Source of the DNA: Polymorphobacter multimanifer
GTDB taxonomy: Bacteria > Pseudomonadota > Alphaproteobacteria > Sphingomonadales > Sphingomonadaceae
DNA length: 64,000 nt
Assembly (NCBI RefSeq): GCF_014205635.1
Contig: NZ_JACIIV010000005.1
Coordinates: 62,001-126,000, forward strand
Reading direction: 5' to 3'
Positions 1 to 64,000 of this stretch are shown here, piece by piece; the stretch's first letter is position 1; each line of letters begins with the position of its first letter. The position numbers and the translations under genes were made by a program. The notes under the pieces are model-generated. The model searched no databases and had not been told where the DNA came from. It saw only the letters and a program-made list of their open reading frames with translations.

Positions 1-1004
1 AATTGCGGCGTCGCGGGCTCAAGGTGGTGCTGCTCGAGGCTGAGTCGCAGCCGGGGTATCATACCACCGGCCGCTCGGCGGCGTTCTGGGTGGAGAGCTA
101 TGGCGGGCCTTCGATCGTGCCGCTGAGCAAGGCTTCCCGGGGGTTTTTCATGGACCCGCCGGCGGGATTCGGGACGCTGCTGACCTTGCGGCCGGCGCTG
201 CATCTGGCGCCGCCGGATATGCCGGGGGCTCTGGACGCTGTGGCGGCGGAATTCGATGAAGGGGGCGTTGAATATCAATGGGTTGATGCTGATTGGTTGG
301 CTCGGTACCCGATGCTGCGGGCGGAATGGCGGTCTGCGGGAATTCTCGAGCCGGATTGCCATGATATCGATGTGGCGGCGTTGCATCAGGGGTATTTGCG
401 GGGGGCGGAGGTGATTCCGGACTTCCGGGTGGAAAAAGTGGAGCGTTTCGAAGGGTTTTGGCGGCTGAATGATGCTGTGGAAGCGCCGGTGGTCGTGAAT
501 GCGGCGGGGGCCTGGGCGGATGCTGTGGGGGCGGTTTTCGGTTGTGAAACCAAGGGGTTGACGCCGCTTCGGCGGACGATGGCGGTGTTGCGGCTCGATC
601 CGCCGCCGCCGGCGGATCTGCCGGTGGTAATGGATGCTGCCGGGCGGTTCTACTTCAAGCCCGATGGTGACCGGCTGTGGCTCTCCCCGCATGACGAGAC
701 GCCCGATGTGGCGCATGACGTGCGGCCCGACGAGCTGGACATTGCGGTCGTGATCGACCGTTTCGAACGCGCCAGCACGTCGAAAGTGCTCAAGCTGGAG
801 ACGAGCTGGGCGGGTTTGCGGACGTTTTCGGGTGATCGAAGGCCGGTTTTGGGGCGTGATGGGGTCGTCGAGGGGCTTTTCTGGTGTGCAGGACAGGGTG
901 GTTTCGGCATCCAGACGGCGCCGGCGGTGGCGGCGCTGTGCGCCGATGTGCTGACGGGAGTGCGGGCCGATGCGGGCATCTATGATGCGTCGCGGTTCTT
1001 GTAG
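1..1004 (+). CDS. FAD-dependent amine/amino-acid oxidoreductase (DAO family), 5' end outside window
   Basis: Probably a flavoprotein oxidase or dehydrogenase of the D-amino-acid oxidase/glycine oxidase family, using FAD to oxidise an amine or amino acid. The visible 333 residues start just after the usual GxGxx[10 protein letters not shown] is the second strand of the Rossmann fold, ending in the Glu that binds the FAD ribose. The C-terminal FAD motif [12 protein letters not shown] is present near residues 297-308. About 20 residues should lie upstream of the window, so the TTG at base 3 is only the first in-frame start codon and not a true start. The 3' end overlaps the convergent tgt gene by 25 bp. 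The substrate cannot be told from sequence. Confidence 0.8.
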
Positions 1005-2116
1005 CGGCCGAGGAAACTGGCTGCGAAGCTGGTGAGGGTGCCGGCGGCGATGGCGGCGCGCAGATTGGCCATCAGCTCCTGGTAAAACCAGATGTTGTGC
1101 TCGGTCATCAGGATGGCGCCGAGCATCTCGCCCGATTTGACGAGGTGGTGGAGATAGGCGCGGCTCACTCCGGTGCGGCAGCTCGGGCAGCCGCATTCGG
1201 CGTCGAGGGGGGCCTGGTCCTCATTGTGGCGGGCGTTGCGCAGATTGAGGGGGCCTGACCGGGTGAAAGCCTGGCCGTTGCGGCCCGAACGGGTGGGCAA
1301 CACGCAATCGAACATGTCCACGCCGCGCTGGACCGCACCCACGATGTCGTCGGGCTTGCCAACACCCATCAGATAGCGCGGGGCGGCTTCGGGGAGCTGG
1401 CCGGGGGCATGGTCGAGGCAGCCGAACATGGCCTCCTGGCCTTCGCCGACGGCGAGGCCGCCGATGGCATAGCCATCGAAGCCGATCTCCTGGAGGTGGC
1501 TTGCGGATTCGGCGCGAAGACGCTCGTCGAGGCCGCCTTGCTGGATGCCGAACAGGGCGGCGGCTTCGGCATGTTCCCCGCCGGCATCGAAAGCGTCGCG
1601 GGAACGCCGGGCCCAGCGCATCGAGCGGTGCATGGCGGCCTCCACGGCTTCGCGGGGTGCTGGGAGAGCGACCAGCTCGTCGAAGGCCATGACGATATCG
1701 GAGCCGAGCAGACGCTGGATTTCCATGCTGCGCTCGGGCGACATCATGTGGCGGGTGCCATCGAGGTGGCTGGCGAAGCTCACCCCTTCCTCCGAGCGTT
1801 TGGTGAGCGCGGAGAGCGACATGACCTGATAGCCGCCGCTGTCGGTAAGGATGGGGCCGTGCCAGCCCATGAAATTGTGGAGGCCGCCCAATCGGGCGAT
1901 GCGCTCGGCGGAGGGGCGGAGCATGAGGTGATAGGTGTTGCCGAGGATGATGTCCGCCCCCGCGGCGGCAACTTCGGAAGCGCGCAGCGCCTTGACCGTG
2001 GCGGCGGTGCCCACGGGCATGAAGGCGGGCGTGCGGATGGTGCCACGGCGCATGGTGATGGCGCCGGTGCGGGCGGGGCCATCGGTGGCGGTGATGTGGA
2101 AGACGAAACGGGTCAT
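980..2116 (-). CDS. tgt: Queuine tRNA-ribosyltransferase
   Basis: Exchanges the wobble guanine of tRNAs with GUN anticodons for the queuine precursor preQ1. The 378-residue length is normal for bacterial Tgt. Visible family motifs are TDSGGYQV (residues 91-98, active-site Asp), FGIQQGG, a [13 protein letters not shown] stretch around the nucleophilic Asp, and a C-terminal zinc site CGC-x2-C followed by a His ([18 protein letters not shown]). The ATG start gives the conserved N-terminus [13 protein letters not shown]. It is transcribed towards the oxidoreductase and overlaps its 3' end by 25 bp. The 220 bp upstream hold a palindromic repeat and no obvious promoter. Confidence 0.97.
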
Positions 2117-2227
2117 CCGGGGGCTTTAGCGGGAGGGCGTAGGCGAGTCGAATGTGTCCAGGTCGGGTTGACGAAGTGGACGAAGTTGACACGAAACGCG
2201 GTTTTTTGGGGCTCCGCCTGCTCGCAC

Positions 2228-2294
2228 ACCCTCACCCTCCCACGCCCTGACGGGCAAGGGCCCCTCCCACACCCCGTGTTGCGGGAGAGGGGTG
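2228..2294. repeat. Two-hairpin palindromic repeat, copy 1 (intergenic)
   Basis: Starts with CCCTCACCCTCCCACGCCC and ends with GCGGGAGAGGGG. It contains a small hairpin (GCCC-TGA-CGGGC) followed by the CCCTCcC / GGGAGAGGGG half-palindrome typical of this family. It lies in the 220-bp gap between tgt and the methyltransferase gene. Copies 2-4 are at 3560-3621, 4321-4381 and 15124-15188. The rest of the gap shows no gene. Confidence 0.8.
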
Positions 2295-2336
2295 TTGAGC
2301 CGGGCTTCTGCATTCGCCTTGCATAACCCATTTGGT

Positions 2337-5300
2337 TCAATTTGTCGAGATGGGGGCCTGATAGTCCGGGCGGAGCCAGCGGATTTGGCCAGTGGCTTCT
2401 TCGGCGGCGCGGGCGGCGTTGAGGGCGACGAGGTTGACGGTGATTTGTGCCGGGGTGAGATCGGCGGGCCAGCCATAGGCGTTGGCCACGGCGGCATCGA
2501 GATCGGTGTGGAGTTTCGCCACGATGCGGGCGCGGGCGCGGGACGCTTCGGCCTCCTGCGCTGCGGGCAGTGTGCCGGCGCGGATGGCTTCGACAAGATT
2601 GTAGAGCCCGGTCATGGTGAGGCCGGGGCTTTCGGCGAGGCCGGCGCGGCGGGTGAGGTCGAGCTCCTCGGCGATTGCGGCGATGGTGCTGCGCTGGGCA
2701 GGGGTGGCGTCGGGGAACGGGAAGGGGTCGAAGACCTTGGATTTGACGTAGACCGGGTCATTTCCAAAGCCCAACCAGCCGCCTGCGATAAGTGACCATT
2801 GCTCGTGAATACGTGATGAAAGCACACCCCAGACGACGGCGTCGTCGGAGGCAACGCAGATGATTTTGTTGTCGGCAAGAACTTCTGCCGAGAGGAAGTG
2901 GAAGATGCGGTACTTCGCGGTTTCGACCGTCGCAATATAACGAGAAAGGCCTGCGAGCGCCGGGCGCATTTCCCGGCGGGGTTCGCCGAAAATCCACCAG
3001 TTGGTGCGGTAGGTGGCTCGGTTGTTGGCGTCGCGGTCGGGTTTCACGGTCACCAACAGGTGCTGATAGACTTCGGGGAAGCGCTGGCGGACTTGCGCCT
3101 CGGACAGGCCAAACAGATCGATGACCATGACGCCGCGCGGATTCTGGAGCAGGTCGCGGCCATTGCGATAGGGGCGGATATGCGCCTCCAGCCCTTCGCG
3201 CTGGCCAAGACCGAGGGCGGCGGCTTCGGCGGGGCTGACGATGAAGCCATCTCCGTGCAGCTTGACGCCTGGCGAGCAGAGCCGGTCGTTGGCTTTGAGT
3301 GGCACGGCCTTGGTAACATCGGTGCCGGTGGTGAGATCGGCGTTGATGGGGCCGGTGATGCTGCTGGTCTGGATGTGCGGCTCATCGGAATCGAGGCCGG
3401 CTTCGGACGTGACGGTGTGGAGGGCGCCGGGGTGGGTTCCGGCTTCGGCCACGGTCATGGCGATGCGGACGGCGGCGGCCTTGTCGCTGGCGCGGGTCCA
3501 GGGGTGATCGGGGATGGCGAAGATGAGGGAGAGGGGCTGGGGGGCGGCGGGGGCTGTGGCCCTCACCCTCCCACGCCCTTCGGGAGTGGGCCCCTCCCTC
3601 TCCCGCGTTGCGGGAGAGGGGCACAAATGGGCTTCGATGACGCGGCGGCTGAAGGTCTGGGTGATGCTGTTGGTGGTGACGAAGCCGAAGCGGTGGAGGC
3701 GAGTGCCGGGGCGGCGCAGTTCGGTGGCGGCACGATCCCACCAGTGCATGACGAGATCGGCGCTGCGGGGGATGCTGGGGGCGGCGGCCCAGATGGCGGC
3801 GGTGATGCCGAGCCCGAGCTTGCTGCGCAGATCCTTGCCGCCGATGAAGGGCGGGTTGCCGATGATGTAATCGGCTTGCGGCCATTCCGCAGCGCGCGGG
3901 TTGATGAGATCGACGCGATCGACATCGGATGCGGCGAGCAGCGCATCATAGCCACCGTGGCGGCCGAAATTGATGTTGGTGAGGGTGGGGAGGATGGGCT
4001 CGGTGATGCTGGCGGGATCGTTGGCGAGGCGGAAGCGGAGCCAGCCGATCCAGAGCACGAGCTCGGCGATGACGGCGGCGCGGGGGTTGAGCTCGAGGCC
4101 GAGGAACTGGTTGGGGCCGATGCGCGGTGGAGCAGGCTGGCCGAGCTGATCCAGCAGCACGATGACTTCGGTTTCCAGCCGCAGCAGCAGCTCCATGGCG
4201 ACACAGAGGAAATTGCCGGTGCCGCAGGCGGGATCGAGAATTTTCAAGCCGGCGAGCTTGTGGTGGAAGGCGTGGATGGCAGCGGGATCGGGGGTTGGGG
4301 TTGGTTCGGCGGGGGCGGGACCCCTCACCCTCCCGTGCCCTTCGGGCTCGGGCCCCTCCCTCTCCCGCAAGGGGAGAGGGGCGTTTCGCAGGGCTTCCCA
4401 TTCGGTGCGGAGGTCGGCCATGAAGGTGGCTTCGACAAGGCGTTCGACATAGGGGCGCGGTGTGTAGTGGGCGCCGAGCTGGGCGCGCTGGGCCGGGGTG
4501 AGGGCCTGTTCGAGCAGGGTGCCGAAAATGGCGGGTTCGACCTTGGTCCAATCGGCCTTGGCGGCGGCGTAAAGCTCGCCCTTCTGTTCAGGGGGCAGGT
4601 CGTAGATGTCGAGATCGGCAAAGAGGTTGCCATTGAAGTAGCGCACGAAGGTATCGCCATTTGCCCAATAGCGTTCGGGGAGGGCGGCGGTGCCCATGTT
4701 GGTCCAGAGATCCTGCAGGCCATCGCGCCAGAAGCGCTGGGTGGCAGTGCGGGCGCGGCCGAGAAACTCCTCGAATTTGCCGGGCGGCAGCAGCGCCACA
4801 TCTTCGGCGAACATGCAGAAGAGCAGGCGCATGAGGAACATGGAGGTGCGCTCGATGCCGAGCGAATGCTCGTGATCGGCAAGCGGGCGGCTGGCGGCGA
4901 GGGCGCGACCGGTGAGTTTTTCCGTGGCGTCCTTTTCCAGATATTTGGAGACGGCGGCGAGGCGGCGGGCGATATCGCGGGTGACATCGGCGGCGCGCAG
5001 GCGCGGATCGACCGAGCGCGGATCGGTCCAGATGCCGCGCAGCAATGCCTGGTTGTCGGGGAGGCGAAGGGCTTCGAGCTCGATGCGGTAGCGCTGCTGA
5101 TCGGGGAAGAAGCCATAGCCTTTGCCGTTGCCGGCCCAATCGAAATAGAGCTCGAAGGCGCGGCCGACATCGCAGATGATGAGGAAGGGCGGCCAGCCAT
5201 GATCGGCAGGCAGCGCCAGCGCATAGCCCTTGGCCTGCGCGAGGGCGGCTTCCATGAGGGTATCGTAGCGCCGGACGGGGGCTTTGGGCCTGGCGGTTGC

Positions 5301-5645
5301 GGCGGCAATGGTTTCCTCGCCGAAGAGGGTTTTGACGGTGATGGCGGCTGGCGCTTCCGGCGTGAGCGCGGCGCGGGTGAGATCGGCGAGCGGAGGCTGC
5401 TTGGCTTCGAGAATGAAGCAGCGGCGCTTGTAGAGATCGATGCGGCCGGATTTTTTGCTGGAATAGGCGGCATCGGGGCTGGCGGGGGCTTCGAAGCGAT
5501 AATCGGAGAGGATGCCGCCTTCGGCGGGCTCGGGCTTGGGGAGGCCGAGGGCGGCGCAGAAATCGATGATGAAGGGCTGGAAGTTGGCATGCTCGGCGCC
5601 GCCGGCGCGGCCCTGCCATTTCTTGATGAAGTCTTCGATGGTCAC
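2337..5645 (-). CDS. Type IIL/IIG-like restriction-modification protein (MmeI-like DNA methyltransferase with N-terminal nuclease motif)
   Basis: A single-chain DNA adenine methyltransferase, 1102 residues. The N-terminal part has a PD-(D/E)xK-like pattern: D70 in GRIDLYK, then ExK at E80-A-K82 (FILEAK). The SAM-binding motif I DPACGTGNFL is near residue 470, and the catalytic motif IV NPPF near residue 597 (YIIGNPPFIGG). The C-terminal third resembles a target-recognition region. Two palindromic repeats are inserted in frame near residues 422-442 and 675-695; they read as charged, Arg/Glu/Gly/Pro-rich peptides outside the catalytic motifs. No separate specificity or restriction gene lies beside it, which fits a self-contained enzyme. 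It could instead be an orphan methyltransferase if the nuclease motif is inactive. Confidence 0.85.
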   Translation of the reverse strand: MTIEDFIKKWQGRAGGAEHANFQPFIIDFCAALGLPKPEPAEGGILSDYRFEAPASPDAAYSSKKSGRIDLYKRRCFILEAKQPPLADLTRAALTPEAPAAITVKTLFGEETIAAATARPKAPVRRYDTLMEAALAQAKGYALALPADHGWPPFLIICDVGRAFELYFDWAGNGKGYGFFPDQQRYRIELEALRLPDNQALLRGIWTDPRSVDPRLRAADVTRDIARRLAAVSKYLEKDATEKLTGRALAASRPLADHEHSLGIERTSMFLMRLLFCMFAEDVALLPPGKFEEFLGRARTATQRFWRDGLQDLWTNMGTAALPERYWANGDTFVRYFNGNLFADLDIYDLPPEQKGELYAAAKADWTKVEPAIFGTLLEQALTPAQRAQLGAHYTPRPYVERLVEATFMADLRTEWEALRNAPLPLREREGPEPEGHGRVRGPAPAEPTPTPDPAAIHAFHHKLAGLKILDPACGTGNFLCVAMELLLRLETEVIVLLDQLGQPAPPRIGPNQFLGLELNPRAAVIAELVLWIGWLRFRLANDPASITEPILPTLTNINFGRHGGYDALLAASDVDRVDLINPRAAEWPQADYIIGNPPFIGGKDLRSKLGLGITAAIWAAAPSIPRSADLVMHWWDRAATELRRPGTRLHRFGFVTTNSITQTFSRRVIEAHLCPSPATREREGPTPEGRGRVRATAPAAPQPLSLIFAIPDHPWTRASDKAAAVRIAMTVAEAGTHPGALHTVTSEAGLDSDEPHIQTSSITGPINADLTTGTDVTKAVPLKANDRLCSPGVKLHGDGFIVSPAEAAALGLGQREGLEAHIRPYRNGRDLLQNPRGVMVIDLFGLSEAQVRQRFPEVYQHLLVTVKPDRDANNRATYRTNWWIFGEPRREMRPALAGLSRYIATVETAKYRIFHFLSAEVLADNKIICVASDDAVVWGVLSSRIHEQWSLIAGGWLGFGNDPVYVKSKVFDPFPFPDATPAQRSTIAAIAEELDLTRRAGLAESPGLTMTGLYNLVEAIRAGTLPAAQEAEASRARARIVAKLHTDLDAAVANAYGWPADLTPAQITVNLVALNAARAAEEATGQIRWLRPDYQAPISTN
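3560..3621. repeat. Two-hairpin palindromic repeat, copy 2 (inside the methyltransferase gene)
   Basis: Same layout as copy 1: CCCTCACCCTCCCACGCCC, a first hairpin CCCAC-gcccttcggga-GTGGG, then a strong palindrome CTCTCCCGCgttGCGGGAGAG. It is translated on the minus strand within the methyltransferase as a peptide containing REREGPTPEGRGRVR. The reading frame stays open. Confidence 0.9.
4321..4381. repeat. Two-hairpin palindromic repeat, copy 3 (inside the methyltransferase gene)
   Basis: First hairpin CCCG-tGCCC-ttc-GGGC-tCGGG differs in sequence from copy 2 yet stays paired. The second is CCCTCTCCCGCAAGGGGAGAGGG. It is read in the same frame as copy 2 and gives a closely similar peptide, REREGPEPEGHGRVR, so both insertions preserved frame and orientation. 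Confidence 0.9.
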
Positions 5646-5807
5646 GCAGCGTTGGTAACGAACGCGCGTGGTTTAGGGAATCCCATGAATGGGGCGTTGA
5701 ATGGGGTCTGGGGCCCGAGGCACCAGCCGGGCCGCATCGAAGCTTGCATCGATGGGCACCCTTCGCCGGCGGCATCGCTTTCCTTCTGTTTCGCGCTATG
5801 GGCGGGC

Positions 5808-6560
5808 ATGGCGAAAATTCGGATCGATCAATTGCTCGTGGAGCGGGGGCTGGTGGAGAGCCGGGCGCGGGGGCAGGCCTTGATTCTGGCGGGGCTGGTG
5901 CTGGTGGGCACAAGGAAGGTGGTGAAGGCCGGCGAGATGGTGGCCGTCGATGCCGAGGTAGTGGTGAAGGGGCGGGATCATCCCTGGGTTTCCAGGGGCG
6001 GGGTGAAGCTGGCGCATGGTCTGGCACATTTCGGGCTGGATCCGGCGGGCGTGGTGGCGATGGACGTCGGGTCGAGCACGGGGGGGTTTACCGATGTGCT
6101 GCTGAGCGGCGGGGCGGAGCGGGTTTATGCGGTGGACAGCGGCACCAACCAGCTGGCGTGGAAGCTGCGGAGCGACCCTCGGGTGGTGGTGCTCGAGCAG
6201 CTTTCGGCGCGGCTGCTGACGGCGGACCATGTGCCCGAGGCGGTGGGGGCGATCGTGTGTGATGCGAGCTTCATTTCTTTGGCCAAGGTGCTCGAGGTGC
6301 CGCTGGGGTTTGCGGCGGCCAGAAGTGCTGGGGGATGCTGGCTGGTGGCGCTGGTGAAGCCGCAGTTCGAGGCGGGGCGGGGCGAGGTGGGCAAGGGCGG
6401 GGTGGTGCGCGATGCGGCGGTGCAGGCGCGGGTGTGCGCCGATGCGGCGGCGTGGCTGGCGGCGCAGGAGGGCTGGCGGGTGCTGGGGCTGGTGGAGAGC
6501 CCGATCACCGGGCCGGAGGGCAACCGCGAGTGGCTGCTGGCGGGGGTGAAGGATAGTTGA
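5808..6560 (+). CDS. tlyA: TlyA-family rRNA 2'-O-methyltransferase
   Basis: Likely methylates ribose 2'-OH groups of 16S/23S rRNA cytidines, as the TlyA family does. An S4 RNA-binding domain covers residues 1-62 (MAKIRIDQLLVERGLVESR). An FtsJ-like Rossmann domain follows, with AMDVGSSTGGFTD (about 83-95) as SAM motif I, VCDASFISL, and KPQFEAGR. The 250-residue length is typical. The ATG at 5808 is chosen because it begins exactly at the S4 domain; the frame is open far upstream but that part is antisense to the methyltransferase gene. It diverges from that gene across 162 bp with no clear regulatory site. Confidence 0.93.
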   Translation: MAKIRIDQLLVERGLVESRARGQALILAGLVLVGTRKVVKAGEMVAVDAEVVVKGRDHPWVSRGGVKLAHGLAHFGLDPAGVVAMDVGSSTGGFTDVLLSGGAERVYAVDSGTNQLAWKLRSDPRVVVLEQLSARLLTADHVPEAVGAIVCDASFISLAKVLEVPLGFAAARSAGGCWLVALVKPQFEAGRGEVGKGGVVRDAAVQARVCADAAAWLAAQEGWRVLGLVESPITGPEGNREWLLAGVKDS

Positions 6561-6599
6561 TGGCTTGGTGCGGGCGGCGGCAGGGGCTAGGAAGGCAAG

Positions 6600-7181
6600 A
6601 TGGATCGATCGATGACAGTGCCGCCGCTTGACGCAGGAACGCTGGACCAGGAGCGACTGGACCGGGGGCGACTGGACCGGGGGCGACTGGTGCGGGCGTT
6701 GCTGGTGCTGGTGCCGCTGCTGCTGGTGGTGGGGGGGCTGATTGCGCGGGCGAGCGGATCGACCGAGGAGAACCTCTGGTACCAGTCTTTGACGCTGCCG
6801 CGGCTGCAGCCGCCGGGGCCGGTGTTCGGGATCGCCTGGTCGATCTTGTACACGATGATCGCGGTGGCGGCAGCGATTGTGTGGGCGAAGGGGCGGGGGG
6901 TGCAGCGCAGCCAGGCGCTGGGGCTGTTCGCGATCGGGATGGTGGTGAACTGGAGCTGGTCCCCGGTGTTTTTTCTTGCGCACCAGATCGAGGCGGCGCT
7001 GGCGATCATCCTGGTGATGCTGGGGCTGGCGATCTGGACGACGTGGCGATTTGCCGGGGTTTCGAGAGTGGCGGCCGGGCTGATGCTGCCCTATATCGCG
7101 TGGCTGATCTTTGCCGGCGGGCTGAACGCGGCGATCTGGCAGCTGAACCCGGTTGCCAGTGCCATGCAGATGGGAGTGTGA
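6600..7181 (+). CDS. tspO: TspO/MBR-family tryptophan-rich membrane protein
   Basis: Five-helix membrane protein of the TspO/peripheral benzodiazepine receptor family, which binds tetrapyrroles and affects stress or photosynthesis gene control in alphaproteobacteria. Trp-rich motifs typical of the family are visible (WYQSLTLPRLQPPG, AWSILYTMIA, VNWSWSPVFF, LNAAIWQLNP). At 193 residues it is about 30 longer than usual; the extra N-terminus consists of Leu-Asp-Arg-Gly-Arg repeats encoded by a 15-bp tandem repeat. AGGAAGG stands before the ATG at 6600 and supports that start; ATG 6615 is an alternative. It is followed closely by the UbiK-like gene (3-bp gap). Confidence 0.88.
   Translation: MDRSMTVPPLDAGTLDQERLDRGRLDRGRLVRALLVLVPLLLVVGGLIARASGSTEENLWYQSLTLPRLQPPGPVFGIAWSILYTMIAVAAAIVWAKGRGVQRSQALGLFAIGMVVNWSWSPVFFLAHQIEAALAIILVMLGLAIWTTWRFAGVSRVAAGLMLPYIAWLIFAGGLNAAIWQLNPVASAMQMGV
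6654..6691 (+). repeat. 15-bp tandem repeat in tspO
   Basis: The unit CGACTGGACCGGGGG occurs at 6654-6668 and 6669-6683, with a partial third copy after it and a degenerate copy before it. It encodes the pentapeptide Leu-Asp-Arg-Gly-Arg just before the first membrane helix. Confidence 0.85.
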
Positions 7182-7184
7182 ACG

Positions 7185-7463
7185 ATGCAGAGCCAGAACA
7201 AGCTTTTCGAGGACCTTTCCAAGGTGGCGACCTCGGCGATGGGCACCATTGCCGGCGTGGGGCGCGAAGTGGAAGAGCAGGCACGGCGCCGGGCGCGCGA
7301 GTTCGTGGCCGGGGACGAGGCGATTTCGCGCGACGAGTTCGAGGCGGTGAAGGCCAATGCGTCGGCGGCGCGCGAGGCGGTGGAAGTCTTGAAGGCCGAA
7401 GTGGCGGGATTGCGGGCGCAGCTGGCGGGGATGAAGCCGCCGGAAGGCACGAACCCGGCGTGA
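7185..7463 (+). CDS. UbiK/BMFP-family accessory protein
   Basis: Small 92-residue protein of the BMFP (YqiC/UbiK) family. Members are membrane-fusogenic coiled-coil proteins; in Escherichia coli UbiK helps aerobic ubiquinone biosynthesis. The N-terminal amphipathic part is LFEDLSKVATSAMGTIAGVG, and the C-terminal half (about residues 45-82) is a heptad-rich coiled coil (FEAVKANASAAREAVEVLKAEVAGLRAQL pattern, abbreviated here as FEAVKA...LRAQL). It starts 3 bp after tspO and probably shares its transcript. The exact role in this organism is inferred from the family only. Confidence 0.85.
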   Translation: MQSQNKLFEDLSKVATSAMGTIAGVGREVEEQARRRAREFVAGDEAISRDEFEAVKANASAAREAVEVLKAEVAGLRAQLAGMKPPEGTNPA

Positions 7464-7496
7464 TTATCCACAGCTTCATATGCCGGCCTCCGGCGG

Positions 7497-7528
7497 CTGT
7501 GCTTGCCGAATCGGGCGTGGAAGCACAG
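7497..7528 (+). terminator. Hairpin after the tspO-ubiK unit
   Basis: CTGTGCTT (7497-7504) pairs with AAGCACAG (7521-7528), followed by TCTTTG. The 16-nt loop is long for an intrinsic terminator, so this is a weak candidate; a structural role in the leader of the YbjN gene at 7561 is the alternative. Confidence 0.4.
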
Positions 7529-7560
7529 TCTTTGCGCCAATCGAGGCGGAGGTCACGCGG

Positions 7561-8079
7561 ATGAGCCTGATCGAAATGGACGCGGTGCCCGCTCCTGCAG
7601 CGCCGATCGACATGCTGGAGCATGTGTTCGACACCAATGGCTGGGCTTTCGAGCGCTCGGGCGACGAGGAGATCTCGACGTCGGTGGTCGGCAGCTGGGC
7701 GGCCTATGAGCTGCGGGCGCTGTGGCGCGAGGAAGACCGGGTGCTGCAGCTGATCGCGCGCGCCGAGCTGCAGGCCCCTGATGAGCTCCGGTCGGCGGCG
7801 TATGAGGCCTTGGGGCTGATCAACGAGCAGCTGTGGATGGGGCATTTCGAGCTGTGGTCGGCCGATGGCACGATCATCTTCCGCCATGCGACGTTGCTCG
7901 ATGCGGCGGAGGGCCAGGCGTCGCCGGACCTGACGCTGGGACAGGCCGAGGTGCTGGTGGATGCGGCGGTGGAGGAGTTCGACCGCTTCTTCCCGGTGTT
8001 CCAGCTGGTGCTGTTTGCCGATACCGCACCGGCAGCGGCGATGGTGGCGGCGTTGCTCGAGACCGTTGGCGAAGCCTGA
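7561..8079 (+). CDS. YbjN domain-containing protein
   Basis: 172-residue YbjN-family protein. The fold resembles type III secretion chaperones and the family often sits with proC in alphaproteobacteria; its biochemical role is not settled. Visible family features are the alpha-beta pattern DMLEHVFDTNGWAFER, a WAAYELRALWREEDRVLQL strand pair, and NEQLWMGHFELW with a C-terminal helix. ATG 7561 is chosen over an upstream in-frame start at 7480, which would add 27 residues lacking family similarity. One base separates its stop codon from the proC start, so the two are translationally coupled. Confidence 0.85.
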   Translation: MSLIEMDAVPAPAAPIDMLEHVFDTNGWAFERSGDEEISTSVVGSWAAYELRALWREEDRVLQLIARAELQAPDELRSAAYEALGLINEQLWMGHFELWSADGTIIFRHATLLDAAEGQASPDLTLGQAEVLVDAAVEEFDRFFPVFQLVLFADTAPAAAMVAALLETVGEA

Positions 8080-8080
8080 C

Positions 8081-8854
8081 GTGCGAAACGAGGCGCGGCC
8101 GGGCACGCACTGGCTGCTGGGCTGTGGCAACATGGGCGGTGCGCTGCTCGGCCGCTGGATTGCGGCGGGAACCGGGCCGTGGCGGGTGATCGACCCGGCG
8201 AAGGCGGATGCGCCGGACGGGGCGGTGCGGGGTGCGGGCGATGATGACCCGGCGGTGGTGGTGCTGGCGGTGAAGCCGCAGGTCTGGCGCGAAGTGGTGG
8301 CGCCGCTGGCGGGCCGGGTGGCGGGCGCCGTGGTGATTTCGGTGATGGCGGGGGTGACGGCGGCGGCGCTGGCCGAAGCACTTCCGGGGGCGCGGATCGT
8401 GCGGGCGATGCCCAACACGCCGGCGGCGATCGGCCAGGGAGTGACGGGGCTGTGGTCGGCGGACGCGGGCGCGCGCGATGTGGCGGGGGCGTTGTTCGAG
8501 GCGGCGGGGGCGGTGGTGTGGCTCGAGGACGAGGCCGACTTCGATGCACTGACCGGGGTTTCCGGATCGGGGCCGGCTTATGTGTTCGGCTTCATCGAGG
8601 CGCTGGCGGCGGCGGGGTGTGCGGCAGGGCTTTCCGACGATGTTGCGATGGCGCTGGCGCGAGGCACGGTGACGGGGGCGGCCGCGCTTGCGGCGAACGA
8701 CCCGGCGGCGGCGGATGAATTGCGGCGGCGGGTGACCTCGCCGGGCGGCACGACGGCAGCGGGGCTGGCGGTGCTGATGCCCGGGCTGGGTCCGCTGCTG
8801 GTGGATACGGTGGCGGCAGCGGCGGCGCGATCGAAGAGCCTGGGGGGCGAATGA
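8081..8854 (+). CDS. proC: Pyrroline-5-carboxylate reductase
   Basis: Reduces 1-pyrroline-5-carboxylate to proline with NAD(P)H, the last step of proline synthesis. The N-terminal Rossmann motif is GCGNMGGALLGRW. Conserved family motifs follow: RAMPNTPAAIGQG, GSGPAYVFGFIEAL, and the C-terminal signature VTSPGGTTAAGL. The predicted 257 residues match the family. The GTG at 8081, one base after the YbjN stop, is the only start that gives the Rossmann fold a short lead; the frame extends further upstream without a plausible start. It overlaps the next gene by 4 bp. Confidence 0.95.
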   Translation: MRNEARPGTHWLLGCGNMGGALLGRWIAAGTGPWRVIDPAKADAPDGAVRGAGDDDPAVVVLAVKPQVWREVVAPLAGRVAGAVVISVMAGVTAAALAEALPGARIVRAMPNTPAAIGQGVTGLWSADAGARDVAGALFEAAGAVVWLEDEADFDALTGVSGSGPAYVFGFIEALAAAGCAAGLSDDVAMALARGTVTGAAALAANDPAAADELRRRVTSPGGTTAAGLAVLMPGLGPLLVDTVAAAAARSKSLGGE

Positions 8855-10023
8855 TGCGGAAATGGGTGCTGGCGGTGCTGGCGATCGTGGTGCTGGCGGG
8901 TGCCGGCTGGTTTGCGAGCCTCGACCGGGAGACGCGGGGCCTGCTGGCGACGCTGCCGACCAATGCCGATGTGCTCTCCTGGTCCCAGCCGCAGCGCGAT
9001 GCCGGGTTTAGGGCGATGGACCGGATGCCGGTGCTTGCGGCATCGCGGAAGGTGGCGCCCTCCGACCGGCCGCTGGACTTGCCGGCGGGGCGGGAGCTGG
9101 TGATCCCGGGGATCGAGGATTATGCGCGCAGCCAGAATCTGGCGGGGCTGGTGATCTTGCAGGACGGCAAGGTTCGGCATGAGCGCTATGGGCTGGACTT
9201 CGACGCCGAGGGGCGCTGGACGAGCTTTTCGGTGGCGAAATCCTTCACCTCGACGCTGGTGGGGGCGGCGGTGAAGGATGGGTCGATCAAGAGCCTCGAC
9301 GATCCGGTGAGCCGCTACATCCCCGATCTGCAAGGCTCGGCCTATGATGATGTGTCGGTGCGCCAGCTGCTGATGATGAGCTCGGGGGTGGCGTGGAACG
9401 AGGATTACGAGGACCCGAACGCCGATGTGGCGCGGTTCAATGTCGTCGCACCCGACGCGGGGATGGATGCGACGGTGAGCTACATGCGCAAGCTGAAGCG
9501 CGCGCATCCGCCGGGCACGGTGTGGCACTACAACACCGGGGAAACCAACCTGATCGGGGTGCTGGTCTCTTCGGCGACCGGCAAGCCGCTGGCGCGCTAT
9601 CTGGAGGAGAAAATCTGGCAGCCGGCGGGCATGGCGGCCGAGGCGACCTGGTTGCTGGGCAAGACCGGGCATGAGGTGGCGGGGTGCTGCCTGCAGGCGG
9701 CGACGCGCGACTTTGCGCGGATGGGGCAGTTCGTGCTCGCCGGCGGTGCTGGCGTGGTGCCCGATGGCTGGTTTGCCGCCGCGACGACGAAGCAGATCGA
9801 TATCGGCCGGCCGGGACGCGGTTATGGCTACCAATGGTGGACCTATGACGATGGCACCGTGGCGGCGCGCGGGATCTTCGGCCAGGGGATCTTCATCGAT
9901 CCGAAGCGGCGGCTGGTGATTGCCAGCAATGCCAATTGGTCGCGGGCGACGCAGGGGCCGGAGAATGAGGCGCGCGAGGCGTTTTATCGGCAGGTGCAGG
10001 CGATGATCGACGCCGAGGGATGA
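8851..10023 (+). CDS. Serine hydrolase, class C beta-lactamase fold
   Basis: 390-residue membrane-anchored or exported hydrolase of the beta-lactamase/D-alanyl-D-alanine carboxypeptidase superfamily. An N-terminal hydrophobic segment spans residues 4-22. The nucleophile motif SxxK is S127-V-A-K130 (FSVAKSFT), and a YxN-type motif occurs in WHYNTGETN. Similarity is to esterase- or 6-aminohexanoate-hydrolase-like members (GYGYQWWTYDDG, FGQGIFIDP) rather than true beta-lactamases. It overlaps proC by 4 bp and ends the tspO-to-hydrolase run. Substrate unknown. Confidence 0.85.
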   Translation: MMRKWVLAVLAIVVLAGAGWFASLDRETRGLLATLPTNADVLSWSQPQRDAGFRAMDRMPVLAASRKVAPSDRPLDLPAGRELVIPGIEDYARSQNLAGLVILQDGKVRHERYGLDFDAEGRWTSFSVAKSFTSTLVGAAVKDGSIKSLDDPVSRYIPDLQGSAYDDVSVRQLLMMSSGVAWNEDYEDPNADVARFNVVAPDAGMDATVSYMRKLKRAHPPGTVWHYNTGETNLIGVLVSSATGKPLARYLEEKIWQPAGMAAEATWLLGKTGHEVAGCCLQAATRDFARMGQFVLAGGAGVVPDGWFAAATTKQIDIGRPGRGYGYQWWTYDDGTVAARGIFGQGIFIDPKRRLVIASNANWSRATQGPENEAREAFYRQVQAMIDAEG

Positions 10024-10040
10024 TGCCGGCTTTTGCCGGG

Positions 10041-10544
10041 CTATTTCTGCAAGGCGTTGACGAGGGGGCGGTCGGCCGGGGGGATGAGGCCGATGAGGAC
10101 GTTCCAGAAGCCGGTGACGGCGGATTGGCCGGCCTCGGCATAGGCGGCGGCCATGCTGCGCTGGAGCTGGGCGAACAGGGCGGCTTCGAGCGCCTCGCCC
10201 TGGGCGGTGAGGCGGAGCAGGCGCTGGCGGCGATCCTGGGTGCCGATGGCCTGGGCGACGAGGCCGCGCTCCTGCAGCTCGGTGAGGACGCGGCCCAATG
10301 ATTGCTTGGTGATGGCGAGAAGGCGCAGCAGCTCGCCGACGGCGAGGCCGGGGCGCCGCGCAATGAAGTAGAGCGCGCGGTGGTGGGCGCGGCCGAGCCC
10401 CTCGGCATCGAGCAGCGCATCGGGGCCACGGATCATGCTGGCATAGCCGAAGTACAGCAGCTCGATGCCGCGACGGATCTCGTCTTCCCGAAGGAAGAGC
10501 GCCGACGCGGCGGGCGGGCTTGGGGCTGGAATTGGGACAGTCAT
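10041..10544 (-). CDS. MarR-family transcriptional regulator
   Basis: 167-residue winged-helix regulator. The core reads FIARRPGLAVGELLRLLAI, TKQSLGRVLTELQERGLV (recognition helix) and TQDRRQRLLRLTAQG (wing with the family DRR motif), flanked by dimerisation helices. ATG 10544 is used; the frame runs on upstream but that sequence is antisense to ilvE. It is divergent from ilvE and the intergenic region contains a dyad that could be its operator. MarR proteins of this type often repress their own gene and the divergent one; the ligand is not predictable. Confidence 0.9.
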   Translation of the reverse strand: MTVPIPAPSPPAASALFLREDEIRRGIELLYFGYASMIRGPDALLDAEGLGRAHHRALYFIARRPGLAVGELLRLLAITKQSLGRVLTELQERGLVAQAIGTQDRRQRLLRLTAQGEALEAALFAQLQRSMAAAYAEAGQSAVTGFWNVLIGLIPPADRPLVNALQK

Positions 10545-10547
10545 ATT

Positions 10548-10590
10548 GACATATCTTGCATGAAAGCCTAGCGCGGCGCAAGAATATGTC
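10548..10590. promoter_or_regulatory. Dyad between the MarR gene and ilvE, candidate operator
   Basis: GACATATCTTG (10548-10558) is the near-exact inverted copy of CAAGAATATGTC (10579-10590), with one extra base in the right arm. The AT-rich arms stand out from the GC-rich surroundings and lie between the two divergent starts (10544 and 10611), where a MarR dimer would control both. Confidence 0.5.
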
Positions 10591-10610
10591 TGGCTTCTGG
10601 AGTGGTGCGA

Positions 10611-11489
10611 ATGCTGCCGTTTGATGATCGCGATGGCTTCATCTGGTTCGATGGAGCGCTGCGGCCGTGGCGCGAGGCGAATGTGCATGTGCTGACGCAT
10701 GGGCTGCACTATGCGAGCGCGGTCTTCGAAGGCGCGCGCTGCTATGACGGCAATGTGTTCGCGCTGTCCGAGCACAGCCAGCGGTTGATCGATTCGGCGG
10801 CGATCATGGGCTTTCCGTTGCCGTGGAGCCGCGACGAGATCGATGCGGCGGTGATGGAGACGCTCAAGGCCAACGAACTGACCAACGCCTATGTGCGGCC
10901 GGTGGCGTGGCGCGGCTCCGAACAGATGGGGGTGAGCGCGCAGGCGACCAAGCCGCATATGGCGGTGGCGTGCTGGGAATGGGGCGCCTATTTCGGTGCC
11001 GACGCGCTGAAGAAGGGGCTGCGGCTGGGCATTGCCAAGTGGCGGCGGCCGGCACCCTATACGGCGCCGATCCACGCCAAGGCGGCGGGCCTCTACATGA
11101 TCTGCACGATGAGCAAGCACGAGGCCGAGGCGCAGGGATACCAGGACGCGCTGATGCTCGATTGGCGCGGGCAGGTGGCGGAAGCGACCGGCGCCAATGT
11201 GTTCTTCCTGAAGGGCGATACGCTGCACACGCCGACGCCCGACTGCTTCCTCGACGGGATCACCCGGCGCAGCGTGATGCGGCTGGCGGAGCGCCGCGGA
11301 CTGACGGTGGTGGAGCGGGCGATCTGGCCCGAGGAACTCGAAGGCTTCGAGCAGGCGTTCCTGACCGGCAGTGCGGCTGAGGTGACGCCGCTCGCCGAGA
11401 TCGGGCCGTGGCGCTTCGAGGTTGGCGCGACGACGCTGGGGCTGGCACAGGACTATGCCGACCTGGTGCACAGGCGCCTCAATCATTGA
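10611..11489 (+). CDS. ilvE: Branched-chain amino acid aminotransferase
   Basis: PLP-dependent class IV aminotransferase, 292 residues, catalysing the last transamination of Leu, Ile and Val synthesis. The N-terminus FDDRDGFIWFDGALRPW, HGLHYASAVFEGARCY, the RPVAWRG segment, the Lys region HAKAAGLYMI (Schiff-base Lys) and DCFLDGITRRSVM are standard for the family. ATG 10611 is preferred over GTG 10602 because GGAG lies 8 nt upstream of it. It is divergent from a MarR regulator and followed by a 180-bp gap. Confidence 0.94.
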   Translation: MLPFDDRDGFIWFDGALRPWREANVHVLTHGLHYASAVFEGARCYDGNVFALSEHSQRLIDSAAIMGFPLPWSRDEIDAAVMETLKANELTNAYVRPVAWRGSEQMGVSAQATKPHMAVACWEWGAYFGADALKKGLRLGIAKWRRPAPYTAPIHAKAAGLYMICTMSKHEAEAQGYQDALMLDWRGQVAEATGANVFFLKGDTLHTPTPDCFLDGITRRSVMRLAERRGLTVVERAIWPEELEGFEQAFLTGSAAEVTPLAEIGPWRFEVGATTLGLAQDYADLVHRRLNH

Positions 11490-11671
11490 GCCTTTGGCAT
11501 GGTTTGCGGTGAAGCGAGGCGCCGGGACGGCGGGCTGCGGCCACGGCGCCACTGCTGCCACAAGATGTGCGCGCTTCGAACGTAAAGGATGCAACCTCTC
11601 CTGTGTTGCGACGTATTCAATCCAGGGTGGATCCATCCGCCGTTGATCGGGTTGAAAAATTGGGTTGGTTC

Positions 11672-11959
11672 ATGCGTGTTATGAAGAATGATCTGGAACT
11701 GAACTCGCGATCCGTCGGTCGCCGGATTGCCGAGGCTGTGGCGCTTGCGGTGTTGACGCTGGGCCTTTGGGTGGCGCCGACGCTGGTTTCGCAGGGGCAG
11801 GACCGGGTGGACATGACCCCGGCGGCGCGACATGTCGATGCCGGGCTGGTGGGCGCCGGCGCGGCGTCGGGCATTGCCTTCGAGCGCGCCGATGCGCTGG
11901 CGCTGGCACTGGCTGCAGCCCCGGCAGACGATGCGGTGACGTCCCGCACCAGCGGCTGA
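11672..11959 (+). CDS. Small membrane-anchored hypothetical protein
   Basis: I do not recognise this 95-residue ORF. It has a hydrophilic N-terminus (MRVMKNDLELNSRSVGRR), one hydrophobic segment of about 16 residues (AVALAVLTLGLWVAPT) and an Ala-rich tail. Codon composition matches a coding frame, and it sits 119 bp before the SLBB polysaccharide export gene on the same strand. An earlier in-frame start at 11567 would extend it by 35 residues. The 182 bp between ilvE and this ORF hold nothing else I can identify. Confidence 0.45.
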   Translation: MRVMKNDLELNSRSVGRRIAEAVALAVLTLGLWVAPTLVSQGQDRVDMTPAARHVDAGLVGAGAASGIAFERADALALALAAAPADDAVTSRTSG

Positions 11960-12078
11960 CGCCGACTTCGGCGCACGCGACCGCCAGGAACCACCTCGCT
12001 GTGCCGCCGCGTTGACCTTGCATGGGCCTGTCCCTATGGCCAAGAGACTGGCGGGGACCTACCAACGATGATTGCGCA

Positions 12079-14913
12079 ATGATGGAACGCTGGCAGATGG
12101 AAACCCGGGCCGGCGATGCGATGCGTGGCCATGCAGGCGCGCCGCGATTGGCGATCGGCCTTGCGCTGCTGGCAGCTGCAACGATGGCGCAGGCGCAGGC
12201 GATCAACCCCGATGTGCTGCGCCAGGTGCAGGGGCAGCTCGGCGCCGGCCAGGCACCCGATGCAATCGATGAATCGCGCCGCGAGGGCGGGTCGGCGGGC
12301 CAGGGCTTCGGCCAGGCGCTGCCGCAGGGCCGGATCGACACGCGCGAGGAGCAGACGCTGCGGCGCGCCGAGGCCGAGGCACAGCTGGCGCGGCTCTACC
12401 GGCCTTCGGCGGTGGAGCGCGACTATCAGCAGCGCCTGTCCGAGCCGCGGCTGCGGCAGTTCGGCTATGAGCTTTTCGCTTCGACGAGTGCGGCTTCGGG
12501 GGCGGTGACCGGGGCGGTGGGCGATGATTATGTGCTCGGCGTGGGTGACGAGCTGGTGGTGCAATTCCAGGGGGCGACGAGCGACAGCCGCACGGTGCGG
12601 GTGAACCGCGAGGGCTCGCTGGTGGTGGCTTCCCTGCCCCCGGTGCGCGCCGCCGGGCGACCGCTGGGCGCAGTGCGGCGCGATCTCTCCGCGGCGACGT
12701 CGCGGACCTTGCTCGGCACCGATGTGTTCGTGTCGCTGGGCACGGTTCGCTCGGCGAGCGTGTTCGTGGGCGGCGAAGTGGAGCGGCCGGGACAGTATAA
12801 TCTGACGGCGCTGACCGATGTGGCGGTGGCGCTGGCGCAGGCCGGCGGCGTGCGGCGCGGCGGCTCGCTGCGGCGGGTGCGCGTGGTGCGCGGCAGCGGC
12901 GGCACGATCGAGGTGGATCTCTACGGGCTGCTCGGGATCGGCGCGCCGCCGAGCGTGCGGCTGCAGGATGGCGACCGGGTGATCGTGCCGGTGCTGGGGC
13001 CGACGGTGGCGATTGCCGGCAATGTGACGCGGCCGGGGATCTATGAGCTTCGCGGCACGGCGTCGGTCGGGGCGCTGATCGACTATGCGGGTGGCGCGGT
13101 GCGGCCGCGCGGCAACCAGGTGGCGATCAGCCGGATTGGCGCCGATGGCGGCGAGCAGTTCATCCGCGCCGCGACCATGGCGACGGGGCTGATGGCGGGC
13201 GATGCGGTGCAGCTGCTGGCGGGGAGCGCCGGTGGGGCTTCGGGCCGCGTGCTGCTGCGCGGGCATGTGGACAATCCGGGGGCGCGGGCGATTGCGCTGG
13301 TGCCGACGGTGCGCGACCTGCTCGGCAGCATCGAAGACCTGAAGCGCGACACCTATCTGCCGCTGGCGATGCTGGTGCGGCGCGACGCGGCGACGGCGGC
13401 GCGGCGCTTCGTGCCGGTGAACCTGGGCGAGGCGCTCGATGGGCGGCAGCCGGTGGCGCTGCAATCGGAGGACCGGCTGTTCCTGTTCAGCCGCGGCGAT
13501 GTCGAGTTCATCAACCGCACAGCGGTGCGGCGGGTGGTGCTGGGGCAGCCGAACTTGCTGGTGGGATGCCGGTCGCTCGACCGGCTGGAGACGCTGGTGC
13601 GCGACAGCCAGACGCTGCGGTTCAATGTGGTGACACGCTCGGCGTTTCTGGTGGAGCGCGGCGGGCAGACCGATGTGGCGGCGACCGGCGGCCGGCTGAA
13701 CGTGGCGACCCGATCGACCGAGGCGGGGTTGCGCAGCGGCACCGCGCTGGCGGGAGCGGGGGCAGGGCAGGTGCAGGCGGTCGACGAGGCGCCGCAGCAG
13801 GCCGGCTTCGACGAGCGCAGCGACGCGGCGCTGCGGGCGCGGCGCGAGGCAGCGGCCGAGCAATGCCCGCTGGTGTTCGAGGAAGAGCCCGACCTGCTGC
13901 CGCTGCTGATCGAGAATGCCGTGGCGGTGGGTGGTGCGGTGCGGCGGCCGGGGGCCTATCCGGTGGCGGGCAGTGTGAGTGCGGCGGTGCTGGCCTCGGT
14001 GGCGGAGGGCGTGCTGAGCGGGGCGAGCGACCTGTCGCTCGATGTGTCGCGCGGGGCCGGTGGCAGCGTGGTGTCGGAGCAGGTGCTGCTCGCCGAGCGG
14101 CCGGGCGTGCTGGAGCAGACGCTGGTGGGGGCGGGCGATGATCTGCGCTTCAATGCCGCGCAGCCGCAGTTCGAGGCGGGGGCGGTGCTGCTGGCGGGCG
14201 AGTTCAACCGGCCGGGGCTCTATTCGATCCGCAAGGGCGAGACGCTTTCGCAGCTGACCGCGCGGGCGGGCGGGCTTTCGCCCCAGGCCTATCCTTATGG
14301 GGCGATCTTCACCCGGCGATCGGTGAAGGAGCTGGAGCAGGAGGGGCTGCGGCGGACGAGCCGCGAGCTGACGACCGGGCTGCTGAGCCTGGCGGCACGG
14401 CAGCGCGATTCGACGGGCGGCGGCGTGGTGGCGGGGCAGCAGCTCATCCAGCAGCTGGCGACGGTGGAATCGGCGGGGCGCGTGGTGGTGGAAGCCGATC
14501 CGCGCGTGCTGGCGCTGCGCAGCGACCTCGACACGGTGCTGGAGAGCGGCGATGCGATCGTGATGCCGAAGCGGCCGAGCTTCGTGCTGGCGCTGGGCGA
14601 TGTGGCGAACCCCGGGGCGCTGCAATTCGTGGCGGGCAAGACGGCGGACGCCTATCTGCGCGAGGTGGGCGGCACGATCTCGACGGCGGACAGGCGGCGG
14701 ATCTTCATCGTGCTGCCCGATGGCACGGCGCAGCCGCTGGCGGGCCGTGGCTGGGGCCGCGGCTATGAGGGCGTGGTGCCGCCGGGGAGCACGATCATCG
14801 TGCCGAAGAACATCGACCCGCTGTATCGGCTCGAGATTGCGCGGGATATCACGGGGATCATCGGTGGGTTGCTGACGAGTGTGGCGACGGTGGCGCTGCT
14901 GGCGACGCGATAG
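12079..14913 (+). CDS. SLBB-domain polysaccharide export protein (Wza-like)
   Basis: Outer-membrane polysaccharide export channel component. A signal peptide is visible (APRLAIGLALLAAATMAQAQA), then a Poly_export domain (DDYVLGVGDELVVQFQG, about residue 150 on), followed by several SLBB/beta-grasp repeats marked by VFVGGEVERPGQYNL, VAIAGNVTRPGIYEL, VLLRGHVDNPGARAI, VLLAGEFNRPGLYSI and VLALGDVANPGALQF. The start is uncertain: ATG 12079, ATG 12082 or ATG 12121 all precede the signal peptide and none has a good Shine-Dalgarno; 12121 would give a classical signal peptide directly. The length, about 950 residues, is long for the family. No Wzc-type tyrosine kinase or other export gene is adjacent. 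Confidence 0.9.
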   Translation: MMERWQMETRAGDAMRGHAGAPRLAIGLALLAAATMAQAQAINPDVLRQVQGQLGAGQAPDAIDESRREGGSAGQGFGQALPQGRIDTREEQTLRRAEAEAQLARLYRPSAVERDYQQRLSEPRLRQFGYELFASTSAASGAVTGAVGDDYVLGVGDELVVQFQGATSDSRTVRVNREGSLVVASLPPVRAAGRPLGAVRRDLSAATSRTLLGTDVFVSLGTVRSASVFVGGEVERPGQYNLTALTDVAVALAQAGGVRRGGSLRRVRVVRGSGGTIEVDLYGLLGIGAPPSVRLQDGDRVIVPVLGPTVAIAGNVTRPGIYELRGTASVGALIDYAGGAVRPRGNQVAISRIGADGGEQFIRAATMATGLMAGDAVQLLAGSAGGASGRVLLRGHVDNPGARAIALVPTVRDLLGSIEDLKRDTYLPLAMLVRRDAATAARRFVPVNLGEALDGRQPVALQSEDRLFLFSRGDVEFINRTAVRRVVLGQPNLLVGCRSLDRLETLVRDSQTLRFNVVTRSAFLVERGGQTDVAATGGRLNVATRSTEAGLRSGTALAGAGAGQVQAVDEAPQQAGFDERSDAALRARREAAAEQCPLVFEEEPDLLPLLIENAVAVGGAVRRPGAYPVAGSVSAAVLASVAEGVLSGASDLSLDVSRGAGGSVVSEQVLLAERPGVLEQTLVGAGDDLRFNAAQPQFEAGAVLLAGEFNRPGLYSIRKGETLSQLTARAGGLSPQAYPYGAIFTRRSVKELEQEGLRRTSRELTTGLLSLAARQRDSTGGGVVAGQQLIQQLATVESAGRVVVEADPRVLALRSDLDTVLESGDAIVMPKRPSFVLALGDVANPGALQFVAGKTADAYLREVGGTISTADRRRIFIVLPDGTAQPLAGRGWGRGYEGVVPPGSTIIVPKNIDPLYRLEIARDITGIIGGLLTSVATVALLATR

Positions 14914-14922
14914 CGCGGCGCG

Positions 14923-15028
14923 AAAATAGCGGCGCTATTTTCCGACTCGCGCAAGCGCGGCCGGCGGGGCGGCGCGAGCGGAGCGCGCCGAACCCGTCCG
15001 ACGGCGTGGCTTTGCCACGCTCTTTCTT
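14923..15028 (+). repeat. Three-hairpin intergenic element, copy A (terminator-like)
   Basis: Order: hairpin 1 AAAATAGCG-G-CGCTATTTT (14923-14941), CCGACTCG, hairpin 2 GGCGCG...CGCGCC (14971-14989), GAACC, then hairpin 3 GCGTGGC-TTT-GCCACGC (15004-15020) followed by TCTTTCTT. It starts 10 bp after the SLBB stop codon at a convergent junction with motB. The third hairpin plus T-rich tail would serve as an intrinsic terminator. A second copy with different stem sequences but the same layout lies at 46807-46915. Confidence 0.7.
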
Positions 15029-15059
15029 GCACTTTCTTGCTGCCTTTCGAGTCCTCGCA

Positions 15060-15110
15060 ACCCGCACCGCTGCCTGTCCCGGCGCGGCTTCGCCGCGGCG
15101 GCTGCGGGGT
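15060..15110. repeat. Nested GC-rich hairpin in the SLBB-motB junction
   Basis: CGCGGCTTCGCCGCG forms an inner hairpin, and flanking CCCGCA-cCGC-tGCC pairs with gGCGGC-tGCGGG to extend it. It separates copy A of the three-hairpin element from copy 4 of the palindromic repeat, so this 276-bp gene-free gap is filled by structured repeats. Confidence 0.55.
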
Positions 15111-15123
15111 CTTCGCGCGTGAA

Positions 15124-15188
15124 CCCTCACCCTCCCACGCGCTATGCGGCGCGCGGGCCCCTCTCTCTCCCGCGTTGCGGGAGAGGGG
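15124..15188. repeat. Two-hairpin palindromic repeat, copy 4
   Basis: CCCTCACCCTCCCACGCGC start, first hairpin CCCaCGCGC-tatgcg-GCGCGcGGG, then CTCTCCCGCgttGCGGGAGAG. It ends one base before the motB stop codon, so it may act as the motAB terminator or mRNA-stabilising structure. Confidence 0.85.
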
Positions 15189-15189
15189 A

Positions 15190-16056
15190 CTATTGGTTCA
15201 ACAGCGTGATCGAGATGCGGCGGTTGCGGGGGTCGCGGCGGTCCTTGGGGTTGTAGGGATCGGTGTCCGCTACGCCCTCGATGCGGCGGAAGCGGGCTTC
15301 GTCGATGCCGCTGGCGGTGAGGATGCGGCGGGTGGTGTCGGCGCGGATGGTGCTCAGCGTCCAGTTGTTGGCGGGACCGGCGGCGTAGGGGACGCTGTCG
15401 GTGTGGCCGCGCACGGTGAGGCGGTTGGGGGTTTCGGCGACGGCGGCGGCGATCTGGCGGATGAGGGCGAGGGCTTGCGGCGTGAAGGCGGCGGTGCCGC
15501 TGCCGAACATGCTGAAATCGGCGCGCTCGATGATGTCGATGCGCAGGCCGTCGTGGACGCGGACGAGCCGCACCTGGCCGCGCAGGCCCTTCAAGGTGGG
15601 ATCCCCGGCGAGGCGGGCGTCGATGATGCGCTGGACCATGCGGAAGCGGGTTTCGTCGGCGGTGCGACGGCGGCCGGGGTTTGCGGCCTTGTCGGGGCTG
15701 GTGACCTCGGCGGTCATCGGGCCACCGCCGCCGCCGGGGGTGGCGACCGGCCTGGCGCCGTTGGGAATGGCTGCGGGGGCGTTGCCGTCCTGCGTTTGCA
15801 GCGCGCGGCCGCCCATGATGCCGTTGGAGCCGCCGCTGTTCTGCATCTGGATGATGGTGGGGGCGAAATAATCGGCGATGCCCTTGCGCTGGTCCTCGTT
15901 GGTGGCGCCGAGGATCCAGAGCAGCATGAAGAAGGCCATCATCGCGGTGACGAAATCGGCATAGGCGATCTTCCAGGCGCCGCCGTGATGGGCATGGGCA
16001 TGGCCCTTGCGCTTGCGGTAGACGACCTCGGGCTCGATGTGGAGTTCGGGTTTCAT
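15190..16056 (-). CDS. motB: Flagellar motor stator protein MotB
   Basis: 288-residue stator subunit that anchors the proton-driven motor to peptidoglycan. One transmembrane helix at about residues 28-48 carries the ion-carrying Asp (AYADFVTAMMAFFMLLWIL, Asp in YADFVTAM). The C-terminal OmpA-like domain has DFSMFGSGTAAFTPQA, NRLTVRGHTDSVPYAAG and NWTLSTIRADTTRRIL, and ends in DRRDPRNRRISITLL. Its ATG overlaps the motA stop by 4 bp, giving a coupled motAB pair. The palindromic repeat copy 4 lies immediately downstream. Confidence 0.96.
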   Translation of the reverse strand: MKPELHIEPEVVYRKRKGHAHAHHGGAWKIAYADFVTAMMAFFMLLWILGATNEDQRKGIADYFAPTIIQMQNSGGSNGIMGGRALQTQDGNAPAAIPNGARPVATPGGGGGPMTAEVTSPDKAANPGRRRTADETRFRMVQRIIDARLAGDPTLKGLRGQVRLVRVHDGLRIDIIERADFSMFGSGTAAFTPQALALIRQIAAAVAETPNRLTVRGHTDSVPYAAGPANNWTLSTIRADTTRRILTASGIDEARFRRIEGVADTDPYNPKDRRDPRNRRISITLLNQ

Positions 16057-16919
16057 TTGGCGGCGCGCAGGCCATCGAAGACTTCAGCGAAGCTCGGCTG
16101 GTTGGCGGGATCGATGGCGGTGCGCGCGGCTTCGATGACGAGCGGCTGCGGCTGGCCCTTGAGCGAGGCCACGATGACGCGGCGGATGACGAGGTAGATT
16201 TCGGCATCGGCATCGATGATCGAGCGCAGCCGCGCCGAGAGCGGGCCGACGATGCCATAGGAGAGCAGCACGCCGAGGAAGGTACCGACGAGTGCGGAGC
16301 CGATCATGCCGCCGAGGATTGCGGGGGGCTTGTCGATGCTCGCCATCGTCTTGATGACGCCGAGCACCGCGGCGACGATGCCCAGCGCAGGCAGCGCATC
16401 GGACATGGTGGTGAGGCGATCGCACGGCTTGAGGGCGGCGGCGTGGTGGGTGTCGAGGGCAGTTTCGATGACGTCGTCGACGGCCTGGGGGCTCAGCGTG
16501 CCGGTGCTGACCACAAGGAGCCGCATCGAATCGCAGAGCAGGTGGAGGAAGAAGGGATCTTTCAGGAACTGCGGGTATTCGGCGAAGAGGCTGGAGGATT
16601 TGGGGTCCTCGATATGCGGCTCGACGGCGACAGCACCTTCGGTGCGGAACATCTTCATCAGGCGGGCGGTGAGGAAGATGGCGGCGCTGTAATCGGCCTT
16701 CTTGTATTTGGGACCCTTGACGACGAGGCCGAGGCCGGCACCCATTTGCTTGATGCCGGCGATATCGGTGGCGACGAGGGTGGCGCCGGCGGCGGCACCG
16801 CCGATGATGAGCATTTCCAGCGGCAGGGCGGCCATGATGACCAGCAGGTTGCCGCCGGCGAGCGCGAAGCCGCCGAACACCATCACCAGCAGCACGACAA
16901 GACCGATCACCGAAATCAT
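16053..16919 (-). CDS. motA: Flagellar motor stator protein MotA
   Basis: 288-residue stator subunit with four membrane segments (residues about 3-20, 28-48, 170-190, 203-225). The family signature with proline residues at the stator interface, SDALPALGIVAAVLGVIKTM and GTFLGVLLSYGIVGPLSARL, is intact. The long cytoplasmic loop carries the charged torque-generating region. It forms a pair with motB (4-bp overlap). The 87 bp upstream, between motA and flgL, contain a perfect GCGTTAAC dyad that may control the pair; no sigma-54 motif was found there. Confidence 0.96.
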   Translation of the reverse strand: MISVIGLVVLLVMVFGGFALAGGNLLVIMAALPLEMLIIGGAAAGATLVATDIAGIKQMGAGLGLVVKGPKYKKADYSAAIFLTARLMKMFRTEGAVAVEPHIEDPKSSSLFAEYPQFLKDPFFLHLLCDSMRLLVVSTGTLSPQAVDDVIETALDTHHAAALKPCDRLTTMSDALPALGIVAAVLGVIKTMASIDKPPAILGGMIGSALVGTFLGVLLSYGIVGPLSARLRSIIDADAEIYLVIRRVIVASLKGQPQPLVIEAARTAIDPANQPSFAEVFDGLRAAK

Positions 16920-16978
16920 GCAGTTTCAATCGGCTCCCTGTGGCGCGTGCGAAGGGAGTTACGGCGGCGGCGGGGTGG

Positions 16979-17003
16979 GCGTTAACGATGACGGGGTTAA
17001 CGC
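16979..17003. promoter_or_regulatory. Perfect 8-bp dyad between flgL and motA
   Basis: GCGTTAAC (16979-16986) and GTTAACGC (16996-17003) are separated by 9 bp. The site starts 4 bp after the flgL stop codon and lies 60-84 bp before the motA start. It could be an operator for motAB or a weak terminator of the flg operon (no T tract follows). Confidence 0.45.
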
Positions 17004-17006
17004 AGG

Positions 17007-17954
17007 TTAGCGAAGCTGGTCCCACAAACTCTGCGACGCGGTGCGGGCGAAGCTGGCCTGGGCGGCTTCGAGGACGGTGAGGAGGCGTTGCAGCTCGGCG
17101 ATGGCGCTGGCCATGTCGGTGTCTTCGAGGCGGCTGAGATCGGACGCGGTGGCGAGCGACTGGCTTTGCAGGCGGGTCTGCTCGGCTTCGAGGCGGGCGC
17201 CGCGGACGCCGAGGCTGGCCTGGGCGTCGGCGAGGCGGGTGGTATGGGCTTCCATCTCGGTGAGGCGCCGGGTGAGGGCGGCGGCGCGGAGGGTCGGGTC
17301 GGGTTCGTCAAGGGCTGCGGCGAGGCCGGTGAAGGTCGCGAAGAGATCGGAGGTGCCTTGCGCGCGCTCGGGAGTGGGGTCCGAGGTCAGGCCAAAGGCT
17401 TGCGGGCCTGTGACGCCGGTCTCGACGAGCGCGCTGCCGGCGATGAGGGGTGGGGCGGTGCCCTGGCCCTGCCAGCGGACGACGCCGGTGGCATCGGGCG
17501 CATAGGCGGGGCCGCGGGCGGCTGCACCGGCGAACAGTGGCACGCCATCGGCATCGCGGGCTTCGGCGAGGCCGGCGAAGCTGGCGGCGAGCTCGCGGAC
17601 TTCGAGCGCCAGGACGGCGCGATTTTCAGGGCTCATGGTGGCACTGCTGCCCGACAGGCCGAGATCGCGGGCGCGCAGCACGAGCTCGCCGACCGAGCCC
17701 AGCGTGATATCGGCGCTGCGCAGGCGGCGGGCGGCGGTGTCGATGGCGCGGGTCGTGGCGGCGTCGGCGGCCTGGGTTCGGCGCAGCGTCGCGGCGCGGG
17801 CGAAGGCGATCGGGTCGTCCGAGGGGCCGGCGATGCGCTTCGAGGTGCTGATCTGCGTCTGCACGGCTTCGATGCGTGCCGAGAGGCTGGTCATGCGGCC
17901 GACACTTGCGTCGTGCGCGGCGCGGGTGCCGATGGCATTGGGGGGCAGGCTCAT
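17007..17954 (-). CDS. flgL: Flagellar hook-filament junction protein FlgL (HAP3)
   Basis: 315-residue flagellin-like protein joining hook and filament together with FlgK. The N-terminal flagellin-type helix is recognisable: IGTRAAHDASVGRMTSLSARIEAVQTQISTSKRI, quoted here as SARIEAVQTQISTSKRI, then GPSDDPIAFARAATLR. The C-terminal helix DTDMASAIAELQRLLTVLEAAQASFART is likewise typical (AIAELQRLLTVLEAAQASF). ATG 17954 overlaps the flgK stop by 4 bp. It is the last gene of the flgB-L operon; TAA is followed at once by a GCGTTAAC dyad. Confidence 0.93.
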   Translation of the reverse strand: MSLPPNAIGTRAAHDASVGRMTSLSARIEAVQTQISTSKRIAGPSDDPIAFARAATLRRTQAADAATTRAIDTAARRLRSADITLGSVGELVLRARDLGLSGSSATMSPENRAVLALEVRELAASFAGLAEARDADGVPLFAGAAARGPAYAPDATGVVRWQGQGTAPPLIAGSALVETGVTGPQAFGLTSDPTPERAQGTSDLFATFTGLAAALDEPDPTLRAAALTRRLTEMEAHTTRLADAQASLGVRGARLEAEQTRLQSQSLATASDLSRLEDTDMASAIAELQRLLTVLEAAQASFARTASQSLWDQLR

Positions 17955-19816
17955 CGGGCGGCGCCGAGGATGGCGTCGAACAGGTCGCGCGCCGCGGCGA
18001 TGACCTGGGCGTTGGCGCGATACGCCATTTGCAGGCGGGTGAGCTCGGCGGCCTCGCGGTCGAGATCGACGCCGGAGACGGCGTCGGCGGCGCGGGCGGT
18101 GTCGTCGCGGACGGCAAGGGCGGCGGCGGCGAGGCGTTTCGTATCGGCGAGGCGGGTGCCGAGGCCGGCGGTGCCGGCATCGAAGGCCGCTTCGAGGGTG
18201 CCGCCGGGGCCGAGGCGGCTGCGGACGGCTTCCAGCGCGCGGATGTTGCCATTGTCGGCGCTGCCGGGGCCGGTGGCGAGGAGGCGGAAGCGATCTCCCA
18301 CGGCGGGGGTGCCGGACAGGGTGAAGCTGAAGCCATTGCCTTCGATCGGCGTGCCGGGGGTGAAGGCGAGGGTGGCGATGATGGTGCCGGTGGCGTCGGT
18401 CAGGTCGAGCGTGCCGGCGGCGGTGATGGTGGCATCGAGCGGCAGCGGGGCGGCGAAGGCGGCGGCGGCGGGATCGAGGGTCATGGCGAGGCGGCCCTGG
18501 CCGGTGTTGAGGGGGCTGGCATCGGACTGGAAGCGGCTGGCGACGGCGACCTGCTCGGGGGCGAGGGTGCGGGGGGCGAGCGCGCGGGCGCCGGTGAGGG
18601 GGGTGAGGGTCCAGACGTCTCCGCTGCGCGCGCCCTCTCCGGGGCGGACGGTGAGGCCGTCGAGGGTGAGGGCGCCAGCTCCAGTGATGGTGGCGGAGCC
18701 GTCGGTGCGGCTGAGGGTGAAGGTGCCGGCGTCGGCGATGAGGGTGTAGCTGACGGGGGCGGCACCTTCGGCGAGGGTGAAATCGATGGCAGCGGTCCCG
18801 GCGTTGGCGCGGCCGGGGGTGAGGTCGAGGCTGTCCGTGGCGAGCAAGGGCAGGCCGGGGTTGCCGGCGAGATCGGTGCCCTGGGTGTGCCAGTTGTTGA
18901 GATCGTCGGCGAAGCGGGTGGCGAGACTGTCGATGTCGGCGCGCAGTGCTGCGACCGAGCGGCTGGCTTCGAGCAGGCCGGCGAGGCTGCCCGAGAGCGG
19001 CAGGCGGACGGCTTCGGCGCGGTGGGTGGGATCGAGCACCAGCTCGGCGCCGCTCGGGCCGTCCTGCGCGGCGACGCGGACTGCCGTCCCGAAGGCGGGG
19101 AGGAGCAGGGGGGCGGCGGCTCCGGACCCGAGGCGGATGGTGACGGCGCCCGTGGGCTCTTCGCTCACGCTGATTCGGACGCGGCTGGCGAGATCGGCGA
19201 GCAGGGTGTCGCGGGCATCGAGCAGGCCGAGGCTGGCCGCACCACCGGGGGGCGTGCGGCGGAGCTCGGCGTTGGTGGCTTCGAGGCTGGACGTGATGGC
19301 GTTGATCTGGGTGGCGGTGTTGGCGGTGGCGGTTTCGATGTCGGTGGCGAGGGCGGCGAGAGTGTCGCCGAGGGTGCGGAAGGCACTGGCGGCCTGGCCG
19401 ACCGAATCGAGGAAGAGCGCGCGCGCGGCGATGGAGGTGGGGCCGGCGGCGAGATCGGCGGCGGCGGCGTGGACGCCGGCGAGGCGGGCTTCGACGCCGG
19501 CACCGGTGAGCGCGGTTTCGGCGCGGGCCAGCCAATCGGCGCGGGCCGACATGCGCGCGTGATCGCCGGCGGCGACGCGCGCGGCGTTGGTCTTCAGCGG
19601 ATCGCCGGCGCGCGCCATGGCGCCGGTGCGCACGCCGACGCCGCTGACGGGGATGCGCTGGGTTATGCTGGCGGTGCCGCCGGGGGCGGTTTCGAGGGCG
19701 ACGGTGCGGCGGCTGAAGCCGGGGGTATCGGCATTCGCCACATTGTCCCCGGTGACGGCAAGGGCGGCCTGATAGGCGCGCACGCCGGCGGCGCCGATGG
19801 TGAGGAGATCGCTCAT
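17951..19816 (-). CDS. flgK: Flagellar hook-associated protein 1 (FlgK)
   Basis: 621-residue hook-filament junction protein. The N-terminal rod/hook motif is TIGAAGVRAYQAALAVTGDNVANADTPGFSRR (core DNVANADTPGFSRR), followed by coiled-coil segments and a variable Gly/Ala/Thr-rich middle. The C-terminus has the conserved heptad helix SGVDLDREAAELTRLQMAYRANAQVI (core DREAAELTRLQMAYRANAQV). ATG 19816 overlaps the stop of the short flgJ gene by 4 bp and flgL begins inside its stop codon, so the three are translationally coupled. Confidence 0.95.
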   Translation of the reverse strand: MSDLLTIGAAGVRAYQAALAVTGDNVANADTPGFSRRTVALETAPGGTASITQRIPVSGVGVRTGAMARAGDPLKTNAARVAAGDHARMSARADWLARAETALTGAGVEARLAGVHAAAADLAAGPTSIAARALFLDSVGQAASAFRTLGDTLAALATDIETATANTATQINAITSSLEATNAELRRTPPGGAASLGLLDARDTLLADLASRVRISVSEEPTGAVTIRLGSGAAAPLLLPAFGTAVRVAAQDGPSGAELVLDPTHRAEAVRLPLSGSLAGLLEASRSVAALRADIDSLATRFADDLNNWHTQGTDLAGNPGLPLLATDSLDLTPGRANAGTAAIDFTLAEGAAPVSYTLIADAGTFTLSRTDGSATITGAGALTLDGLTVRPGEGARSGDVWTLTPLTGARALAPRTLAPEQVAVASRFQSDASPLNTGQGRLAMTLDPAAAAFAAPLPLDATITAAGTLDLTDATGTIIATLAFTPGTPIEGNGFSFTLSGTPAVGDRFRLLATGPGSADNGNIRALEAVRSRLGPGGTLEAAFDAGTAGLGTRLADTKRLAAAALAVRDDTARAADAVSGVDLDREAAELTRLQMAYRANAQVIAAARDLFDAILGAAR

Positions 19817-20079
19817 TTGCTGTTCTCGATCAGCTTGGCCACCCCGAGCGGAGCGGCGGCGGCGAGGGTTTCGGCGCGGAGGCGGTCGATCTGCTCGTGG
19901 CGCTGGGCGGCGCCGGCGGCCAGCGGGGTGTCCCCGGCGAGGCCGGGTCCGGGGGTGCGGGTGGTCGCGAGGAGTTTTGCGATGAGCATGGCTTCGAACT
20001 TTTCGCCGGCTTTGACCGCCGAGGGTTTGGTGGCGGCAGCTTGCAGCGGGAAGCTGCGGGGGGTGCGCGAGATTTCCAT
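19813..20079 (-). CDS. flgJ: Rod-binding protein, FlgJ N-terminal domain only
   Basis: 88-residue rod-binding protein corresponding to the N-terminal domain of FlgJ (also annotated as CheL in alphaproteobacteria). It helps assemble the rod cap. Family features: a long helix KAGEKFEAMLIAKLLATTR near residues 23-41 and a second RHEQIDRLRAETLAAAA helix. The peptidoglycan hydrolase domain found in enteric FlgJ is absent; the separate lytic transglycosylase gene at 27423-28208 may supply it. It overlaps flgI by 1 bp and flgK by 4 bp. Confidence 0.85.
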   Translation of the reverse strand: MEISRTPRSFPLQAAATKPSAVKAGEKFEAMLIAKLLATTRTPGPGLAGDTPLAAGAAQRHEQIDRLRAETLAAAAPLGVAKLIENSK

Positions 20080-21257
20080 CAGATGACCACCAGCTCGGCG
20101 CGGAGTGCTCCGGCGGCCTTGAGCGCTTCGAGGATGGCGACGAGATCGCCCGGCGCTGCTCCAAGTGCATTGACGGCATCGACGATGGCGGAGAGTGCCA
20201 CGCCGGGGGCGAACAGCGCCATGCGCGACGGGGCTTCGGAGGCTTCGACGCTCGATTGCTGGGTGATGGCGGTCTGGCCGCGCCCCAGGGCGTTCGGCTG
20301 GCTCGCCTGCTGGTTTTCGGTGATACGGACGGTGAGGCTGCCATGGGCGACGGCGGCGGGGAGGATGCGCACTTCGCCGCCGATGACGACGGTGCCGGTG
20401 CGGGCGTTGACGATGACGCGCGCCGGCGGGGCCGCGGGGGCGATGTCGAGCATCTCGATCTGCGCAGCCAGCGCCACCCGCGCGGCGATGCTGGCGGGGG
20501 CGGCGATGCGGACGGTGACGGCATCCTCGGTGCTGGCGGTGCCTGCCCCAACCGCGCTGTTGATGCGTTCGGCGACGAGCCTTGCGGTGCTGAAATCGGC
20601 CTCGACGAGCTGCAGCGCCATGGTCTCGGCCGAGGCGAAGGGGGAGGGGACGGCGCGCTCGACCGCGGCACCGCCGGGGATGCGGCCCGAGCTGGGGGTG
20701 CCGACGACGATCTTCGAGCCGTCCCGGCCCTCCGCACCGAAGCCGCCGACGGCGAGATTGCCCTGGGCGAGGGCATAGACCTCGCCGTCCGCCCCCTGCA
20801 GCGGCGCCATGAGCAGCGTGCCGCCGCGCAGGCTTCGTGCCTGGCCGAGCGCGGAGACGGTGACATCGAGGCGCTGGCCGGGGCTGGCGAAGGCGGGAAG
20901 CTCGGCGGTGATGATGACCGCGGCGGCGTTCTTGAGCTGCGGGTTGATTCCCGGCGGCAGCAGCACGCCGAGGCGCGCGGTGGCGGAGAGCAGGGATTGC
21001 ACGGTGAAGGGGAGGTTCTGATCGCCGGTGCCCGACAGGCCGACGACGATGCCATAGCCGGTGAGCGCGTTGGCGCGGACGCCCTGCCAGCGGGCGATGT
21101 CCTTCAGCCGCTCGGCGCGCGCGGGGGCGGCGAGGTTGAGCAAGGCGAGGGTGGCGATGAGCAGCGCCAGCGGGCCGGCGAAGGGCGCCAGCCGCCAACG
21201 CAGGCGGCGCAGCGCCATGAGCAGCGGCTTGGGATGGCGAAGGCTGGGGTGGCGCAT
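20079..21257 (-). CDS. flgI: Flagellar P-ring protein FlgI
   Basis: 392-residue periplasmic ring protein around the rod. A signal peptide precedes ERLKDIARWQGVRANALTGYGIVVGLSGTGD, the invariant FlgI N-terminus (core GVRANALTGYGIVVGLSGTG). Other family stretches are GSKIVVGTPSSGRIPGGAAVER and ARVIVNARTGTVVIGGEVRI. The signal region carries an extra 14 residues, so Met14 (ATG 21218) is an alternative start. ATG 21257 shares a base with the flgH stop codon (TGATG). Confidence 0.96.
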   Translation of the reverse strand: MRHPSLRHPKPLLMALRRLRWRLAPFAGPLALLIATLALLNLAAPARAERLKDIARWQGVRANALTGYGIVVGLSGTGDQNLPFTVQSLLSATARLGVLLPPGINPQLKNAAAVIITAELPAFASPGQRLDVTVSALGQARSLRGGTLLMAPLQGADGEVYALAQGNLAVGGFGAEGRDGSKIVVGTPSSGRIPGGAAVERAVPSPFASAETMALQLVEADFSTARLVAERINSAVGAGTASTEDAVTVRIAAPASIAARVALAAQIEMLDIAPAAPPARVIVNARTGTVVIGGEVRILPAAVAHGSLTVRITENQQASQPNALGRGQTAITQQSSVEASEAPSRMALFAPGVALSAIVDAVNALGAAPGDLVAILEALKAAGALRAELVVI

Positions 21258-21961
21258 CAGAGCGGGCTTACCTTGGCGAAGAAGCGTGCCAGCCAGCCCT
21301 GCTTGCCCTGGTCGGCGATCTGGCCGGTGCCGGCGTAGCGGATGCGCGCGTCCGCCACGCGGGTGCTGGGGATGCTGTTGTCGAAGCCCAGATCGGCAAT
21401 GCGGATGAGGCCGGTGAGCTGGATCTGCTCCTCGCCTCGGTTGAGGGTGAGGCGCTTTTCACCCGCGACGCGGAGCACGCCGCCGGGGAGGACTTCGGCG
21501 ACGGTGACGGTGAGCTCGCCGATGAGCTGGTTGTCCTGCGCCGCCGAGCCGCTGCCGGTGAAGTTCTGCGTCGAGCCGCCGCGAGTGGCGGCCTCGGGGA
21601 TGAGGGTGAGCGGCGGGATGGCGGGGAGGTTGAGCGCATTGTCCGAACTGCGCGCGCTGTCGGCGGACGAGGATTTGCGCGCCTGGGTGCGCTCGATGAG
21701 GCGGATGGTGACGAGATCGCCGACGCGGCCGGCGCGCCGGTCCGACGCGAGGCCGACATAGCGGCTGGGGTGATAGAGGCTGCCGGTAAAGCCGCCGGGC
21801 GCGGTGAGGGCCGGGGGATCGGGGGTGAGCGGCGGGGCGGGGAGCGGCAGGGTGGCGGCGATTCCGCGCGCGCGGCCGAAGCCCTCGTCCGAACACGCCG
21901 GGAGCAGCGCCACGAGCGCCAGCAGGCTAACTGTGCGAAGTTTAACTGTTTTGGGTGACAT
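21257..21961 (-). CDS. flgH: Flagellar L-ring lipoprotein FlgH
   Basis: 234-residue outer-membrane ring lipoprotein. The lipobox LLPAC places the acylated Cys at residue 23. Family motifs include SLYHPSRYVGLASDRRAGRVGDLVTIRL (core RAGRVGDLVTIRLIE), FTGSGSAAQDNQLIGELTVTV (core LIGELTVTVAEVLPGG), LRVAGEKRLTLN and LIRIADLGFDNSIPSTRVADARIRY (core DNSIPSTRVADARI). The ATG at 21961 starts 20 bp inside the end of flgG; ATG 22009 further up would have no signal peptide at its start. Confidence 0.95.
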   Translation of the reverse strand: MSPKTVKLRTVSLLALVALLPACSDEGFGRARGIAATLPLPAPPLTPDPPALTAPGGFTGSLYHPSRYVGLASDRRAGRVGDLVTIRLIERTQARKSSSADSARSSDNALNLPAIPPLTLIPEAATRGGSTQNFTGSGSAAQDNQLIGELTVTVAEVLPGGVLRVAGEKRLTLNRGEEQIQLTGLIRIADLGFDNSIPSTRVADARIRYAGTGQIADQGKQGWLARFFAKVSPL

Positions 21962-22727
21962 AGCGGGCCATTTCGTCGGCGGCGTTGATGACCTTGGCGT
22001 TGATCTCATAGGCGCGCTGGGTTTCGATCATCTCGACCAGTTCCTGCACGGTGCTGACGTTCGAGCCTTCGAGCGCACCCTGCCGGAGCGATCCCGAGCC
22101 TTCCTGGCCGGGGGCCGCCAGCTGCGGCGCGCCCGAAGCCGCCGTCTCGGTGTAGAGGTTCTCTCCGCGCGGGGTGAGGCCGGCGGGGTTGACGAAACGC
22201 GCCAGCTGGATCTGCCCGGCCTCGACCGGCGCCGCCTGACCCGCGATGGTGACCGACACCGTGCCATCGGGGGCGATGGTGATGCTCTGCGCGCCCTCGG
22301 GTATCGCAATCGCGGGTTGCAGCCGCAGCCCGGCGTTGGTGACAAGCTCGCCCTCGACATTGAGCTTGAACGAGCCGTCGCGGGTATAGGCCTGGGTGCC
22401 ATCGAGCATGGCCACGGTGAAAAAGCCGCTGCCCTCGATCGCGAGATCGAGCGCGCCCTCGGTGTTCACAAGCTGGCCCTGCGAATGGATGCGCTCGATG
22501 CCCGCGACGCGAACGCCGGTGCCGGTGCCGAGCCCGGTGGCATATTGATTGTCCCCACCCGCCGGCGCCCCCGCCGCGCGCGGATCGTCATACAGCATCG
22601 TCACGAACGCGGCCCGGTCGCGCTTGAAGCCGGTGGTGCCGACATTGGCGAGGTTGTTGGAAATGGCCTTCATCCGCTGGTCGAGCGCGTCGAGGCCGGA
22701 TCGGGCGATCTGGAGGGCAGATGTCAT
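21942..22727 (-). CDS. flgG: Flagellar distal rod protein FlgG
   Basis: 261-residue distal rod protein. N-terminal motif SGLDALDQRMKAISNNLANVGTTGFKRDR (core AISNNLANVGTTGFKR), the hook/rod middle EGALDLAIEGSGFFTV, and the C-terminal SNVSTVQELVEMIETQRAYEINAKVI (core MIETQRAYEINAKVI). It is separated from flgF by 142 bp, unlike the other tightly packed genes, and this gap holds a 35-bp inverted repeat. The only good Shine-Dalgarno, GGAGG at about 22737-22741, is inside one arm of that repeat, so its access may be controlled by RNA folding. Confidence 0.97.
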   Translation of the reverse strand: MTSALQIARSGLDALDQRMKAISNNLANVGTTGFKRDRAAFVTMLYDDPRAAGAPAGGDNQYATGLGTGTGVRVAGIERIHSQGQLVNTEGALDLAIEGSGFFTVAMLDGTQAYTRDGSFKLNVEGELVTNAGLRLQPAIAIPEGAQSITIAPDGTVSVTIAGQAAPVEAGQIQLARFVNPAGLTPRGENLYTETAASGAPQLAAPGQEGSGSLRQGALEGSNVSTVQELVEMIETQRAYEINAKVINAADEMARYVTQNS

Positions 22728-22734
22728 GCGAGCG

Positions 22735-22857
22735 TGCCTCCGGCGGCTGGGGCCTCGGGCCCCAGACCCATGATGTGGGTTCGGGCCAAGACTGCGGTGG
22801 TTTGGGACTTGCCCAACGCAAGGGGTCTGGGGCCTGAGGCCCCAGCCGCCGGAGGCA
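22735..22857 (-). promoter_or_regulatory. 35-bp inverted repeat that contains the flgG ribosome binding site
   Basis: Arms 22735-22769 and 22823-22857 are inverted copies over 35 bp with one mismatch (a G-A difference at 22757). The loop is 53 nt. Both arms contain GGCCTC-(G/A)-GGCC sub-palindromes. On the flgF-flgG transcript the arm next to flgG carries GGAGG, 9 nt before the ATG, and it pairs fully with CCTCC of the first arm. The element is probably a mobile repeat; whether it now regulates flgG is inference. Confidence 0.85.
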
Positions 22858-22869
22858 TCTTCTTCATCA

Positions 22870-23631
22870 TCACGACTCCATGCGGATAAGGCGGGACCCC
22901 GCCTCGTCGATTTCGCGCGCGGTGCGGAGCAGGCGGGCGCTGGCGTCGAAGGCGCGGCTTTGTTCGACGAGTTCGACGAGGGCGGCCGAGGTCTGGACGT
23001 TGGCGGTTTCGAGGGTGCCAGTGACGAGGCGGGCGGCGGGGTCGGCGGGGAGCGGGTCGCGGCTGGTGAACTGGCCGTCGGGGCCCTTGTCGAAGCCGGT
23101 CTCCTTGCTGCCGCCGGCGACAAGCTTGAGGCGGGTGAGGGGGGCGGTGATGCCGTCGGTGAGCATCGAGAGGGTGCCGTCGGCGGCGATTTCGAGGGTG
23201 CCGTTCGGGGGGACCTGGATGGGCTGGCCGCCGATATCGAGCATGGGGCGGCCTTCGCCGTTTTCGAGGCGGCCCGTGGGGCTGATGTGGAGATCGCCGC
23301 GGCGGGTATAGGCTTCGGTGGCGGTGCCGCCGACCACCGGGCCAAGAATCGCGAACCATGCTTCGCCGGCGGCGGCGATATCGAGCGGGCGGCCGGTAGG
23401 GAGCAGCTTGCCATGGCTGGCGGAGGTGGCGAGGCTGGGGGCGCCGGCCTGGGCGCGGGCGATCGACCCGGCGCCGAGGGCGAGATCGCCGCGCAGCCAG
23501 CGGCCTTCGGCGGCGATGATCTCGCGCTTGAAGCCGGTTGTTTCGGCGTTGGCGAGGTTGTTCGCGGTGACCGCCTGGCCGCGCTGGCGGGCGGTGAGCC
23601 CCGAGAGGGCGGTGTAGATGAGGCGGTCCAT
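22870..23631 (-). CDS. flgF: Flagellar proximal rod protein FlgF
   Basis: 253-residue rod protein. The N-terminus MDRLIYTALSGLTARQRGQAVTANNLANAETTGFKRE (core TANNLANAETTGFKRE) is the FlgF form of the rod motif. The middle has GEAWFAILGPVVGGTATEAYTRRGDLHISPTG and the C-terminus TANVQTSAALVELVEQSRAFDASARL (core LVELVEQSRAFDASARL). The gap to flgE is 2 bp. Its stop codon is 13 bp from the 35-bp inverted repeat. Confidence 0.94.
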   Translation of the reverse strand: MDRLIYTALSGLTARQRGQAVTANNLANAETTGFKREIIAAEGRWLRGDLALGAGSIARAQAGAPSLATSASHGKLLPTGRPLDIAAAGEAWFAILGPVVGGTATEAYTRRGDLHISPTGRLENGEGRPMLDIGGQPIQVPPNGTLEIAADGTLSMLTDGITAPLTRLKLVAGGSKETGFDKGPDGQFTSRDPLPADPAARLVTGTLETANVQTSAALVELVEQSRAFDASARLLRTAREIDEAGSRLIRMES

Positions 23632-23633
23632 GA

Positions 23634-24929
23634 TTATGAGCGCTGGTTGATGATGGTCTGGAGAAGGGTGGTGTCGGTCTCGATCGCCTTGGCGCTGGCC
23701 TGGAAGTTGCGCTGGGCGGCGATGAGGCTGACGAGCTCGGTGGTGAGATCGACATTGGAGCGTTCGAGGCTGCCCGAGAGGATGCTGCCGAAGCCGCCGC
23801 GGCCGGCTTCTCCGGGGGTGGGCAGGCCGGATTGGGGCGTGCCGACATAGCTGGCGTCGCCGATTGCTTTGAGGCCCTGCGGGTTGTTGAAATTGACGAG
23901 TGCGACGCGGCCGATGAACTGGATGTCGCCGTTGGTGAAGCTGACACGCAGCGCGCCCTGGCGATCGACGGCGACGCTTTCGAGGGTGCCGGCGGGGACG
24001 CCGTCCTGCTCGAGGCTGTTGCGCGCGAAGGCGCCGGTGGCCTGGGTGGTGGCGATGCCGTGATCGATGGTGATCGACAGCGGTTGCAGCCCGCCGGGCA
24101 GGGTGAGCGCATCGAAGGTGAAGGGGGTGATGGGGCTGGTGAGGGCGCCGGTGGCGTCGAATTCGAGCGGGATGGCGGGTGCGCCGCCGACGGTGAGTTC
24201 GTTGCCGGCGACGATGACGCGCGCCTCCCAGCGGTGGGCGGGATCGGCGGGGGTGAGGGAGGAGGTCTTGATATAGTAGATGCTCGCATCGAGCGGGTGG
24301 CCGGCGCTGTCGTAGACGGTCGCCGAGGTGCTGGCGTTGAAGGTGGCGGGGTTGGCGGGATCGAAGGCATAGGGGTTGGCGGGGGTATAGATCGGGCTGT
24401 CGGCGATGATCGGCGCGCTGGCGGGCAGGTTGACCGAAATGCGGATGTTGGAGGTGGCCTCGGGGACGCCCGAGAGGAGAGGCAGCCGGGCGGGGATGGT
24501 GCTGGCGAGCTCGGTGGAAAGCAGCGCGCCATCGGTGGTGGTGGGGAAGACCTGGAGGCGGCGGCCGGCGGAATCGACGACGAAACGATCGGCGGTGACG
24601 GAGAAATTGCCCGAGCGGGTGTAGCTGATCTCGGTGCCGCCGGCCCCGCCCTTGACGGTGAAGAAGCCCTGGCCCGAGACCGCGAGATCGAGCGCGCTGT
24701 CCGAACTTTCGATGGCGCCCTGGGTGAACTGCTGGGCGACGGCGCGGACCGCGGTGCCCGAGCCGACGACGCGGTTGGGGTTTTGCAGCGGCGTGGAGGA
24801 GATGATGTCCCCGAAGCTGACGCGCGACCGCTTGAAGCCATGGGTGCCGACGTTGGCGATGTTGTTTGCGAGGGTGGAAAGCTCGGTCTGCGCGGCGGTG
24901 AGGCCGGTAAGGGCGGTGTAGAAGGCCAT
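23634..24929 (-). CDS. flgE: Flagellar hook protein FlgE
   Basis: 431-residue hook subunit. N-terminal LTGLTAAQTELSTLANNIANVGTHGFKRSRVSFGD (core NNIANVGTHGFKRSR), LDLAVSGQGFFTVKGG, and the C-terminal coil NVDLTTELVSLIAAQRNFQASAKAIET (core LIAAQRNFQASAKAIET) ending in QTIINQRS. The middle contains the variable surface domain with Ile/Thr/Pro-rich strands. It lies 5 bp after flgD and 2 bp before flgF in the same operon. Confidence 0.97.
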   Translation of the reverse strand: MAFYTALTGLTAAQTELSTLANNIANVGTHGFKRSRVSFGDIISSTPLQNPNRVVGSGTAVRAVAQQFTQGAIESSDSALDLAVSGQGFFTVKGGAGGTEISYTRSGNFSVTADRFVVDSAGRRLQVFPTTTDGALLSTELASTIPARLPLLSGVPEATSNIRISVNLPASAPIIADSPIYTPANPYAFDPANPATFNASTSATVYDSAGHPLDASIYYIKTSSLTPADPAHRWEARVIVAGNELTVGGAPAIPLEFDATGALTSPITPFTFDALTLPGGLQPLSITIDHGIATTQATGAFARNSLEQDGVPAGTLESVAVDRQGALRVSFTNGDIQFIGRVALVNFNNPQGLKAIGDASYVGTPQSGLPTPGEAGRGGFGSILSGSLERSNVDLTTELVSLIAAQRNFQASAKAIETDTTLLQTIINQRS

Positions 24930-24934
24930 GGGGG

Positions 24935-25210
24935 TTACTCCTGAGGAATGGGGGTGCGGGCGAGCAGCGTGTCGAGGCTGGCGGCGATGCGGCTGAGCGT
25001 GGTGTTGCTTTCGCTCACACCCGCGACCATCGAGAATTGCGCCATCTGCGCGACATATTCGGTGTTATCGACGGGCTTTGTCGGATCCTGGTTCTTGAGC
25101 TGCGCGGTCATCAGGGCGAGGAAATCGGCCTGGCCGAGGGTTTTCGGCCCGCGGGGCACGATTTCGGGGCCGGTCTGGACGGGGCGGATGCCTGACGGGA
25201 TGACGGACAT
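24935..25210 (-). CDS. flgD: Minimal hook-capping protein FlgD (N-terminal domain only)
   Basis: 91 residues matching the FlgD N-terminal region that guides hook assembly: LGQADFLALMTAQLKNQDPTKPVDNTEYVAQMAQFS (core LMTAQLKNQDPTKPVDN) and a short following helix. The FlgD of enteric bacteria has about 230 residues, with tudor-like and fibronectin-like domains after this region; those are absent here. The sequence between its stop and flgE is 5 bp, so no lost C-terminal piece is present and no frameshift is apparent. A short functional form is more likely than a pseudogene. Confidence 0.85.
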   Translation of the reverse strand: MSVIPSGIRPVQTGPEIVPRGPKTLGQADFLALMTAQLKNQDPTKPVDNTEYVAQMAQFSMVAGVSESNTTLSRIAASLDTLLARTPIPQE

Positions 25211-25219
25211 GATGGCTCC

Positions 25220-25618
25220 TCAGCGGCCGAGCCGCAGCGTGTCGAGGGCGAGGCCGCGCGCGGTGGCGAGGACCTCGACGGTGTTGGCATATTGGCGTGC
25301 GGTCTCGACCATCTCGACGAGCTCCTGGTTGGGATCGACGGCGGCGGTCCAGACATTGCCCTGCGCGTCGGCGAGGGGATGATCGGGCTCATGGCGTGAT
25401 TCAGGCGTGCCGGTCTGGACGATGCCGGCGACATCGACGGTGGCGGTCGAGCGGCCATAGGCGGTGGCGAAAACGGGCTTGAGGGCGCGATAGGCGGTTT
25501 CGGCGCTCCCCGAGAGGCTGCCGGCGTTGGCGAGGTTGGAGGCGATGGTGTTGAGGCGCACGAGCTGGGCGCTCATGGCGCGGCCGGCGATGTCGAAGGT
25601 GGAGAGCTCGGCCATCAT
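25220..25618 (-). CDS. flgC: Flagellar proximal rod protein FlgC
   Basis: 132-residue rod protein. N-terminal FDIAGRAMSAQLVRLNTIASNLANAGSLSGS (core RLNTIASNLANAGS), and C-terminal VDPNQELVEMVETARQYANTVEVLATARGLALDTLRL (core ELVEMVETARQYANTVEV). Length is normal for the family. It overlaps flgB by 4 bp and is 9 bp from flgD. Confidence 0.95.
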   Translation of the reverse strand: MMAELSTFDIAGRAMSAQLVRLNTIASNLANAGSLSGSAETAYRALKPVFATAYGRSTATVDVAGIVQTGTPESRHEPDHPLADAQGNVWTAAVDPNQELVEMVETARQYANTVEVLATARGLALDTLRLGR

Positions 25619-25983
25619 TCGCCTTTCAGCGCTGTGGTGAGGGTCTGGATGCGGCTGGTGAGGAAGCTCAAGGACGCGCGGTAGTGGAGGGCGTTTTCGG
25701 CAAAGGCGGTCTGCTCGGTGGCGAGCTCGACGGTGTTGCCATCGAGGCTGGCCTGCACGGGGACGCGGTAGCGGAGCGCGGTGGCGAAGCTGGTCGACGG
25801 ACTGCCGCTGGCCCGATTGCTGCTTGCTTTGAGGGCGGCGGCGAAATCAACGTCGCGCGCCTTGTAGCCGGGGGTGGCGGCGTTGGCGATGTTGGACGCG
25901 ATGAGCGCCATCCGCTGCGAGCGAAGCTGCATGGCCTGGCCATGGATGCCGAACTGGCGGTCGATGAGATCGGGGATTGCCAT
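25615..25983 (-). CDS. flgB: Flagellar proximal rod protein FlgB
   Basis: 122-residue rod protein, first gene of the flgBCDEFGHIJKL operon. Conserved N-terminus DLIDRQFGIHGQAMQLRSQRMALIASNIANAATPGYKARD (core LIASNIANAATPGYKARD). ATG 25983 is the only start that keeps this region. A sigma-54 promoter with its -12 element at 25995-25999 lies only about 12 bp upstream, which puts the predicted transcription start about 1 nt before the ATG. The mRNA would be leaderless or nearly so, and no Shine-Dalgarno could be transcribed from that promoter. Confidence 0.95.
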   Translation of the reverse strand: MAIPDLIDRQFGIHGQAMQLRSQRMALIASNIANAATPGYKARDVDFAAALKASSNRASGSPSTSFATALRYRVPVQASLDGNTVELATEQTAFAENALHYRASLSFLTSRIQTLTTALKGE

Positions 25984-25994
25984 GGCCGGGGCTG

Positions 25995-26010
25995 TGCAAA
26001 CGCCGTGCCA
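25995..26010 (-). promoter_or_regulatory. Sigma-54 promoter of the flgB operon
   Basis: Minus-strand sequence TGGCAC-GGCGT-TTGCA is a full match to the TGGCAC-N5-TTGCW consensus. The expected transcription start is near 25984, adjacent to the flgB ATG at 25983. It faces away from the tandem dyads at 26043-26079. Confidence 0.85.
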
Positions 26011-26042
26011 GTTGTGCGTCGCTCGGTGGGCGAGGGGCGGCG

Positions 26043-26079
26043 CGGCAAGACTTTGCCGGGATGCGGCAAGGCATTGCCG
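26043..26079. promoter_or_regulatory. Tandem dyads between flgB and flgA, candidate enhancer for a sigma-54 activator
   Basis: CGGCAA-GACT-TTGCCG (26043-26058) and CGGCAA-GGCA-TTGCCG (26064-26079) are two perfect 6+6 dyads with 4-bp spacers, 21 bp apart from start to start (two helical turns). The distance to the flgA sigma-54 element is 43 bp and to the flgB element 32 bp, a difference of 11 bp or one turn. The same tandem arrangement precedes flhA. An FlbD- or FleQ-type flagellar activator is the natural candidate binder, by analogy. Confidence 0.8.
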
Positions 26080-26122
26080 GGTGTGGCGCTCTCCTTGTTC
26101 GGTTCGTCGCATTGGCAGCGGC

Positions 26123-26138
26123 TGGCGCGGAACTTGCT
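26123..26138 (+). promoter_or_regulatory. Sigma-54 promoter of flgA
   Basis: TGGCGC-GGAAC-TTGCT fits the -24/-12 consensus with one difference in the -24 box. The expected transcription start is near 26149, giving flgA a leader of about 19 nt that includes GAGG before the ATG. Confidence 0.8.
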
Positions 26139-26167
26139 GGGGCAGGGCAACTTCAGACGAGGTGACA

Positions 26168-26707
26168 ATGTACGTGCTTGTGGGATTGATGATGGCGGCT
26201 GCGGCTCCGACGATGGCGAATGCCGATCTGCTGGCGGCAGCCGAGCGCTTTGCCGGGCGGGCGCTGCTGGTCGATGACCGGCTGCAGCTGCCGGCCTGTG
26301 CTGCTCCTGGCTTTGCCTGGGCGGGGCCGCTGGTCGAGGCGCGCTGTGCGGCCCCGGCGTGGCGGGTGTTCCTGCCACCGCAGGGCGAGTCGGCTGCGCC
26401 CGGCATGGTGTATGCGCCGGCTGCGCCGGGCACTGTTTATTCGCCGGCTGCGCCGGGAATGGTTTACGCGCCGGCTTCGCGCGGTGTCGATGGTGCACCC
26501 CGCTACCGGCGTGGCGAGCGGGTCGTGGTGACGTTGGCGGGGGCCGGTTTCGATGTGCGGCTCGAGGCGATTGCCGAGGGCGATGAGCACGATGGCCGGC
26601 TTTGGGTGAGGCCGCTGGGCGGCAATGGCCGGCGGCTGCGGGTGCGCGTGGACGAAGACGGACGGACTGCAATAGATGGTTTAAATGGTCTGGTTTCGGG
26701 TCGTTAA
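26168..26707 (+). CDS. flgA: Flagellar P-ring assembly chaperone FlgA
   Basis: 179-residue periplasmic chaperone for FlgI. The signal peptide is MYVLVGLMMAAAAPTMANA. The C-terminal half, YRRGERVVVTLAGAGFDVRLEAIAEGDEHDGRLWVRPLG (core GERVVVTLAGAGFDVRLEAI), is the FlgA beta-rich domain. Residues about 77-103 are three 9-residue repeats of the type APG(M/T)VY(A/S)PA, encoded by a 27-bp tandem repeat; this separates the N-terminal part from the conserved domain and is not part of known FlgA. GAGG precedes ATG 26168. It is divergent from flgB. Confidence 0.88.
   Translation: MYVLVGLMMAAAAPTMANADLLAAAERFAGRALLVDDRLQLPACAAPGFAWAGPLVEARCAAPAWRVFLPPQGESAAPGMVYAPAAPGTVYSPAAPGMVYAPASRGVDGAPRYRRGERVVVTLAGAGFDVRLEAIAEGDEHDGRLWVRPLGGNGRRLRVRVDEDGRTAIDGLNGLVSGR
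26396..26476 (+). repeat. 27-bp tandem repeat in flgA (three copies)
   Basis: Three consecutive 27-bp units beginning GCGCC(C/G)GGC/A and ending GCGCCGGCT or TCGCCGGCT. They encode Ala-Pro-Gly-x-Val-Tyr-x-Pro-Ala three times. Most differences between units are at third codon positions, so the peptide is more conserved than the DNA. Confidence 0.9.
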
Positions 26708-26708
26708 C
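26682..26708 (+). promoter_or_regulatory. Candidate sigma-28 promoter before flgM
   Basis: TAAA (26682-26685) is followed after 14 bp by GTCGTTAA (26700-26707), six of eight matches to the GCCGATAA -10 box. It overlaps the end of flgA and lies about 65 bp before flgM. A FliA-driven flgM would form the usual autoregulatory loop. The spacer is one base short of the optimum. Confidence 0.4.
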
Positions 26709-26774
26709 TGTCACGATGGCTTTGGTTCAGCCGTTAATTGAGCCATGAAGATGCGATATGGAAGGAGCAGCAGC

Positions 26775-27050
26775 ATGATCGAAGGCATTGGCCGCATGCA
26801 GCAGATTACAGCGGCGCCGCCCGAGGCTGGAGCGCGGGCGGGTGACCAGCGCGCCGGTGCGCGGCCCGAGCGGACGGCTGGGGACGAAGCGCAGGCGATG
26901 AGCCTGGCAAAGGTGAGCGCCGACATGGCGGCGAGCCCACCGGTGGACGCCGCGAAGGTGGCAAGCCTGCGCGAAGCGATTGCAGACGGACGCTACAAGC
27001 ATGACCCGCAGGCGATTGCCGAGGCGATCATGGCCCAGGGTGGGCTGTGA
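26775..27050 (+). CDS. flgM: Anti-sigma-28 factor FlgM
   Basis: 91-residue regulator that holds FliA inactive until the hook is complete and FlgM is exported. Typical FlgM C-terminal half: AKVASLREAIADGRYKHDPQAIAEAIM (core VASLREAIADGRYKHDPQAI), preceded by a disordered Ala/Arg/Gly-rich N-terminus. ATG 26775 has GGAG 8 nt upstream; an in-frame ATG at 26745 lacks this. It overlaps the next gene by 4 bp (GTGA). Confidence 0.9.
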   Translation: MIEGIGRMQQITAAPPEAGARAGDQRAGARPERTAGDEAQAMSLAKVSADMAASPPVDAAKVASLREAIADGRYKHDPQAIAEAIMAQGGL

Positions 27051-27385
27051 CCGAGAGCCTCGCCGAACGGACTGACAGTTTCGCGCGGCTGGTGATGGCG
27101 ATCCGCAGCGAGCTGGCAGCGCTCGATGCCGAAGATGCAGCCTCGATCGAGGCGGCGACGGTGGCGAAGACTGCAGCGCTCGACGCTGTGGCGCGCGATG
27201 TGGAAGCAGGTGCCATGGACCGGCCGGCGCTTGAAGAGGCGCGGCGGCTCAATGCCGAAGCGGCGCTGAAGGCGCGCGCCAAGATGATCGGCGTCGAGCG
27301 GAGGCTGGTCGCTGTGGCGAGCGGCGCCGGGCGGCCGGCGGCGCTGACCTATGGGCGCAATGGCCGCTGGGCTGCAGCAGGCTGA
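27047..27385 (+). CDS. FlgN-like flagellar export chaperone
   Basis: 112-residue, almost wholly helical protein with GTG start inside the flgM stop codon. Its composition and place after flgM match FlgN, the chaperone for FlgK and FlgL. Long helices are LAERTDSFARLVMAIRSELAAL and RRLNAEAALKARAKMIGVERRL (shortened to LNAEAALKARAKMIGVE). Primary-sequence similarity to FlgN is weak, as usual for the family, so the assignment rests mostly on context. Confidence 0.7.
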   Translation: MTESLAERTDSFARLVMAIRSELAALDAEDAASIEAATVAKTAALDAVARDVEAGAMDRPALEEARRLNAEAALKARAKMIGVERRLVAVASGAGRPAALTYGRNGRWAAAG

Positions 27386-27422
27386 GAGCCGCTGGGCGGC
27401 GGCAGGCTGAGAGCCGCCTTCG

Positions 27423-28208
27423 ATGCCGGCTCCTGCTGGCACGGCAATTGCAAAGACAGAGAAGATGGACCGGCGCCGATGGGGCTGCCGGCCCGGGGGA
27501 GACTGTGGTTTGCGCATCGAGACGCGAGCAGCGGAAGGGGTGATTGCAGCGGTGCGAAGCGCTGCGGCGCGCACCGGCACCGATTTCGGCTTTCTGCTGG
27601 CGCAGGCGCGGAGTGAATCCGGGCTCGACCCGCGGGCACAGGCGAAGTCATCGAGCGCGCGGGGGCTGTTCCAGTTCACCAGCGGCACCTGGATGGAAAT
27701 GGTGCGACGGCATGGCGCCGAGCATGGTTTGGGCTGGGCGGCCGAGGCGTTGAAGGCGGGAGCTGCAGGCTCTGGCGTGCGCGAGGCGATTTTGGCGCTG
27801 CGCGACAGCCCCGAGGCGGCGAGCCTGATGGCGGGCGAACTGGCGCGGGACAATGCGGCCGCACTTGGCCGGTCGCTGGGGCGCGCGGTGACGGCAGCCG
27901 AAGTGCATATGGCGAGTTTTCTGGGAGCTTCGGGGGCCACGCGCTTCCTGACGGCGCTGGCGGCCGACCCGCAAGCCCCGGCGGCGGCAGTGGTGCCGCA
28001 GGCGGCAGCGGCAAACCGGGCAATCTTTGCTGCCAGGGACGGCAGCCCGCGATCGCTGGCCGAAGTGATGGCGGTGATGGCCGGCAAGATCGGCGGCAAT
28101 GATCTGCCGGTGCGCGGCAACGGCTTGCCGGTTGCAGCACCACCTCCCGCCATGCTGCCGGCGCAGGCGCGCATGGCGTATCTGCTGCTCGCCGAGCTTG
28201 GCGGATGA
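27423..28208 (+). CDS. Lytic transglycosylase of the flagellar cluster
   Basis: SLT-type peptidoglycan hydrolase likely to open the wall for rod growth, the job done by the FlgJ C-terminal domain in enteric bacteria. The catalytic Glu lies in LLAQARSESGLDPRAQAKSSSARGLFQFTSGTW (core QARSESGLDPRA and SARGLFQFTSGTW), with a later AEVHMASFLGASGATRFL block. The start is uncertain: ATG 27423 or 27465, but TTG 27510 has GGGGGAG 8 nt upstream and begins right at the conserved domain (232 residues). The gene's end carries the flhA promoter and dyads, and overlaps flhA by 4 bp. Confidence 0.85.
   Translation: MPAPAGTAIAKTEKMDRRRWGCRPGGDCGLRIETRAAEGVIAAVRSAAARTGTDFGFLLAQARSESGLDPRAQAKSSSARGLFQFTSGTWMEMVRRHGAEHGLGWAAEALKAGAAGSGVREAILALRDSPEAASLMAGELARDNAAALGRSLGRAVTAAEVHMASFLGASGATRFLTALAADPQAPAAAVVPQAAAANRAIFAARDGSPRSLAEVMAVMAGKIGGNDLPVRGNGLPVAAPPPAMLPAQARMAYLLLAELGG
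28094..28130. promoter_or_regulatory. Tandem dyads upstream of flhA, candidate enhancer
   Basis: CGGCAA-TGAT-CTGCCG (28094-28109, one mismatch) and CGGCAA-CGGC-TTGCCG (28115-28130, perfect) are 21 bp apart, as in the flgB-flgA region. They lie inside the coding sequence of the lytic transglycosylase. The gap to the sigma-54-like element downstream is 43 bp, identical to that before flgA. Confidence 0.75.
28174..28189 (+). promoter_or_regulatory. Sigma-54-like promoter of flhA-fliA
   Basis: TGGCGT-ATCTG-CTGCT keeps the essential GG and GC with correct spacing; the -12 box has C for the first T. The predicted start of transcription is near 28200, about 5 nt before the flhA ATG at 28205. The matching dyad geometry supports it. 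Confidence 0.65.
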
Positions 28209-30310
28209 GCGTGGCGAGCGTTCTCGGCCGCTTGCGTGGCGGCCGCCTGGCGGGGGCCGACCCCGGGGCTGCCGCGTTGGGCGCGATCCTGCCGGTGGCG
28301 ATCCTGTCGCTGGTGCTGCTGATGGTGGTGCCGCTACCGGCGGCGTTGCTCGATGTGTTCTTCATCCTCAACATCGGCATCGCGCTCATCGTGCTGATGG
28401 TGGCGATCAACACCAGGCATCCGCTCGATTTTTCGGTGTTTCCGACCGTGCTGCTGTTCGCGACGCTGTTGCGGCTTTCGCTCAACGTGGCGTCGACACG
28501 GGTGGTGCTGGTGCATGGCCATGAGGGGACGGCGGCGGCGGGGCATGTGATCGAGGCGTTCGGCGGGTTTCTGGTGGGCGGCGATTATGTCGTCGGGCTG
28601 TTCGTGTTTGCGGTGCTGATGATCATCAATCTCGTTGTCATCACCAAGGGCGCCGGGCGCGTTTCGGAAGTGGCGGCGCGGTTCACCCTCGATGCGCTGC
28701 CGGGCAAGCAGATGGCGATCGATGCCGACATGAATGCCGGGCTGCTGAGCGCGGAAGACGCGCGCGCGCGGCGGGCGCAGGTGGGGCGCGAGGCGGATTT
28801 TCATGGTGCCATGGATGGTGCCTCCAAGTTTGTGAAGGGCGACGCGGTGGCGGGGCTGCTGATCCTTGCGATCAACATCGTCGGCGGGCTGATTCTGGGA
28901 GCGGTGAGCCATGACCTGTCGCTGGCCGAAGCCGCGCGCATCTATCTGCTGCTTGCCGTGGGCGACGGGCTGGTGGCGCAGGTGCCCGCACTCCTGCTGT
29001 CGATCGCCACCGCCCTTGTGGTGACGCGGGTGGGATCGGACCTCGATCTTGCGGGGCAGGTGGTGGCGCAATTTGCGCAAGGCCGCAGCTGGACGCCGGT
29101 GGCGGTGATGCTCGGGCTGATGGGGCTGCTGCCGGGGATGCCGCATCTGGTGCTGCTGGCGGCGGCCGGGGGGGCGGGCTTTGCCGCCTGGCGGCTTCGC
29201 GCACCCCGAGCGATGGCGGTGGTGGCGGATGCGCCCGAGCCGGCGATGGCGGCGATCGAATGGCGCGATGTGAGCGAGACCGCCCCTGCCGGGCTGGAGC
29301 TGGGCTTCGGGCTGGTGGGGCTGGTGGATGATGCCAAGGGGAGCGTGCTGATGGGGCGGATCACCGCGATCCGGCGCCAGCTGAGCAAGGGGCTGGGGCT
29401 GGTGGTGCCGCCGATCCGGGTACGCGACGATCTGGGGCTGCCGCCGTTCCAGTACCGCATCCTGATTTCGGGCGTGGTGGTGGGGGAGGACCAGGCGTTT
29501 CCCGACGATGTGCTGGCGATCGAAGCGGGGCCGGTGGAGGCGGTGATTCCGGGGCGCGAGGTGCGCGACCCGGCGTTCGGGCTTCCGGCACGCTGGATCG
29601 ACCCCGGCGAGGCCGACCTGGCAACGGCGGCGGGTTATACGGTGGTGGATGCCGCGAGCGTGATCGGCACGCATCTGAACCATCTGCTGCAACTCCACGC
29701 GCACCGGCTGATCGGGCAGGACGAGGTGCAGGCGATGCTCGACACGCTGGCGGAGAGTGCGCCCGCACTTGCCGGCGCCCTGGTGCCCAAGCTGCTGCCG
29801 CTCGCGGTGGTGACGCAGGTGGTGCAGCGGCTGGTGGAGGAGGCGGTGCCGGTGCGCGACCTGCGCTCGCTGGTTTCCGGGCTGGTGGCGCTGGCGCCGC
29901 GGATGCAGGAGCCGGCCGAGCTGGCCGAGGCGCTGCGGACCACCCTGGGGGCGGCGATCGTGCAGACGGTTGCCGGGTTGAAGGAGCCGCTGGCGGCGAT
30001 CGCGCTCGACCCGGCGCTTGAAAATCTGCTGCTGGGAGCGGTGCGTGCTGCTCCGGGACAAGCCTGGCCATTCGACCCCGAGCTGGGCGGCCGCGTGGGC
30101 GAGGCGGTGAGCGCTGCGGCGGCGCCGCTGATGGCCGAGGGGCGGCGCTTCGCGGTGGTGACGGTGCCGGCGGTTCGGCGGCCCTTGTGGAGCCTGCTCA
30201 AGGTGCGGCTGCCGCAGCCGGTGGTGCTGGCGTTTGGCGAAATTCCCGATGAGCGGACGGTCGATGTCGTTGCCGTTGTCGGTGGGCAGAATGCTTTGGG
30301 AGACGGGTGA
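28205..30310 (+). CDS. flhA: Flagellar type III export gate protein FlhA
   Basis: 701-residue export gate protein. About eight membrane helices occupy residues 25-330; the large cytosolic domain that docks chaperone-substrate complexes follows. The FHIPEP family signature RFTLDALPGKQMAIDADMNAG (core LPGKQMAIDADMNAG) and GAMDGASKFVKGDAVAGLLI are exact. The ATG overlaps the transglycosylase stop by 4 bp. A sigma-54-like promoter and tandem dyads lie inside that upstream gene. The end is coupled to fliA (TGATG). Confidence 0.97.
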   Translation: MSVASVLGRLRGGRLAGADPGAAALGAILPVAILSLVLLMVVPLPAALLDVFFILNIGIALIVLMVAINTRHPLDFSVFPTVLLFATLLRLSLNVASTRVVLVHGHEGTAAAGHVIEAFGGFLVGGDYVVGLFVFAVLMIINLVVITKGAGRVSEVAARFTLDALPGKQMAIDADMNAGLLSAEDARARRAQVGREADFHGAMDGASKFVKGDAVAGLLILAINIVGGLILGAVSHDLSLAEAARIYLLLAVGDGLVAQVPALLLSIATALVVTRVGSDLDLAGQVVAQFAQGRSWTPVAVMLGLMGLLPGMPHLVLLAAAGGAGFAAWRLRAPRAMAVVADAPEPAMAAIEWRDVSETAPAGLELGFGLVGLVDDAKGSVLMGRITAIRRQLSKGLGLVVPPIRVRDDLGLPPFQYRILISGVVVGEDQAFPDDVLAIEAGPVEAVIPGREVRDPAFGLPARWIDPGEADLATAAGYTVVDAASVIGTHLNHLLQLHAHRLIGQDEVQAMLDTLAESAPALAGALVPKLLPLAVVTQVVQRLVEEAVPVRDLRSLVSGLVALAPRMQEPAELAEALRTTLGAAIVQTVAGLKEPLAAIALDPALENLLLGAVRAAPGQAWPFDPELGGRVGEAVSAAAAPLMAEGRRFAVVTVPAVRRPLWSLLKVRLPQPVVLAFGEIPDERTVDVVAVVGGQNALGDG

Positions 30311-31050
30311 TGGATGCACGTTTGGGGATCGATCCGGCACTTTATGCGCCTGCCGGGCGGGTTCCGCCCGATCCGGAGCGGCTGGTGGCGTGCCATCTGG
30401 GGCTGGTGCGCAAGCTCGCCTGGCATGTGCATGGCCGGGTTTCGACCGCGATCGATGTCGAGGATCTGGTGCAGATCGGCATGGTGGCGCTCATCGAGGC
30501 GGCGCGCAGCTTCGAGGACCGGGGGCAGGCGGCCTTTGCCACCTATGCGACGGTGCGGGTGCGCGGGGCGATGATCGACCAGCTGCGCAAGGGGGCGACG
30601 GTGGTGCGCTCGGCCATGCGGCGGCGGCGCGAGTGGGCGGTGGTGCGTTCGGCGCTGGAGCTCGAGTTGGGGCGTGCGCCAACCGATGGCGAGATGGCGG
30701 CGCGGCTGGAGATGGGGCTGGACGCCTATCACGCCGCACTCGGGGCGATGCAGACGACGCATATCGAGAGCATCGATGACGTGTATTCGGACCAGAACGG
30801 CTGGTTTGCCGATGATACGCCCGATGCGCACGACATGCTCGAGCGCGAGAGGATGCACGGGGCGATTGCGGCGGTGGTGAAGACGCTGCCCGAGCGCGAG
30901 GCGATGGTGCTGCAGCTGTATTTTGTCGAGGAGCTCAATCTGGAGGAGATCGGCCAGGTGCTGGGGGTGGGGGCGGCGCGGGTGTGCCAGATCAAGAAGG
31001 CGGCGCTGGGCAAGCTGCGGACGAAGCTTGGGGGCTGGCAGGACGATTGA
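30310..31050 (+). CDS. fliA: Flagellar sigma factor FliA (sigma-28)
   Basis: 246-residue sigma factor for late flagellar genes. Region 2 reads HLGLVRKLAWHVHGRVSTAIDVEDLVQIGMVALIEAARSFE (core DVEDLVQIGMVALIEAA) and YATVRVRGAMIDQLRK; region 3 ELELGRAPTDGEMAARL; region 4 LPEREAMVLQLYFVEELNLEEIGQVLGVGAARVCQIKK (core NLEEIGQVLGVGAARVCQIK). Its antagonist FlgM is encoded in the same cluster. Placing fliA behind flhA under sigma-54 control gives a normal sigma-54 to sigma-28 cascade. Confidence 0.96.
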   Translation: MDARLGIDPALYAPAGRVPPDPERLVACHLGLVRKLAWHVHGRVSTAIDVEDLVQIGMVALIEAARSFEDRGQAAFATYATVRVRGAMIDQLRKGATVVRSAMRRRREWAVVRSALELELGRAPTDGEMAARLEMGLDAYHAALGAMQTTHIESIDDVYSDQNGWFADDTPDAHDMLERERMHGAIAAVVKTLPEREAMVLQLYFVEELNLEEIGQVLGVGAARVCQIKKAALGKLRTKLGGWQDD

Positions 31051-31088
31051 GCCGGTGTAGAGCCTTTGCTGTTTCAGGAGGTTCCCCG

Positions 31089-31961
31089 ATGTTCGATCCG
31101 CTGCGTCCGCGCCGTTCGGTGCTGTATCTGCCCGCCAACCGGGAAAGTGCGGTGGCCAAGGCGCGGGGGTTGCCGGCGGATTGCGTGATCCTCGATCTGG
31201 AGGATGCGGTGCAGCCCGACGCCAAGGATGCGGCGCGCGATGCTGCGGTGGCCGCGGCCGGGGGTGCTGCGGCGGGGGGTGCCGCGGCGGGGGCTGACTG
31301 GGGCTCGCGCGAGCTGCTGCTGCGGGTGAACGGGCTTTCCACCCCTTGGCACGAAGCGGATTTCGCTGCGGCGCGTGGAGCGGGCTTTGCCGGGGTGGTG
31401 GTGCCCAAGGTGGACAGTGCCGATGAGGCGGCGCGCGCGGTCGAACTGGCGGGCGGGTTGCCGGTGTGGGCGATGATCGAGACGCCGGCTGCCGTGCTGG
31501 CAGCGGCGGCGATTGCGCGGGTGGAGGGCGTGATGGCGCTGATTGCCGGGCTGGCGGACCTGGGGAAGGACTTGCGCGCGGTGCCCGATGCCGGGCGGAC
31601 GGCGTTCCTCTATGCGCTGGGAGCGATGGTGGTGGCGGCGCGGGCGGCCGGGCGGCTGGTGTTCGACGGGGTGTTCACGGACATTCATGATGCGGCGGGC
31701 TTCGAAGCCGAGGCACGGCAGGGGCTGGTGTTCGGGTTCGATGGCAAGACACTGATCCACCCGAGCCAGGTGGCGCCGTGCAATGCGGTGTTTTCGCCGA
31801 GCGATGCGCAGCTGGCGGATGCTTCCGCGCTGATTGCCGCCTATGAGGACGGACTGGCGGCGGGGCGCGGGGTGACGACCTATAAAGGCAAGCTGATCGA
31901 GGTGCTGCACGTGGCGGAAGCGCGGCGGCTGCTCGCGGTGGCGGCGCTGCTGGGGGGTTAA
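31089..31961 (+). CDS. HpcH/HpaI aldolase / CitE-like CoA-ester lyase
   Basis: 290-residue TIM-barrel protein of the CitE family (citryl-CoA or malyl-CoA lyase/thioesterase type). Visible: RRSVLYLPANRESAVAKARG, LDLEDAVQPDAK (metal- and substrate-binding), VWAMIETPAAVL, and GKTLIHPSQVAPCNAVFSP. Residues about 52-70 are an Ala/Gly repeat (AAAGG units) longer than in relatives, encoded by a 15-bp-period GC-rich repeat. ATG 31089 has AGGAGG in good position. It begins 38 bp after fliA but is metabolically unrelated. The exact CoA substrate is unknown. Confidence 0.85.
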   Translation: MFDPLRPRRSVLYLPANRESAVAKARGLPADCVILDLEDAVQPDAKDAARDAAVAAAGGAAAGGAAAGADWGSRELLLRVNGLSTPWHEADFAAARGAGFAGVVVPKVDSADEAARAVELAGGLPVWAMIETPAAVLAAAAIARVEGVMALIAGLADLGKDLRAVPDAGRTAFLYALGAMVVAARAAGRLVFDGVFTDIHDAAGFEAEARQGLVFGFDGKTLIHPSQVAPCNAVFSPSDAQLADASALIAAYEDGLAAGRGVTTYKGKLIEVLHVAEARRLLAVAALLGG

Positions 31962-32989
31962 GCCTTGCTGCCGCAGGCGTGGCAGAAGGGGGCGAAGGCG
32001 TTCTTGCGAGTGCCGCAGTTGGTGCAGCGGTCGAACAGGCCGATGCCGCAGTGCGGGCAGAAATCCACCTCCGTATTCTTGACCTCGACCGGGCGTTCGC
32101 AGGCGGGGCAGGCGGATTTGGCCAACCGGATGAGCGCGGTGTCGTAGGTGAGCTCCTGGCGGCGCTGGGTTTCGGGCTGGGCTTCGGCGAGCTTCTGGCG
32201 GGCAAGATACGCGCTGGCGGCGGTGATCGCCCAGCGGCCAACCAGCAGCGTGAGCAGGATGCCGACGGCATAGCGGACATAGCCGCCATAGCTCGGCAGA
32301 TAGGGCACCAGCTCGACGAAGAAGGCGAACAGCGCGAACAGGATGAAGCCCCAGACAAACGGCCAGTACTGGCTCCCTCGCTTGTGGCGGAACAGCCAGC
32401 CGGCGATGGCCAGCAGCGGCAGGGTGAGCGCGAGGCGATAGAGGAAAACGCGCAGCTCCGCGGCCCGGCGGGCGGTTTCGTACCGCGCGTCGGCGGCGGC
32501 GAGCAGCGGCGCCATGGCGGCTTCGGCGCGGTCGGCGGCTTGCTGGGCATCGAGCCGGGCCTTGAGCTGGCGATCGACGGCGGCCTGGGTGCGGTCCATG
32601 TCCGCCTTCAGCTCGTCGAGCTGGGCGGTGCGGGCAAGCAGCTCGTTGTCCTGGTCCGGGCGCTCGGTGGCGGTGCGGGTGGCGACCCAGGCTTCGAAAT
32701 TGTTGCGTGCGGAGGCGTAGACCTTGGCGCTCGAATCTGCGGCGAGGCTGGCCTGATCGAGCGCGGCCTGTGCTTGTGCGAGGGCCTGGCCTGCGGCATC
32801 GCGCTGTGTGCGGAGCGGCGCGATGGCGCGCTGATCGACAAAGCTTTCCTGGGTGATTCGCGATTCGACCTGGGGCAGATCGCCGACGATGGTGCCGCCG
32901 AGGCCGATGAGAAAGCCGGCGAAGACCAGCGCCAGCACCCACAGGCCGCGGTTGAACCAGGATTCGGAAAGTCTCAGCGAGCGGGCCAT
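31958..32989 (-). CDS. Coiled-coil membrane protein with C-terminal zinc ribbons
   Basis: 343 residues, function unknown. Layout: membrane helix at 16-36 (GLWVLALVFAGFLIGLGGTIV), a long coiled coil at about 60-165 (AAGQALAQAQAALDQASLAA pattern), four further hydrophobic segments at about 180-275, then two zinc-ribbon pairs (CPAC...CPHCG and CTNCG...CHACG) at the end. The coil is probably on the outer side and the ribbons in the cytoplasm, by helix count. It overlaps the CitE-like gene's 3' end by 4 bp on the other strand. No partner gene suggests a role. Confidence 0.75.
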   Translation of the reverse strand: MARSLRLSESWFNRGLWVLALVFAGFLIGLGGTIVGDLPQVESRITQESFVDQRAIAPLRTQRDAAGQALAQAQAALDQASLAADSSAKVYASARNNFEAWVATRTATERPDQDNELLARTAQLDELKADMDRTQAAVDRQLKARLDAQQAADRAEAAMAPLLAAADARYETARRAAELRVFLYRLALTLPLLAIAGWLFRHKRGSQYWPFVWGFILFALFAFFVELVPYLPSYGGYVRYAVGILLTLLVGRWAITAASAYLARQKLAEAQPETQRRQELTYDTALIRLAKSACPACERPVEVKNTEVDFCPHCGIGLFDRCTNCGTRKNAFAPFCHACGSKA

Positions 32990-33085
32990 GGCTGAGCGTG
33001 GCGGGCGGCGACGGGGGCGTCAATCGAGACTTCGCGCGTTGCCATTGTTGGGATATGATTAAGCATGTTCAGGGAGGGTCGGGTG

Positions 33086-33688
33086 ATGACGATGCACTGG
33101 CGGGCGGCGGCACTGGCATTGATGGTGGCGGGAGCGGCGCCGGCATCGGCGTTGACGATCATCGGGACGGCGGCGCCGGGCTTCGGCGGGCTGGCAAATT
33201 TTTCGCGTGAACTGCCGTTTTACCGGACGGGGACTCTCAACGTCGAGCTAAAGGTGACGGGGGGCAATGCCATGCTCTCGGATGGCAACCTGTTTGCCAA
33301 TTACATCACCTTCTATGACTTCTTCGATCCCGAGACGGGCGAGCCACAGGGCGGGAACGACACGATCACCGAGGATGTGCGCTATCTCGACGCGATTTTC
33401 GATCCCGTGAGCGGTAGCTGGAAGGCCAGCTTTTTCGTGCAACGGTTCATACCCTATGTAAGCCAGAACCCGGGCGACCCGTTTCCCTATGAGACTGGCT
33501 ATACGGTGAGCGAGGCCGGTGCTGTGGGATCGTTTCTTGCCGATGCGCCGATCACCTACACGCTGCGACTGACCGGCAGTGCCATGGTGCCCGAGCCGGC
33601 GAGCTGGGCGATGCTGATTGCGGGTTTCGGGCTGGTGGGGGCGGCGGCGCGGCGGCGCCGGCGCCGGGGATTTCACGCGCCTGCGTGA
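33086..33688 (+). CDS. PEPxxWA-CTERM sorting-signal protein
   Basis: 200-residue exported protein. The signal peptide is WRAAALALMVAGAAPASA. The C-terminus has the sorting signal PEPASWAMLIAGFGLVGAA followed by an Arg-rich tail, which is cleaved and processed by exosortase-type systems linked to exopolysaccharide. The middle is a beta-rich domain with no recognised family. ATG 33086 has GGGAGGG 8 nt before it and is preferred over ATG 33065. Its 3' end overlaps the convergent epimerase gene by 16 bp, placing it beside surface-polysaccharide genes. Confidence 0.88.
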   Translation: MTMHWRAAALALMVAGAAPASALTIIGTAAPGFGGLANFSRELPFYRTGTLNVELKVTGGNAMLSDGNLFANYITFYDFFDPETGEPQGGNDTITEDVRYLDAIFDPVSGSWKASFFVQRFIPYVSQNPGDPFPYETGYTVSEAGAVGSFLADAPITYTLRLTGSAMVPEPASWAMLIAGFGLVGAAARRRRRRGFHAPA

Positions 33689-34692
33689 TACGCCTTGAAC
33701 CAGCGGACGAAGGCGGGAATGCCGTCTGCAAGGCTGGTGGTGGGGGCATAGCCGAGGTTCTGCCGGGCCGGGGCGATATTAGCCCAGGTGGCTTCGACAT
33801 CGCCGGGCTGCATGGGCAGATTGTCGAGCACCGGCGTCTTTCCGGTGGCTTCGGCGAGGATGTCGATGAGCGTGCCCAGCGCTTCCGGCGTATCGTTGCC
33901 GAGGTTGTAGAGCGCGTGCGGGGTGGCAAGCCCGCCGGGCTTGAGGGTGCCGTCATCGGCGGGCGGATGATCGAGCGCTGCCAGCGTGCCGGCGACGATA
34001 TCGGCGATGAAGGTGAAATCGCGGCGCATGCGGCCGCTGTTGTAGAGCGGCAGCGATTCGCCCCGCAGCAGCCGCTCGGTGAAGCGCCACAGCGCCATGT
34101 CGGGGCGGCCCCAGGGGCCATAGACGGTGAAGAAGCGCAGGCCGGTGAGGGGGATGTGATACAGGTGCGCATAGCTTTCCGCCAGCAGCTCGGCGCTGCG
34201 CTTGGTGGCGGCATAAAGCGACACCGGCCGGTCCGCAGGCTGATCGGCATCGAAGGGCAGCGGGCTGGAATTGCCATAGACCGAGCTCGAGGAGGCATAG
34301 ACCATGTGCGCCACGCCGTGCGCGCGCGCGACTTCGAGCAAGGTAAGCTGGCCGGTGAGGTTGCTGTGCGCATAGCTCATCGGCGCTTCGAGGCTGTAGC
34401 GCACGCCGGCCTGGGCGCCGAGGTGGAGGATATGCGTGGGAACCTCCCCGTCGAGTGCGGCGGCGAGGGCCGCAGGATCGGCGAAATCGGCGTGAACGAA
34501 GCGGAAGGCCGGGTGGGGGCCGATGAGCTGCGCCAGCCGGGCGTGCTTGAGGGCGGGATCGTAATAGGCGTTGAGATTGTCGATGCCGATCACCCGGTCG
34601 CCGCGCGCGAGCAGGGCGACGGCGGCATGGGCGCCGATGAACCCGGCGGCGCCGGTGACGAGGACGGTTCGGGGGAGGGACGAGAGCGGCAT
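33673..34692 (-). CDS. NAD-dependent epimerase, UDP-glucuronate 4-epimerase-like
   Basis: 339-residue extended SDR enzyme that most resembles UDP-glucuronate 4-epimerases of capsule and EPS pathways. NAD motif TGAAGFIGAHAAVALLARG; catalytic Tyr/Lys in SLYAATKRSAELLAESYAHLY (Y-A-A-T-K); GLRFFTVYGPWGRPDMA and DFTFIADIVAGTLAALD are typical of this subgroup. It diverges from the GT4 transferase gene across 83 bp and converges on the PEP-CTERM gene. Confidence 0.9.
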   Translation of the reverse strand: MPLSSLPRTVLVTGAAGFIGAHAAVALLARGDRVIGIDNLNAYYDPALKHARLAQLIGPHPAFRFVHADFADPAALAAALDGEVPTHILHLGAQAGVRYSLEAPMSYAHSNLTGQLTLLEVARAHGVAHMVYASSSSVYGNSSPLPFDADQPADRPVSLYAATKRSAELLAESYAHLYHIPLTGLRFFTVYGPWGRPDMALWRFTERLLRGESLPLYNSGRMRRDFTFIADIVAGTLAALDHPPADDGTLKPGGLATPHALYNLGNDTPEALGTLIDILAEATGKTPVLDNLPMQPGDVEATWANIAPARQNLGYAPTTSLADGIPAFVRWFKAYHAGA

Positions 34693-34775
34693 CGACGCTG
34701 CTCTTGCGCTCGAATCATGTTCGGGGCTAGGGGGTTTGCGATCGCACCTTCGTAGAAGAGTGCCGGAGAGTTTAT

Positions 34776-35831
34776 TTGCAAGGCGCTGCCTTCATTCCCT
34801 TTTGCCTGGCCATGGCGGTCATCGGCGGGGGCCTGGCGTTGCTTGTGGGGCTGATGGCGCAGCCGCTCGGCACCGCCCTCGGCCTGCTGGACTGGCCCGA
34901 TCTGAACGGCGGCCGCAAGCGCCATGCGCGGGTGACGCCGCTGGTCGGCGGCCTGGCGTTGACGCTGGCGGTGGTGGTTGCCGCGTTTGCCAGCCGGGTG
35001 ATGATGCCGGCGGGGGACGTGGTGGCGCATGATCTTGGCTGGCTGGCGTTTGCGGTGGCGATGATGTTCCTGATCGGCGCGAGCGACGATCGCTTCCATT
35101 TGTCCCCGGTGCTGCGCCTGCTGGCGGCGATGGTGGTGCTGGTGCTTGTCATCTCGAGCGCGCCGGATTTTGCGCTGGCATTCCTGCACTTCGGCGGTGC
35201 CGAGCGGCTGCTGCTGCTCGGATCGATGGGAACGGTCTTCACCTTGCTGTGCTTGCTCGGGCTGTTGAACGCCGTGAACATGGCGGACGGCAAGGACGGC
35301 CTGGTGCTGGGGCTGGGGCTGATCTGGTCCGCAGTGCTGGCAGCGCATCTGCCACCGCCCTATTGGCCGCTGCTGGCGGCAACACTTGCGGCGCTGCTGG
35401 TGCTGCTGTGGTTCAACATGACACAGCGCCTGTTCCTGGGCGATGGCGGCAGCTATGCACTTTCAGCACTGCTCGGGCTGCTGGCGATCCTCACCTACAA
35501 TCATGGCTTCGAGAACTGGCGTGCCGATGATGTGGCGGTGCTGTTCGCGGTGCCGGTGTTCGACACGGTGCGGCTGCTGGTGGTGCGCATGTCGCGTGGC
35601 CGATCCCCTTTCGAGGGGGACCGCGACCATCTCCACCACCATCTGCACGCCACGCTCGGCTGGCCGCGCGGGCTGGCCGTTTATCTGGCGATGGTGGCCG
35701 TTCCCAATGCCGCAGCGCTTGCAATGCCGGGAACCGGCTGGTTCTGGCTGGCGATCAGCCTCGGCGTCTATGCGACCGTGCTGCGCGGCACCGGCCATGC
35801 CTCGACCGAAGCGCCCGACCCGGCCGAGTAG
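34776..35831 (+). CDS. GT4-family undecaprenyl-phosphate sugar-1-phosphate transferase (WecA-like)
   Basis: 351-residue polytopic enzyme of the MraY/WecA family, which starts lipid-linked glycan synthesis by moving a sugar-1-phosphate to undecaprenyl phosphate. About ten membrane helices. Family motifs: RKRHARVTPLVGGLAL (cytoplasmic loop 1), GASDDRFHLSPVLR (DD pair), NAVNMADGKDGL, LFLGDGGSYAL and DRDHLHHHL (terminal His loop). The start codon is TTG 34776 with GGAGAG 5 nt upstream; no ATG or GTG fits. It probably works with the divergent epimerase. Confidence 0.9.
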   Translation: MQGAAFIPFCLAMAVIGGGLALLVGLMAQPLGTALGLLDWPDLNGGRKRHARVTPLVGGLALTLAVVVAAFASRVMMPAGDVVAHDLGWLAFAVAMMFLIGASDDRFHLSPVLRLLAAMVVLVLVISSAPDFALAFLHFGGAERLLLLGSMGTVFTLLCLLGLLNAVNMADGKDGLVLGLGLIWSAVLAAHLPPPYWPLLAATLAALLVLLWFNMTQRLFLGDGGSYALSALLGLLAILTYNHGFENWRADDVAVLFAVPVFDTVRLLVVRMSRGRSPFEGDRDHLHHHLHATLGWPRGLAVYLAMVAVPNAAALAMPGTGWFWLAISLGVYATVLRGTGHASTEAPDPAE

Positions 35832-35875
35832 GGCTTGATGCAGCGGCAGCACTGGCCTAGGGCAACTTTCGGCCT

Positions 35876-35950
35876 TGGGGCGTAGCCAAGCGGTAAGGCA
35901 GCGGTTTTTGGTACCGCCACGCGGAGGTTCGAATCCTCCCGCCCCAGCCA
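35876..35950 (+). tRNA. tRNA-Gln (anticodon TTG)
   Basis: 75-nt cloverleaf with encoded CCA. Acceptor TGGGGCG/CGCCCCA, anticodon stem GCGGT/ACCGC around loop TTTTGGT giving anticodon TTG, and T arm with GGTTCGAATCC. It stands alone 44 bp after the GT4 gene. Confidence 0.97.
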
Positions 35951-36281
35951 ATGCCTTGCAGAGATAGTCTATTTCCGGTGTTCCATGATGCGCCCGGCGG
36001 TCGCTTGCTGTTGCTTCGAAGAGGCCGTGCTGGCCGAACCTCTGGGGCAGCTTTTCGATGGGATGGGCAACATGCCTTGCGGCCCGGTCGATCCGCATGC
36101 TCGGGCGCTGCGCCCGCGCGCGGACTGTGTTCAAAAAGTCACGGTTGCCGAAACTCGCTGCGTTTTGCGACGGGTCGTGGGGACCTGTCGGAACTCCGGC
36201 GTCGCCCGATCTTTGGAAGGCTGCTGCACCGGGCCCGGTCGGGTTGCAGCTTGTTCTTGTTGCTTACCAGAGGATTGTCCC
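35951..36281. other. Gene-free stretch before the TonB receptor gene
   Basis: 331 bp without a supported gene. The receptor frame stays open here but has no start with a ribosome binding site before 36282, and the translated sequence is Cys/Arg-rich and unlike any leader. AGAGGA just before 36282 is the ribosome binding site. No clear promoter or Fur-like dyad was seen. Confidence 0.6.
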
Positions 36282-39200
36282 ATGGCTTTGTTCGCGTCTT
36301 CCTTCGGATCCGCGCTGCGGTGCAGTAGTGCCACGCTGGCGCTGGCGTTGCTGCCGGTTCCCGCTCTTGCCCAATCGGCGCCACAGGAAAATGTGCCTGC
36401 AACGTCGGGTGCCGAGCCGACCACGGCGGCCGCAAGCGGCGGTGTTGTCGAGGAGGAGGCGATCGTCGTCACCGGTTCGCTGATCCGCAACCCCAACCTC
36501 GTCTCGTCGCAGCCGGTGACGGTGACAACCGCCGAGACGATCCAGCTGCGCGCCGCCAATGTGGCCGAGGAAGTGCTGCGCGACATCCCGGGCGTGGTGC
36601 CGAGCATCGGCTCGGCGGTGAACAACGGCAATGGCGGCGCTTCGTTCGTCGATCTTCGCGGAATCGGCGAGAACCGCAACCTGGTGCTGCTCGACGGGAC
36701 GCGGCTGACGCCCTCCGGGCTCGCCGGCGTGGTCGACCTCAACAATATTCCGCTGACGCTCATCCAGCGCGTCGACAACCTCACCGGCGGTGCGGTGACG
36801 ACCTATGGTGCCGACGCGATTTCGGGCGTGGTCAACTTCATCACCCGCCGCGATTTCAGCGGCGTGGAACTGCAGGTCTCCAATGGCATCACCGAGGCCG
36901 GGGACGGCCAGGTGTATCGCGGGGACCTGACGATCGGCGCCAATTTCGAGGATGGCCGCGGCAACGCGACGCTGTCGTTCGGCTACCAGAAGAGCGACGC
37001 CGTGTTCCAGGGTGACCGCGACTTCAGCTTCGACAGCATCGACAGCTACACCGGCGGTGCCGGCGGATCGGGCACTGCCATCCCGTCGCGGCTGACCGGG
37101 CTGCGGCCGATCGATCCGGCCACCGGCCTGCCGTCGACCAACCCCGATGTCCCCAACGGCAACCTGCAGATCGACCCGGCGACGGGCACGGCGCGCAATC
37201 TCTTCTCGCCGTTCAACTTCAACCCGTTCAACATCTTCCGCACGCCGTTCGAGCGCTACAACATGTTCGGCCAGGCACGCTACGAGATCAACGATGCGAT
37301 CGAGGTCTATGGCCGCGGGCTGTTTTCGCGCAACACCGTCTCGACGATCATCGCACCTTCGGGCGTCTTCGGGTCGGACGTCACCGTGCCGCTGTCCAAC
37401 CCGTTCCTTCCCGCGGGCGTGCGCAGCCAGCTTTGCGCCAGCAATGTCGGGGAGTCGGGCACCTATGTGCCGCGCTTCACCCCGGCCGAATGCGCTGCGG
37501 CGGCCACGGCAACCAGCCCGACCGACCCCGCCTATCGGACGGTGACGGCGGGCCTTGCGCGGCGCACCACCGAGCTCGGGCCGCGGCAGAGCGACTACCG
37601 GACGACGCTGTTCGACTTCAATGGCGGCGTGCGCGGCAAGATCACCGACACGGTGAACTGGGATGTGTCCGGCAGCTATGGCGAGAGCGAGAACATCCAG
37701 ACGATCGCCGGCTATGCGCTTACCTCGCGCGCCAACCAGTCGCTGCTGGCGACGAACCCGAACACCTGCCTCAATGATGCGGGCGGCTGCGTGCCGGCCA
37801 ACTTCTTCGGGCCGGAAGGGTCGATCAGCCCCGAGGCGGCAAACTTCCTGACGGCGAGCAGCAGCTCGACCGTGCGCACCAGCCTGGCGCAGGTGCGGGC
37901 GCTGGTGACCGGCGATCTCGGCTTCGCGCTGCCCACGGCGGGCGACGCGATCGGCTTCGCGCTGGGCGGTGAGTATCGCAAGTACCGGGCGGAACAGACG
38001 TCCGACCTGCTGGCGCAGACCCCCGGCGAGCTCGGCGGCTTCGGCGGTGCCAACCCCAACATCACCGGCGGTTACACGGTGAAGGAAGTCTATGGCGAAA
38101 TCAACGCGCCGCTGGTGCAGGACCGTCCGTTCTTCGAGAACCTCACGCTGGAAGCCGGCGCCCGCTACTCGCAATATGACGTGCAGGCGCCGGGCAACCC
38201 GAGCTTCGATGCCTTCACCTGGAAGGCCGGCGGCAGCTGGGCAATTGCAGGGGGCTTCAAGGTGCGCGGCAACTACAGCCGCGCGGTACGGGCACCCAAC
38301 ATCGGCGAGCTGTTCACGCCCGCGGTTGTGGGGCTGACCAACCTCGGCATCGATCCCTGCGCAGGCTCGGGTGCGGCACCGGGGACCAACCCGACGCTGG
38401 CGGCGGTCTGCGTGGCGCAGGGTGCGCCCAGCTCGACGCTTGGCGGCATCCTCAACCCCACCGCGGCACAGGCCAATGCGGTGTTCAGCGGCAACACCAA
38501 CCTTCGCCCTGAAAAGGCCGACACCTGGACTGCCGGTGTGGTGTTCCAGCCGACATTCGTGCGCGGGCTGGCGATCACCGTCGATTATTACGACATCCGG
38601 GTGAATGACGCGATCACCTCGGCGCTGCCGGGCGATGTGATCGGGGCGTGCTTCAACAACCTGTCCGCCGCCAGTGCGTCGAGCGCGGAATGCCTTGGCA
38701 TCCGGCGCAATCCGGCGACCGGCGGCCTCGATGGCCCGCCGGATACCACGCTTGGCTTGCCGCTCCCCACCACCAATTCCGGCCGCATCTTCACCCGCGG
38801 CATCGATGGCACGGTGAGCTATTCCACCAGCTTCGGGGATGCGCGGATCTCGATCGTCGGCAATGCCAACTACACGATCAATGCGCGCTTCCAGGCGTCA
38901 CCGTCCTCGGCAGACCGCGAGTGCATCGGCGTCTATTCGCCCAATTGCTCGTTCACGGGTTCGATCCAGCCGAAGTTCCAGTCTTCGGTGCGGACCACGG
39001 TCGGCCTCGACTCGTTCGACCTGTCGCTGCTGTGGCGCTACATCGATCCGGTGCGCTTCGAGCAGCAGCAGTTCGACGAGGATGTGGTTGCTGCCGTCGA
39101 TGCCGGTTGCGCCGATCCGACGGGCGCCGATCCGGATGGTTGTGTCGTCGATCCTGGCTTCCGGCGGATCGGGGCCTATCACAACTTCGACCTGACCGGC

Positions 39201-39380
39201 CGGGTGAACGTGCTCGAGAACCTGACGCTGATCGCCACCGTGACCAACCTGTTCGACCGGCGGCCGCCGCTCGTCGGCGCATCGGTGGGCAGCACGGCGT
39301 TCAACAGCGGCAACACCTTCCCCTCGACCTATGACGCGCTGGGGCGCCGCTACACGGTGCAGGGCATCCTGCGCTTCTGA
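36282..39380 (+). CDS. TonB-dependent outer-membrane receptor
   Basis: 1032-residue outer-membrane transporter energised by TonB. A signal peptide ends at ALAQS; the plug domain begins with EEEAIVVTGSLIRNPN (TonB-box-like VVTG) and contains LLDGTRLTPSGLAG and TTYGADAISGVVNFITRR (the conserved plug end). A 22-strand barrel follows, with ARYSQYDVQAPG, NYSRAVRAPNIGELF and FRPEKADTWTAG-type motifs (here LRPEKADTWTAGVVF), and the last residue is Phe as needed for BAM insertion (TVQGILRF). Substrate unknown; the sphingomonad members commonly take up plant-derived or other organic compounds. A strong terminator follows. Confidence 0.95.
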   Translation: MALFASSFGSALRCSSATLALALLPVPALAQSAPQENVPATSGAEPTTAAASGGVVEEEAIVVTGSLIRNPNLVSSQPVTVTTAETIQLRAANVAEEVLRDIPGVVPSIGSAVNNGNGGASFVDLRGIGENRNLVLLDGTRLTPSGLAGVVDLNNIPLTLIQRVDNLTGGAVTTYGADAISGVVNFITRRDFSGVELQVSNGITEAGDGQVYRGDLTIGANFEDGRGNATLSFGYQKSDAVFQGDRDFSFDSIDSYTGGAGGSGTAIPSRLTGLRPIDPATGLPSTNPDVPNGNLQIDPATGTARNLFSPFNFNPFNIFRTPFERYNMFGQARYEINDAIEVYGRGLFSRNTVSTIIAPSGVFGSDVTVPLSNPFLPAGVRSQLCASNVGESGTYVPRFTPAECAAAATATSPTDPAYRTVTAGLARRTTELGPRQSDYRTTLFDFNGGVRGKITDTVNWDVSGSYGESENIQTIAGYALTSRANQSLLATNPNTCLNDAGGCVPANFFGPEGSISPEAANFLTASSSSTVRTSLAQVRALVTGDLGFALPTAGDAIGFALGGEYRKYRAEQTSDLLAQTPGELGGFGGANPNITGGYTVKEVYGEINAPLVQDRPFFENLTLEAGARYSQYDVQAPGNPSFDAFTWKAGGSWAIAGGFKVRGNYSRAVRAPNIGELFTPAVVGLTNLGIDPCAGSGAAPGTNPTLAAVCVAQGAPSSTLGGILNPTAAQANAVFSGNTNLRPEKADTWTAGVVFQPTFVRGLAITVDYYDIRVNDAITSALPGDVIGACFNNLSAASASSAECLGIRRNPATGGLDGPPDTTLGLPLPTTNSGRIFTRGIDGTVSYSTSFGDARISIVGNANYTINARFQASPSSADRECIGVYSPNCSFTGSIQPKFQSSVRTTVGLDSFDLSLLWRYIDPVRFEQQQFDEDVVAAVDAGCADPTGADPDGCVVDPGFRRIGAYHNFDLTGRVNVLENLTLIATVTNLFDRRPPLVGASVGSTAFNSGNTFPSTYDALGRRYTVQGILRF

Positions 39381-39395
39381 TGGCATGCCTTGATG

Positions 39396-39429
39396 AAGGG
39401 GCGGGCGCAGGCTCGCCCCTTCTCTTTTT
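39396..39429 (+). terminator. Intrinsic terminator after the TonB receptor gene
   Basis: AAGGGGCGgGC (39396-39406) pairs with GCtCGCCCCTT (39411-39421) around loop GCAG, followed by CTCTTTTTA. It also lies just before the ribosome binding site of the NTF2-like gene, so that gene needs read-through or its own promoter. Confidence 0.85.
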
Positions 39430-39446
39430 ATCTGGAGGAACGACAC

Positions 39447-39803
39447 ATGGAAGATGGACGGATCTGGGAGTTCGAGGAGAGCCTGTGGACCGGCGATGCG
39501 GCGCATTACCATGAGCTGATCGACGAGGAATGCGTGATGGTGGTGCCGGCGCCGCCGTTCGTGGTGAAGGGCGAGCAGGCAATCGAAGCGGTGTCGCATA
39601 CGCCGCGCTGGGAAACGGTCGAGTTTTCGGAGCAGCAGATTGTGCGGCCGCAGGAAGGGCTGATCGTCATTGCCTACAAGGTGAAGGCGGCGCGGGCGAA
39701 TTCGGACGATTATACCGCCTTTTGCACGACGACGATGCGCCGACTGGCGCATGACGAGTGGCGGGTCGTCCAGCACCAGCAGACGCTGCCGCCGAGGGCG
39801 TGA
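39447..39803 (+). CDS. NTF2-like (DUF4440-type) protein
   Basis: 118-residue alpha-plus-beta protein of the nuclear transport factor 2-like superfamily. The N-terminal helix WEFEESLWTGDAAHYHELI and strands ECVMVVPAPPFVVKG, LIVIAYKVKAAR and EWRVVQHQQTL fit a DUF4440/SnoaL-type fold. TGGAGGAA is 6 nt before ATG 39447. Such proteins are small-molecule-binding or enzymes of varied function; no specific role can be given. Confidence 0.8.
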   Translation: MEDGRIWEFEESLWTGDAAHYHELIDEECVMVVPAPPFVVKGEQAIEAVSHTPRWETVEFSEQQIVRPQEGLIVIAYKVKAARANSDDYTAFCTTTMRRLAHDEWRVVQHQQTLPPRA

Positions 39804-39854
39804 GGCTGATCCGGCGGGCTGTTCGTCGGGCGATTGCCGGCTTATGGGCTGGCG

Positions 39855-40451
39855 ATGGCATTGATCCGATTCAACAAGCCGTTCGGGGTGCTTTCGCAGT
39901 TTACCGACAAGCTCACCGACAAGCTCACCGACAAGCTCACCGACAAGCTCACCGACCTGCGCTCGGGCGCGGTGCGACAGACGCTGTCCGACCATGTCGC
40001 GGTGCCCGGCGTTTATCCCGCCGGGCGGCTCGACCGCGACAGCGAGGGGCTGCTGCTGCTGACCGATGATGGTCGGCTGCAGGCCCGGATCGCCGATCCG
40101 CGCTTCAAGCTGCCCAAGACCTATCTTGTGCAGGTCGAAGGCACGGCGACTGCAGCGGCGCTGGAGCAGCTGCGACGCGGCGTGGTGCTGAACGACGGGC
40201 CGACGCGGCCGGCGCTGGTGGAGGCCATCGACCCGCCGGCGCTGTGGCCGCGCGACCCACCGGTGCGGTTTCGCAAGACCGTGCCCGATTGCTGGTTGCA
40301 GATCACCATCACCGAGGGCCGCAATCGGCAGGTGCGGCGGATGACGGCAGCTATCGGCCATCCGACGCTGCGGCTGGTGCGCTGGCGGATCGGTGACTGG
40401 ACGCTGGAGGGGCTGGCGCCGGGCCGGTGGGAGATGATAACCGCGCGCTGA
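39855..40451 (+). CDS. rluE: Pseudouridine synthase, RluE/RsuA family
   Basis: 198-residue rRNA pseudouridine synthase most like RluE (23S rRNA U2457). N-terminus [15 protein letters not shown], catalytic Asp60 in [25 protein letters not shown], and [25 protein letters not shown] (core [18 protein letters not shown]). Unlike longer RsuA/RluB it has no S4 domain, as usual for RluE. Residues 17-33 are a Thr-Asp-Lys-Leu repeat (four copies from a perfect 12-bp tandem repeat) inserted in the loop before the catalytic domain, where relatives have a short acidic turn. Confidence 0.92.
39903..39950 (+). repeat. 12-bp perfect tandem repeat in the RluE-like gene
   Basis: Four exact copies of ACCGACAAGCTC, then a partial copy ACCGACCTG. 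It encodes Thr-Asp-Lys-Leu. Identity of all four copies points to recent slippage expansion; any change in copy number keeps the frame. Confidence 0.97.
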
Positions 40452-40544
40452 GCGGGCTGGCGGATGACTCCGCATGATGCCCGGAACCGACCGGCCGAAA
40501 ATCGGTTGGGTGCATGGACCCTCTGGTCCACGTCAGGATAAAAT

Positions 40545-40949
40545 ATGCAGCTTGCCCATGGAACCATCGTTGCCGTCATCGACGGCGAGCATCTCAACCT
40601 TTATCGCAACACCGGAACCGATTCCGCGCTCAGCCTGACAGCGCTTGAGACCCCGGTGCCGAGCGGCGACAACAAGAGCGCCGGTTCACGCCATCACAGC
40701 AGCAGCGCCAATCCCAACGAAAGCCGCCTCGAGGAGGACAGCTTTGCAGCGGCCGCGGCCGCGATGTTGAACAAGCAGGCGCTCGAGAACGACTTCGATG
40801 CGCTGGTGGTGATTGCCGCCCCCAAGACGCTCGGCGAGCTTCGCAAGCATTGGCACAAGGCGCTTGAGGCCAAGCTGCTCGCCGAACTGGCCAAGGACCT
40901 CACCAGCCACAGCATCGCCGATATCGAGGCGGCGCTCACCAAGCACTGA
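40545..40949 (+). CDS. Host attachment protein family
   Basis: 134-residue protein of the family named after an Agrobacterium protein required for attachment to host cells. Typical stretches: GTIVAVIDGEHLNLYRNTG, a Ser/His/Asn-rich linker, DSFAAAAAAMLNKQA, DALVVIAAPKTLGELRKHWHKALEAKLLAEL (core VVIAAPKTLGELRK) and KDLTSHSIADIEAAL. The fold is RNase H-like or eRF1-like in related families; the cellular role is not established. It is single, with 93 bp upstream after the RluE-like gene. Confidence 0.85.
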   Translation: MQLAHGTIVAVIDGEHLNLYRNTGTDSALSLTALETPVPSGDNKSAGSRHHSSSANPNESRLEEDSFAAAAAAMLNKQALENDFDALVVIAAPKTLGELRKHWHKALEAKLLAELAKDLTSHSIADIEAALTKH

Positions 40950-40958
40950 GGCAGGGCT

Positions 40959-41678
40959 TCAGTCGGCCGGCTTTTCCAGCGTTGCCAGCATCTTTTCGAG
41001 CTGCCGGGTGCAGCCGGCCTTGATCAGCGCGCTCGCGTCGGTGGTCGCATCGCCGGTGGGGGCCGCGACCTTGGTGAAGGTGAGGGTGCGCCGGTTGGCG
41101 CCATCGACAAGGGTGTAGCTGCCGCTAGCGGGGATGGCCTTGGGCCAGACCGCGCTGGCGGACCCCTGGGCAAAGCTGACCGTCGTGGCGGCGCCGGGCT
41201 TGCCGGCGGGGGCAATGCTGAGGGTGCGGGCGCCGCTGGCGTCCGCGCGGCGCAGGATCACGTTGGACGGATCGACAACGCACTGGGCCGGGGTACTGGC
41301 GGCGGCATCGAGATCGACGTCCCAGATGCTGGCACTGTTCACCACCCGGATGCCGCGCACTGTTCCGAGCCGCGGCTTGCGCTCTGCGGTGCGGGCATCG
41401 AGGGCGGCGGTGGCGGCCGCGAGCGTGGTGGTGGCAGCGGCAGCGCGACCGAGATCGAAGGTGCCGGGGCCGCGAAAGGTGCGGGTGGCCTGGCCGTCGA
41501 GCACGGTCAGCATGTCTCCGGCGGTGAGCTGGATGGCGGTGCCGGGCATGACGGTGCGGCCGACGGGGAAAGCCGCGGCGCCATTGCCGACCGATCGGAC
41601 GACAAGCGCGGCATCGGCGGCCGATGCCAGCAGCACGGCAGCGACGGCGGCAGCAACAACAGGCTTAAGAGACGACAT
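40959..41678 (-). CDS. FecR-like exported protein paired with a CHASE2 cyclase
   Basis: 239-residue secreted protein with a signal peptide (VVAAAVAAVLLASAADA). Residues about 25-75 (GRTVMPGTAIQLTAGDMLTVLDGQATRTFRGPGTF, core LTAGDMLTVLDGQATRTFRG) form a FecR-like beta domain. The rest is Thr/Ala-rich with no recognised family. AGGAGG precedes ATG 41678, and its start lies 14 bp inside the cyclase gene, so the two are made together. Pairing of FecR-like and CHASE2 cyclase proteins suggests a periplasmic sensing unit; this is inference from context. Confidence 0.75.
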   Translation of the reverse strand: MSSLKPVVAAAVAAVLLASAADAALVVRSVGNGAAAFPVGRTVMPGTAIQLTAGDMLTVLDGQATRTFRGPGTFDLGRAAAATTTLAAATAALDARTAERKPRLGTVRGIRVVNSASIWDVDLDAAASTPAQCVVDPSNVILRRADASGARTLSIAPAGKPGAATTVSFAQGSASAVWPKAIPASGSYTLVDGANRRTLTFTKVAAPTGDATTDASALIKAGCTRQLEKMLATLEKPAD

Positions 41679-43656
41679 AGGAACCTCCTGGTTCGAGCGT
41701 TTCGAGACGGCTGACCAATTTTGCGAGAATGGTATCATCGGGGTGTTCGGCGGCCAAGGTGCGGAAGGCCTGGAGGGCGGCGGCATCGCCGGCCTCGAAG
41801 CGCTTCCACAGGACGTTGTGCTGGGCGGCGCTCTCCGCATCGGCAACGGGCTCATAGACTTCGATCGGATCGCCTCGGCCGCGCAGCGTGATGCGGCCGA
41901 GGCTGCGGCACACCGGCTCACGGATGTTGGCGATCGCCTCGCGGCTGACCATCGTGTAGCTGCCGGTGGCCTTGTTGGCGGCTTCGAGGCGTGCAGCGGT
42001 GTTCATGGCATCCCCAAGGGCGGTGTACTGGATACGGTCGGTGCCGCCGAAATTGCCGACGACGGCGTTGCCCCTATGTACGCCGATGCGGGTGCGACCG
42101 ATGCGCGGCCCCTTGGTCTCGGTGTTCCTCCCGAGTTGTTCGCCTGAATATTGCTGGATGGCGCGGGCCGCGGCGAGGGCGCGGTCGGCATCGTCCGGCC
42201 TTGCGACGGGTGCCCCCCAGAAGGCGATGACGGCATCGCCGACAAATTTGTCGATGGTGCCGCCGTGCGCCAGGATGATGCGGCTGATATCGTCGAGATA
42301 GGCATTGAGCAGGATCGAAAGCTCCTCGGCGGCCAGGCTGTCCGACAATTTGGTGAAGCCCTCGATGTCGGTGAACAGCGCATAGATGCGGCGCTTCTCG
42401 CCGTGCAGCGCCAGCTTTTCCGGCTGCTGGATGATCATCTGCGCGATATCGGGGGGCAGGTATTTGCCGAGGGCCGATTGCGCGAAGGCGCGCTGCTCGA
42501 CGCCGATCGAGCGTGCGGAGGCCGCAGTGGCGGCGTAGGCGATGATGAAGCCGATCACCCATCCGCCTGCCGGCAGCCCGATCGTGTCGATATCGAGGCT
42601 TTGCAGAAGGAAGGGCAGGCCGATGAGCCCGGCAATTTCCACGGCACCGATGCCGGCAGTGATGGCGGCGCGGAAGGGCGAGATGGAAGTGAGGGCGCCG
42701 GCGCCCACCACCAGGACTGCGGCGATCCAATAGGCCCAGTCGGGGAGCAGGGTGAGAATGCGGTCATCGAGCCGCTGGGCGAGGAGATGGCCGTGGATGG
42801 CGACGCCGGGCGTGTCCTGCCCCGAGACGCGGGTGAGCGGGGTTTCGAAGCGATCGACCATCGACAGGTCGGCGCCGATGAGGATGAGCCGGTCCTTCAC
42901 CAGCGGCGCCATTGCTGCGGCCATCGCCGGATCGGCGAACAGCTCGATGGGCAGCATCGTGAAAACGGGATGCTCGTCATCCTTCTGGCGGCGGAAGGCG
43001 ATGCCGCCGGCATAATCGCGCATCGGCCGGCCGCCCCAGCCGGCGTCGGCGGCCATCAGGTCCATGAGTAGGGGCTTTGCACCCGACAGCTGCGCGGGAA
43101 AGCGACGGATGACATTGTCGGTATCGACATCGACGCGCACATCGCCGCCGCCGACCTGTGGCGTGGCGATGCGCGACTGGAATCTGCGCAGGAACTTGTC
43201 CTGCCAGGGCGGCAGCGTGGGGACGGCTTCGTTCTCGGCGACGGTGGCGAGGCGGGTGGGGGTGCGCATTGCGCGAAAGGTTTCCACCAGATATCCGTCG
43301 TCGGGCTGGCCCTGGTCGATGAGAATGTCGATGCCGATGCTGCGGGCACCCATGGTGTCGATGCTGCGCAGCGCATCGGCCAGCAGCTTGCGATCGAGTG
43401 GCGAGCGCTTGCCGGTGCTGGCGAGCGTCTCTTCGGTGAAGACGATGATCGAGATCCGCGGGTCCTGCTCCACCACCGGGGCCGCAATGAACTGGCGGAC
43501 GTCGTAAAGCCCGCGCTCGGTATCGACGAGAACGGGAAGCTGCCAGCTGAAGCGCGCGATGCCGATGCCGGCGATGATGACGAGCAGCGTGACGAGCAGC
43601 CGGCCGAGGCCGACATTGCCGAGGAAGCGGCGCAGCGGGTGCAGCAGGTCAGTCAT
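41665..43656 (-). CDS. CHASE2-domain adenylate/guanylate cyclase
   Basis: 663-residue membrane cyclase. TM1 at about 19-37; an extracytoplasmic CHASE2 sensor domain at about 40-320 (DPRISIIVFTEETLAS, GARSIGIDILIDQ, DRLILIGADLSMVDRFETP); three membrane helices at about 330-395; class III catalytic domain from about 440 with metal-binding Asp in YALFTDIEGFTKLSD, then HGGTIDKFVGDAVIAFWGAP and RIGVHRGNAVVGNFGG. It makes cAMP or, less likely, cGMP; the substrate-specifying residues were not resolved. The downstream FecR-like gene overlaps by 14 bp. Confidence 0.9.
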   Translation of the reverse strand: MTDLLHPLRRFLGNVGLGRLLVTLLVIIAGIGIARFSWQLPVLVDTERGLYDVRQFIAAPVVEQDPRISIIVFTEETLASTGKRSPLDRKLLADALRSIDTMGARSIGIDILIDQGQPDDGYLVETFRAMRTPTRLATVAENEAVPTLPPWQDKFLRRFQSRIATPQVGGGDVRVDVDTDNVIRRFPAQLSGAKPLLMDLMAADAGWGGRPMRDYAGGIAFRRQKDDEHPVFTMLPIELFADPAMAAAMAPLVKDRLILIGADLSMVDRFETPLTRVSGQDTPGVAIHGHLLAQRLDDRILTLLPDWAYWIAAVLVVGAGALTSISPFRAAITAGIGAVEIAGLIGLPFLLQSLDIDTIGLPAGGWVIGFIIAYAATAASARSIGVEQRAFAQSALGKYLPPDIAQMIIQQPEKLALHGEKRRIYALFTDIEGFTKLSDSLAAEELSILLNAYLDDISRIILAHGGTIDKFVGDAVIAFWGAPVARPDDADRALAAARAIQQYSGEQLGRNTETKGPRIGRTRIGVHRGNAVVGNFGGTDRIQYTALGDAMNTAARLEAANKATGSYTMVSREAIANIREPVCRSLGRITLRGRGDPIEVYEPVADAESAAQHNVLWKRFEAGDAAALQAFRTLAAEHPDDTILAKLVSRLETLEPGGSYVVS

Positions 43657-43814
43657 GCGCGGCTGGCATCAAGTCTTGCAAGGCGAACGGTCCCCCCGGC
43701 GCTGCTGCCCGCCTCGTTCATGCGGCGACCATGCCACGCTGTCCAGTGCTGAATCGGGATGGACGGCGGCGCCACGGCTTGGCAGGCTGGCGCACGGCTT
43801 CGGGAGAGCGGCGG

Positions 43815-44474
43815 ATGCGGTTGATGATGGCAATGGGCGTGCTCGGCTGGGCAGCGGCGGCGTCGGCGCAGCCGGTGGCCGAAACGGGCATCACCCATGT
43901 GAAGCTGGAGACGGCGCTGGGGCCGATCATCCTGCGGCTGGAAGGCGGCAAGGCACCAATGACGGTGCGGAATTTCCTCCGCTATGTCGATCAGAAGCGG
44001 CTCGATGGCACCGGCTTCTACCGGGCGATGAAGATCGGCGAGCCGGGCAGCTTCGGGCTGGTCCAGGGGGGCGTGCGCGGCGAGGCGAAGCGGGCGCTCC
44101 CCCCGGTGGCGCATGAGCCCACGAGCCAGACCGGGCTTTCCAACACCGATGGCGCGATCAGCATGGCGCGCGCGGCCCCGGGCTCGGCGACCGGGGATTT
44201 CTTCATCATCCTCGGCGACTTGTCTTCGCTCGATGCCAAGCCCGATGCGGCACCGCCTCCCGGCGGCGACACCCTGGGCTTTGCGGCGTTCGGCCGGGTG
44301 GTCGAGGGGATGGCAGTGGTCAAGGCGATCCAGTCTGCGCCGATCTCGCCCACCGCGGGCGATGGGCCGATGAAGGGGCAGATGATCGCCGAGCCGGTGA
44401 AGATCCTGAAGGCGAGCCGGGTGACATGGTCCGCTCCGCCGGAATTCGACCCCGAGGTGCTTCCCGAGCCCTGA
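43815..44474 (+). CDS. Periplasmic cyclophilin-type peptidyl-prolyl isomerase
   Basis: 219-residue PPIase with a signal peptide (MAMGVLGWAAAASAQPV). The cyclophilin domain runs from about 33 to 205: VKLETALGPIILRLEGGKAPMTVRNFLRYVD (core PMTVRNFLRYVD), GTGFYRAMK, FGLVQGG, GAISMARAAPGSATGDFFIIL (core SATGDFFIILGD) and FGRVVEGMAVVKAI. GGGAG precedes ATG 43815. It converges on the M24 peptidase gene with a 3-bp gap between stop codons. Confidence 0.92.
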   Translation: MRLMMAMGVLGWAAAASAQPVAETGITHVKLETALGPIILRLEGGKAPMTVRNFLRYVDQKRLDGTGFYRAMKIGEPGSFGLVQGGVRGEAKRALPPVAHEPTSQTGLSNTDGAISMARAAPGSATGDFFIILGDLSSLDAKPDAAPPPGGDTLGFAAFGRVVEGMAVVKAIQSAPISPTAGDGPMKGQMIAEPVKILKASRVTWSAPPEFDPEVLPEP

Positions 44475-44477
44475 CCA

Positions 44478-45863
44478 TCAGGGCTGCGGATTGCGCGGGA
44501 TGAGGAGCAGCTCGGTCTGGCGGCCGTCGATGTACCTGACCGTGCTGCCATCGAAGAAGGCATCGACTTCGAGCATGAAGCGCGCCTTCTGGTTGTTCCA
44601 TTCGGGCACGGTGTGGAAGGACGCGAGTTCGATCGACCAGGCGGTGTCGGCGCCCACCGGATAGTCGCCGAGGCCGGGGACGCCCGACTGGTCTTCCCAC
44701 GCGCCGATCCAGGGGCCGGCGCCATGCCCGTGAATGCCGATGGGGTGGGTATAGATGAGCGGATCGAGCCCGGCGGCAAGCGCCTTTTCGCGCGCCGCGG
44801 CGAGCAGCTGGTTGCCGGTGATGCCGGTGGCGAAGCTGCTTGTCACGGCATCCTGCACGCGGTTGGCAGCGTGGAGGCCGGCGGTGAGGCCGGCGGGGGC
44901 CTTGGTCTCGCCCGCTTTCAGCACATAGGCCATCTGCTGGGTGTCGGTCTTGAGGCCCAGGGTTCCGGTGCAGAAATCGACATGGAGCAGATCGCCGTGC
45001 GCGATGATCTGCGGGCCGCTGCTGCGGTTGGGGGCGGCCATGCCGGCGATGCTGAAGGTGGGCACCTCGGCGCGCTGGATCGAGACGGTCGGCTGACACC
45101 AGGGGTCGAGTCGAAGATCGGCGAGGCGCTCGCGATACCACCAGACCACATCCTGCGTGCTGGTGACACCCGGCGTGATCACCTTCTCCGAAAACCCCAT
45201 CGGGATGAGCGCATGGGCGGCACGCATGATGGTGCGGTAGAGCGCCATTTCGGCGGGGATGCGGGTTTCCAGCCAGCCGAGTGCCAGGCCATCATGGCTG
45301 ACGAGGCGCGAGGCGTAGTCGGGGCCGAGGGCGGCAATCAGCTGGCGGTGCTGCGAGACGCTGAGGCCATCGGCGAGGGCGAACTCGTCGGAAATGTTGA
45401 TGGCGATCGTTTTGGGATCGCGCTCACGGACGATTTCGCCGATCCGTGCCCATTGGTCCTTCTGTTCTTCGGGGTTCCATGCGGGGGTGAAATCGCCGAC
45501 CTGATAGCGGGCGACAGCGAGGCGATCGACCCCGGCGTCCGGGCCCCTATCCTGGAAAATGAGGACGGTTCGGCGGCGCGCCGACATCCAGGTGGCGGGC
45601 AGCATCGACTTGACCACCGGGTCTTCATTGTATTCGCGCGCCACCAGAATCCACATGTCGACGCCGTGCTTGCGCATGAGCTTCGGCACCACCGTGTCGA
45701 GCCGGGCGGAGAGGATGGCATCGCGCACGCTGGCCTGGGTGCGCAGATCGGGGATGGCGGGCATGTCGGGGTCGGCAGCCGCGGCGGGCGCGGATATGGC
45801 CAGCAGGGGGACCAGCAGAAAGGGGGCCAGCAGGGCGGGCAAGAGCTTGAATATGCGGACCAT
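44478..45863 (-). CDS. Exported M24-family metallopeptidase (Xaa-Pro aminopeptidase-like)
   Basis: 461-residue pita-bread-fold peptidase with a signal peptide (LLPALLAPFLLVPLLAISAPAAAA). Five candidate metal ligands are in place: Asp in LLHVDFCTG, Asp in GLKTDTQQM, His in GIHGHGAGP, Glu in WSIELAS and Glu in RFMLEVDAFFD. The N-terminal creatinase-type domain covers about 35-230. ATG 45863 is used because it starts the signal peptide; an upstream ATG at 45935 would add 24 residues before it. Probably cleaves X-Pro bonds in the periplasm. Confidence 0.88.
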   Translation of the reverse strand: MVRIFKLLPALLAPFLLVPLLAISAPAAAADPDMPAIPDLRTQASVRDAILSARLDTVVPKLMRKHGVDMWILVAREYNEDPVVKSMLPATWMSARRRTVLIFQDRGPDAGVDRLAVARYQVGDFTPAWNPEEQKDQWARIGEIVRERDPKTIAINISDEFALADGLSVSQHRQLIAALGPDYASRLVSHDGLALGWLETRIPAEMALYRTIMRAAHALIPMGFSEKVITPGVTSTQDVVWWYRERLADLRLDPWCQPTVSIQRAEVPTFSIAGMAAPNRSSGPQIIAHGDLLHVDFCTGTLGLKTDTQQMAYVLKAGETKAPAGLTAGLHAANRVQDAVTSSFATGITGNQLLAAAREKALAAGLDPLIYTHPIGIHGHGAGPWIGAWEDQSGVPGLGDYPVGADTAWSIELASFHTVPEWNNQKARFMLEVDAFFDGSTVRYIDGRQTELLLIPRNPQP

Positions 45864-46038
45864 GGGCCTCCGGGCGGCGTGCGAATTGTTGTTCGCAACA
45901 TTGCAGGCGGGCCATCGGTTGTCGAGGGAGGGCATTCGTCAGCATGGCTTGCGCTTGGCGGCAGGGTTTCCTAGGGATGCGCCACTCATCGGGGCCATGG
46001 GGGCTCGGATCGTCCATTCGCTTTGAGAAAGTCATTTC

Positions 46039-46812
46039 ATGGCAAGCACACCGCCAACCCAGGGCTCTTCCGGGCAGAATACGCTTCCCCTGTTCTATTC
46101 GAACCTGGTCCCGCTCTCGTCGCAGCAGCATGCGGGTTTCGGCCTCAAGACGCGCGATGACATGGCCTTCACCAAGGGCACGCATGCGATCCCGGTGACT
46201 GTCGACGAGTTCACCGTGGTGCAGCGCCATTATCCGATCGTGTTCGGCCTGGGCGAAAACCCAGCACCGCTGGCGCTCGTCGGCCTGCAGGAAGGCCAGA
46301 ACCTTTATGTCGGCGCCGACAACATGTGGGAAGCCAACCAGTATGTGCCCGCCTTCGTGCGCCGCCACCCGTTCATGCTCGCGCGGCTGCAGCCGACGAG
46401 CGAAGAGCTGAGCCTGTGCTTCGACGATGGCGCCGGGCTGGTGACGGCCGATGCCGAGCAGAAGCTGTTCGACGGCACCGACCCGAGCGAGCTCACCAAG
46501 AATGTGCTGCAGTTCTGCGAGCAGTTCGAGCAGGCGGTGATGCGCACGCGCGCGTTCATGGACGAGCTGGCCAAGTTCGACCTGCTGATGGACGGTGAAG
46601 TGACCATCAACCGCGAAGGGCTCGACCAGCCGGCGGTGTATCGCGGCTTCCGCATGGTGTCCGAAGAGAAGCTGCAGGCCCTGCGCGGCGACCAGGCGCG
46701 CAAGCTTGTGCAATCGGGCATGCTCGGGCTGATCTATGCGCATCTGTTCTCGCTGGCGCTGATTTCGCCGCTGTTCGAGAGGCAGTTTGCCGCCAGCACG
46801 GCGAGCAAATAA
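46039..46812 (+). CDS. SapC-family protein
   Basis: 257-residue SapC-like protein. The family is named for a Campylobacter S-layer secretion gene and is common in proteobacteria near tryptophan halogenase or TonB receptor genes; its function is not proven. Typical segments: LPLFYSNLVPLSSQQHAGFGL, HAIPVTVDEFTVVQRHYPIVF, NMWEANQYVPAFVRRHPFML, and LLMDGEVTINREG with FRMVSEEKLQAL. Its stop codon lies inside the first hairpin of the three-hairpin element copy B. It converges on rsmD. Confidence 0.88.
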   Translation: MASTPPTQGSSGQNTLPLFYSNLVPLSSQQHAGFGLKTRDDMAFTKGTHAIPVTVDEFTVVQRHYPIVFGLGENPAPLALVGLQEGQNLYVGADNMWEANQYVPAFVRRHPFMLARLQPTSEELSLCFDDGAGLVTADAEQKLFDGTDPSELTKNVLQFCEQFEQAVMRTRAFMDELAKFDLLMDGEVTINREGLDQPAVYRGFRMVSEEKLQALRGDQARKLVQSGMLGLIYAHLFSLALISPLFERQFAASTASK

Positions 46813-46915
46813 CGAAGTTATTTGCCGACTCGTGCGCGGCGAGCCGGGCGCTGAGCTTCGCTCAGCGAACCGGTCTCACGTCAGCGCGGGCTTTGCCCGC
46901 GCCTCTTCCTTTCTC
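46807..46915 (+). repeat. Three-hairpin intergenic element, copy B (terminator-like)
   Basis: Hairpin 1 AAATAAC-GAA-GTTATTT (46807-46823, including the sapC stop codon), CCGACTCG, hairpin 2 GCTGAGC-TTC-GCTCAGC (46850-46866), GAACC, then hairpin 3 GCGCGGGC-TTT-GCCCGCGC (46884-46902) followed by CTCTTCCTTTCT. Stem sequences differ from copy A (14923-15028) but linkers and loops match. It sits between the convergent sapC and rsmD genes and may terminate both. Confidence 0.7.
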
Positions 46916-46921
46916 AGAGCT

Positions 46922-47467
46922 TCAAGGGCCCGGCCGCAGCAAATGCAGCCGGGCCTTTCCACGCACCCGGTCCACAAGCCGCTCGAAACCCTCGGCCTGC
47001 AGCGCCTCGGCCTTTCCTGTCTCGACACTGACCAGCGTCGCCGGCCCCAGCCAGCCTTGCTTGGCGAGCCGCTCGAGTGCGGGCACGGCAAGGCCGAGCG
47101 CATAGGGCGGATCGAGCAGCACCAGATCGGCCGGCGCGTCGGCGCGCCCGACCTGCTCGACGCGCATCGAGACGACCCTGGCTTGTGACCCGGCGCCGAG
47201 GGTGGCTACATTTGCGGCAAGGACGCGCGCCGCAGCACCGTCGCTTTCGATGAAGGTGCAGTGGGCAGCGCCCCGCGACAAGGCTTCGAGGCCGAGCGCG
47301 CCGGTGCCGGCAAAGCCATCGAGCACGCGCAGGCCTTCGAAGCTGCCGAGGCGCGAGGTGAGCATCGAGAACAGCGCCTCGCGGACGCGGTCGGCGGTGG
47401 GGCGGGTGGCTTTGCCCGGCGGCGCTGCCAGCGCGCGGCCCCGCCACTGGCCGGCGATGATGCGCAT
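46922..47467 (-). CDS. rsmD: 16S rRNA (guanine-966 N2)-methyltransferase RsmD
   Basis: 181-residue methyltransferase acting on 16S rRNA G966. Family N-terminus MRIIAGQWRGRALAAPPG, then TADRVREALFSML, SAM motif I VLDGFAGTGALGLEALSRGA, and the catalytic DPPY in LVLLDPPYALGLAV. Length is normal. The ATG shares one base with the rluB stop codon (TGATG), the usual rluB-rsmD pairing in this group. Confidence 0.95.
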   Translation of the reverse strand: MRIIAGQWRGRALAAPPGKATRPTADRVREALFSMLTSRLGSFEGLRVLDGFAGTGALGLEALSRGAAHCTFIESDGAAARVLAANVATLGAGSQARVVSMRVEQVGRADAPADLVLLDPPYALGLAVPALERLAKQGWLGPATLVSVETGKAEALQAEGFERLVDRVRGKARLHLLRPGP

Positions 47468-48840
47468 CAGCTGTTCGGACCGCGCTTGAGCTGGTTCATC
47501 AGCTGGCCGACGAGCTGTGCGGGGACTTCATCGACCTCGCGGGGGCCGAGGTCGCCGAGCTCGATCGGGCCATAGCTGATGCGGATGAGGCGCGAGACCT
47601 GCAGGCCGAGAAATTCGAGCACACGGCGGATTTCGCGGTTCTTGCCTTCGGTGAGCATCATCGAAATCCACAGATTGCGGCCCGTCCGGCGCTCGATGCC
47701 GGCGTCGATGGGGCCATAGACCGTGCCTTCGATGGTGAGGCCATCGATGAGGCTTTCGAGCGTGCGCTGGTGGATTTCGCCATAGGCGCGGACGCGGTAG
47801 GCGCGTGGCACGCCCGAGCTCGGCAGTTCGAGCGCGCGCTTGAGGCCGCCATCGGTGGTGAGCAGCAGCAGCCCTTCGGTATTCATGTCGAGCCGGCCGA
47901 CGGGGACGAGGCGTGGGAGCCCGGGAGGCAGCACGTCGAAGATGGTAGGGCGGCCGCCGGGATCGCGCGCCGTGGTGAGCACGCCGGCGGGCTTGTGGAA
48001 GCGGAAGATGCGGCTGGGCTCGATGCTGTCGATGGTGAGGCCGTTGACGGTGATGCCCATGAGGCCGGACACGATGGTGGCAGGCGTGGTGATGACTTCG
48101 CCGTGGAGCGCGATCCGGCCCTCGGTGATCATCTTCTCGATATCGCGCCGCGACGCGACGCCGGCGCGGGCAAGCAGCCGCGCGATGCGCTGCGGCTCGA
48201 CCGATTCGGGTGGCCTGGGGGCGGCGGCGCGGGCGGGTGCGCGGTCGCGCGGGGTATCTGCGGGGCGGGTGTCGGGCCTGCGGGGGGCAGGGCGGGCGGG
48301 CCGTGTGGCGGGGTTGTTGCGGCGGCCGGGGTTGGCGGCGGCATCTGCGGCTGCGGCTTCGGGCCGGTTGTGGAGGGCAAAGCCGGGGCGGCCCGGCATG
48401 CCGGCGCGGGCGGGTCGCACGGGACGATCGGTGCGGTCGGGACGCTCGGTGCGGGGGCGCTCGGTACGGGGGCGCTCGGGCCGGGCCGGGCGGGCAGGGC
48501 CTTCGGGGCGCTGGGGGCGCTCGGTGCGGGGGCGTTCGGTGCGGGGGCGCTCGGTGCGGGGGCGATCGCTGGTGGCGGCGCGTTCGGGGCGGCCGGGCCG
48601 GGTGCGGTCGCTGCGCTTGGGGGCTTCGGCAGGGCCATCGGCGCGGGCGGCGAAGCGGCGGGCGGCGCGGTTGGTGGCGCCCTCGGGGGGTGCCTTGGTG
48701 GCGCGCTTCGGCCGGCTTTCGCCGTCGCCCGAATCGCGCGGCGGCCGCGGCGGCCGGCTGCTGCCGGTTCGTGTAGCGGGGCGTGTGGCGCTCCGGGGGG
48801 CGGGACGATCGGAGTCCGATGGCTTTTTTGGCGGGCGCAT
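47467..48840 (-). CDS. rluB: 23S rRNA pseudouridine synthase RluB with long basic repeat N-terminus
   Basis: 457 residues. The C-terminal 240 are a normal RluB/RsuA-type enzyme: S4 domain RIARLLARAGVASRRDIEKMI, catalytic Asp in VGRLDMNTEGLLLLTTDGG, and TEGKNREIRRVLEFLGLQVSRLIR (core EGKNREIRRVLEFLGL). The first about 215 residues are a disordered Arg/Pro/Glu-rich region with many Arg-Thr-Glu-Arg-Pro units. Such extensions are frequent in alphaproteobacterial RluB and probably bind rRNA. It is co-transcribed with rsmD (1-bp overlap). Confidence 0.93.
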   Translation of the reverse strand: MRPPKKPSDSDRPAPRSATRPATRTGSSRPPRPPRDSGDGESRPKRATKAPPEGATNRAARRFAARADGPAEAPKRSDRTRPGRPERAATSDRPRTERPRTERPRTERPQRPEGPARPARPERPRTERPRTERPDRTDRPVRPARAGMPGRPGFALHNRPEAAAADAAANPGRRNNPATRPARPAPRRPDTRPADTPRDRAPARAAAPRPPESVEPQRIARLLARAGVASRRDIEKMITEGRIALHGEVITTPATIVSGLMGITVNGLTIDSIEPSRIFRFHKPAGVLTTARDPGGRPTIFDVLPPGLPRLVPVGRLDMNTEGLLLLTTDGGLKRALELPSSGVPRAYRVRAYGEIHQRTLESLIDGLTIEGTVYGPIDAGIERRTGRNLWISMMLTEGKNREIRRVLEFLGLQVSRLIRISYGPIELGDLGPREVDEVPAQLVGQLMNQLKRGPNS

Positions 48841-48932
48841 GGGCGTTCAGTGCGGGCTGTCACACGACTTGTCCAGCACGGTTGCAAGGCTGGTTGCATG
48901 CCGGGGCGACTTCGGGCTAGGGCATGCAGCGC

Positions 48933-49017
48933 GCGGGCGTGGTGAAACTGGTAGACGCGCGGGACTCAAAATCCCGTTCCGCAAGGAGTGTCGGTTCGAG
49001 CCCGACCGCCCGCACCA
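48933..49017 (+). tRNA. tRNA-Leu (anticodon CAA)
   Basis: 85-nt class II tRNA with encoded CCA. Acceptor GCGGGCG/CGCCCGC, anticodon stem CGGGA/TCCCG with loop CTCAAAA (anticodon CAA), a variable arm GTTCCGCAAGGAGT, and GGTTCGAGCCC in the T arm. Confidence 0.96.
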
Positions 49018-49036
49018 GCCCGCAAGACCCGATGGT

Positions 49037-50305
49037 TCAGCGGGCCGCCAGCATCATCGCGGCATCACGGCGATAGATGTCCGGGTTGCGCGCCAGGCCT
49101 GTCGCGGTGGGTGCCAGCGTGAAATAGCTGATATGCACCGGCACCGGAGCGGGCAGCGGGACGATCCTGTCGGTCCCCGGCGTCGCGAGCGGATCGTTGC
49201 CGTCGAATAGCCAGGTGGCAAGCCGGGCGGCGTCTTCGAGGCGTACGCAGCCCGAGCTTCGTGCGCGCCGCGCCAGTGCGAAGTCGCTGCGCTTGGGGGT
49301 GTCGTGCAGATAGATGCCGAGCTCGTTGGGCAGCATGAACTTGACGCGGCCCATCATGTTGCGCGGTCCCGGCCGCTGGCGGACGCGAAGCGACTGGTCC
49401 CCGCTTGCAACCCTTTGCCAGTCGACATCGCTGGCATCGAGCGGCGTGGCCTCGGGGGACCAGTCGCTCATGATCTCGAGATCGCGCGCACGCACTTCGG
49501 CCAGGCCCCGGCGGAGCACGGCCGGCGCTACACTGTCGCGCACGATGTCTTCGGGCAGGTTCCAATAGGGGCGGGAGACGACATGGCGGATCATCCCCGA
49601 CATCAGCGGTGTGGGCATGTCCGGGCGGCCGATGACGGTCTTCATGGTGCCGACCTGACGCCGGCCCTCGAACATCCAGAGCCGCGCCCCCGCCGCATCG
49701 ACGACGATATGCTTGTGTTCGGGCGCGGGCGGCAGCGCCCGGGCGCGTTCGAGATTGGCGGCGAGAAGCGAGCGATCCTCACCTGCGGCGATGGCTTCAT
49801 CGAACCGCGCGACAAGCGCTTCATAGAGGGGATGACGGGCCTGCAGCGCCTGCAGGTGTGCAGCAAGGTCTGGTGCTGCGGCGGCGGCCTGAAGGGCGGC
49901 ATCGGCGTCGAAGGGAGGGTTCGCTGCTTCGGGATCGGTGACGACAGGCACCGCCCCGCGCGGCGTGGCAAGATCATGCGCCCAGGACAGAAAGGCTTGC
50001 GTGAGCCGTGCATCGGCGGCGCGCAGGCTCTGCGGGTCTTCCGATCGAGCAGCCTCGATGGCAGCGATCAGGTCGGGCGTGGCATAGTCGGCCGCATCCC
50101 GGTTGTGCGCCGCACTGTTTTCGAAGGCTGCGAGCAACACCGCCGGACGTGAGCCGAGCGATGCGGGTGCCGTGAACAGGGCTGCGGGTGCAGCCACTTT
50201 CGGGCCACGATCAGGTGTCGGTTGGCAGGCCGCGAGCGCCATGCCGCACAGCAAAACCCGGACCGTGGCGTGCCACGATCCGGGGTGCAGGCGATGCCGG
50301 CGCAC
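49037..50305 (-). CDS. L,D-transpeptidase (YkuD family) lipoprotein
   Basis: 422-residue cell-wall enzyme making 3-3 peptidoglycan cross-links or attaching proteins to peptidoglycan. The lipobox is MALAACQ, Cys near residue 28. The N-terminal half is the helical scaffold domain of LdtD-type enzymes (LQALQARHPLYEALVARFDEA). The YkuD domain has KHIVVDAAGARLWMFEGRRQV, and the catalytic site YLHDTPKRSDF ... SSGCVRLEDA with Cys nucleophile. It stands directly after tRNA-Leu on the opposite strand, with its end 20 bp from the tRNA. Confidence 0.9.
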   Translation of the reverse strand: MRRHRLHPGSWHATVRVLLCGMALAACQPTPDRGPKVAAPAALFTAPASLGSRPAVLLAAFENSAAHNRDAADYATPDLIAAIEAARSEDPQSLRAADARLTQAFLSWAHDLATPRGAVPVVTDPEAANPPFDADAALQAAAAAPDLAAHLQALQARHPLYEALVARFDEAIAAGEDRSLLAANLERARALPPAPEHKHIVVDAAGARLWMFEGRRQVGTMKTVIGRPDMPTPLMSGMIRHVVSRPYWNLPEDIVRDSVAPAVLRRGLAEVRARDLEIMSDWSPEATPLDASDVDWQRVASGDQSLRVRQRPGPRNMMGRVKFMLPNELGIYLHDTPKRSDFALARRARSSGCVRLEDAARLATWLFDGNDPLATPGTDRIVPLPAPVPVHISYFTLAPTATGLARNPDIYRRDAAMMLAAR

Positions 50306-50334
50306 GGTCGGTTCGATCCGCTTGCCGACAGTGG

Positions 50335-50745
50335 TCAGCCGCGCTCGCCGGCGCGCTGGGTTGCCGTACCGTAGGTATCGGTGCCGGTGGTGCCCATGCC
50401 CGAAGCCGAACCGGTGGTGCCGGCGCGATCGCTGCCCATCTGGTTGGTTCCGGTGCCCGTGGTGCGGTTCATGTCGTTGTTCATCGTGCCGGGGGTCGTC
50501 GTGCCGGGGGTCGTCGTGCCGGGGGTCATCGTGCCGGGGTTGGTCGTACCGGGGCTCATCGTGCCGGGCTGGCCGGTGGCGCCCATGCCCTGATTGGTAC
50601 CCATGCCCGGGTTCGCACCCGTGCCCTGGTTCATGCCCTGCGCAGTACCCGGCTGGGTCGTGCCCATCTGGCCAGTCTGCGCAACGGCAATCGAGCCGAC
50701 GAGCAGTCCAGCGGAAGCGGCACCAATAATCATTTTCATGTTCAT
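50335..50745 (-). CDS. Gly/Thr/Met-rich repeat protein, exported
   Basis: 136-residue low-complexity protein with a signal peptide (MIIGAASAGLLVGSIAVAQ). The mature part is almost entirely Gly, Thr, Met, Pro, Asn and Gln, including six Pro-Gly-Thr-x-x units from a 15-bp tandem repeat at about 50484-50570. No family is recognised. GGGAG precedes the ATG at 50745. It is similar in composition and repeat style to the lipoprotein gene directly upstream (50879-51262), suggesting a duplicated pair with a surface or stress role that cannot be named. Confidence 0.65.
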   Translation of the reverse strand: MNMKMIIGAASAGLLVGSIAVAQTGQMGTTQPGTAQGMNQGTGANPGMGTNQGMGATGQPGTMSPGTTNPGTMTPGTTTPGTTTPGTMNNDMNRTTGTGTNQMGSDRAGTTGSASGMGTTGTDTYGTATQRAGERG

Positions 50746-50824
50746 GTCTGTTCTCCCACGACCGTCATGGTCTGTGTGTACAAGTAACCAATCTGCGTTT
50801 GGCTCCTCACTTTATTCTGTCGCT

Positions 50825-50862
50825 TGCCAGGCAAAGATATTCTTTGCAGTCGTTGCCTGGCA
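50825..50862 (-). promoter_or_regulatory. Nested inverted repeats between two Gly/Thr/Met-rich genes
   Basis: TGCCAGGCAA (50825-50834) and TTGCCTGGCA (50853-50862) are perfect inverted copies. Inside them GCAAAGA-TAT-TCTTTGC (50831-50847) forms a second perfect hairpin that competes with the outer one. The site lies in the 133-bp gap after the lipoprotein gene and about 80 bp before the start of the next gene. It may be a terminator-antiterminator-like switch or an operator. Confidence 0.5.
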
Positions 50863-50878
50863 TGACGATTACTGTGGC

Positions 50879-51262
50879 TTAACGCGTGCTGCCACTATCG
50901 GTGTTGGTGTTTCCGGTGCCAGTGCCAGTAGCGCCGGGCTCCATCGACGTCCCCATCGGGTCAGTCGTGTTGGGCTCCACGCTTGCAGGTGGCACGGTTC
51001 CACCCGGCATCGTTCCGCCGTCCATCGTGCCGGTGCCATCCATGGCGCCCGTGCCGCCCATCGTGCCGGTGCCGTCCATGGTGCCGGTGCCGCCCATGCC
51101 GTCGACGCCGCCGGTGGCGGGCGCCGTGTCGGCGGGGATGGCCACATCGGCCTCGGTGGTGCCGGTCGGTTCGGCACGCTCGCCGCATGCAGCGGCGGCG
51201 AAGGCGAGGGGGATGGCCAGCAGCAGACGAGCGGGGCTGGAACGCTTGGTGATGATGTTCAT
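50879..51262 (-). CDS. Gly/Thr/Met-rich repeat lipoprotein
   Basis: 127-residue predicted lipoprotein: signal peptide LLLAIPLAFAAAAC with Cys at residue 26. The mature part has Gly-Thr-Gly-Thr-Met-(Asp/Gly) repeats (about residues 56-80), then a Thr/Pro/Gly tail. CAGGAG lies 8 nt before ATG 51262. No family recognised. It is followed by the nested inverted repeats and the related gene at 50335-50745. Confidence 0.65.
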   Translation of the reverse strand: MNIITKRSSPARLLLAIPLAFAAAACGERAEPTGTTEADVAIPADTAPATGGVDGMGGTGTMDGTGTMGGTGAMDGTGTMDGGTMPGGTVPPASVEPNTTDPMGTSMEPGATGTGTGNTNTDSGSTR

Positions 51263-51352
51263 GTTGAAATCTCCTGAATTGTGGCTGTGAAAAGGCAACC
51301 TGCGTCTTCCACGCTGGTTCCCCACCTGGTCAGGAGGCTGGTTGTCTCGGGA

Positions 51353-52549
51353 TCAGCCGTTCGTGAATCCCGCTGAAAGGAAGCGTTCCGCAATCGCTGC
51401 ATGGAGTGCGGCGCCAGCGGGCATGACCGCCTCGTCGAGCGTCATGCGGTTGCTGTGGAGGCCGCAGCACTGCCGCCAGTCCGAGCCTTCGGCGGCGGCA
51501 CCGAGGAAGAACATGGCACCTGGCACCTTTTCGAGGACATAGGCGAAATCTTCGGCGCCCATGATCGGATGGGCGAGATCTTCCCAGCGGTCGGCGCCAA
51601 ACAGATCCTGCGTGACGCTGCGGCCGAGTGCCACGGCGCGTGCGTCGCACAGGGCGACCGGGAAGCCGGGCTCGAAGCGCACGTCGGCTGATGCACCATG
51701 TGCTGCGGCAATGCCGGTGACGAGGCGGGTGAGGCCCGCCTGCATCGCGGAACGGCGCTCGGGGGAGAGGGTGCGGACGGTGCCGACCATCAGCGCCTGT
51801 GCCGGGATGACATTGTCGGTGGTGCCGGCGACGAGCTTGCCGATGGTGACGATGGCCGGATCGAAGATCGGAACGGCGCGGGTGACATGGCTCTGGATGG
51901 CGAGCACGATCTCGCAGGCGATCGGCATCGGATCGAGCGCGTCGTGCGGCATCGAGGCATGGCCGCCGCGGCCATGGACGGTGATGAAAAGCCGGTCCGA
52001 CGAGGCGAGCAGCGGTCCCGGCCGGCCGGCGAAGACGCCGTGGCGGCCGTTGGGCATGATGTGGAGCGCGAAGGCGGCATCGGGGAGCGGATCGAGCAGG
52101 CCATCCTCGAGCATGAAGCGCGCACCATGATGCCCTTCCTCGCCGGGCTGGAACATGAACATGACCGACCCGGCGAGCTGCTCGCGCCGGGCGCAGAGGA
52201 GTTTGGCGGCGCCCACCAGCATCGCCACATGGCTGTCGTGGCCGCAGGCGTGCATCGTGTTGGGGGTGGTGGAGGCGAAGGCGAGGCCGGTGTCCTCGGG
52301 CATCGGCAGGGCGTCGGTGTCCCCGCGCAGCAGCACGGTGCGGCCGTTCTGGGGGCCGCGAAGGTGCGCGACCAGCCCGGTGGTGCTGGGGCCGGAGCGC
52401 CATTCGGGCGGCAGGCCGGCGAGGGCATCGCGGATCTTCGCGGCGGTGAGCGGGTTGTGAAGGCCGATTTCGGGCTCGGCATGGATGGCTCGGCGCAATG
52501 TTGTCAGATCGCCGGACAGCGCAACTGCTGCTTCGAGAAGATCAGACAT
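51353..52549 (-). CDS. M20-family amidohydrolase (hippurate hydrolase-like)
   Basis: 398-residue metal-dependent aminoacylase/carboxypeptidase. Motifs: LRRAIHAEPEIGLHNPLTA (N-terminal HAxPE), LLRGDTDALPMPEDTGLAF, HACGHDSHVAMLVGAAKLL (metal ligands), FQPGEEGHHGARFML (catalytic and metal Glu) and GAEDFAYVLEKVPGAMFFLG. The dimerisation domain spans about 185-300. The start overlaps the dienelactone hydrolase stop by 8 bp, so they form an operon. Substrate is probably an N-acyl or amide-linked amino acid. Confidence 0.92.
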   Translation of the reverse strand: MSDLLEAAVALSGDLTTLRRAIHAEPEIGLHNPLTAAKIRDALAGLPPEWRSGPSTTGLVAHLRGPQNGRTVLLRGDTDALPMPEDTGLAFASTTPNTMHACGHDSHVAMLVGAAKLLCARREQLAGSVMFMFQPGEEGHHGARFMLEDGLLDPLPDAAFALHIMPNGRHGVFAGRPGPLLASSDRLFITVHGRGGHASMPHDALDPMPIACEIVLAIQSHVTRAVPIFDPAIVTIGKLVAGTTDNVIPAQALMVGTVRTLSPERRSAMQAGLTRLVTGIAAAHGASADVRFEPGFPVALCDARAVALGRSVTQDLFGADRWEDLAHPIMGAEDFAYVLEKVPGAMFFLGAAAEGSDWRQCCGLHSNRMTLDEAVMPAGAALHAAIAERFLSAGFTNG

Positions 52550-53405
52550 GCTGCTTGAAATGCGCCATCATCTTGCCCCACGCGTCCTTGGCGGCGGCCT
52601 CGTTGAAGCTCGGGCGATAATCGGCGAGGAAGCCATGGTCGGCATCGGCATAGAGCTCGATCCTGCTTGCCCTGGCGTTCGGGTTTGTTGAGCCCTTGAG
52701 GGCGGCGTTCATCGCTTCGACATCGGTCACCGGAATGCCCTTGTCCCTGGCGCCATAAAGACCCAGCACCGGCGCGCCGAGCTTGTCCACCGAGGTGAGC
52801 GGATAGGGGCGCGAGGTGTCGGTGCCGCCCGAAAGCCGCCCGTACCAGGCGCCGCCGGCCCTGAGGCCGGGCACCTGCGCTGCCGCCATCCAGGTGACGG
52901 AGCCGCCCCAGCAGAAGCCGGTGATGGCGGTGCGGCCGCGGGCGGCGAAAAGCTGGTCGGCAAGCCAGTCGACCGTGGTCTTCACATCGCCCATCTGCTG
53001 GTCGAGCCCGGCGGTGTTGACGATCTCGCGCACCGCCGACATTTCGGTGAGGGTGACGATCTTGTTCTCGGGATCGGCGCGGTGGAAGAAGCCCGGTGCC
53101 ACCGCGACATAACCGGCCTGGGCGAAGCGGCGGCAGACGTCCTTGATCCACTGGTGGACGCCGAAGATTTCCGAAACGACGATCACCGCCGGATAGGTGC
53201 CGGCCTTGGCCGGGCGTGCGACATGGCCGGGAAGGCCGCCGGGCATCGTCACATCCTCGATGATGAGGCCGGTGGTGGGGGTGACGATCGGATCGGCTTC
53301 GGCGGCGGTGGCGAGCACGGCATAGCCGGCGGCGATGGCGGCAGCGGCCCCGCGGCGGGTGAGCGCATAATCGTCGGGCAGCGTTGCGGGGGGCAGGTCG
53401 GGCAT
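52542..53405 (-). CDS. Dienelactone hydrolase family protein
   Basis: 287-residue alpha/beta hydrolase. Residues 17-40 (GAAAAIAAGYAVLATAAEA) look like a twin-arginine-type or simple export signal (RRGAAAAIAAG). Catalytic triad candidates: Cys in ITGFCWGGSVTWM, Asp in LGLYGARDKGIPV and His in YADADHGFLADYR. IIVSEIFGVHQWIKDVCRRFA-like segment VVSEIFGVHQWIKDVCRR is typical. ATG 53405 is the first start with this layout. It is co-transcribed with the M20 gene and divergent from the sterol desaturase relative. Confidence 0.9.
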   Translation of the reverse strand: MPDLPPATLPDDYALTRRGAAAAIAAGYAVLATAAEADPIVTPTTGLIIEDVTMPGGLPGHVARPAKAGTYPAVIVVSEIFGVHQWIKDVCRRFAQAGYVAVAPGFFHRADPENKIVTLTEMSAVREIVNTAGLDQQMGDVKTTVDWLADQLFAARGRTAITGFCWGGSVTWMAAAQVPGLRAGGAWYGRLSGGTDTSRPYPLTSVDKLGAPVLGLYGARDKGIPVTDVEAMNAALKGSTNPNARASRIELYADADHGFLADYRPSFNEAAAKDAWGKMMAHFKQHV

Positions 53406-53462
53406 CACGGAATCCTTCGCAGGGGCTTGCGCTCTTTGCCCGCAGACTAGACCTTGAGCGCG

Positions 53463-54278
53463 ATGACACAAGAGCGGACGATTGGCGCAGCGCATATGCT
53501 GGGAGCAGGGCTCTTGGGAGTTGGCCTTCTGGGAGTCGGGCTGCTGTGGTGGGCCGAGCGGCGCTGGCCGCGGCGGATCCCGCGCGAGCGGCCGCTGGAT
53601 CGGCTGCCGGTCAATCTGGGGCTCGGCGCGATGAGCCTGACGGTGGTGGCGCTGGCCGAGCGGCCGCTGGCGGGGCGAGTGGCGGCGCGGGTGGAGGCGG
53701 GTCGACTGGGGCTGGCGCAGATGCTGCCGGCGCCGGCGTGGGTGCGCGACCTGGCCGGCGTGGTGCTGCTCGATTTCGCCACCTACCACTGGCATGTGGC
53801 GACGCACCGGGTGCCGCTGCTGTGGCGGCTGCACGCCGTCCACCATGCCGACCGCGACATGGACTGGACGACGGCGCTGCGCTTCCATGCCGCCGACATG
53901 GCGATCTCGGTGCCGGTGCGGATGGTCGAGGTGCGGCTGCTCGGGGTGAGCCCGCGGGCGCTGGAGATCTATGGCGCCTGGTTCTTCGCCAATGTCGCCT
54001 TCCACCATGCCAATCTGAAGCTGCCGTTCGACCGGCAACTGGCGTGGCTGTTCACGTCGCCGGGGATGCACGACATTCATCACCGGGCCGATGCGGCCGC
54101 GACCGACGCCAATTATTCGAGCGGCCTGAGCGTTTGGGACCGGATGTTCGGCAGCTTCTCAGACGCTCGGCCCGATGTGCCGATCGGCATCGCGGGCCAG
54201 ATCGGGGCGGCGCCCGGCCTTTTGGAGGCGTTGGCGCGACCTTTCGCGCCCGATGACAAAGCGTCGGCGCTTCCTTGA
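53463..54278 (+). CDS. Sterol desaturase / fatty acid hydroxylase family protein
   Basis: 271-residue di-iron membrane oxygenase. His clusters of the superfamily: YHWHVATHRVPLLWRLHAVHHAD (core HWHVATH and HAVHH), FHHANLK and HDIHHRAD. Two or three membrane segments are at about 13-35, 45-65 and 85-105. The first helix contains a Gly-Leu-Leu-Gly-Val repeat of 15-bp period. Lipid substrate unknown; relatives hydroxylate carotenoids, sterols or sphingoid chains. ATG 53463 is preferred to TTG 53454. Confidence 0.87.
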   Translation: MTQERTIGAAHMLGAGLLGVGLLGVGLLWWAERRWPRRIPRERPLDRLPVNLGLGAMSLTVVALAERPLAGRVAARVEAGRLGLAQMLPAPAWVRDLAGVVLLDFATYHWHVATHRVPLLWRLHAVHHADRDMDWTTALRFHAADMAISVPVRMVEVRLLGVSPRALEIYGAWFFANVAFHHANLKLPFDRQLAWLFTSPGMHDIHHRADAAATDANYSSGLSVWDRMFGSFSDARPDVPIGIAGQIGAAPGLLEALARPFAPDDKASALP

Positions 54279-54336
54279 AATTCGTGCCTCGTATCCCATC
54301 TTCGGGCGGCGGCCAGAGCCGCATGGGGAGCCTTTG

Positions 54337-54792
54337 ATGAAAAGATATATCTTGCCATTGTTGGTCGCGGCGCTGGCGGTGCAGTCCGCACAAGCGGGAG
54401 CACAGATGGGGCCACAGGCGCGAAAAGCGGCTTCAGGGCCTGCGACGACGCTGTCTCCCGAGCAGGCGGCGGACCGACAGGTGTGGATCGATGAACATGC
54501 GCGCTGGAATGCCGAGCATATGGCGGCGGCGCGGCGGCTGGAGGAGGTGGCGGCATCGCTCAAGCGGCACGACACCGGTTTCGACCAGCATGGGCAGGAA
54601 TTGCGCGTGCACGGAACCGATACGGCCGGCGCCGGGGCCGTCTTGCAGGCGCATCCGCGGCTGCGCACGGCGCATGAGCAGGCGCGCAATGTGCATGACG
54701 ATCTGATGGACGCAGTCGATGTCCTGACGCGCGTGCTCCGCAAGAACCTCGGCAAGAATCAGTCATTTCCGCCAGCGCCCGAGCGGCCGTGA
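54337..54792 (+). CDS. Exported hypothetical protein
   Basis: 151 residues, not recognised. A signal peptide MKRYILPLLVAALAVQSAQAGA is clear. The mature protein is helical and His-rich (DEHARWNAEHMAAARRLEEV, KRHDTGFDQHGQEL, RTAHEQARNVHDDLMDAVDVL), which might bind metal. GGGGAG lies 6 nt before ATG 54337. It follows the sterol desaturase relative by 58 bp on the same strand. Confidence 0.75.
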   Translation: MKRYILPLLVAALAVQSAQAGAQMGPQARKAASGPATTLSPEQAADRQVWIDEHARWNAEHMAAARRLEEVAASLKRHDTGFDQHGQELRVHGTDTAGAGAVLQAHPRLRTAHEQARNVHDDLMDAVDVLTRVLRKNLGKNQSFPPAPERP

Positions 54793-54799
54793 CGGTGGA

Positions 54800-55702
54800 T
54801 CAGGCCTTGGGGCGGTAGCGGATCAACCCTTCCTGCTGCACGGCGGCGACCAAAGTGCCATCCGCACCATAAACGAGCGCGCGGTTGAGGCCGCGGCCGC
54901 CGCCCGCGACCGGGCTGTCACCATCGAACAGCAGCCAGTCGTTCATGTTCGGCGTCGCGTAGAACCAGATGGCATGATCGAGCGAGGCGGCCTGCAGGCG
55001 CGGGTTGGTCCAGGCGACGGCGTGCGGCTGCAGGCAGATGTCGAGCATCGTCATGTCCGAGGCGTAGGCGAACAGCGCGCGCGCCAGCGCCGGGTCGATG
55101 TCTGCCAGCGGGGCGGCGAGGCGGCACCAGTTCTGGCTGAACGGCGGTGCCGCGATGGGGTTGAACACGTCGAAGACCACGGCAGGCTTGAATTCGATTG
55201 GCCGTTCGCGTGCCAGCCACATGCTGCGATAGGGCTCGGGCGTCTGTTCGGCGTGGCGAAGCGTCAGTTCTGCCTCGTTCAGAAGCGTTTCGGGCGCAGG
55301 GGCCGCCGGCATCGAACTGGCATGGGAAAGCCCGGCCTCCTCGGTCTGGAAGCTCGCGGCCATGTTGAAGATCGGCTTGCCCTGTTGCAGCGCCACGACA
55401 CGCCGGGTGGTGAAGCTGCCGCCATCGCGGTCGCGCTCGACCTTGTAGACGATGGGGTGGGCGGGATCTCCGGCGCGGATGAAATAGGCGTGGAGCGAAT
55501 GGCAGAGCCGTTCGGCCGGCACGGTGCGCGAGGCGGCGACGAGCGCTTGCGCCACGACCTGGCCGCCGTAGACGCGCTTCCAGCCCTCGTCGCGGGTGGC
55601 GCCGCGATAAAGATCGGTATCGAGCTCCTCGATGTCGAGAAGCTCGATGAGGCGGGTGACGCTGCTTGCGAGGTCGGGGGCGGCGAGGTCGGGGCTGTTC
55701 AT
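54800..55702 (-). CDS. tesB: Acyl-CoA thioesterase II
   Basis: 300-residue double-hotdog thioesterase that hydrolyses medium- and long-chain acyl-CoA. Family sequence: LYRGATRDEGWKRVYGGQVVAQALVAASRTV (core VYGGQVVAQALVAASRTV), LHAYFIRAGDPAHPIVYKVERDRDGGSFTTRRV (core YFIRAGDPAHPIVYKVERD), ASLDHAIWFYATPNMNDWLLFD (core SLDHAIWFY, catalytic Asp) and RGLNRALVYGADGTLVA. It ends 8 bp from the exported hypothetical gene, convergent. Confidence 0.95.
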   Translation of the reverse strand: MNSPDLAAPDLASSVTRLIELLDIEELDTDLYRGATRDEGWKRVYGGQVVAQALVAASRTVPAERLCHSLHAYFIRAGDPAHPIVYKVERDRDGGSFTTRRVVALQQGKPIFNMAASFQTEEAGLSHASSMPAAPAPETLLNEAELTLRHAEQTPEPYRSMWLARERPIEFKPAVVFDVFNPIAAPPFSQNWCRLAAPLADIDPALARALFAYASDMTMLDICLQPHAVAWTNPRLQAASLDHAIWFYATPNMNDWLLFDGDSPVAGGGRGLNRALVYGADGTLVAAVQQEGLIRYRPKA

Positions 55703-55818
55703 GTCCGCTCCCTAGCGGGCGGGAAGGCTTCCGTCGACACTCCCGAACAGTCCTCCATGAGAGAGACAGTTGACAGGGGGGAGGCCGCTCTCTATCGCGC
55801 ACCTTCCGCAGCGGTTAT

Positions 55819-55895
<77 letters not shown>

Positions 55896-55902
55896 CCCCC
55901 TT

Positions 55903-56223
55903 TTACCGGGTGGCGGTTTCGGCCCTCAGGGCTTCCCAGCGGTCCATTTCATGCGCGATCGAGGTTTCGACCAGAAGCTCCCACAGCGCTTCGGCAAGGC
56001 CATCGGGGAGGCCGGCCGCTCCGGCAGCGGCGGCGGCATTTGCGATGACCTGCGCCTTGCGCGCCTCGTCCCGCACCTGGTTTCGCGCCGGCTTGATGCG
56101 AGCCGCGGCATCCATATAGGCGAAGCGGCGGGCGAGCAGCGCCACCAGTTCGCGGTCGAGCGCGTCGACGCCGGCGCGCACCTCGGCCATGGTCTCGCAG
56201 TCGGGGCCGGGCTTCACGATCAT
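55903..56223 (-). CDS. Chorismate mutase, AroQ class
   Basis: 106-residue all-helical chorismate mutase converting chorismate to prephenate for Phe/Tyr synthesis. The AroQ layout is visible: RAGVDALDRELVALLARRFAYMDAAARIK (core VDALDRELVALLARRFAY), then RDEARKAQVIANAAAAA and a third helix LAEALWELLVETSIAHEMDRW (core LWELLVETSIAHE). Its 5' end overlaps the DUF2842 gene by 4 bp. The 3' end is 7 bp from tRNA-Asp on the other strand. Confidence 0.9.
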   Translation of the reverse strand: MIVKPGPDCETMAEVRAGVDALDRELVALLARRFAYMDAAARIKPARNQVRDEARKAQVIANAAAAAGAAGLPDGLAEALWELLVETSIAHEMDRWEALRAETATR

Positions 56224-56447
56224 TTCGTTGCCCGCCAGCGGCCGGTGTTCATCCAGATGAACAATGGCTTCAACGGCAGCACCCAGGCGAGGCCGAAGAC
56301 CAGATAGGCCGCGACCTTGAAGACGGTCGGCAGCGCGTTGAGCGTGTCCGCCATGGTGACGACAATGAGGGCATAGACGATGAGCCAGGCGAGGATGGCG
56401 AGGACGCCGACCGGCTTGCGCCACGAGGGTTCTGTTACTGGGACCAT
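56220..56447 (-). CDS. DUF2842 membrane protein
   Basis: 75-residue protein with two membrane helices (VLAILAWLIVYALIVVTMA and LPTVFKVAAYLVFGLAWVLPL) and the family end PLFIWMNTGRW. DUF2842 is confined to alphaproteobacteria and has no known function. ATG 56447 is chosen for the family length; the upstream in-frame part is antisense overlap with the 5-FTHF ligase. Coupled to chorismate mutase (4-bp overlap) and 10 bp downstream of the ligase gene. Confidence 0.85.
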   Translation of the reverse strand: MVPVTEPSWRKPVGVLAILAWLIVYALIVVTMADTLNALPTVFKVAAYLVFGLAWVLPLKPLFIWMNTGRWRATK

Positions 56448-56457
56448 GCGGCTTGCC

Positions 56458-57063
56458 CTAGCGGTTTGCGGCGCAATCGACCAGACGCTGCGGCGTCGCA
56501 ATCCAGTCGAGGCGCTGGTCATGCGGTTCGTGCGGCAGCAGCTCGGCGATCTGGCATTCCCAGGCGAGGCCGACCGCCACCACCGGACCAAGCGTGCGAA
56601 GCCGGGCGAGAGTGCGGTCGTAATAGCCGCCGCCCTGGCCGAGGCGGACGCCTTCCAGCGTGGCGGCAATGAGCGGCACCAGCAGCAGGCGGGGGGTGAA
56701 GATGGGTGCCGTGGGGGCGGGCTGGGGGATGCCGAGGGGACCGGGCACCAGATCCTTCCAGTCGGCAAGGTGGAAGCTCAGGTCGCGCCCGGTGATGCGG
56801 GGGAAGCCGTGCGCGGCGAACAGCCGTTCCACGAACTGCGGGTCGATCTCGTCGCCGATCGAAGCGTAGCTCGCGACGGGCAAGGCGGCCTCGGGCCGGG
56901 TGAGCAGCGGGGTGGCCATGGTGGCAAGCTGGCGGTCGGACGCTTCGCGCGCTGCCGGGGACAGGCTGGCGACGAAGGCCTGCCGGCGGTCCCGGTAGAG
57001 TTGCCGCGCGGCGCGTTTGCTGTCGGATGAAAGAGTGGCGGGACCACCGTGGGTCGTTTGCAT
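56458..57063 (-). CDS. 5-formyltetrahydrofolate cyclo-ligase
   Basis: 201-residue enzyme returning 5-formyl-THF to the folate pool with ATP. Family motifs: LRQ-type start RAARQLYRDRRQAF, ALPVASYASIGDEIDP, DLVPGPLGIPQPAP and the ATP-binding GVRLGQGGGYYDRTLARL (core RLGQGGGYYDRTLA). It is downstream of the 6S RNA locus on the same strand, an order conserved from gamma- to alphaproteobacteria, and is probably read partly from the 6S promoter. Confidence 0.95.
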   Translation of the reverse strand: MQTTHGGPATLSSDSKRAARQLYRDRRQAFVASLSPAAREASDRQLATMATPLLTRPEAALPVASYASIGDEIDPQFVERLFAAHGFPRITGRDLSFHLADWKDLVPGPLGIPQPAPTAPIFTPRLLLVPLIAATLEGVRLGQGGGYYDRTLARLRTLGPVVAVGLAWECQIAELLPHEPHDQRLDWIATPQRLVDCAANR

Positions 57064-57065
57064 GA

Positions 57066-57213
57066 AGATCCTCTGACGCCAGGTACGTCAGGTGGGCGCC
57101 GGGTAGGACAGACCAGGATCTGCCCAGAGCCAGCTCCCTTAGGATGTTAATCGCCTCAGGGATGCTCGTCGCTCGTGCCGGGCAGTACCCGCCACCCCCA
57201 AGATAGGGCGGCG
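57066..57213 (-). ncRNA. ssrS: 6S RNA
   Basis: The 161-bp gap between zapA and the 5-FTHF ligase gene matches the conserved position of 6S RNA, which binds sigma-70 RNA polymerase in stationary phase. The minus-strand sequence has GC-rich terminal pairing (GGGTGGCGGGTACTGCC with GGGTAGGAC/GGCGCCCACC-side segments), a central CCCT...AGGG hairpin around GGCGATTAACATCC, and a CTGACG...CGTCAG hairpin at its 3' end (57073-57091). Boundaries are approximate. Confidence 0.75.
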
Positions 57214-57224
57214 CCGGCCAATTC

Positions 57225-57563
57225 TCAAGCGGTGGTTTTATGTCCTGCGGATTCGAGCGTGCCAGCCAGTGCCTCGACGCGCGCGGTCATCGCTTCGAGC
57301 CAGGCAACAAGCGCCGGATCGGTGCCGATGGCGGCGGCTGCCAGCGGGGCCTCCTTTGCCGTCCGCTCCTCGTGCAGCTCATCGGCGACCATCAGCGCCA
57401 CCATCAGCAGCAGCCGCTGTTCCGCCATGGTGCCGAGCTGCGCGGTGAGCGCCTGCGCCTTGGCTTCGAGCCCGGCGACCAGCGCCAGCAGGTGCGGCTC
57501 ATCGCCGTCGCGGCAGGCGAGCGGATAGTTGCGGCCGGCGATATGGGCGGAGACCTGTGCCAT
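57225..57563 (-). CDS. zapA: Cell division protein ZapA
   Basis: 112-residue FtsZ-ring stabiliser. N-terminal beta part AQVSAHIAGRNYPLACRDGDEPHLLALVAGLEAKA (core GRNYPLACRDGDEPHLLAL) and a coiled-coil tail including LLLMVALMVADELHEER. Length and the GdE-x-L pattern fit ZapA. Its start shares one base with the stop of the small coiled-coil gene upstream, and 6S RNA follows, both usual for zapA. Confidence 0.92.
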   Translation of the reverse strand: MAQVSAHIAGRNYPLACRDGDEPHLLALVAGLEAKAQALTAQLGTMAEQRLLLMVALMVADELHEERTAKEAPLAAAAIGTDPALVAWLEAMTARVEALAGTLESAGHKTTA

Positions 57564-57718
57564 CAGCGTTCGTCCGCGAGCAGCGTGTCGAGGGTGGCAA
57601 GCGCCTCGCGGGCGGCAGCCTCGATCGCGTGATGGCGTGCCGCTTCTTCGCGCGCAGCGGCGGCAGCGGCCTCGATCCTGTCGAGGGCGGCTTCAAGGCG
57701 GGCAGCGAGGGGAACCAA
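57563..57718 (-). CDS. Small coiled-coil protein upstream of zapA
   Basis: About 51 residues, one long Ala/Glu-rich helix (LAARLEAALDRIEAAAAAAR, then HHAIEAAAREALATLDTLL). Not recognised as a named family, but a short helical protein upstream of zapA is common in alphaproteobacteria. The start is uncertain: TTG 57718 is the first usual codon; the open frame continues upstream without ATG or GTG, and a slightly earlier ATT is possible. One-base overlap with zapA supports a real gene. Confidence 0.55.
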   Translation of the reverse strand: MVPLAARLEAALDRIEAAAAAAREEAARHHAIEAAAREALATLDTLLADER

Positions 57719-57942
57719 ATCGGAAATGTTAATCGTCCAAAAACAGAAGGTTGCAGCGGTCGCATAACAGGCCCGTTGAGAGTGCGTCAATCGGTGGCTG
57801 GCCGGTGTTGCGCCAGAACGTGCCGTACGGATGCTGCACCTGCGGTTGACGCCTGCAGGAGGCTGTGGCCATTGTCCGCCACGATTCGGCGGTTCGCACC
57901 CCAAGTCTTTGAGGATGTTCACTTTACCATGATCGGGCAGCG

Positions 57943-59916
57943 ATGAGCGAAATGCGAGCCATGGCCAATGCCGTGCGGGCGCTGGCAATGGATGCGGTGG
58001 TTGCCGCCAATTCGGGCCATTCGGGCATGCCGATGGGCATGGCCGATGCCGCGACGGTGCTCTTCACCCGCTATCTGAAGTACGATCCCGCCGCCCCGCA
58101 TTGGGCGGACCGCGATCGCTTCGTGCTGTCCGCCGGGCATGGCTCGATGCTTATCTATGCGCTGTTGCACCTGACCGGCTATGCGCGGCCCACATTGGAC
58201 GATATCAAGGCCTTCCGCCAGCTGGGCTCGCCCTGTGCCGGGCACCCCGAGGTGCATGAGCTCGAAGGCGTGGAGACGACCACCGGCCCGCTGGGGCAGG
58301 GGCTGGCGACCGCCGTGGGCATGGCGATGGCCGAGCGCGCGCTCAACAGCGTCTATGGCGATGGACTCGTCGATCATCGCACCTGGGTGGTGGCGGGGGA
58401 TGGCTGCCTGATGGAAGGGATCAGCCATGAGGCGATCGGGCTGGCGGGCCATCTGCAGCTCCGCCGGCTCAATGTGCTGTGGGACGATAACGGCATCTCG
58501 ATCGACGGGCCGGTGAGCCTGTCCTCCAACGAAGACGTGCGCGCGCGATTCGTTGCAGCCGGCTGGCATGTCGTGAGCTGCGACGGCCATGATTCCGAAG
58601 CCGTGGCGGCAGCGCTGGCCGAAGCCATGGCCGATGCGCGGCCGTCGCTCGTCGCGTGCAAGACGACGATCGGCTATGGCTCGGCGGCCAAGGGCGGCAC
58701 TGCGGCAGCGCATGGCGCGCTGGGTGCGGCCGATGTCGAGGCGGTCAAGGCGGCACTCGGCTGGCCGCATGGCGCTTTCGAGGTGCCCGAGGATATCCGC
58801 GCTTCCTGGCGCGCGGCCGGTGGCCGGGGTGCTGCTGCTCGCGCCGAATGGGAGGCGCGGCTGGCAGCATCGGGCAAGCAGCAAGAATTCGACGCGCGGA
58901 TGGCGGGCGACCTGCCGGCGGGCGCTGCCGATGCGCTCGCCTCCCATGCCGTGCAGCTCCGTGCCGATGCGCCCAAGGTGGCGACACGCAAGGCGAGCGA
59001 GATGGTGCTGGGCGTGCTCAACCCGCTGGTGCCGGCACTGCTCGGTGGCTCGGCCGACCTGACCGGCTCCAACTTCACGCGTACGGGCGGGCAGGGCGTG
59101 TTTGGCGCTCCCGATTATGCCGGGCGGCATGTGCATTACGGAATCCGCGAGTTCGGCATGGCGGCGGCGATGAACGGCATGGCGCTGCATGGCGGCATCA
59201 TCCCCTATGGCGGCACCTTCCTGGTGTTTTCGGACTATGCACGCGCCGCGATCCGGCTTTCGGCGATCCAGACGGCGCGCGCCGTCTATGTGTTCACCCA
59301 TGATTCGATCGGGGTGGGCGAGGATGGCCCGACGCACCAGCCGATCGAGCATGTGATGAGCCTGCGGCTGATCCCCGGCCTTGCCGTCTATCGGCCCGCC
59401 GATGCGGTGGAGACCGCCGAGGCCTGGGCGCTGGCGCTCGAAGATGCCCACCGGCCTTCGGTGCTCGCACTTTCCCGCCAGAACCTGCCGGCGGTGCGGC
59501 GCAGCGGCGATGGCCTCGATGGCAACATGACCGCGCGTGGTGCGTATCGGCTGAAGGCCGCCGAAGCCGCGCGGCGCGTGGTGCTGATCGGCACCGGCTC
59601 CGAGGTCGAGGTGACGCTCGCGGCAGCGGCAGTGCTCGAATCCCGAGGGATCGGCGCCGATGTGGTGTCGATGCCGTGCTGGGAGCGGTTTGCCGAACAG
59701 CCGCTGGACTATCGTCGCGAGCTGCTGCCTGCGAACGTGACCCGCGTCGCCGTCGAGGCCGGGGTGACGCTCGGCTGGGAGCGCTGGACCGGCGATGACG
59801 GGCTGGTGATCGGCATCGACAGCTTCGGCGCGTCGGGTCCGGCGGGTGATTTGTACAAGCATTTCGGGTTGACCGGCGACGCTGTGGCGGCGCGGGTGAT
59901 CGCGCATCTGGGTTGA
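57943..59916 (+). CDS. tkt: Transketolase
   Basis: 657-residue thiamine-diphosphate enzyme of the pentose phosphate pathway and, in autotrophs, the Calvin cycle. N-terminal [44 protein letters not shown]/Mg motif [20 protein letters not shown] with DDN, GKTT-like [19 protein letters not shown] (core [12 protein letters not shown]), and the second domain [21 protein letters not shown] (core [18 protein letters not shown]) and [18 protein letters not shown]. It opens a run of sugar-phosphate genes; the 185 bp upstream hold no other gene. Confidence 0.97.
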
Positions 59917-59929
59917 GAGGAATTTGAAC

Positions 59930-60937
59930 ATGGCCATCAAGGTAGCAATCAACGGGTTCGGACGGATCGGCCGCAATGTGCTGCGCGCCATTGCCGAGAG
60001 CGGGCGGACCGATATCGTCGTGGTGGCGATCAACGATCTCGCCGACGCCGATGCCAATGCACGGCTGCTCAAGCGCGATTCGGTGCACGGCCGCTTCCCC
60101 GGCACGGTCGAGGTCGATGGGGACCATATCGTGGTGAATGGCCAGCGCATCCGGGTGACCGCCGAGCGCGATCCGGCCAAGCTGCCGCACGGCGAGATGG
60201 GGGTCGATGTGGCACTTGAGTGCACCGGCTTCTTCACCGCCGCCGACAAGGCGGGGCTGCATCTTGCGGCCGGCGCCAAGCGCGTGCTCGTGTCCGCCCC
60301 GGCCAAGGGTGCCGACCTGACAGTGGTCTATGGCGTCAACCACGACAAGCTGACCGCAGAACACAAGATCGTGTCCAACGCCTCGTGCACGACCAACTGC
60401 CTCGCACCCGTGGCAATGGTGCTCGACCGCGAGTTCGGCATTGTGAAGGGGTTGATGACGACGATCCACGCCTACACCAACGACCAGCGCATCCTCGACC
60501 AGGTGCATGAGGACCCGCGCCGCTCGCGCGCGGCTGCGCTGTCGATGATTCCGACCACCACCGGTGCGGCGCGCGCCGTGGCCGAGGTGCTGCCGCAGCT
60601 GAAGGGCAAGCTCGATGGCTCGGCGGTGCGCGTGCCGACGCCGAATGTCTCGATGGTCGACCTGACCTTCCTGGCCGGCCGCGACGTGACGAAGGACGAG
60701 GTGAACGCCGCCCTGAAGGCAGCAGCGGAAGGCGAACTGGCCGGGGTGCTCGACTTCACCGACGAGCCGCTCGTGTCGATCGACCTCAACCATGCCCCGG
60801 CGAGCTCGACGGTCGACAGCCTGGAGACCGCGGTGATCGGCGGCAATCTGGTGCGCGTCGTTTCCTGGTACGACAATGAATGGGGCTTTTCGAATCGCAT
60901 GGCGGATACCGCCGTGGTGATGGGCAAGTTGCTCTGA
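59930..60937 (+). CDS. gap: Glyceraldehyde-3-phosphate dehydrogenase
   Basis: 335-residue glycolytic enzyme. NAD motif [20 protein letters not shown], catalytic Cys in [21 protein letters not shown], and the C-terminal [19 protein letters not shown] is 7 nt before ATG 59930. It follows tkt by 13 bp. The tkt-gap-pgk-fba order resembles the cbb-derived clusters of alphaproteobacteria. Confidence 0.98.
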
Positions 60938-60940
60938 CCC

Positions 60941-62149
60941 ATGGCGTTCCGCAGCCTCCCCTTCTGCAGCCTAGACGACATGCCCGACCTGGCTGGCAAG
61001 ACGGTGATCGTCCGTGCCGACCTCAACGTGCCGATCGACGATGGGCGGGTGACCGACGCCACCCGGCTTTCGGCGGCCGTGCCGACGCTGGCGACGCTCG
61101 CCGACCGCGGGGCCAAGGTGCTGGTGCTGTCGCATTTCGGCCGGCCCAAGCCGGGTGACCGGTCGCTGAGCCTGGCGGCGATTGCACCCGCACTCAGCGA
61201 CGTGATGGGGCGGCCGGTGGGTTTCGTGGGAGAATGCATCGGCCCGGAGGCCGAGGCAGCCGTGGCGGCGATGGCACCGGGGTCGATCCTGGTGCTGGAG
61301 AATGCCCGCTTCCATGCCGGCGAAGAAGGCAATGCGCCGGATTTCGTCGCGGCGCTGGCGCGGCTGGGAGATTTCTACGTCAACGATGCCTTTTCGGTAT
61401 CGCACCGCGCCCATGCCTCGACCGAGGGGCTGGCGCATGTGCTGCCGGCCTTTGCCGGCCGCTCGATGCAGGCCGAGCTCGACGCGCTGGAAAAGGCGCT
61501 GGGCAAGCCGGTCAAGCCGGTGGCGGCGGTGGTGGGCGGTGCCAAGGTCTCGTCCAAGCTCGATGTGCTGCTGCACCTGGTGGCCCGCGTCGAGCATCTG
61601 ATGATCGGCGGGGCGATGGCCAATACCTTTCTGGTCGCCAAGGGGGTGAGTGTCGGCAAGTCGCTCGCCGAGCCCGGGCTGGCCGATGTGGCGCTCGACA
61701 TTCTGGCGCGCGCCGAAAAGGCCGGGTGCACGGTGCATCTGCCCTATGAGGTCGTGGTGGCGAAGGAATTTGCCACACACGCGCCGCACCGGCTGGTGAA
61801 TGTGTTCGAGGTGGCCGACGACGAGATGATCCTCGACATTGGCCCGGCGGCGGTCGAGGCATTTGCCGATGCGCTCAAGACCTGCGCCACCTGTGTGTGG
61901 AACGGGCCGATGGGCGCGTTCGAGATGGCGCCCTTCGATGCCGGCACCGTGGCGCTGGCGCGGGTGGCGGCGGGGTTGACCGCGAGCGGGCAGCTGCTGA
62001 GCGTGGCCGGCGGCGGCGACACGGTGGCGGCACTCAACCATGCCGGCGTGGCGGATGACTTCACCTTCGTCTCGACCGCGGGCGGCGCGTTTCTCGAATG
62101 GATGGAAGGCCGGGTGCTTCCCGGTGTTGCAGCACTGGAACGCGACTGA
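60941..62149 (+). CDS. pgk: Phosphoglycerate kinase
   Basis: 402-residue kinase making ATP from 1,3-bisphosphoglycerate. N-terminal [44 protein letters not shown], hinge region [15 protein letters not shown], and C-terminal [10 protein letters not shown] and [15 protein letters not shown] 60941 lies 3 bp after the gap stop codon. Length is usual. Confidence 0.98.
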
Positions 62150-62215
62150 TGCTTGCGTTGTTGAGCCGCGTGGATAACTGAACACCAGACCGCCGAATTC
62201 TCAACGGAGACCGAT

Positions 62216-63124
62216 ATGACCCCTGCCGTCAAAGCCATCCTCGCCAATTACGAGAGCGACAATCCCGGCACCAAGGCCAATCTGGTGCGGATGCTGATGC
62301 AGGGCCGGCTCGGCGGTACCGGCAAGATGGTGATCCTTCCCGTGGACCAGGGCTTCGAGCATGGCCCGGCGCGCAGCTTCGCGCCCAACCCTGCGGCCTA
62401 TGACCCGCATTACCATTTCCAGCTTGCCATCGATGCAGGGCTGTCGGCCTATGCGGCGCCGCTGGGCATGATCGAGGCGGGGGCCGACACCTTCGCCGGG
62501 CAGATCCCGACCATCCTCAAGGTCAACTCCTCGAACAGCTGGGCCAGCGCGATCAACCAGGCGGTGACCGGCACCGTCGATGATGCGTTGCGGCTCGGCT
62601 GTTCGGCGATCGGCTTCACCATCTATCCGGGTTCCGACGACATCTTCGAGCTGATGGAAGAGATCCGCGAAATGTCCGCCGAGGCCAAGAGCGTGGGCAT
62701 TGCCACGGTCATCTGGTCCTATCCGCGCGGGGGCAAGATTTCGAAGGATGGCGAGCTGGCGCTCGATGTGGGCGCCTATGCGGCGCACATGGCGGCGCTT
62801 GCCGGCGCGCACATCATCAAGGTCAAGCTGCCCACCGCGCATATCGAGCAGAAGGACGCCGTGAAGAGCTATGAGGGCGGCGACTGGTCGACCCAGGCCA
62901 AGCGCGTGGCGCATGTGCGGCAGGCGTGCTTCAGCGGCCGCCGAATCGTGGTGTTCTCGGGCGGCGCCACCAAGGGCGCCGACGCGGTCTATCAGGATGC
63001 GCGCGACATCCGTGATGGCGGCGGCAATGGCTCGATCATCGGCCGCAACACCTTCCAGCGGCCGCGTGACGAGGCGCTGGCGATGCTCGACAAGATCGTG
63101 TCCATCTATCTCGGGCAGGAATGA
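62216..63124 (+). CDS. Class I fructose-bisphosphate aldolase (DhnA type)
   Basis: 302-residue Schiff-base aldolase of the DhnA/FbaB family, cleaving fructose 1,6-bisphosphate. Motifs: GKMVILPVDQGFEHGPARSF (core LPVDQGFEHGPA), TFAGQIPTILKVNSSNS, DALRLGCSAIGFTIYPGSD, the lysine region AHIIKVKLPT, and IVVFSGGATKGADAVYQDA (core VFSGGATKGADAV). ACGGAGA precedes ATG 62216. It follows pgk by 66 bp; that gap has no clear terminator. Confidence 0.95.
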   Translation: MTPAVKAILANYESDNPGTKANLVRMLMQGRLGGTGKMVILPVDQGFEHGPARSFAPNPAAYDPHYHFQLAIDAGLSAYAAPLGMIEAGADTFAGQIPTILKVNSSNSWASAINQAVTGTVDDALRLGCSAIGFTIYPGSDDIFELMEEIREMSAEAKSVGIATVIWSYPRGGKISKDGELALDVGAYAAHMAALAGAHIIKVKLPTAHIEQKDAVKSYEGGDWSTQAKRVAHVRQACFSGRRIVVFSGGATKGADAVYQDARDIRDGGGNGSIIGRNTFQRPRDEALAMLDKIVSIYLGQE

Positions 63125-63822
63125 GCTTGGACGCCGACGAAACCATCCCGCTGCCCGACGAATTCGCGACCCGCTTCGATCAGGGGTTCCGGCCGCCGTG
63201 CCAGCTCTATGTCGTGTCGCCGCCGGCAATCGTGCTCGCCGATTTCGTCGAGGCAGCAAAGGCGGCGTTCGACGGCGGGCCGGTGGCCGCGTTCCAGCTG
63301 CGGTTGAAGGACGTGGCCGACGATGACGTGCTGCGCGCCTGCGAGGCGCTGCTGCCGGTTTGCGCAGCGGCGGACGTGGCATTCCTGCTCAACGACCGTG
63401 CCGATCTTGCGGCCAAGGCGGGCGTGGACGGGGTGCATCTCGGCCAGTCCGATGGCAGCATCGCCGAGGCGCGCAAGCTTCTGGGAGCGGGCTCGACGAT
63501 CGGGCGCACCTGCCACGACAGCCGGCACCTGGCGATGGAAGCCGGCGAGCAGGGTGCGGACTATGTGGCGTTCGGCGCGTTCTACGACACCACCACCAAG
63601 CCCAGCCACTATCGGCCGACGCCGCCGATCCTGGGCTGGTGGACGACGCTGAGCCAGCTGCCGTGCGTGGCGATCGGCGGCATCTTTCCGGAATATGCGG
63701 CCCCGCTGGTGGCGGCGGGGGCCGACTTCATCGCGGTGGTTCGGGCGGTGTGGGACCATCCGGCGGGACCGGGGGCGGGGGTTGCAGCGTTTGCCGAGGC
63801 GCTGGCAACGCCGCGGGGCTGA
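63121..63822 (+). CDS. thiE: Thiamine phosphate synthase
   Basis: 233-residue TIM-barrel enzyme joining the thiazole and pyrimidine halves of thiamine. FQLRLKDVADDDVLRAC, LLNDRADLAAKAGVDGVHLGQSD (core LNDRADLAAKAGVDGVHLG), GRTCHDSRHLAMEAGEQGADYVAFGAFYDTTTKP (core ADYVAFGAFYDTTTKP) and VAIGGIFPE are present. A 20-residue N-terminal extension precedes the barrel. It overlaps the aldolase stop by 4 bp, coupling a vitamin gene to the glycolytic genes. No TPP riboswitch is visible. Its 3' end overlaps the AI-2E permease gene on the other strand by 95 bp. Confidence 0.93.
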   Translation: MSLDADETIPLPDEFATRFDQGFRPPCQLYVVSPPAIVLADFVEAAKAAFDGGPVAAFQLRLKDVADDDVLRACEALLPVCAAADVAFLLNDRADLAAKAGVDGVHLGQSDGSIAEARKLLGAGSTIGRTCHDSRHLAMEAGEQGADYVAFGAFYDTTTKPSHYRPTPPILGWWTTLSQLPCVAIGGIFPEYAAPLVAAGADFIAVVRAVWDHPAGPGAGVAAFAEALATPRG

Positions 63823-64000
63823 GCGGCGGATCGATCATGGCATGGCGGAACAGCACCATGCCGACCACGGTGAGCGGCACCGCGAGGATGACGCCGAGCG
63901 GCCCCATCAAAAGCCCCGCGGCGATGAGGCTGAACAAGGTAAGGGCGGGCGGCAGATCGGCAAACTTGCCTTGCGCCATCGGGGTGACGACATTGCCCTG
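63728..64000 (-). CDS. AI-2E family (PerM-like) transporter, 5' part outside window
   Basis: C-terminal 91 residues of a polytopic permease of the AI-2E exporter/PerM family. GNVVTPMAQGKFADLPPALTLFSLIAAGLLMGPLGVILAVPL (core LIAAGLLMGPLGVILAVPL) is the conserved last membrane region, followed by a Pro-rich cytoplasmic tail (about 30 residues) that lies over the 3' end of thiE. The frame is open to the window edge at 64000. Substrates of the family are diverse. Confidence 0.88.
   Translation of the reverse strand, partial: QGNVVTPMAQGKFADLPPALTLFSLIAAGLLMGPLGVILAVPLTVVGMVLFRHAMIDPPLSPAALPAPRQTLQPPPPVPPDGPTPPEPPR

Follow-up and report, generated by a model that had tools for sequence, protein, structure and literature searches.

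Two inverted repeats inside the reading frame of a lytic transglycosylase gene, at positions 28094–28109 (CGGCAATGATCTGCCG) and 28115–28130 (CGGCAACGGCTTGCCG, a perfect dyad), probably form an intragenic downstream enhancer of a sigma-54-dependent transglycosylase-flhA-fliA operon, bound by a sigma-54 activator (EBP). Coordinates refer to the window, which is the whole stretch of 64,000 nucleotides analyzed, and no strand is assigned to dyads. This reading rests on selective constraint on the dyads, conservation of a sigma-54 promoter located upstream of the gene (27437–27452), joint loss of the dyads and this promoter, and co-occurrence of the dyads with a candidate EBP. The operator hidden in the coding sequence is in all likelihood real, but the promoter that an initial annotation had placed behind it, at 28174–28189, is not.

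The region is flagellar. Rightward, on the forward strand, the order is flgA (26168–26707), flgM (26745–27050; PF04316, TIGR03824), a flgN-like gene (27047–27385), the SLT-domain transglycosylase gene (27465–28208; PF01464), flhA (28205–30310; TIGR01398 over cut-off), and fliA, encoding sigma-28 (30307–31050; NF005413 and TIGR02479 over cut-off). The flgA and flgN-like genes are assigned by position only, with no Pfam or NCBIfam match. On the reverse strand, flgB (25615–25983; TIGR01396 over cut-off) runs leftward with flgC (TIGR01395). The start of flhA overlaps the transglycosylase stop codon, and fliA overlaps the end of flhA; these overlaps fit a single operon. The initial annotation had flhA-fliA as the likely head of a sigma-54 operon. 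The two genes are adjacent and probably under sigma-54 control, but within an operon headed by the transglycosylase gene. The ATG of the latter (27465) falls at the predicted +3 position, with a TTG at 27510 as an alternative start.

The letters of the two dyads, their spacing of 21 bp, and the gap of 43 bp to the sigma-54-like sequence at 28174–28189 (TGGCGTATCTGCTGCT, forward strand) are exactly as first described, as is the equality with the flgA side, where dyads at 26043–26058 and 26064–26079 and a promoter at 26123–26138 likewise have a spacing of 21 and a gap of 43. The flgA-side dyads are intergenic. They lie between two divergent sigma-54 promoters, that of flgB (TGGCACGGCGTTTGCA, 25995–26010, reverse strand) and that of flgA (TGGCGCGGAACTTGCT, one mismatch, forward strand), and may serve both. 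Within the genus, 18 of 20 loci have the flgA-side promoter; in the remaining two, the available upstream sequence amounts to 0 and 187 bases.

The paired arrangement is rare. A degenerate pattern of the pair matches only two places in the 3,921,994 bases of the whole genome, both of them flagellar, and the pattern read backward matches none. These are also the only two places in the 64-kb window with a pair at up to 4 mismatches in 24 letters and a spacing of 18–32; one control motif scanned at the same mismatch limit gave no pair there. Single dyads within one mismatch number 71 in the genome, versus 39 for the backward-read control, and constitute weak evidence. One perfect lone dyad (C1:216494–216509) occurs without a partner in an ntrC-like frame, where it encodes GNALP and is probably a coding coincidence.

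The in-gene dyads are in frame at the 3' end of the transglycosylase gene, and their 21-bp spacing corresponds to a 7-residue peptide repeat (GNDLPVRGNGLP), so that part of the dyad pattern is also a protein pattern. We used a codon-usage null, in which the last 74 residues were recoded at random according to each locus's own codon usage, and counted how often the best 21-bp pair in the recoded sequence scored as well. A match to flhA is present in 22 of 24 genus genomes, and 20 loci were used; those left out were L136 (no upstream sequence), L142 (end of flhA only), and the second copies L143 and L144. The null gave p<0.05 at 15 of the 20 loci (mean score 20.25, versus 16.94 in recoded sequences), with a Fisher combination of 1e-20 in which relatedness is ignored. 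For five control motifs the combined p was 0.55–1.0, and 1 of 100 tests fell below 0.05. The nonsignificant loci were L125 (p = 0.91), L128 (0.10), L129 (0.10), L132 (0.09), and L134 (0.09). Among the significant loci, L127 is borderline (p = 0.0465), and the best pair of L130 sits in another frame. The paired dyads look selected as DNA, beyond the peptide and near a sigma-54 promoter. The unusual conservation of synonymous sites predicted for 28094–28130 is borne out in this form, which backs the idea that the coding sequence answers to both a protein and an operator.

Sigma-54 promoters have GG and GC elements at −24/−12 spacing, with the consensus TGGCAC-N5-TTGCW. The site at 27437–27452 (TGGCACGGCAATTGCA, forward strand) matches this consensus perfectly. 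It is located before the transglycosylase gene, ~640 bp upstream of the dyads, of which it is the proposed target, and would start transcription at ~27463. Six perfect sites occur in the genome, including those of flgB and the transglycosylase gene and one upstream of an EBP gene discussed below. RpoN (PF04552) is encoded in this genome and in 23 of the 24 genus genomes.

Upstream sequence suffices for this comparison at 18 genus loci (it is too short in L139 and L140), and 15 of them have a perfect distal promoter, 630–782 bp away from the pair. The nearest sites in the three others (L125, L128, and L129) have 2 to 4 mismatches. Dyads are significant (p<0.05) in 13 of the 15 loci with the distal promoter versus none of the three without it (exact p = 0.012, relatedness ignored); L132 and L134 are the two that keep the promoter with a dyad p of 0.09. 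Across the family, the promoter is present with at most one mismatch at 58 of 58 transglycosylase-flhA loci, and is perfect at 54. The conserved promoter is the one at 27437–27452 and not the one at 28174–28189. In many family loci (e.g., L189, L182, and L289), a short inverted repeat is visible by eye just past the transglycosylase promoter, within the predicted leader.

The model of the initial annotation, in which the dyads act on a sigma-54 promoter at 28174–28189 that starts flhA-fliA, is very unlikely. In this genome its geometry is identical, base for base, to that at flgA, and a gap of 43 bp recurs in L137 and L140. On the flgA side of the genus the gap is 42–55 bp, with 43 at 6 of 14 two-dyad loci. 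Twelve of the 20 genus loci retain the TGGC-N8-TGC core of the proximal site, but this is close to the 9.64 expected from codon usage, so that the synonymous conservation also predicted for 28174–28189 fails to appear. The distance between dyads and proximal site ranges from 16 to 68 bp across the 20 loci and is 43 in three. In L133 the site is broken despite 23 of 24 dyad letters being kept. The site derives from a conserved C-terminal peptide, MAYLLLAEL, whose counterparts also occur in loci lacking the dyads (LAYLMLATLGR in L048 and LAYLMLANLGA in L049), and TGGC-N8-TGCW alone is frequent, with 24 occurrences on both strands of the window versus 7.5 in shuffled sequence. Having neither constraint beyond coding nor a fixed distance to the enhancer, the proximal site was rejected as a promoter.

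Three further alternatives to a downstream enhancer concern the dyads themselves. They could be a by-product of the peptide repeat GNxLPxxGNxLP that binds nothing, as their spacing of exactly seven codons and the lone perfect dyad arising from such a peptide at C1:216494 would have it. The peptide alone was rejected on the basis of the codon null and its control motifs; furthermore, the same pair occurs in noncoding DNA beside flgB at 26 of 29 family loci, and the dyads are lost together with the distal promoter, making this explanation improbable to a high degree. A role in negative control, with the EBP or another factor blocking or delaying read-through into flhA, is unlikely, if less so; the model here is FlbD, which at ftr sites is an activator as well as a repressor. 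The dyads do lie in the transcribed region just before flhA, and FlbD represses fliF in Caulobacter (PMC3930126). However, the pair of a sister clade is found on the upstream side of this operon's promoter, a position from which a roadblock ahead of flhA would be meaningless, and the dyads are gone along with the promoter in three genus loci. Lastly, each dyad could fold in mRNA as a hairpin with a 6-bp stem and a 4-base loop, and the pair is mostly within the transcript. Against this, 109 of 126 base pairs at 21 genus sites were consensus, 11 broken, 6 wobble, and none compensated (the sites were picked near the consensus and are biased toward it), and the flgB-flgA dyads are upstream of both promoters and hence outside the transcripts. 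The hairpin was rejected for want of compensated pairs and has hardly any probability left.

The downstream enhancer was followed through the family. Relatives of the transglycosylase were found in 91 genomes out of 149. We carried 70 forward and removed 12 in which no flhA follows the gene, which left 58 loci. In 14 of these 58, the 3' part of the gene contains a pair with no more than 4 mismatches; each of five control motifs gave 0 of 58. By the codon null, the in-gene pair falls below 0.01 at 11 loci and below 0.03 at 16. In a set of 30 loci, nine transglycosylase relatives without flhA had neither promoter nor pair, L173 and L185 among them having little upstream sequence. A strict form of the pair matches 39 of the 199 family genomes scanned; in a scan of 289 genomes at class level, it matches this one only. 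At 29 strict-pair family loci, the pair is beside flgB in 26, at the transglycosylase end in two, and unplaced in one.

A second coding-embedded location emerged in a sister clade. There, a pair with a spacing of 30 bp is located in a flgN-like open frame (of the RQMLAVLEAERQALA type), on the upstream side of the same promoter and 280 to 383 bp away from it (e.g., L179, L193, L256, and L283). The codon null for this pair is below 0.01 at 23 of 58 loci, versus 2 of 58 for a control motif. Spacings of 19–24 at the upstream place gave 1 of 58 for the dyad and 2 of 58 for one control motif, so that only the 30-bp spacing carries a signal there. One locus, L266, has the in-gene and the flgN pair together. 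In a tree of FlhA fragments (73 of 74 rows, L260 having been removed by the length or stop filter), a clade of 24 rows comprises 22 of the flgN type, one with both, and one with none, while the remaining 49 rows comprise 24 in-gene, 25 with none, and none of the flgN type. The in-gene state is patchy on this tree and needs 11 changes. A mobile enhancer may be envisaged, with somewhat less than even confidence, in which the sigma-54 promoter stays fixed and the pair has moved between the downstream gene (21-bp spacing) and the flgN-like gene (30-bp spacing). The pair would then be written as GNxLP or RQxLA peptide repeats, and the site of an activator would dictate part of two proteins. The apparent relocation to flgN is at most suggestive of position-independent action.

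The genome has six strong and three weak matches to Sigma54_activat. By eye from the sequence, four of the six strong EBPs look like NtrC, NtrX, PspF, and DctD. The other two have flagellar neighbors: L004, on contig C3, is the first gene of a flagellar array in which FliF and FliG follow, and L005 adjoins FliD and FlhB. An orthologue of the L004 EBP, defined by E ≤1e-75 (a threshold chosen where the ranked E values show a break, the next match being 3e-70), accompanies the dyads at 36 of 37 family loci and occurs at 12 of the 21 that lack them (Fisher 2e-4, relatedness ignored; L200, whose match has 6 mismatches, was counted as lacking dyads). All 28 of the strict-pair genomes sampled have it as well. 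The orthologue is missing at ten loci, nine of which retain the promoter and flhA but lack the pair, which argues that the dyads track the L004 EBP and not sigma-54 or the flagellum as a whole. The pair is absent from both places at 12 of 48 family loci having the promoter and the orthologue and is thus not indispensable. In G036, the flgN pair is present with no L004 orthologue at 1e-66.

We favor the L004 EBP as the putative binder of the dyads. Its Pfam matches include no N-terminal receiver domain. We call it FlbD-like for its genomic place and, in part, for what we take to be a C-terminal helix-turn-helix; it fails the FlbD model, scoring 275.9 bits against the equivalog NF050807 (cut-off 750), and the RtcR, NifA, NorR, and AtoC models outscore NF050807. 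A perfect sigma-54 promoter (C3:69998–70013, reverse strand; locus L164) precedes the L004 EBP gene, whose ATG is at the predicted +2 position. No dyad pair was found around this operon promoter in the 26 kb scanned or near the fliF-fliG region on C3. One genome of the genus, G106, has no match to flhA or flgB, yet RpoN and an L004 EBP match persist there, perhaps as the remnant of a lost flagellar system.

In the mechanism we propose, the EBP would bind the two dyads in the 3'-terminal part of the transglycosylase gene, reach the promoter at 27437–27452, ~640 bp upstream, through DNA looping, and activate the operon, and in this way would set when flhA (export gate) and fliA (sigma-28) are expressed. 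Looping to the distal promoter is proposed by analogy with Vibrio cholerae FlrC, whose sites downstream of the transcription start act as true enhancers (PMC6504787). The proposed enhancer would share with these sites its place downstream of the start; here it is ~640 bp away and in coding sequence. In Caulobacter, FlbD binds ftr (PMC3930126), and titles cited in PMC3096577 describe ftr2 and ftr3 as downstream sequence elements and mention a 3' enhancer. The resemblance is that paired sites serve, or here would serve, a flagellar EBP. Unlike ftr, the pair here is inside coding sequence, ~640 bp from its promoter, and its strict pattern has the restricted distribution given above. In Myxococcus xanthus, sites for an EBP (Nla28) and sigma-54 are described within genes (PMC9765219); there the promoter elements themselves are intragenic, whereas here the promoter precedes the operon and the proposed enhancer is in its first gene.

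A search of the open-licence literature, which subscription papers mostly lie outside, yielded nothing on sphingomonad enhancers that serve sigma-54 flagellar genes. Intragenic sites have been described before, as have enhancers downstream of the start, the latter for flagellar genes under sigma-54. The proposed downstream enhancer differs in being located in coding sequence, far from its promoter, and apparently swapped for another coding-embedded pair in a sister clade. If correct, one stretch of DNA serves as operator and protein-coding sequence at once, flhA and fliA come under a sigma-54 operon promoter, and the two clades, with two host genes and one promoter, offer a natural comparison of enhancer relocation.

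Two minor observations concern other sigma-54 promoters and start codons. A perfect sigma-54 promoter (C14:118239–118254, locus L167) is located 29 bases before a frame that by eye looks like GlnB/GlnK. The ATG of flgB (25983) coincides exactly with the predicted +2 position of the sigma-54 promoter before it in all 19 genus loci whose upstream region is available (L202–L209 and L211–L221), and the first in-frame ATG of the transglycosylase gene is at +3 in 9 of 72 family rows (two rows being from the same genome) and at +2 in two. With transcription starts as predicted, the sigma-54-dependent flagellar mRNAs of this genus may lack a leader.
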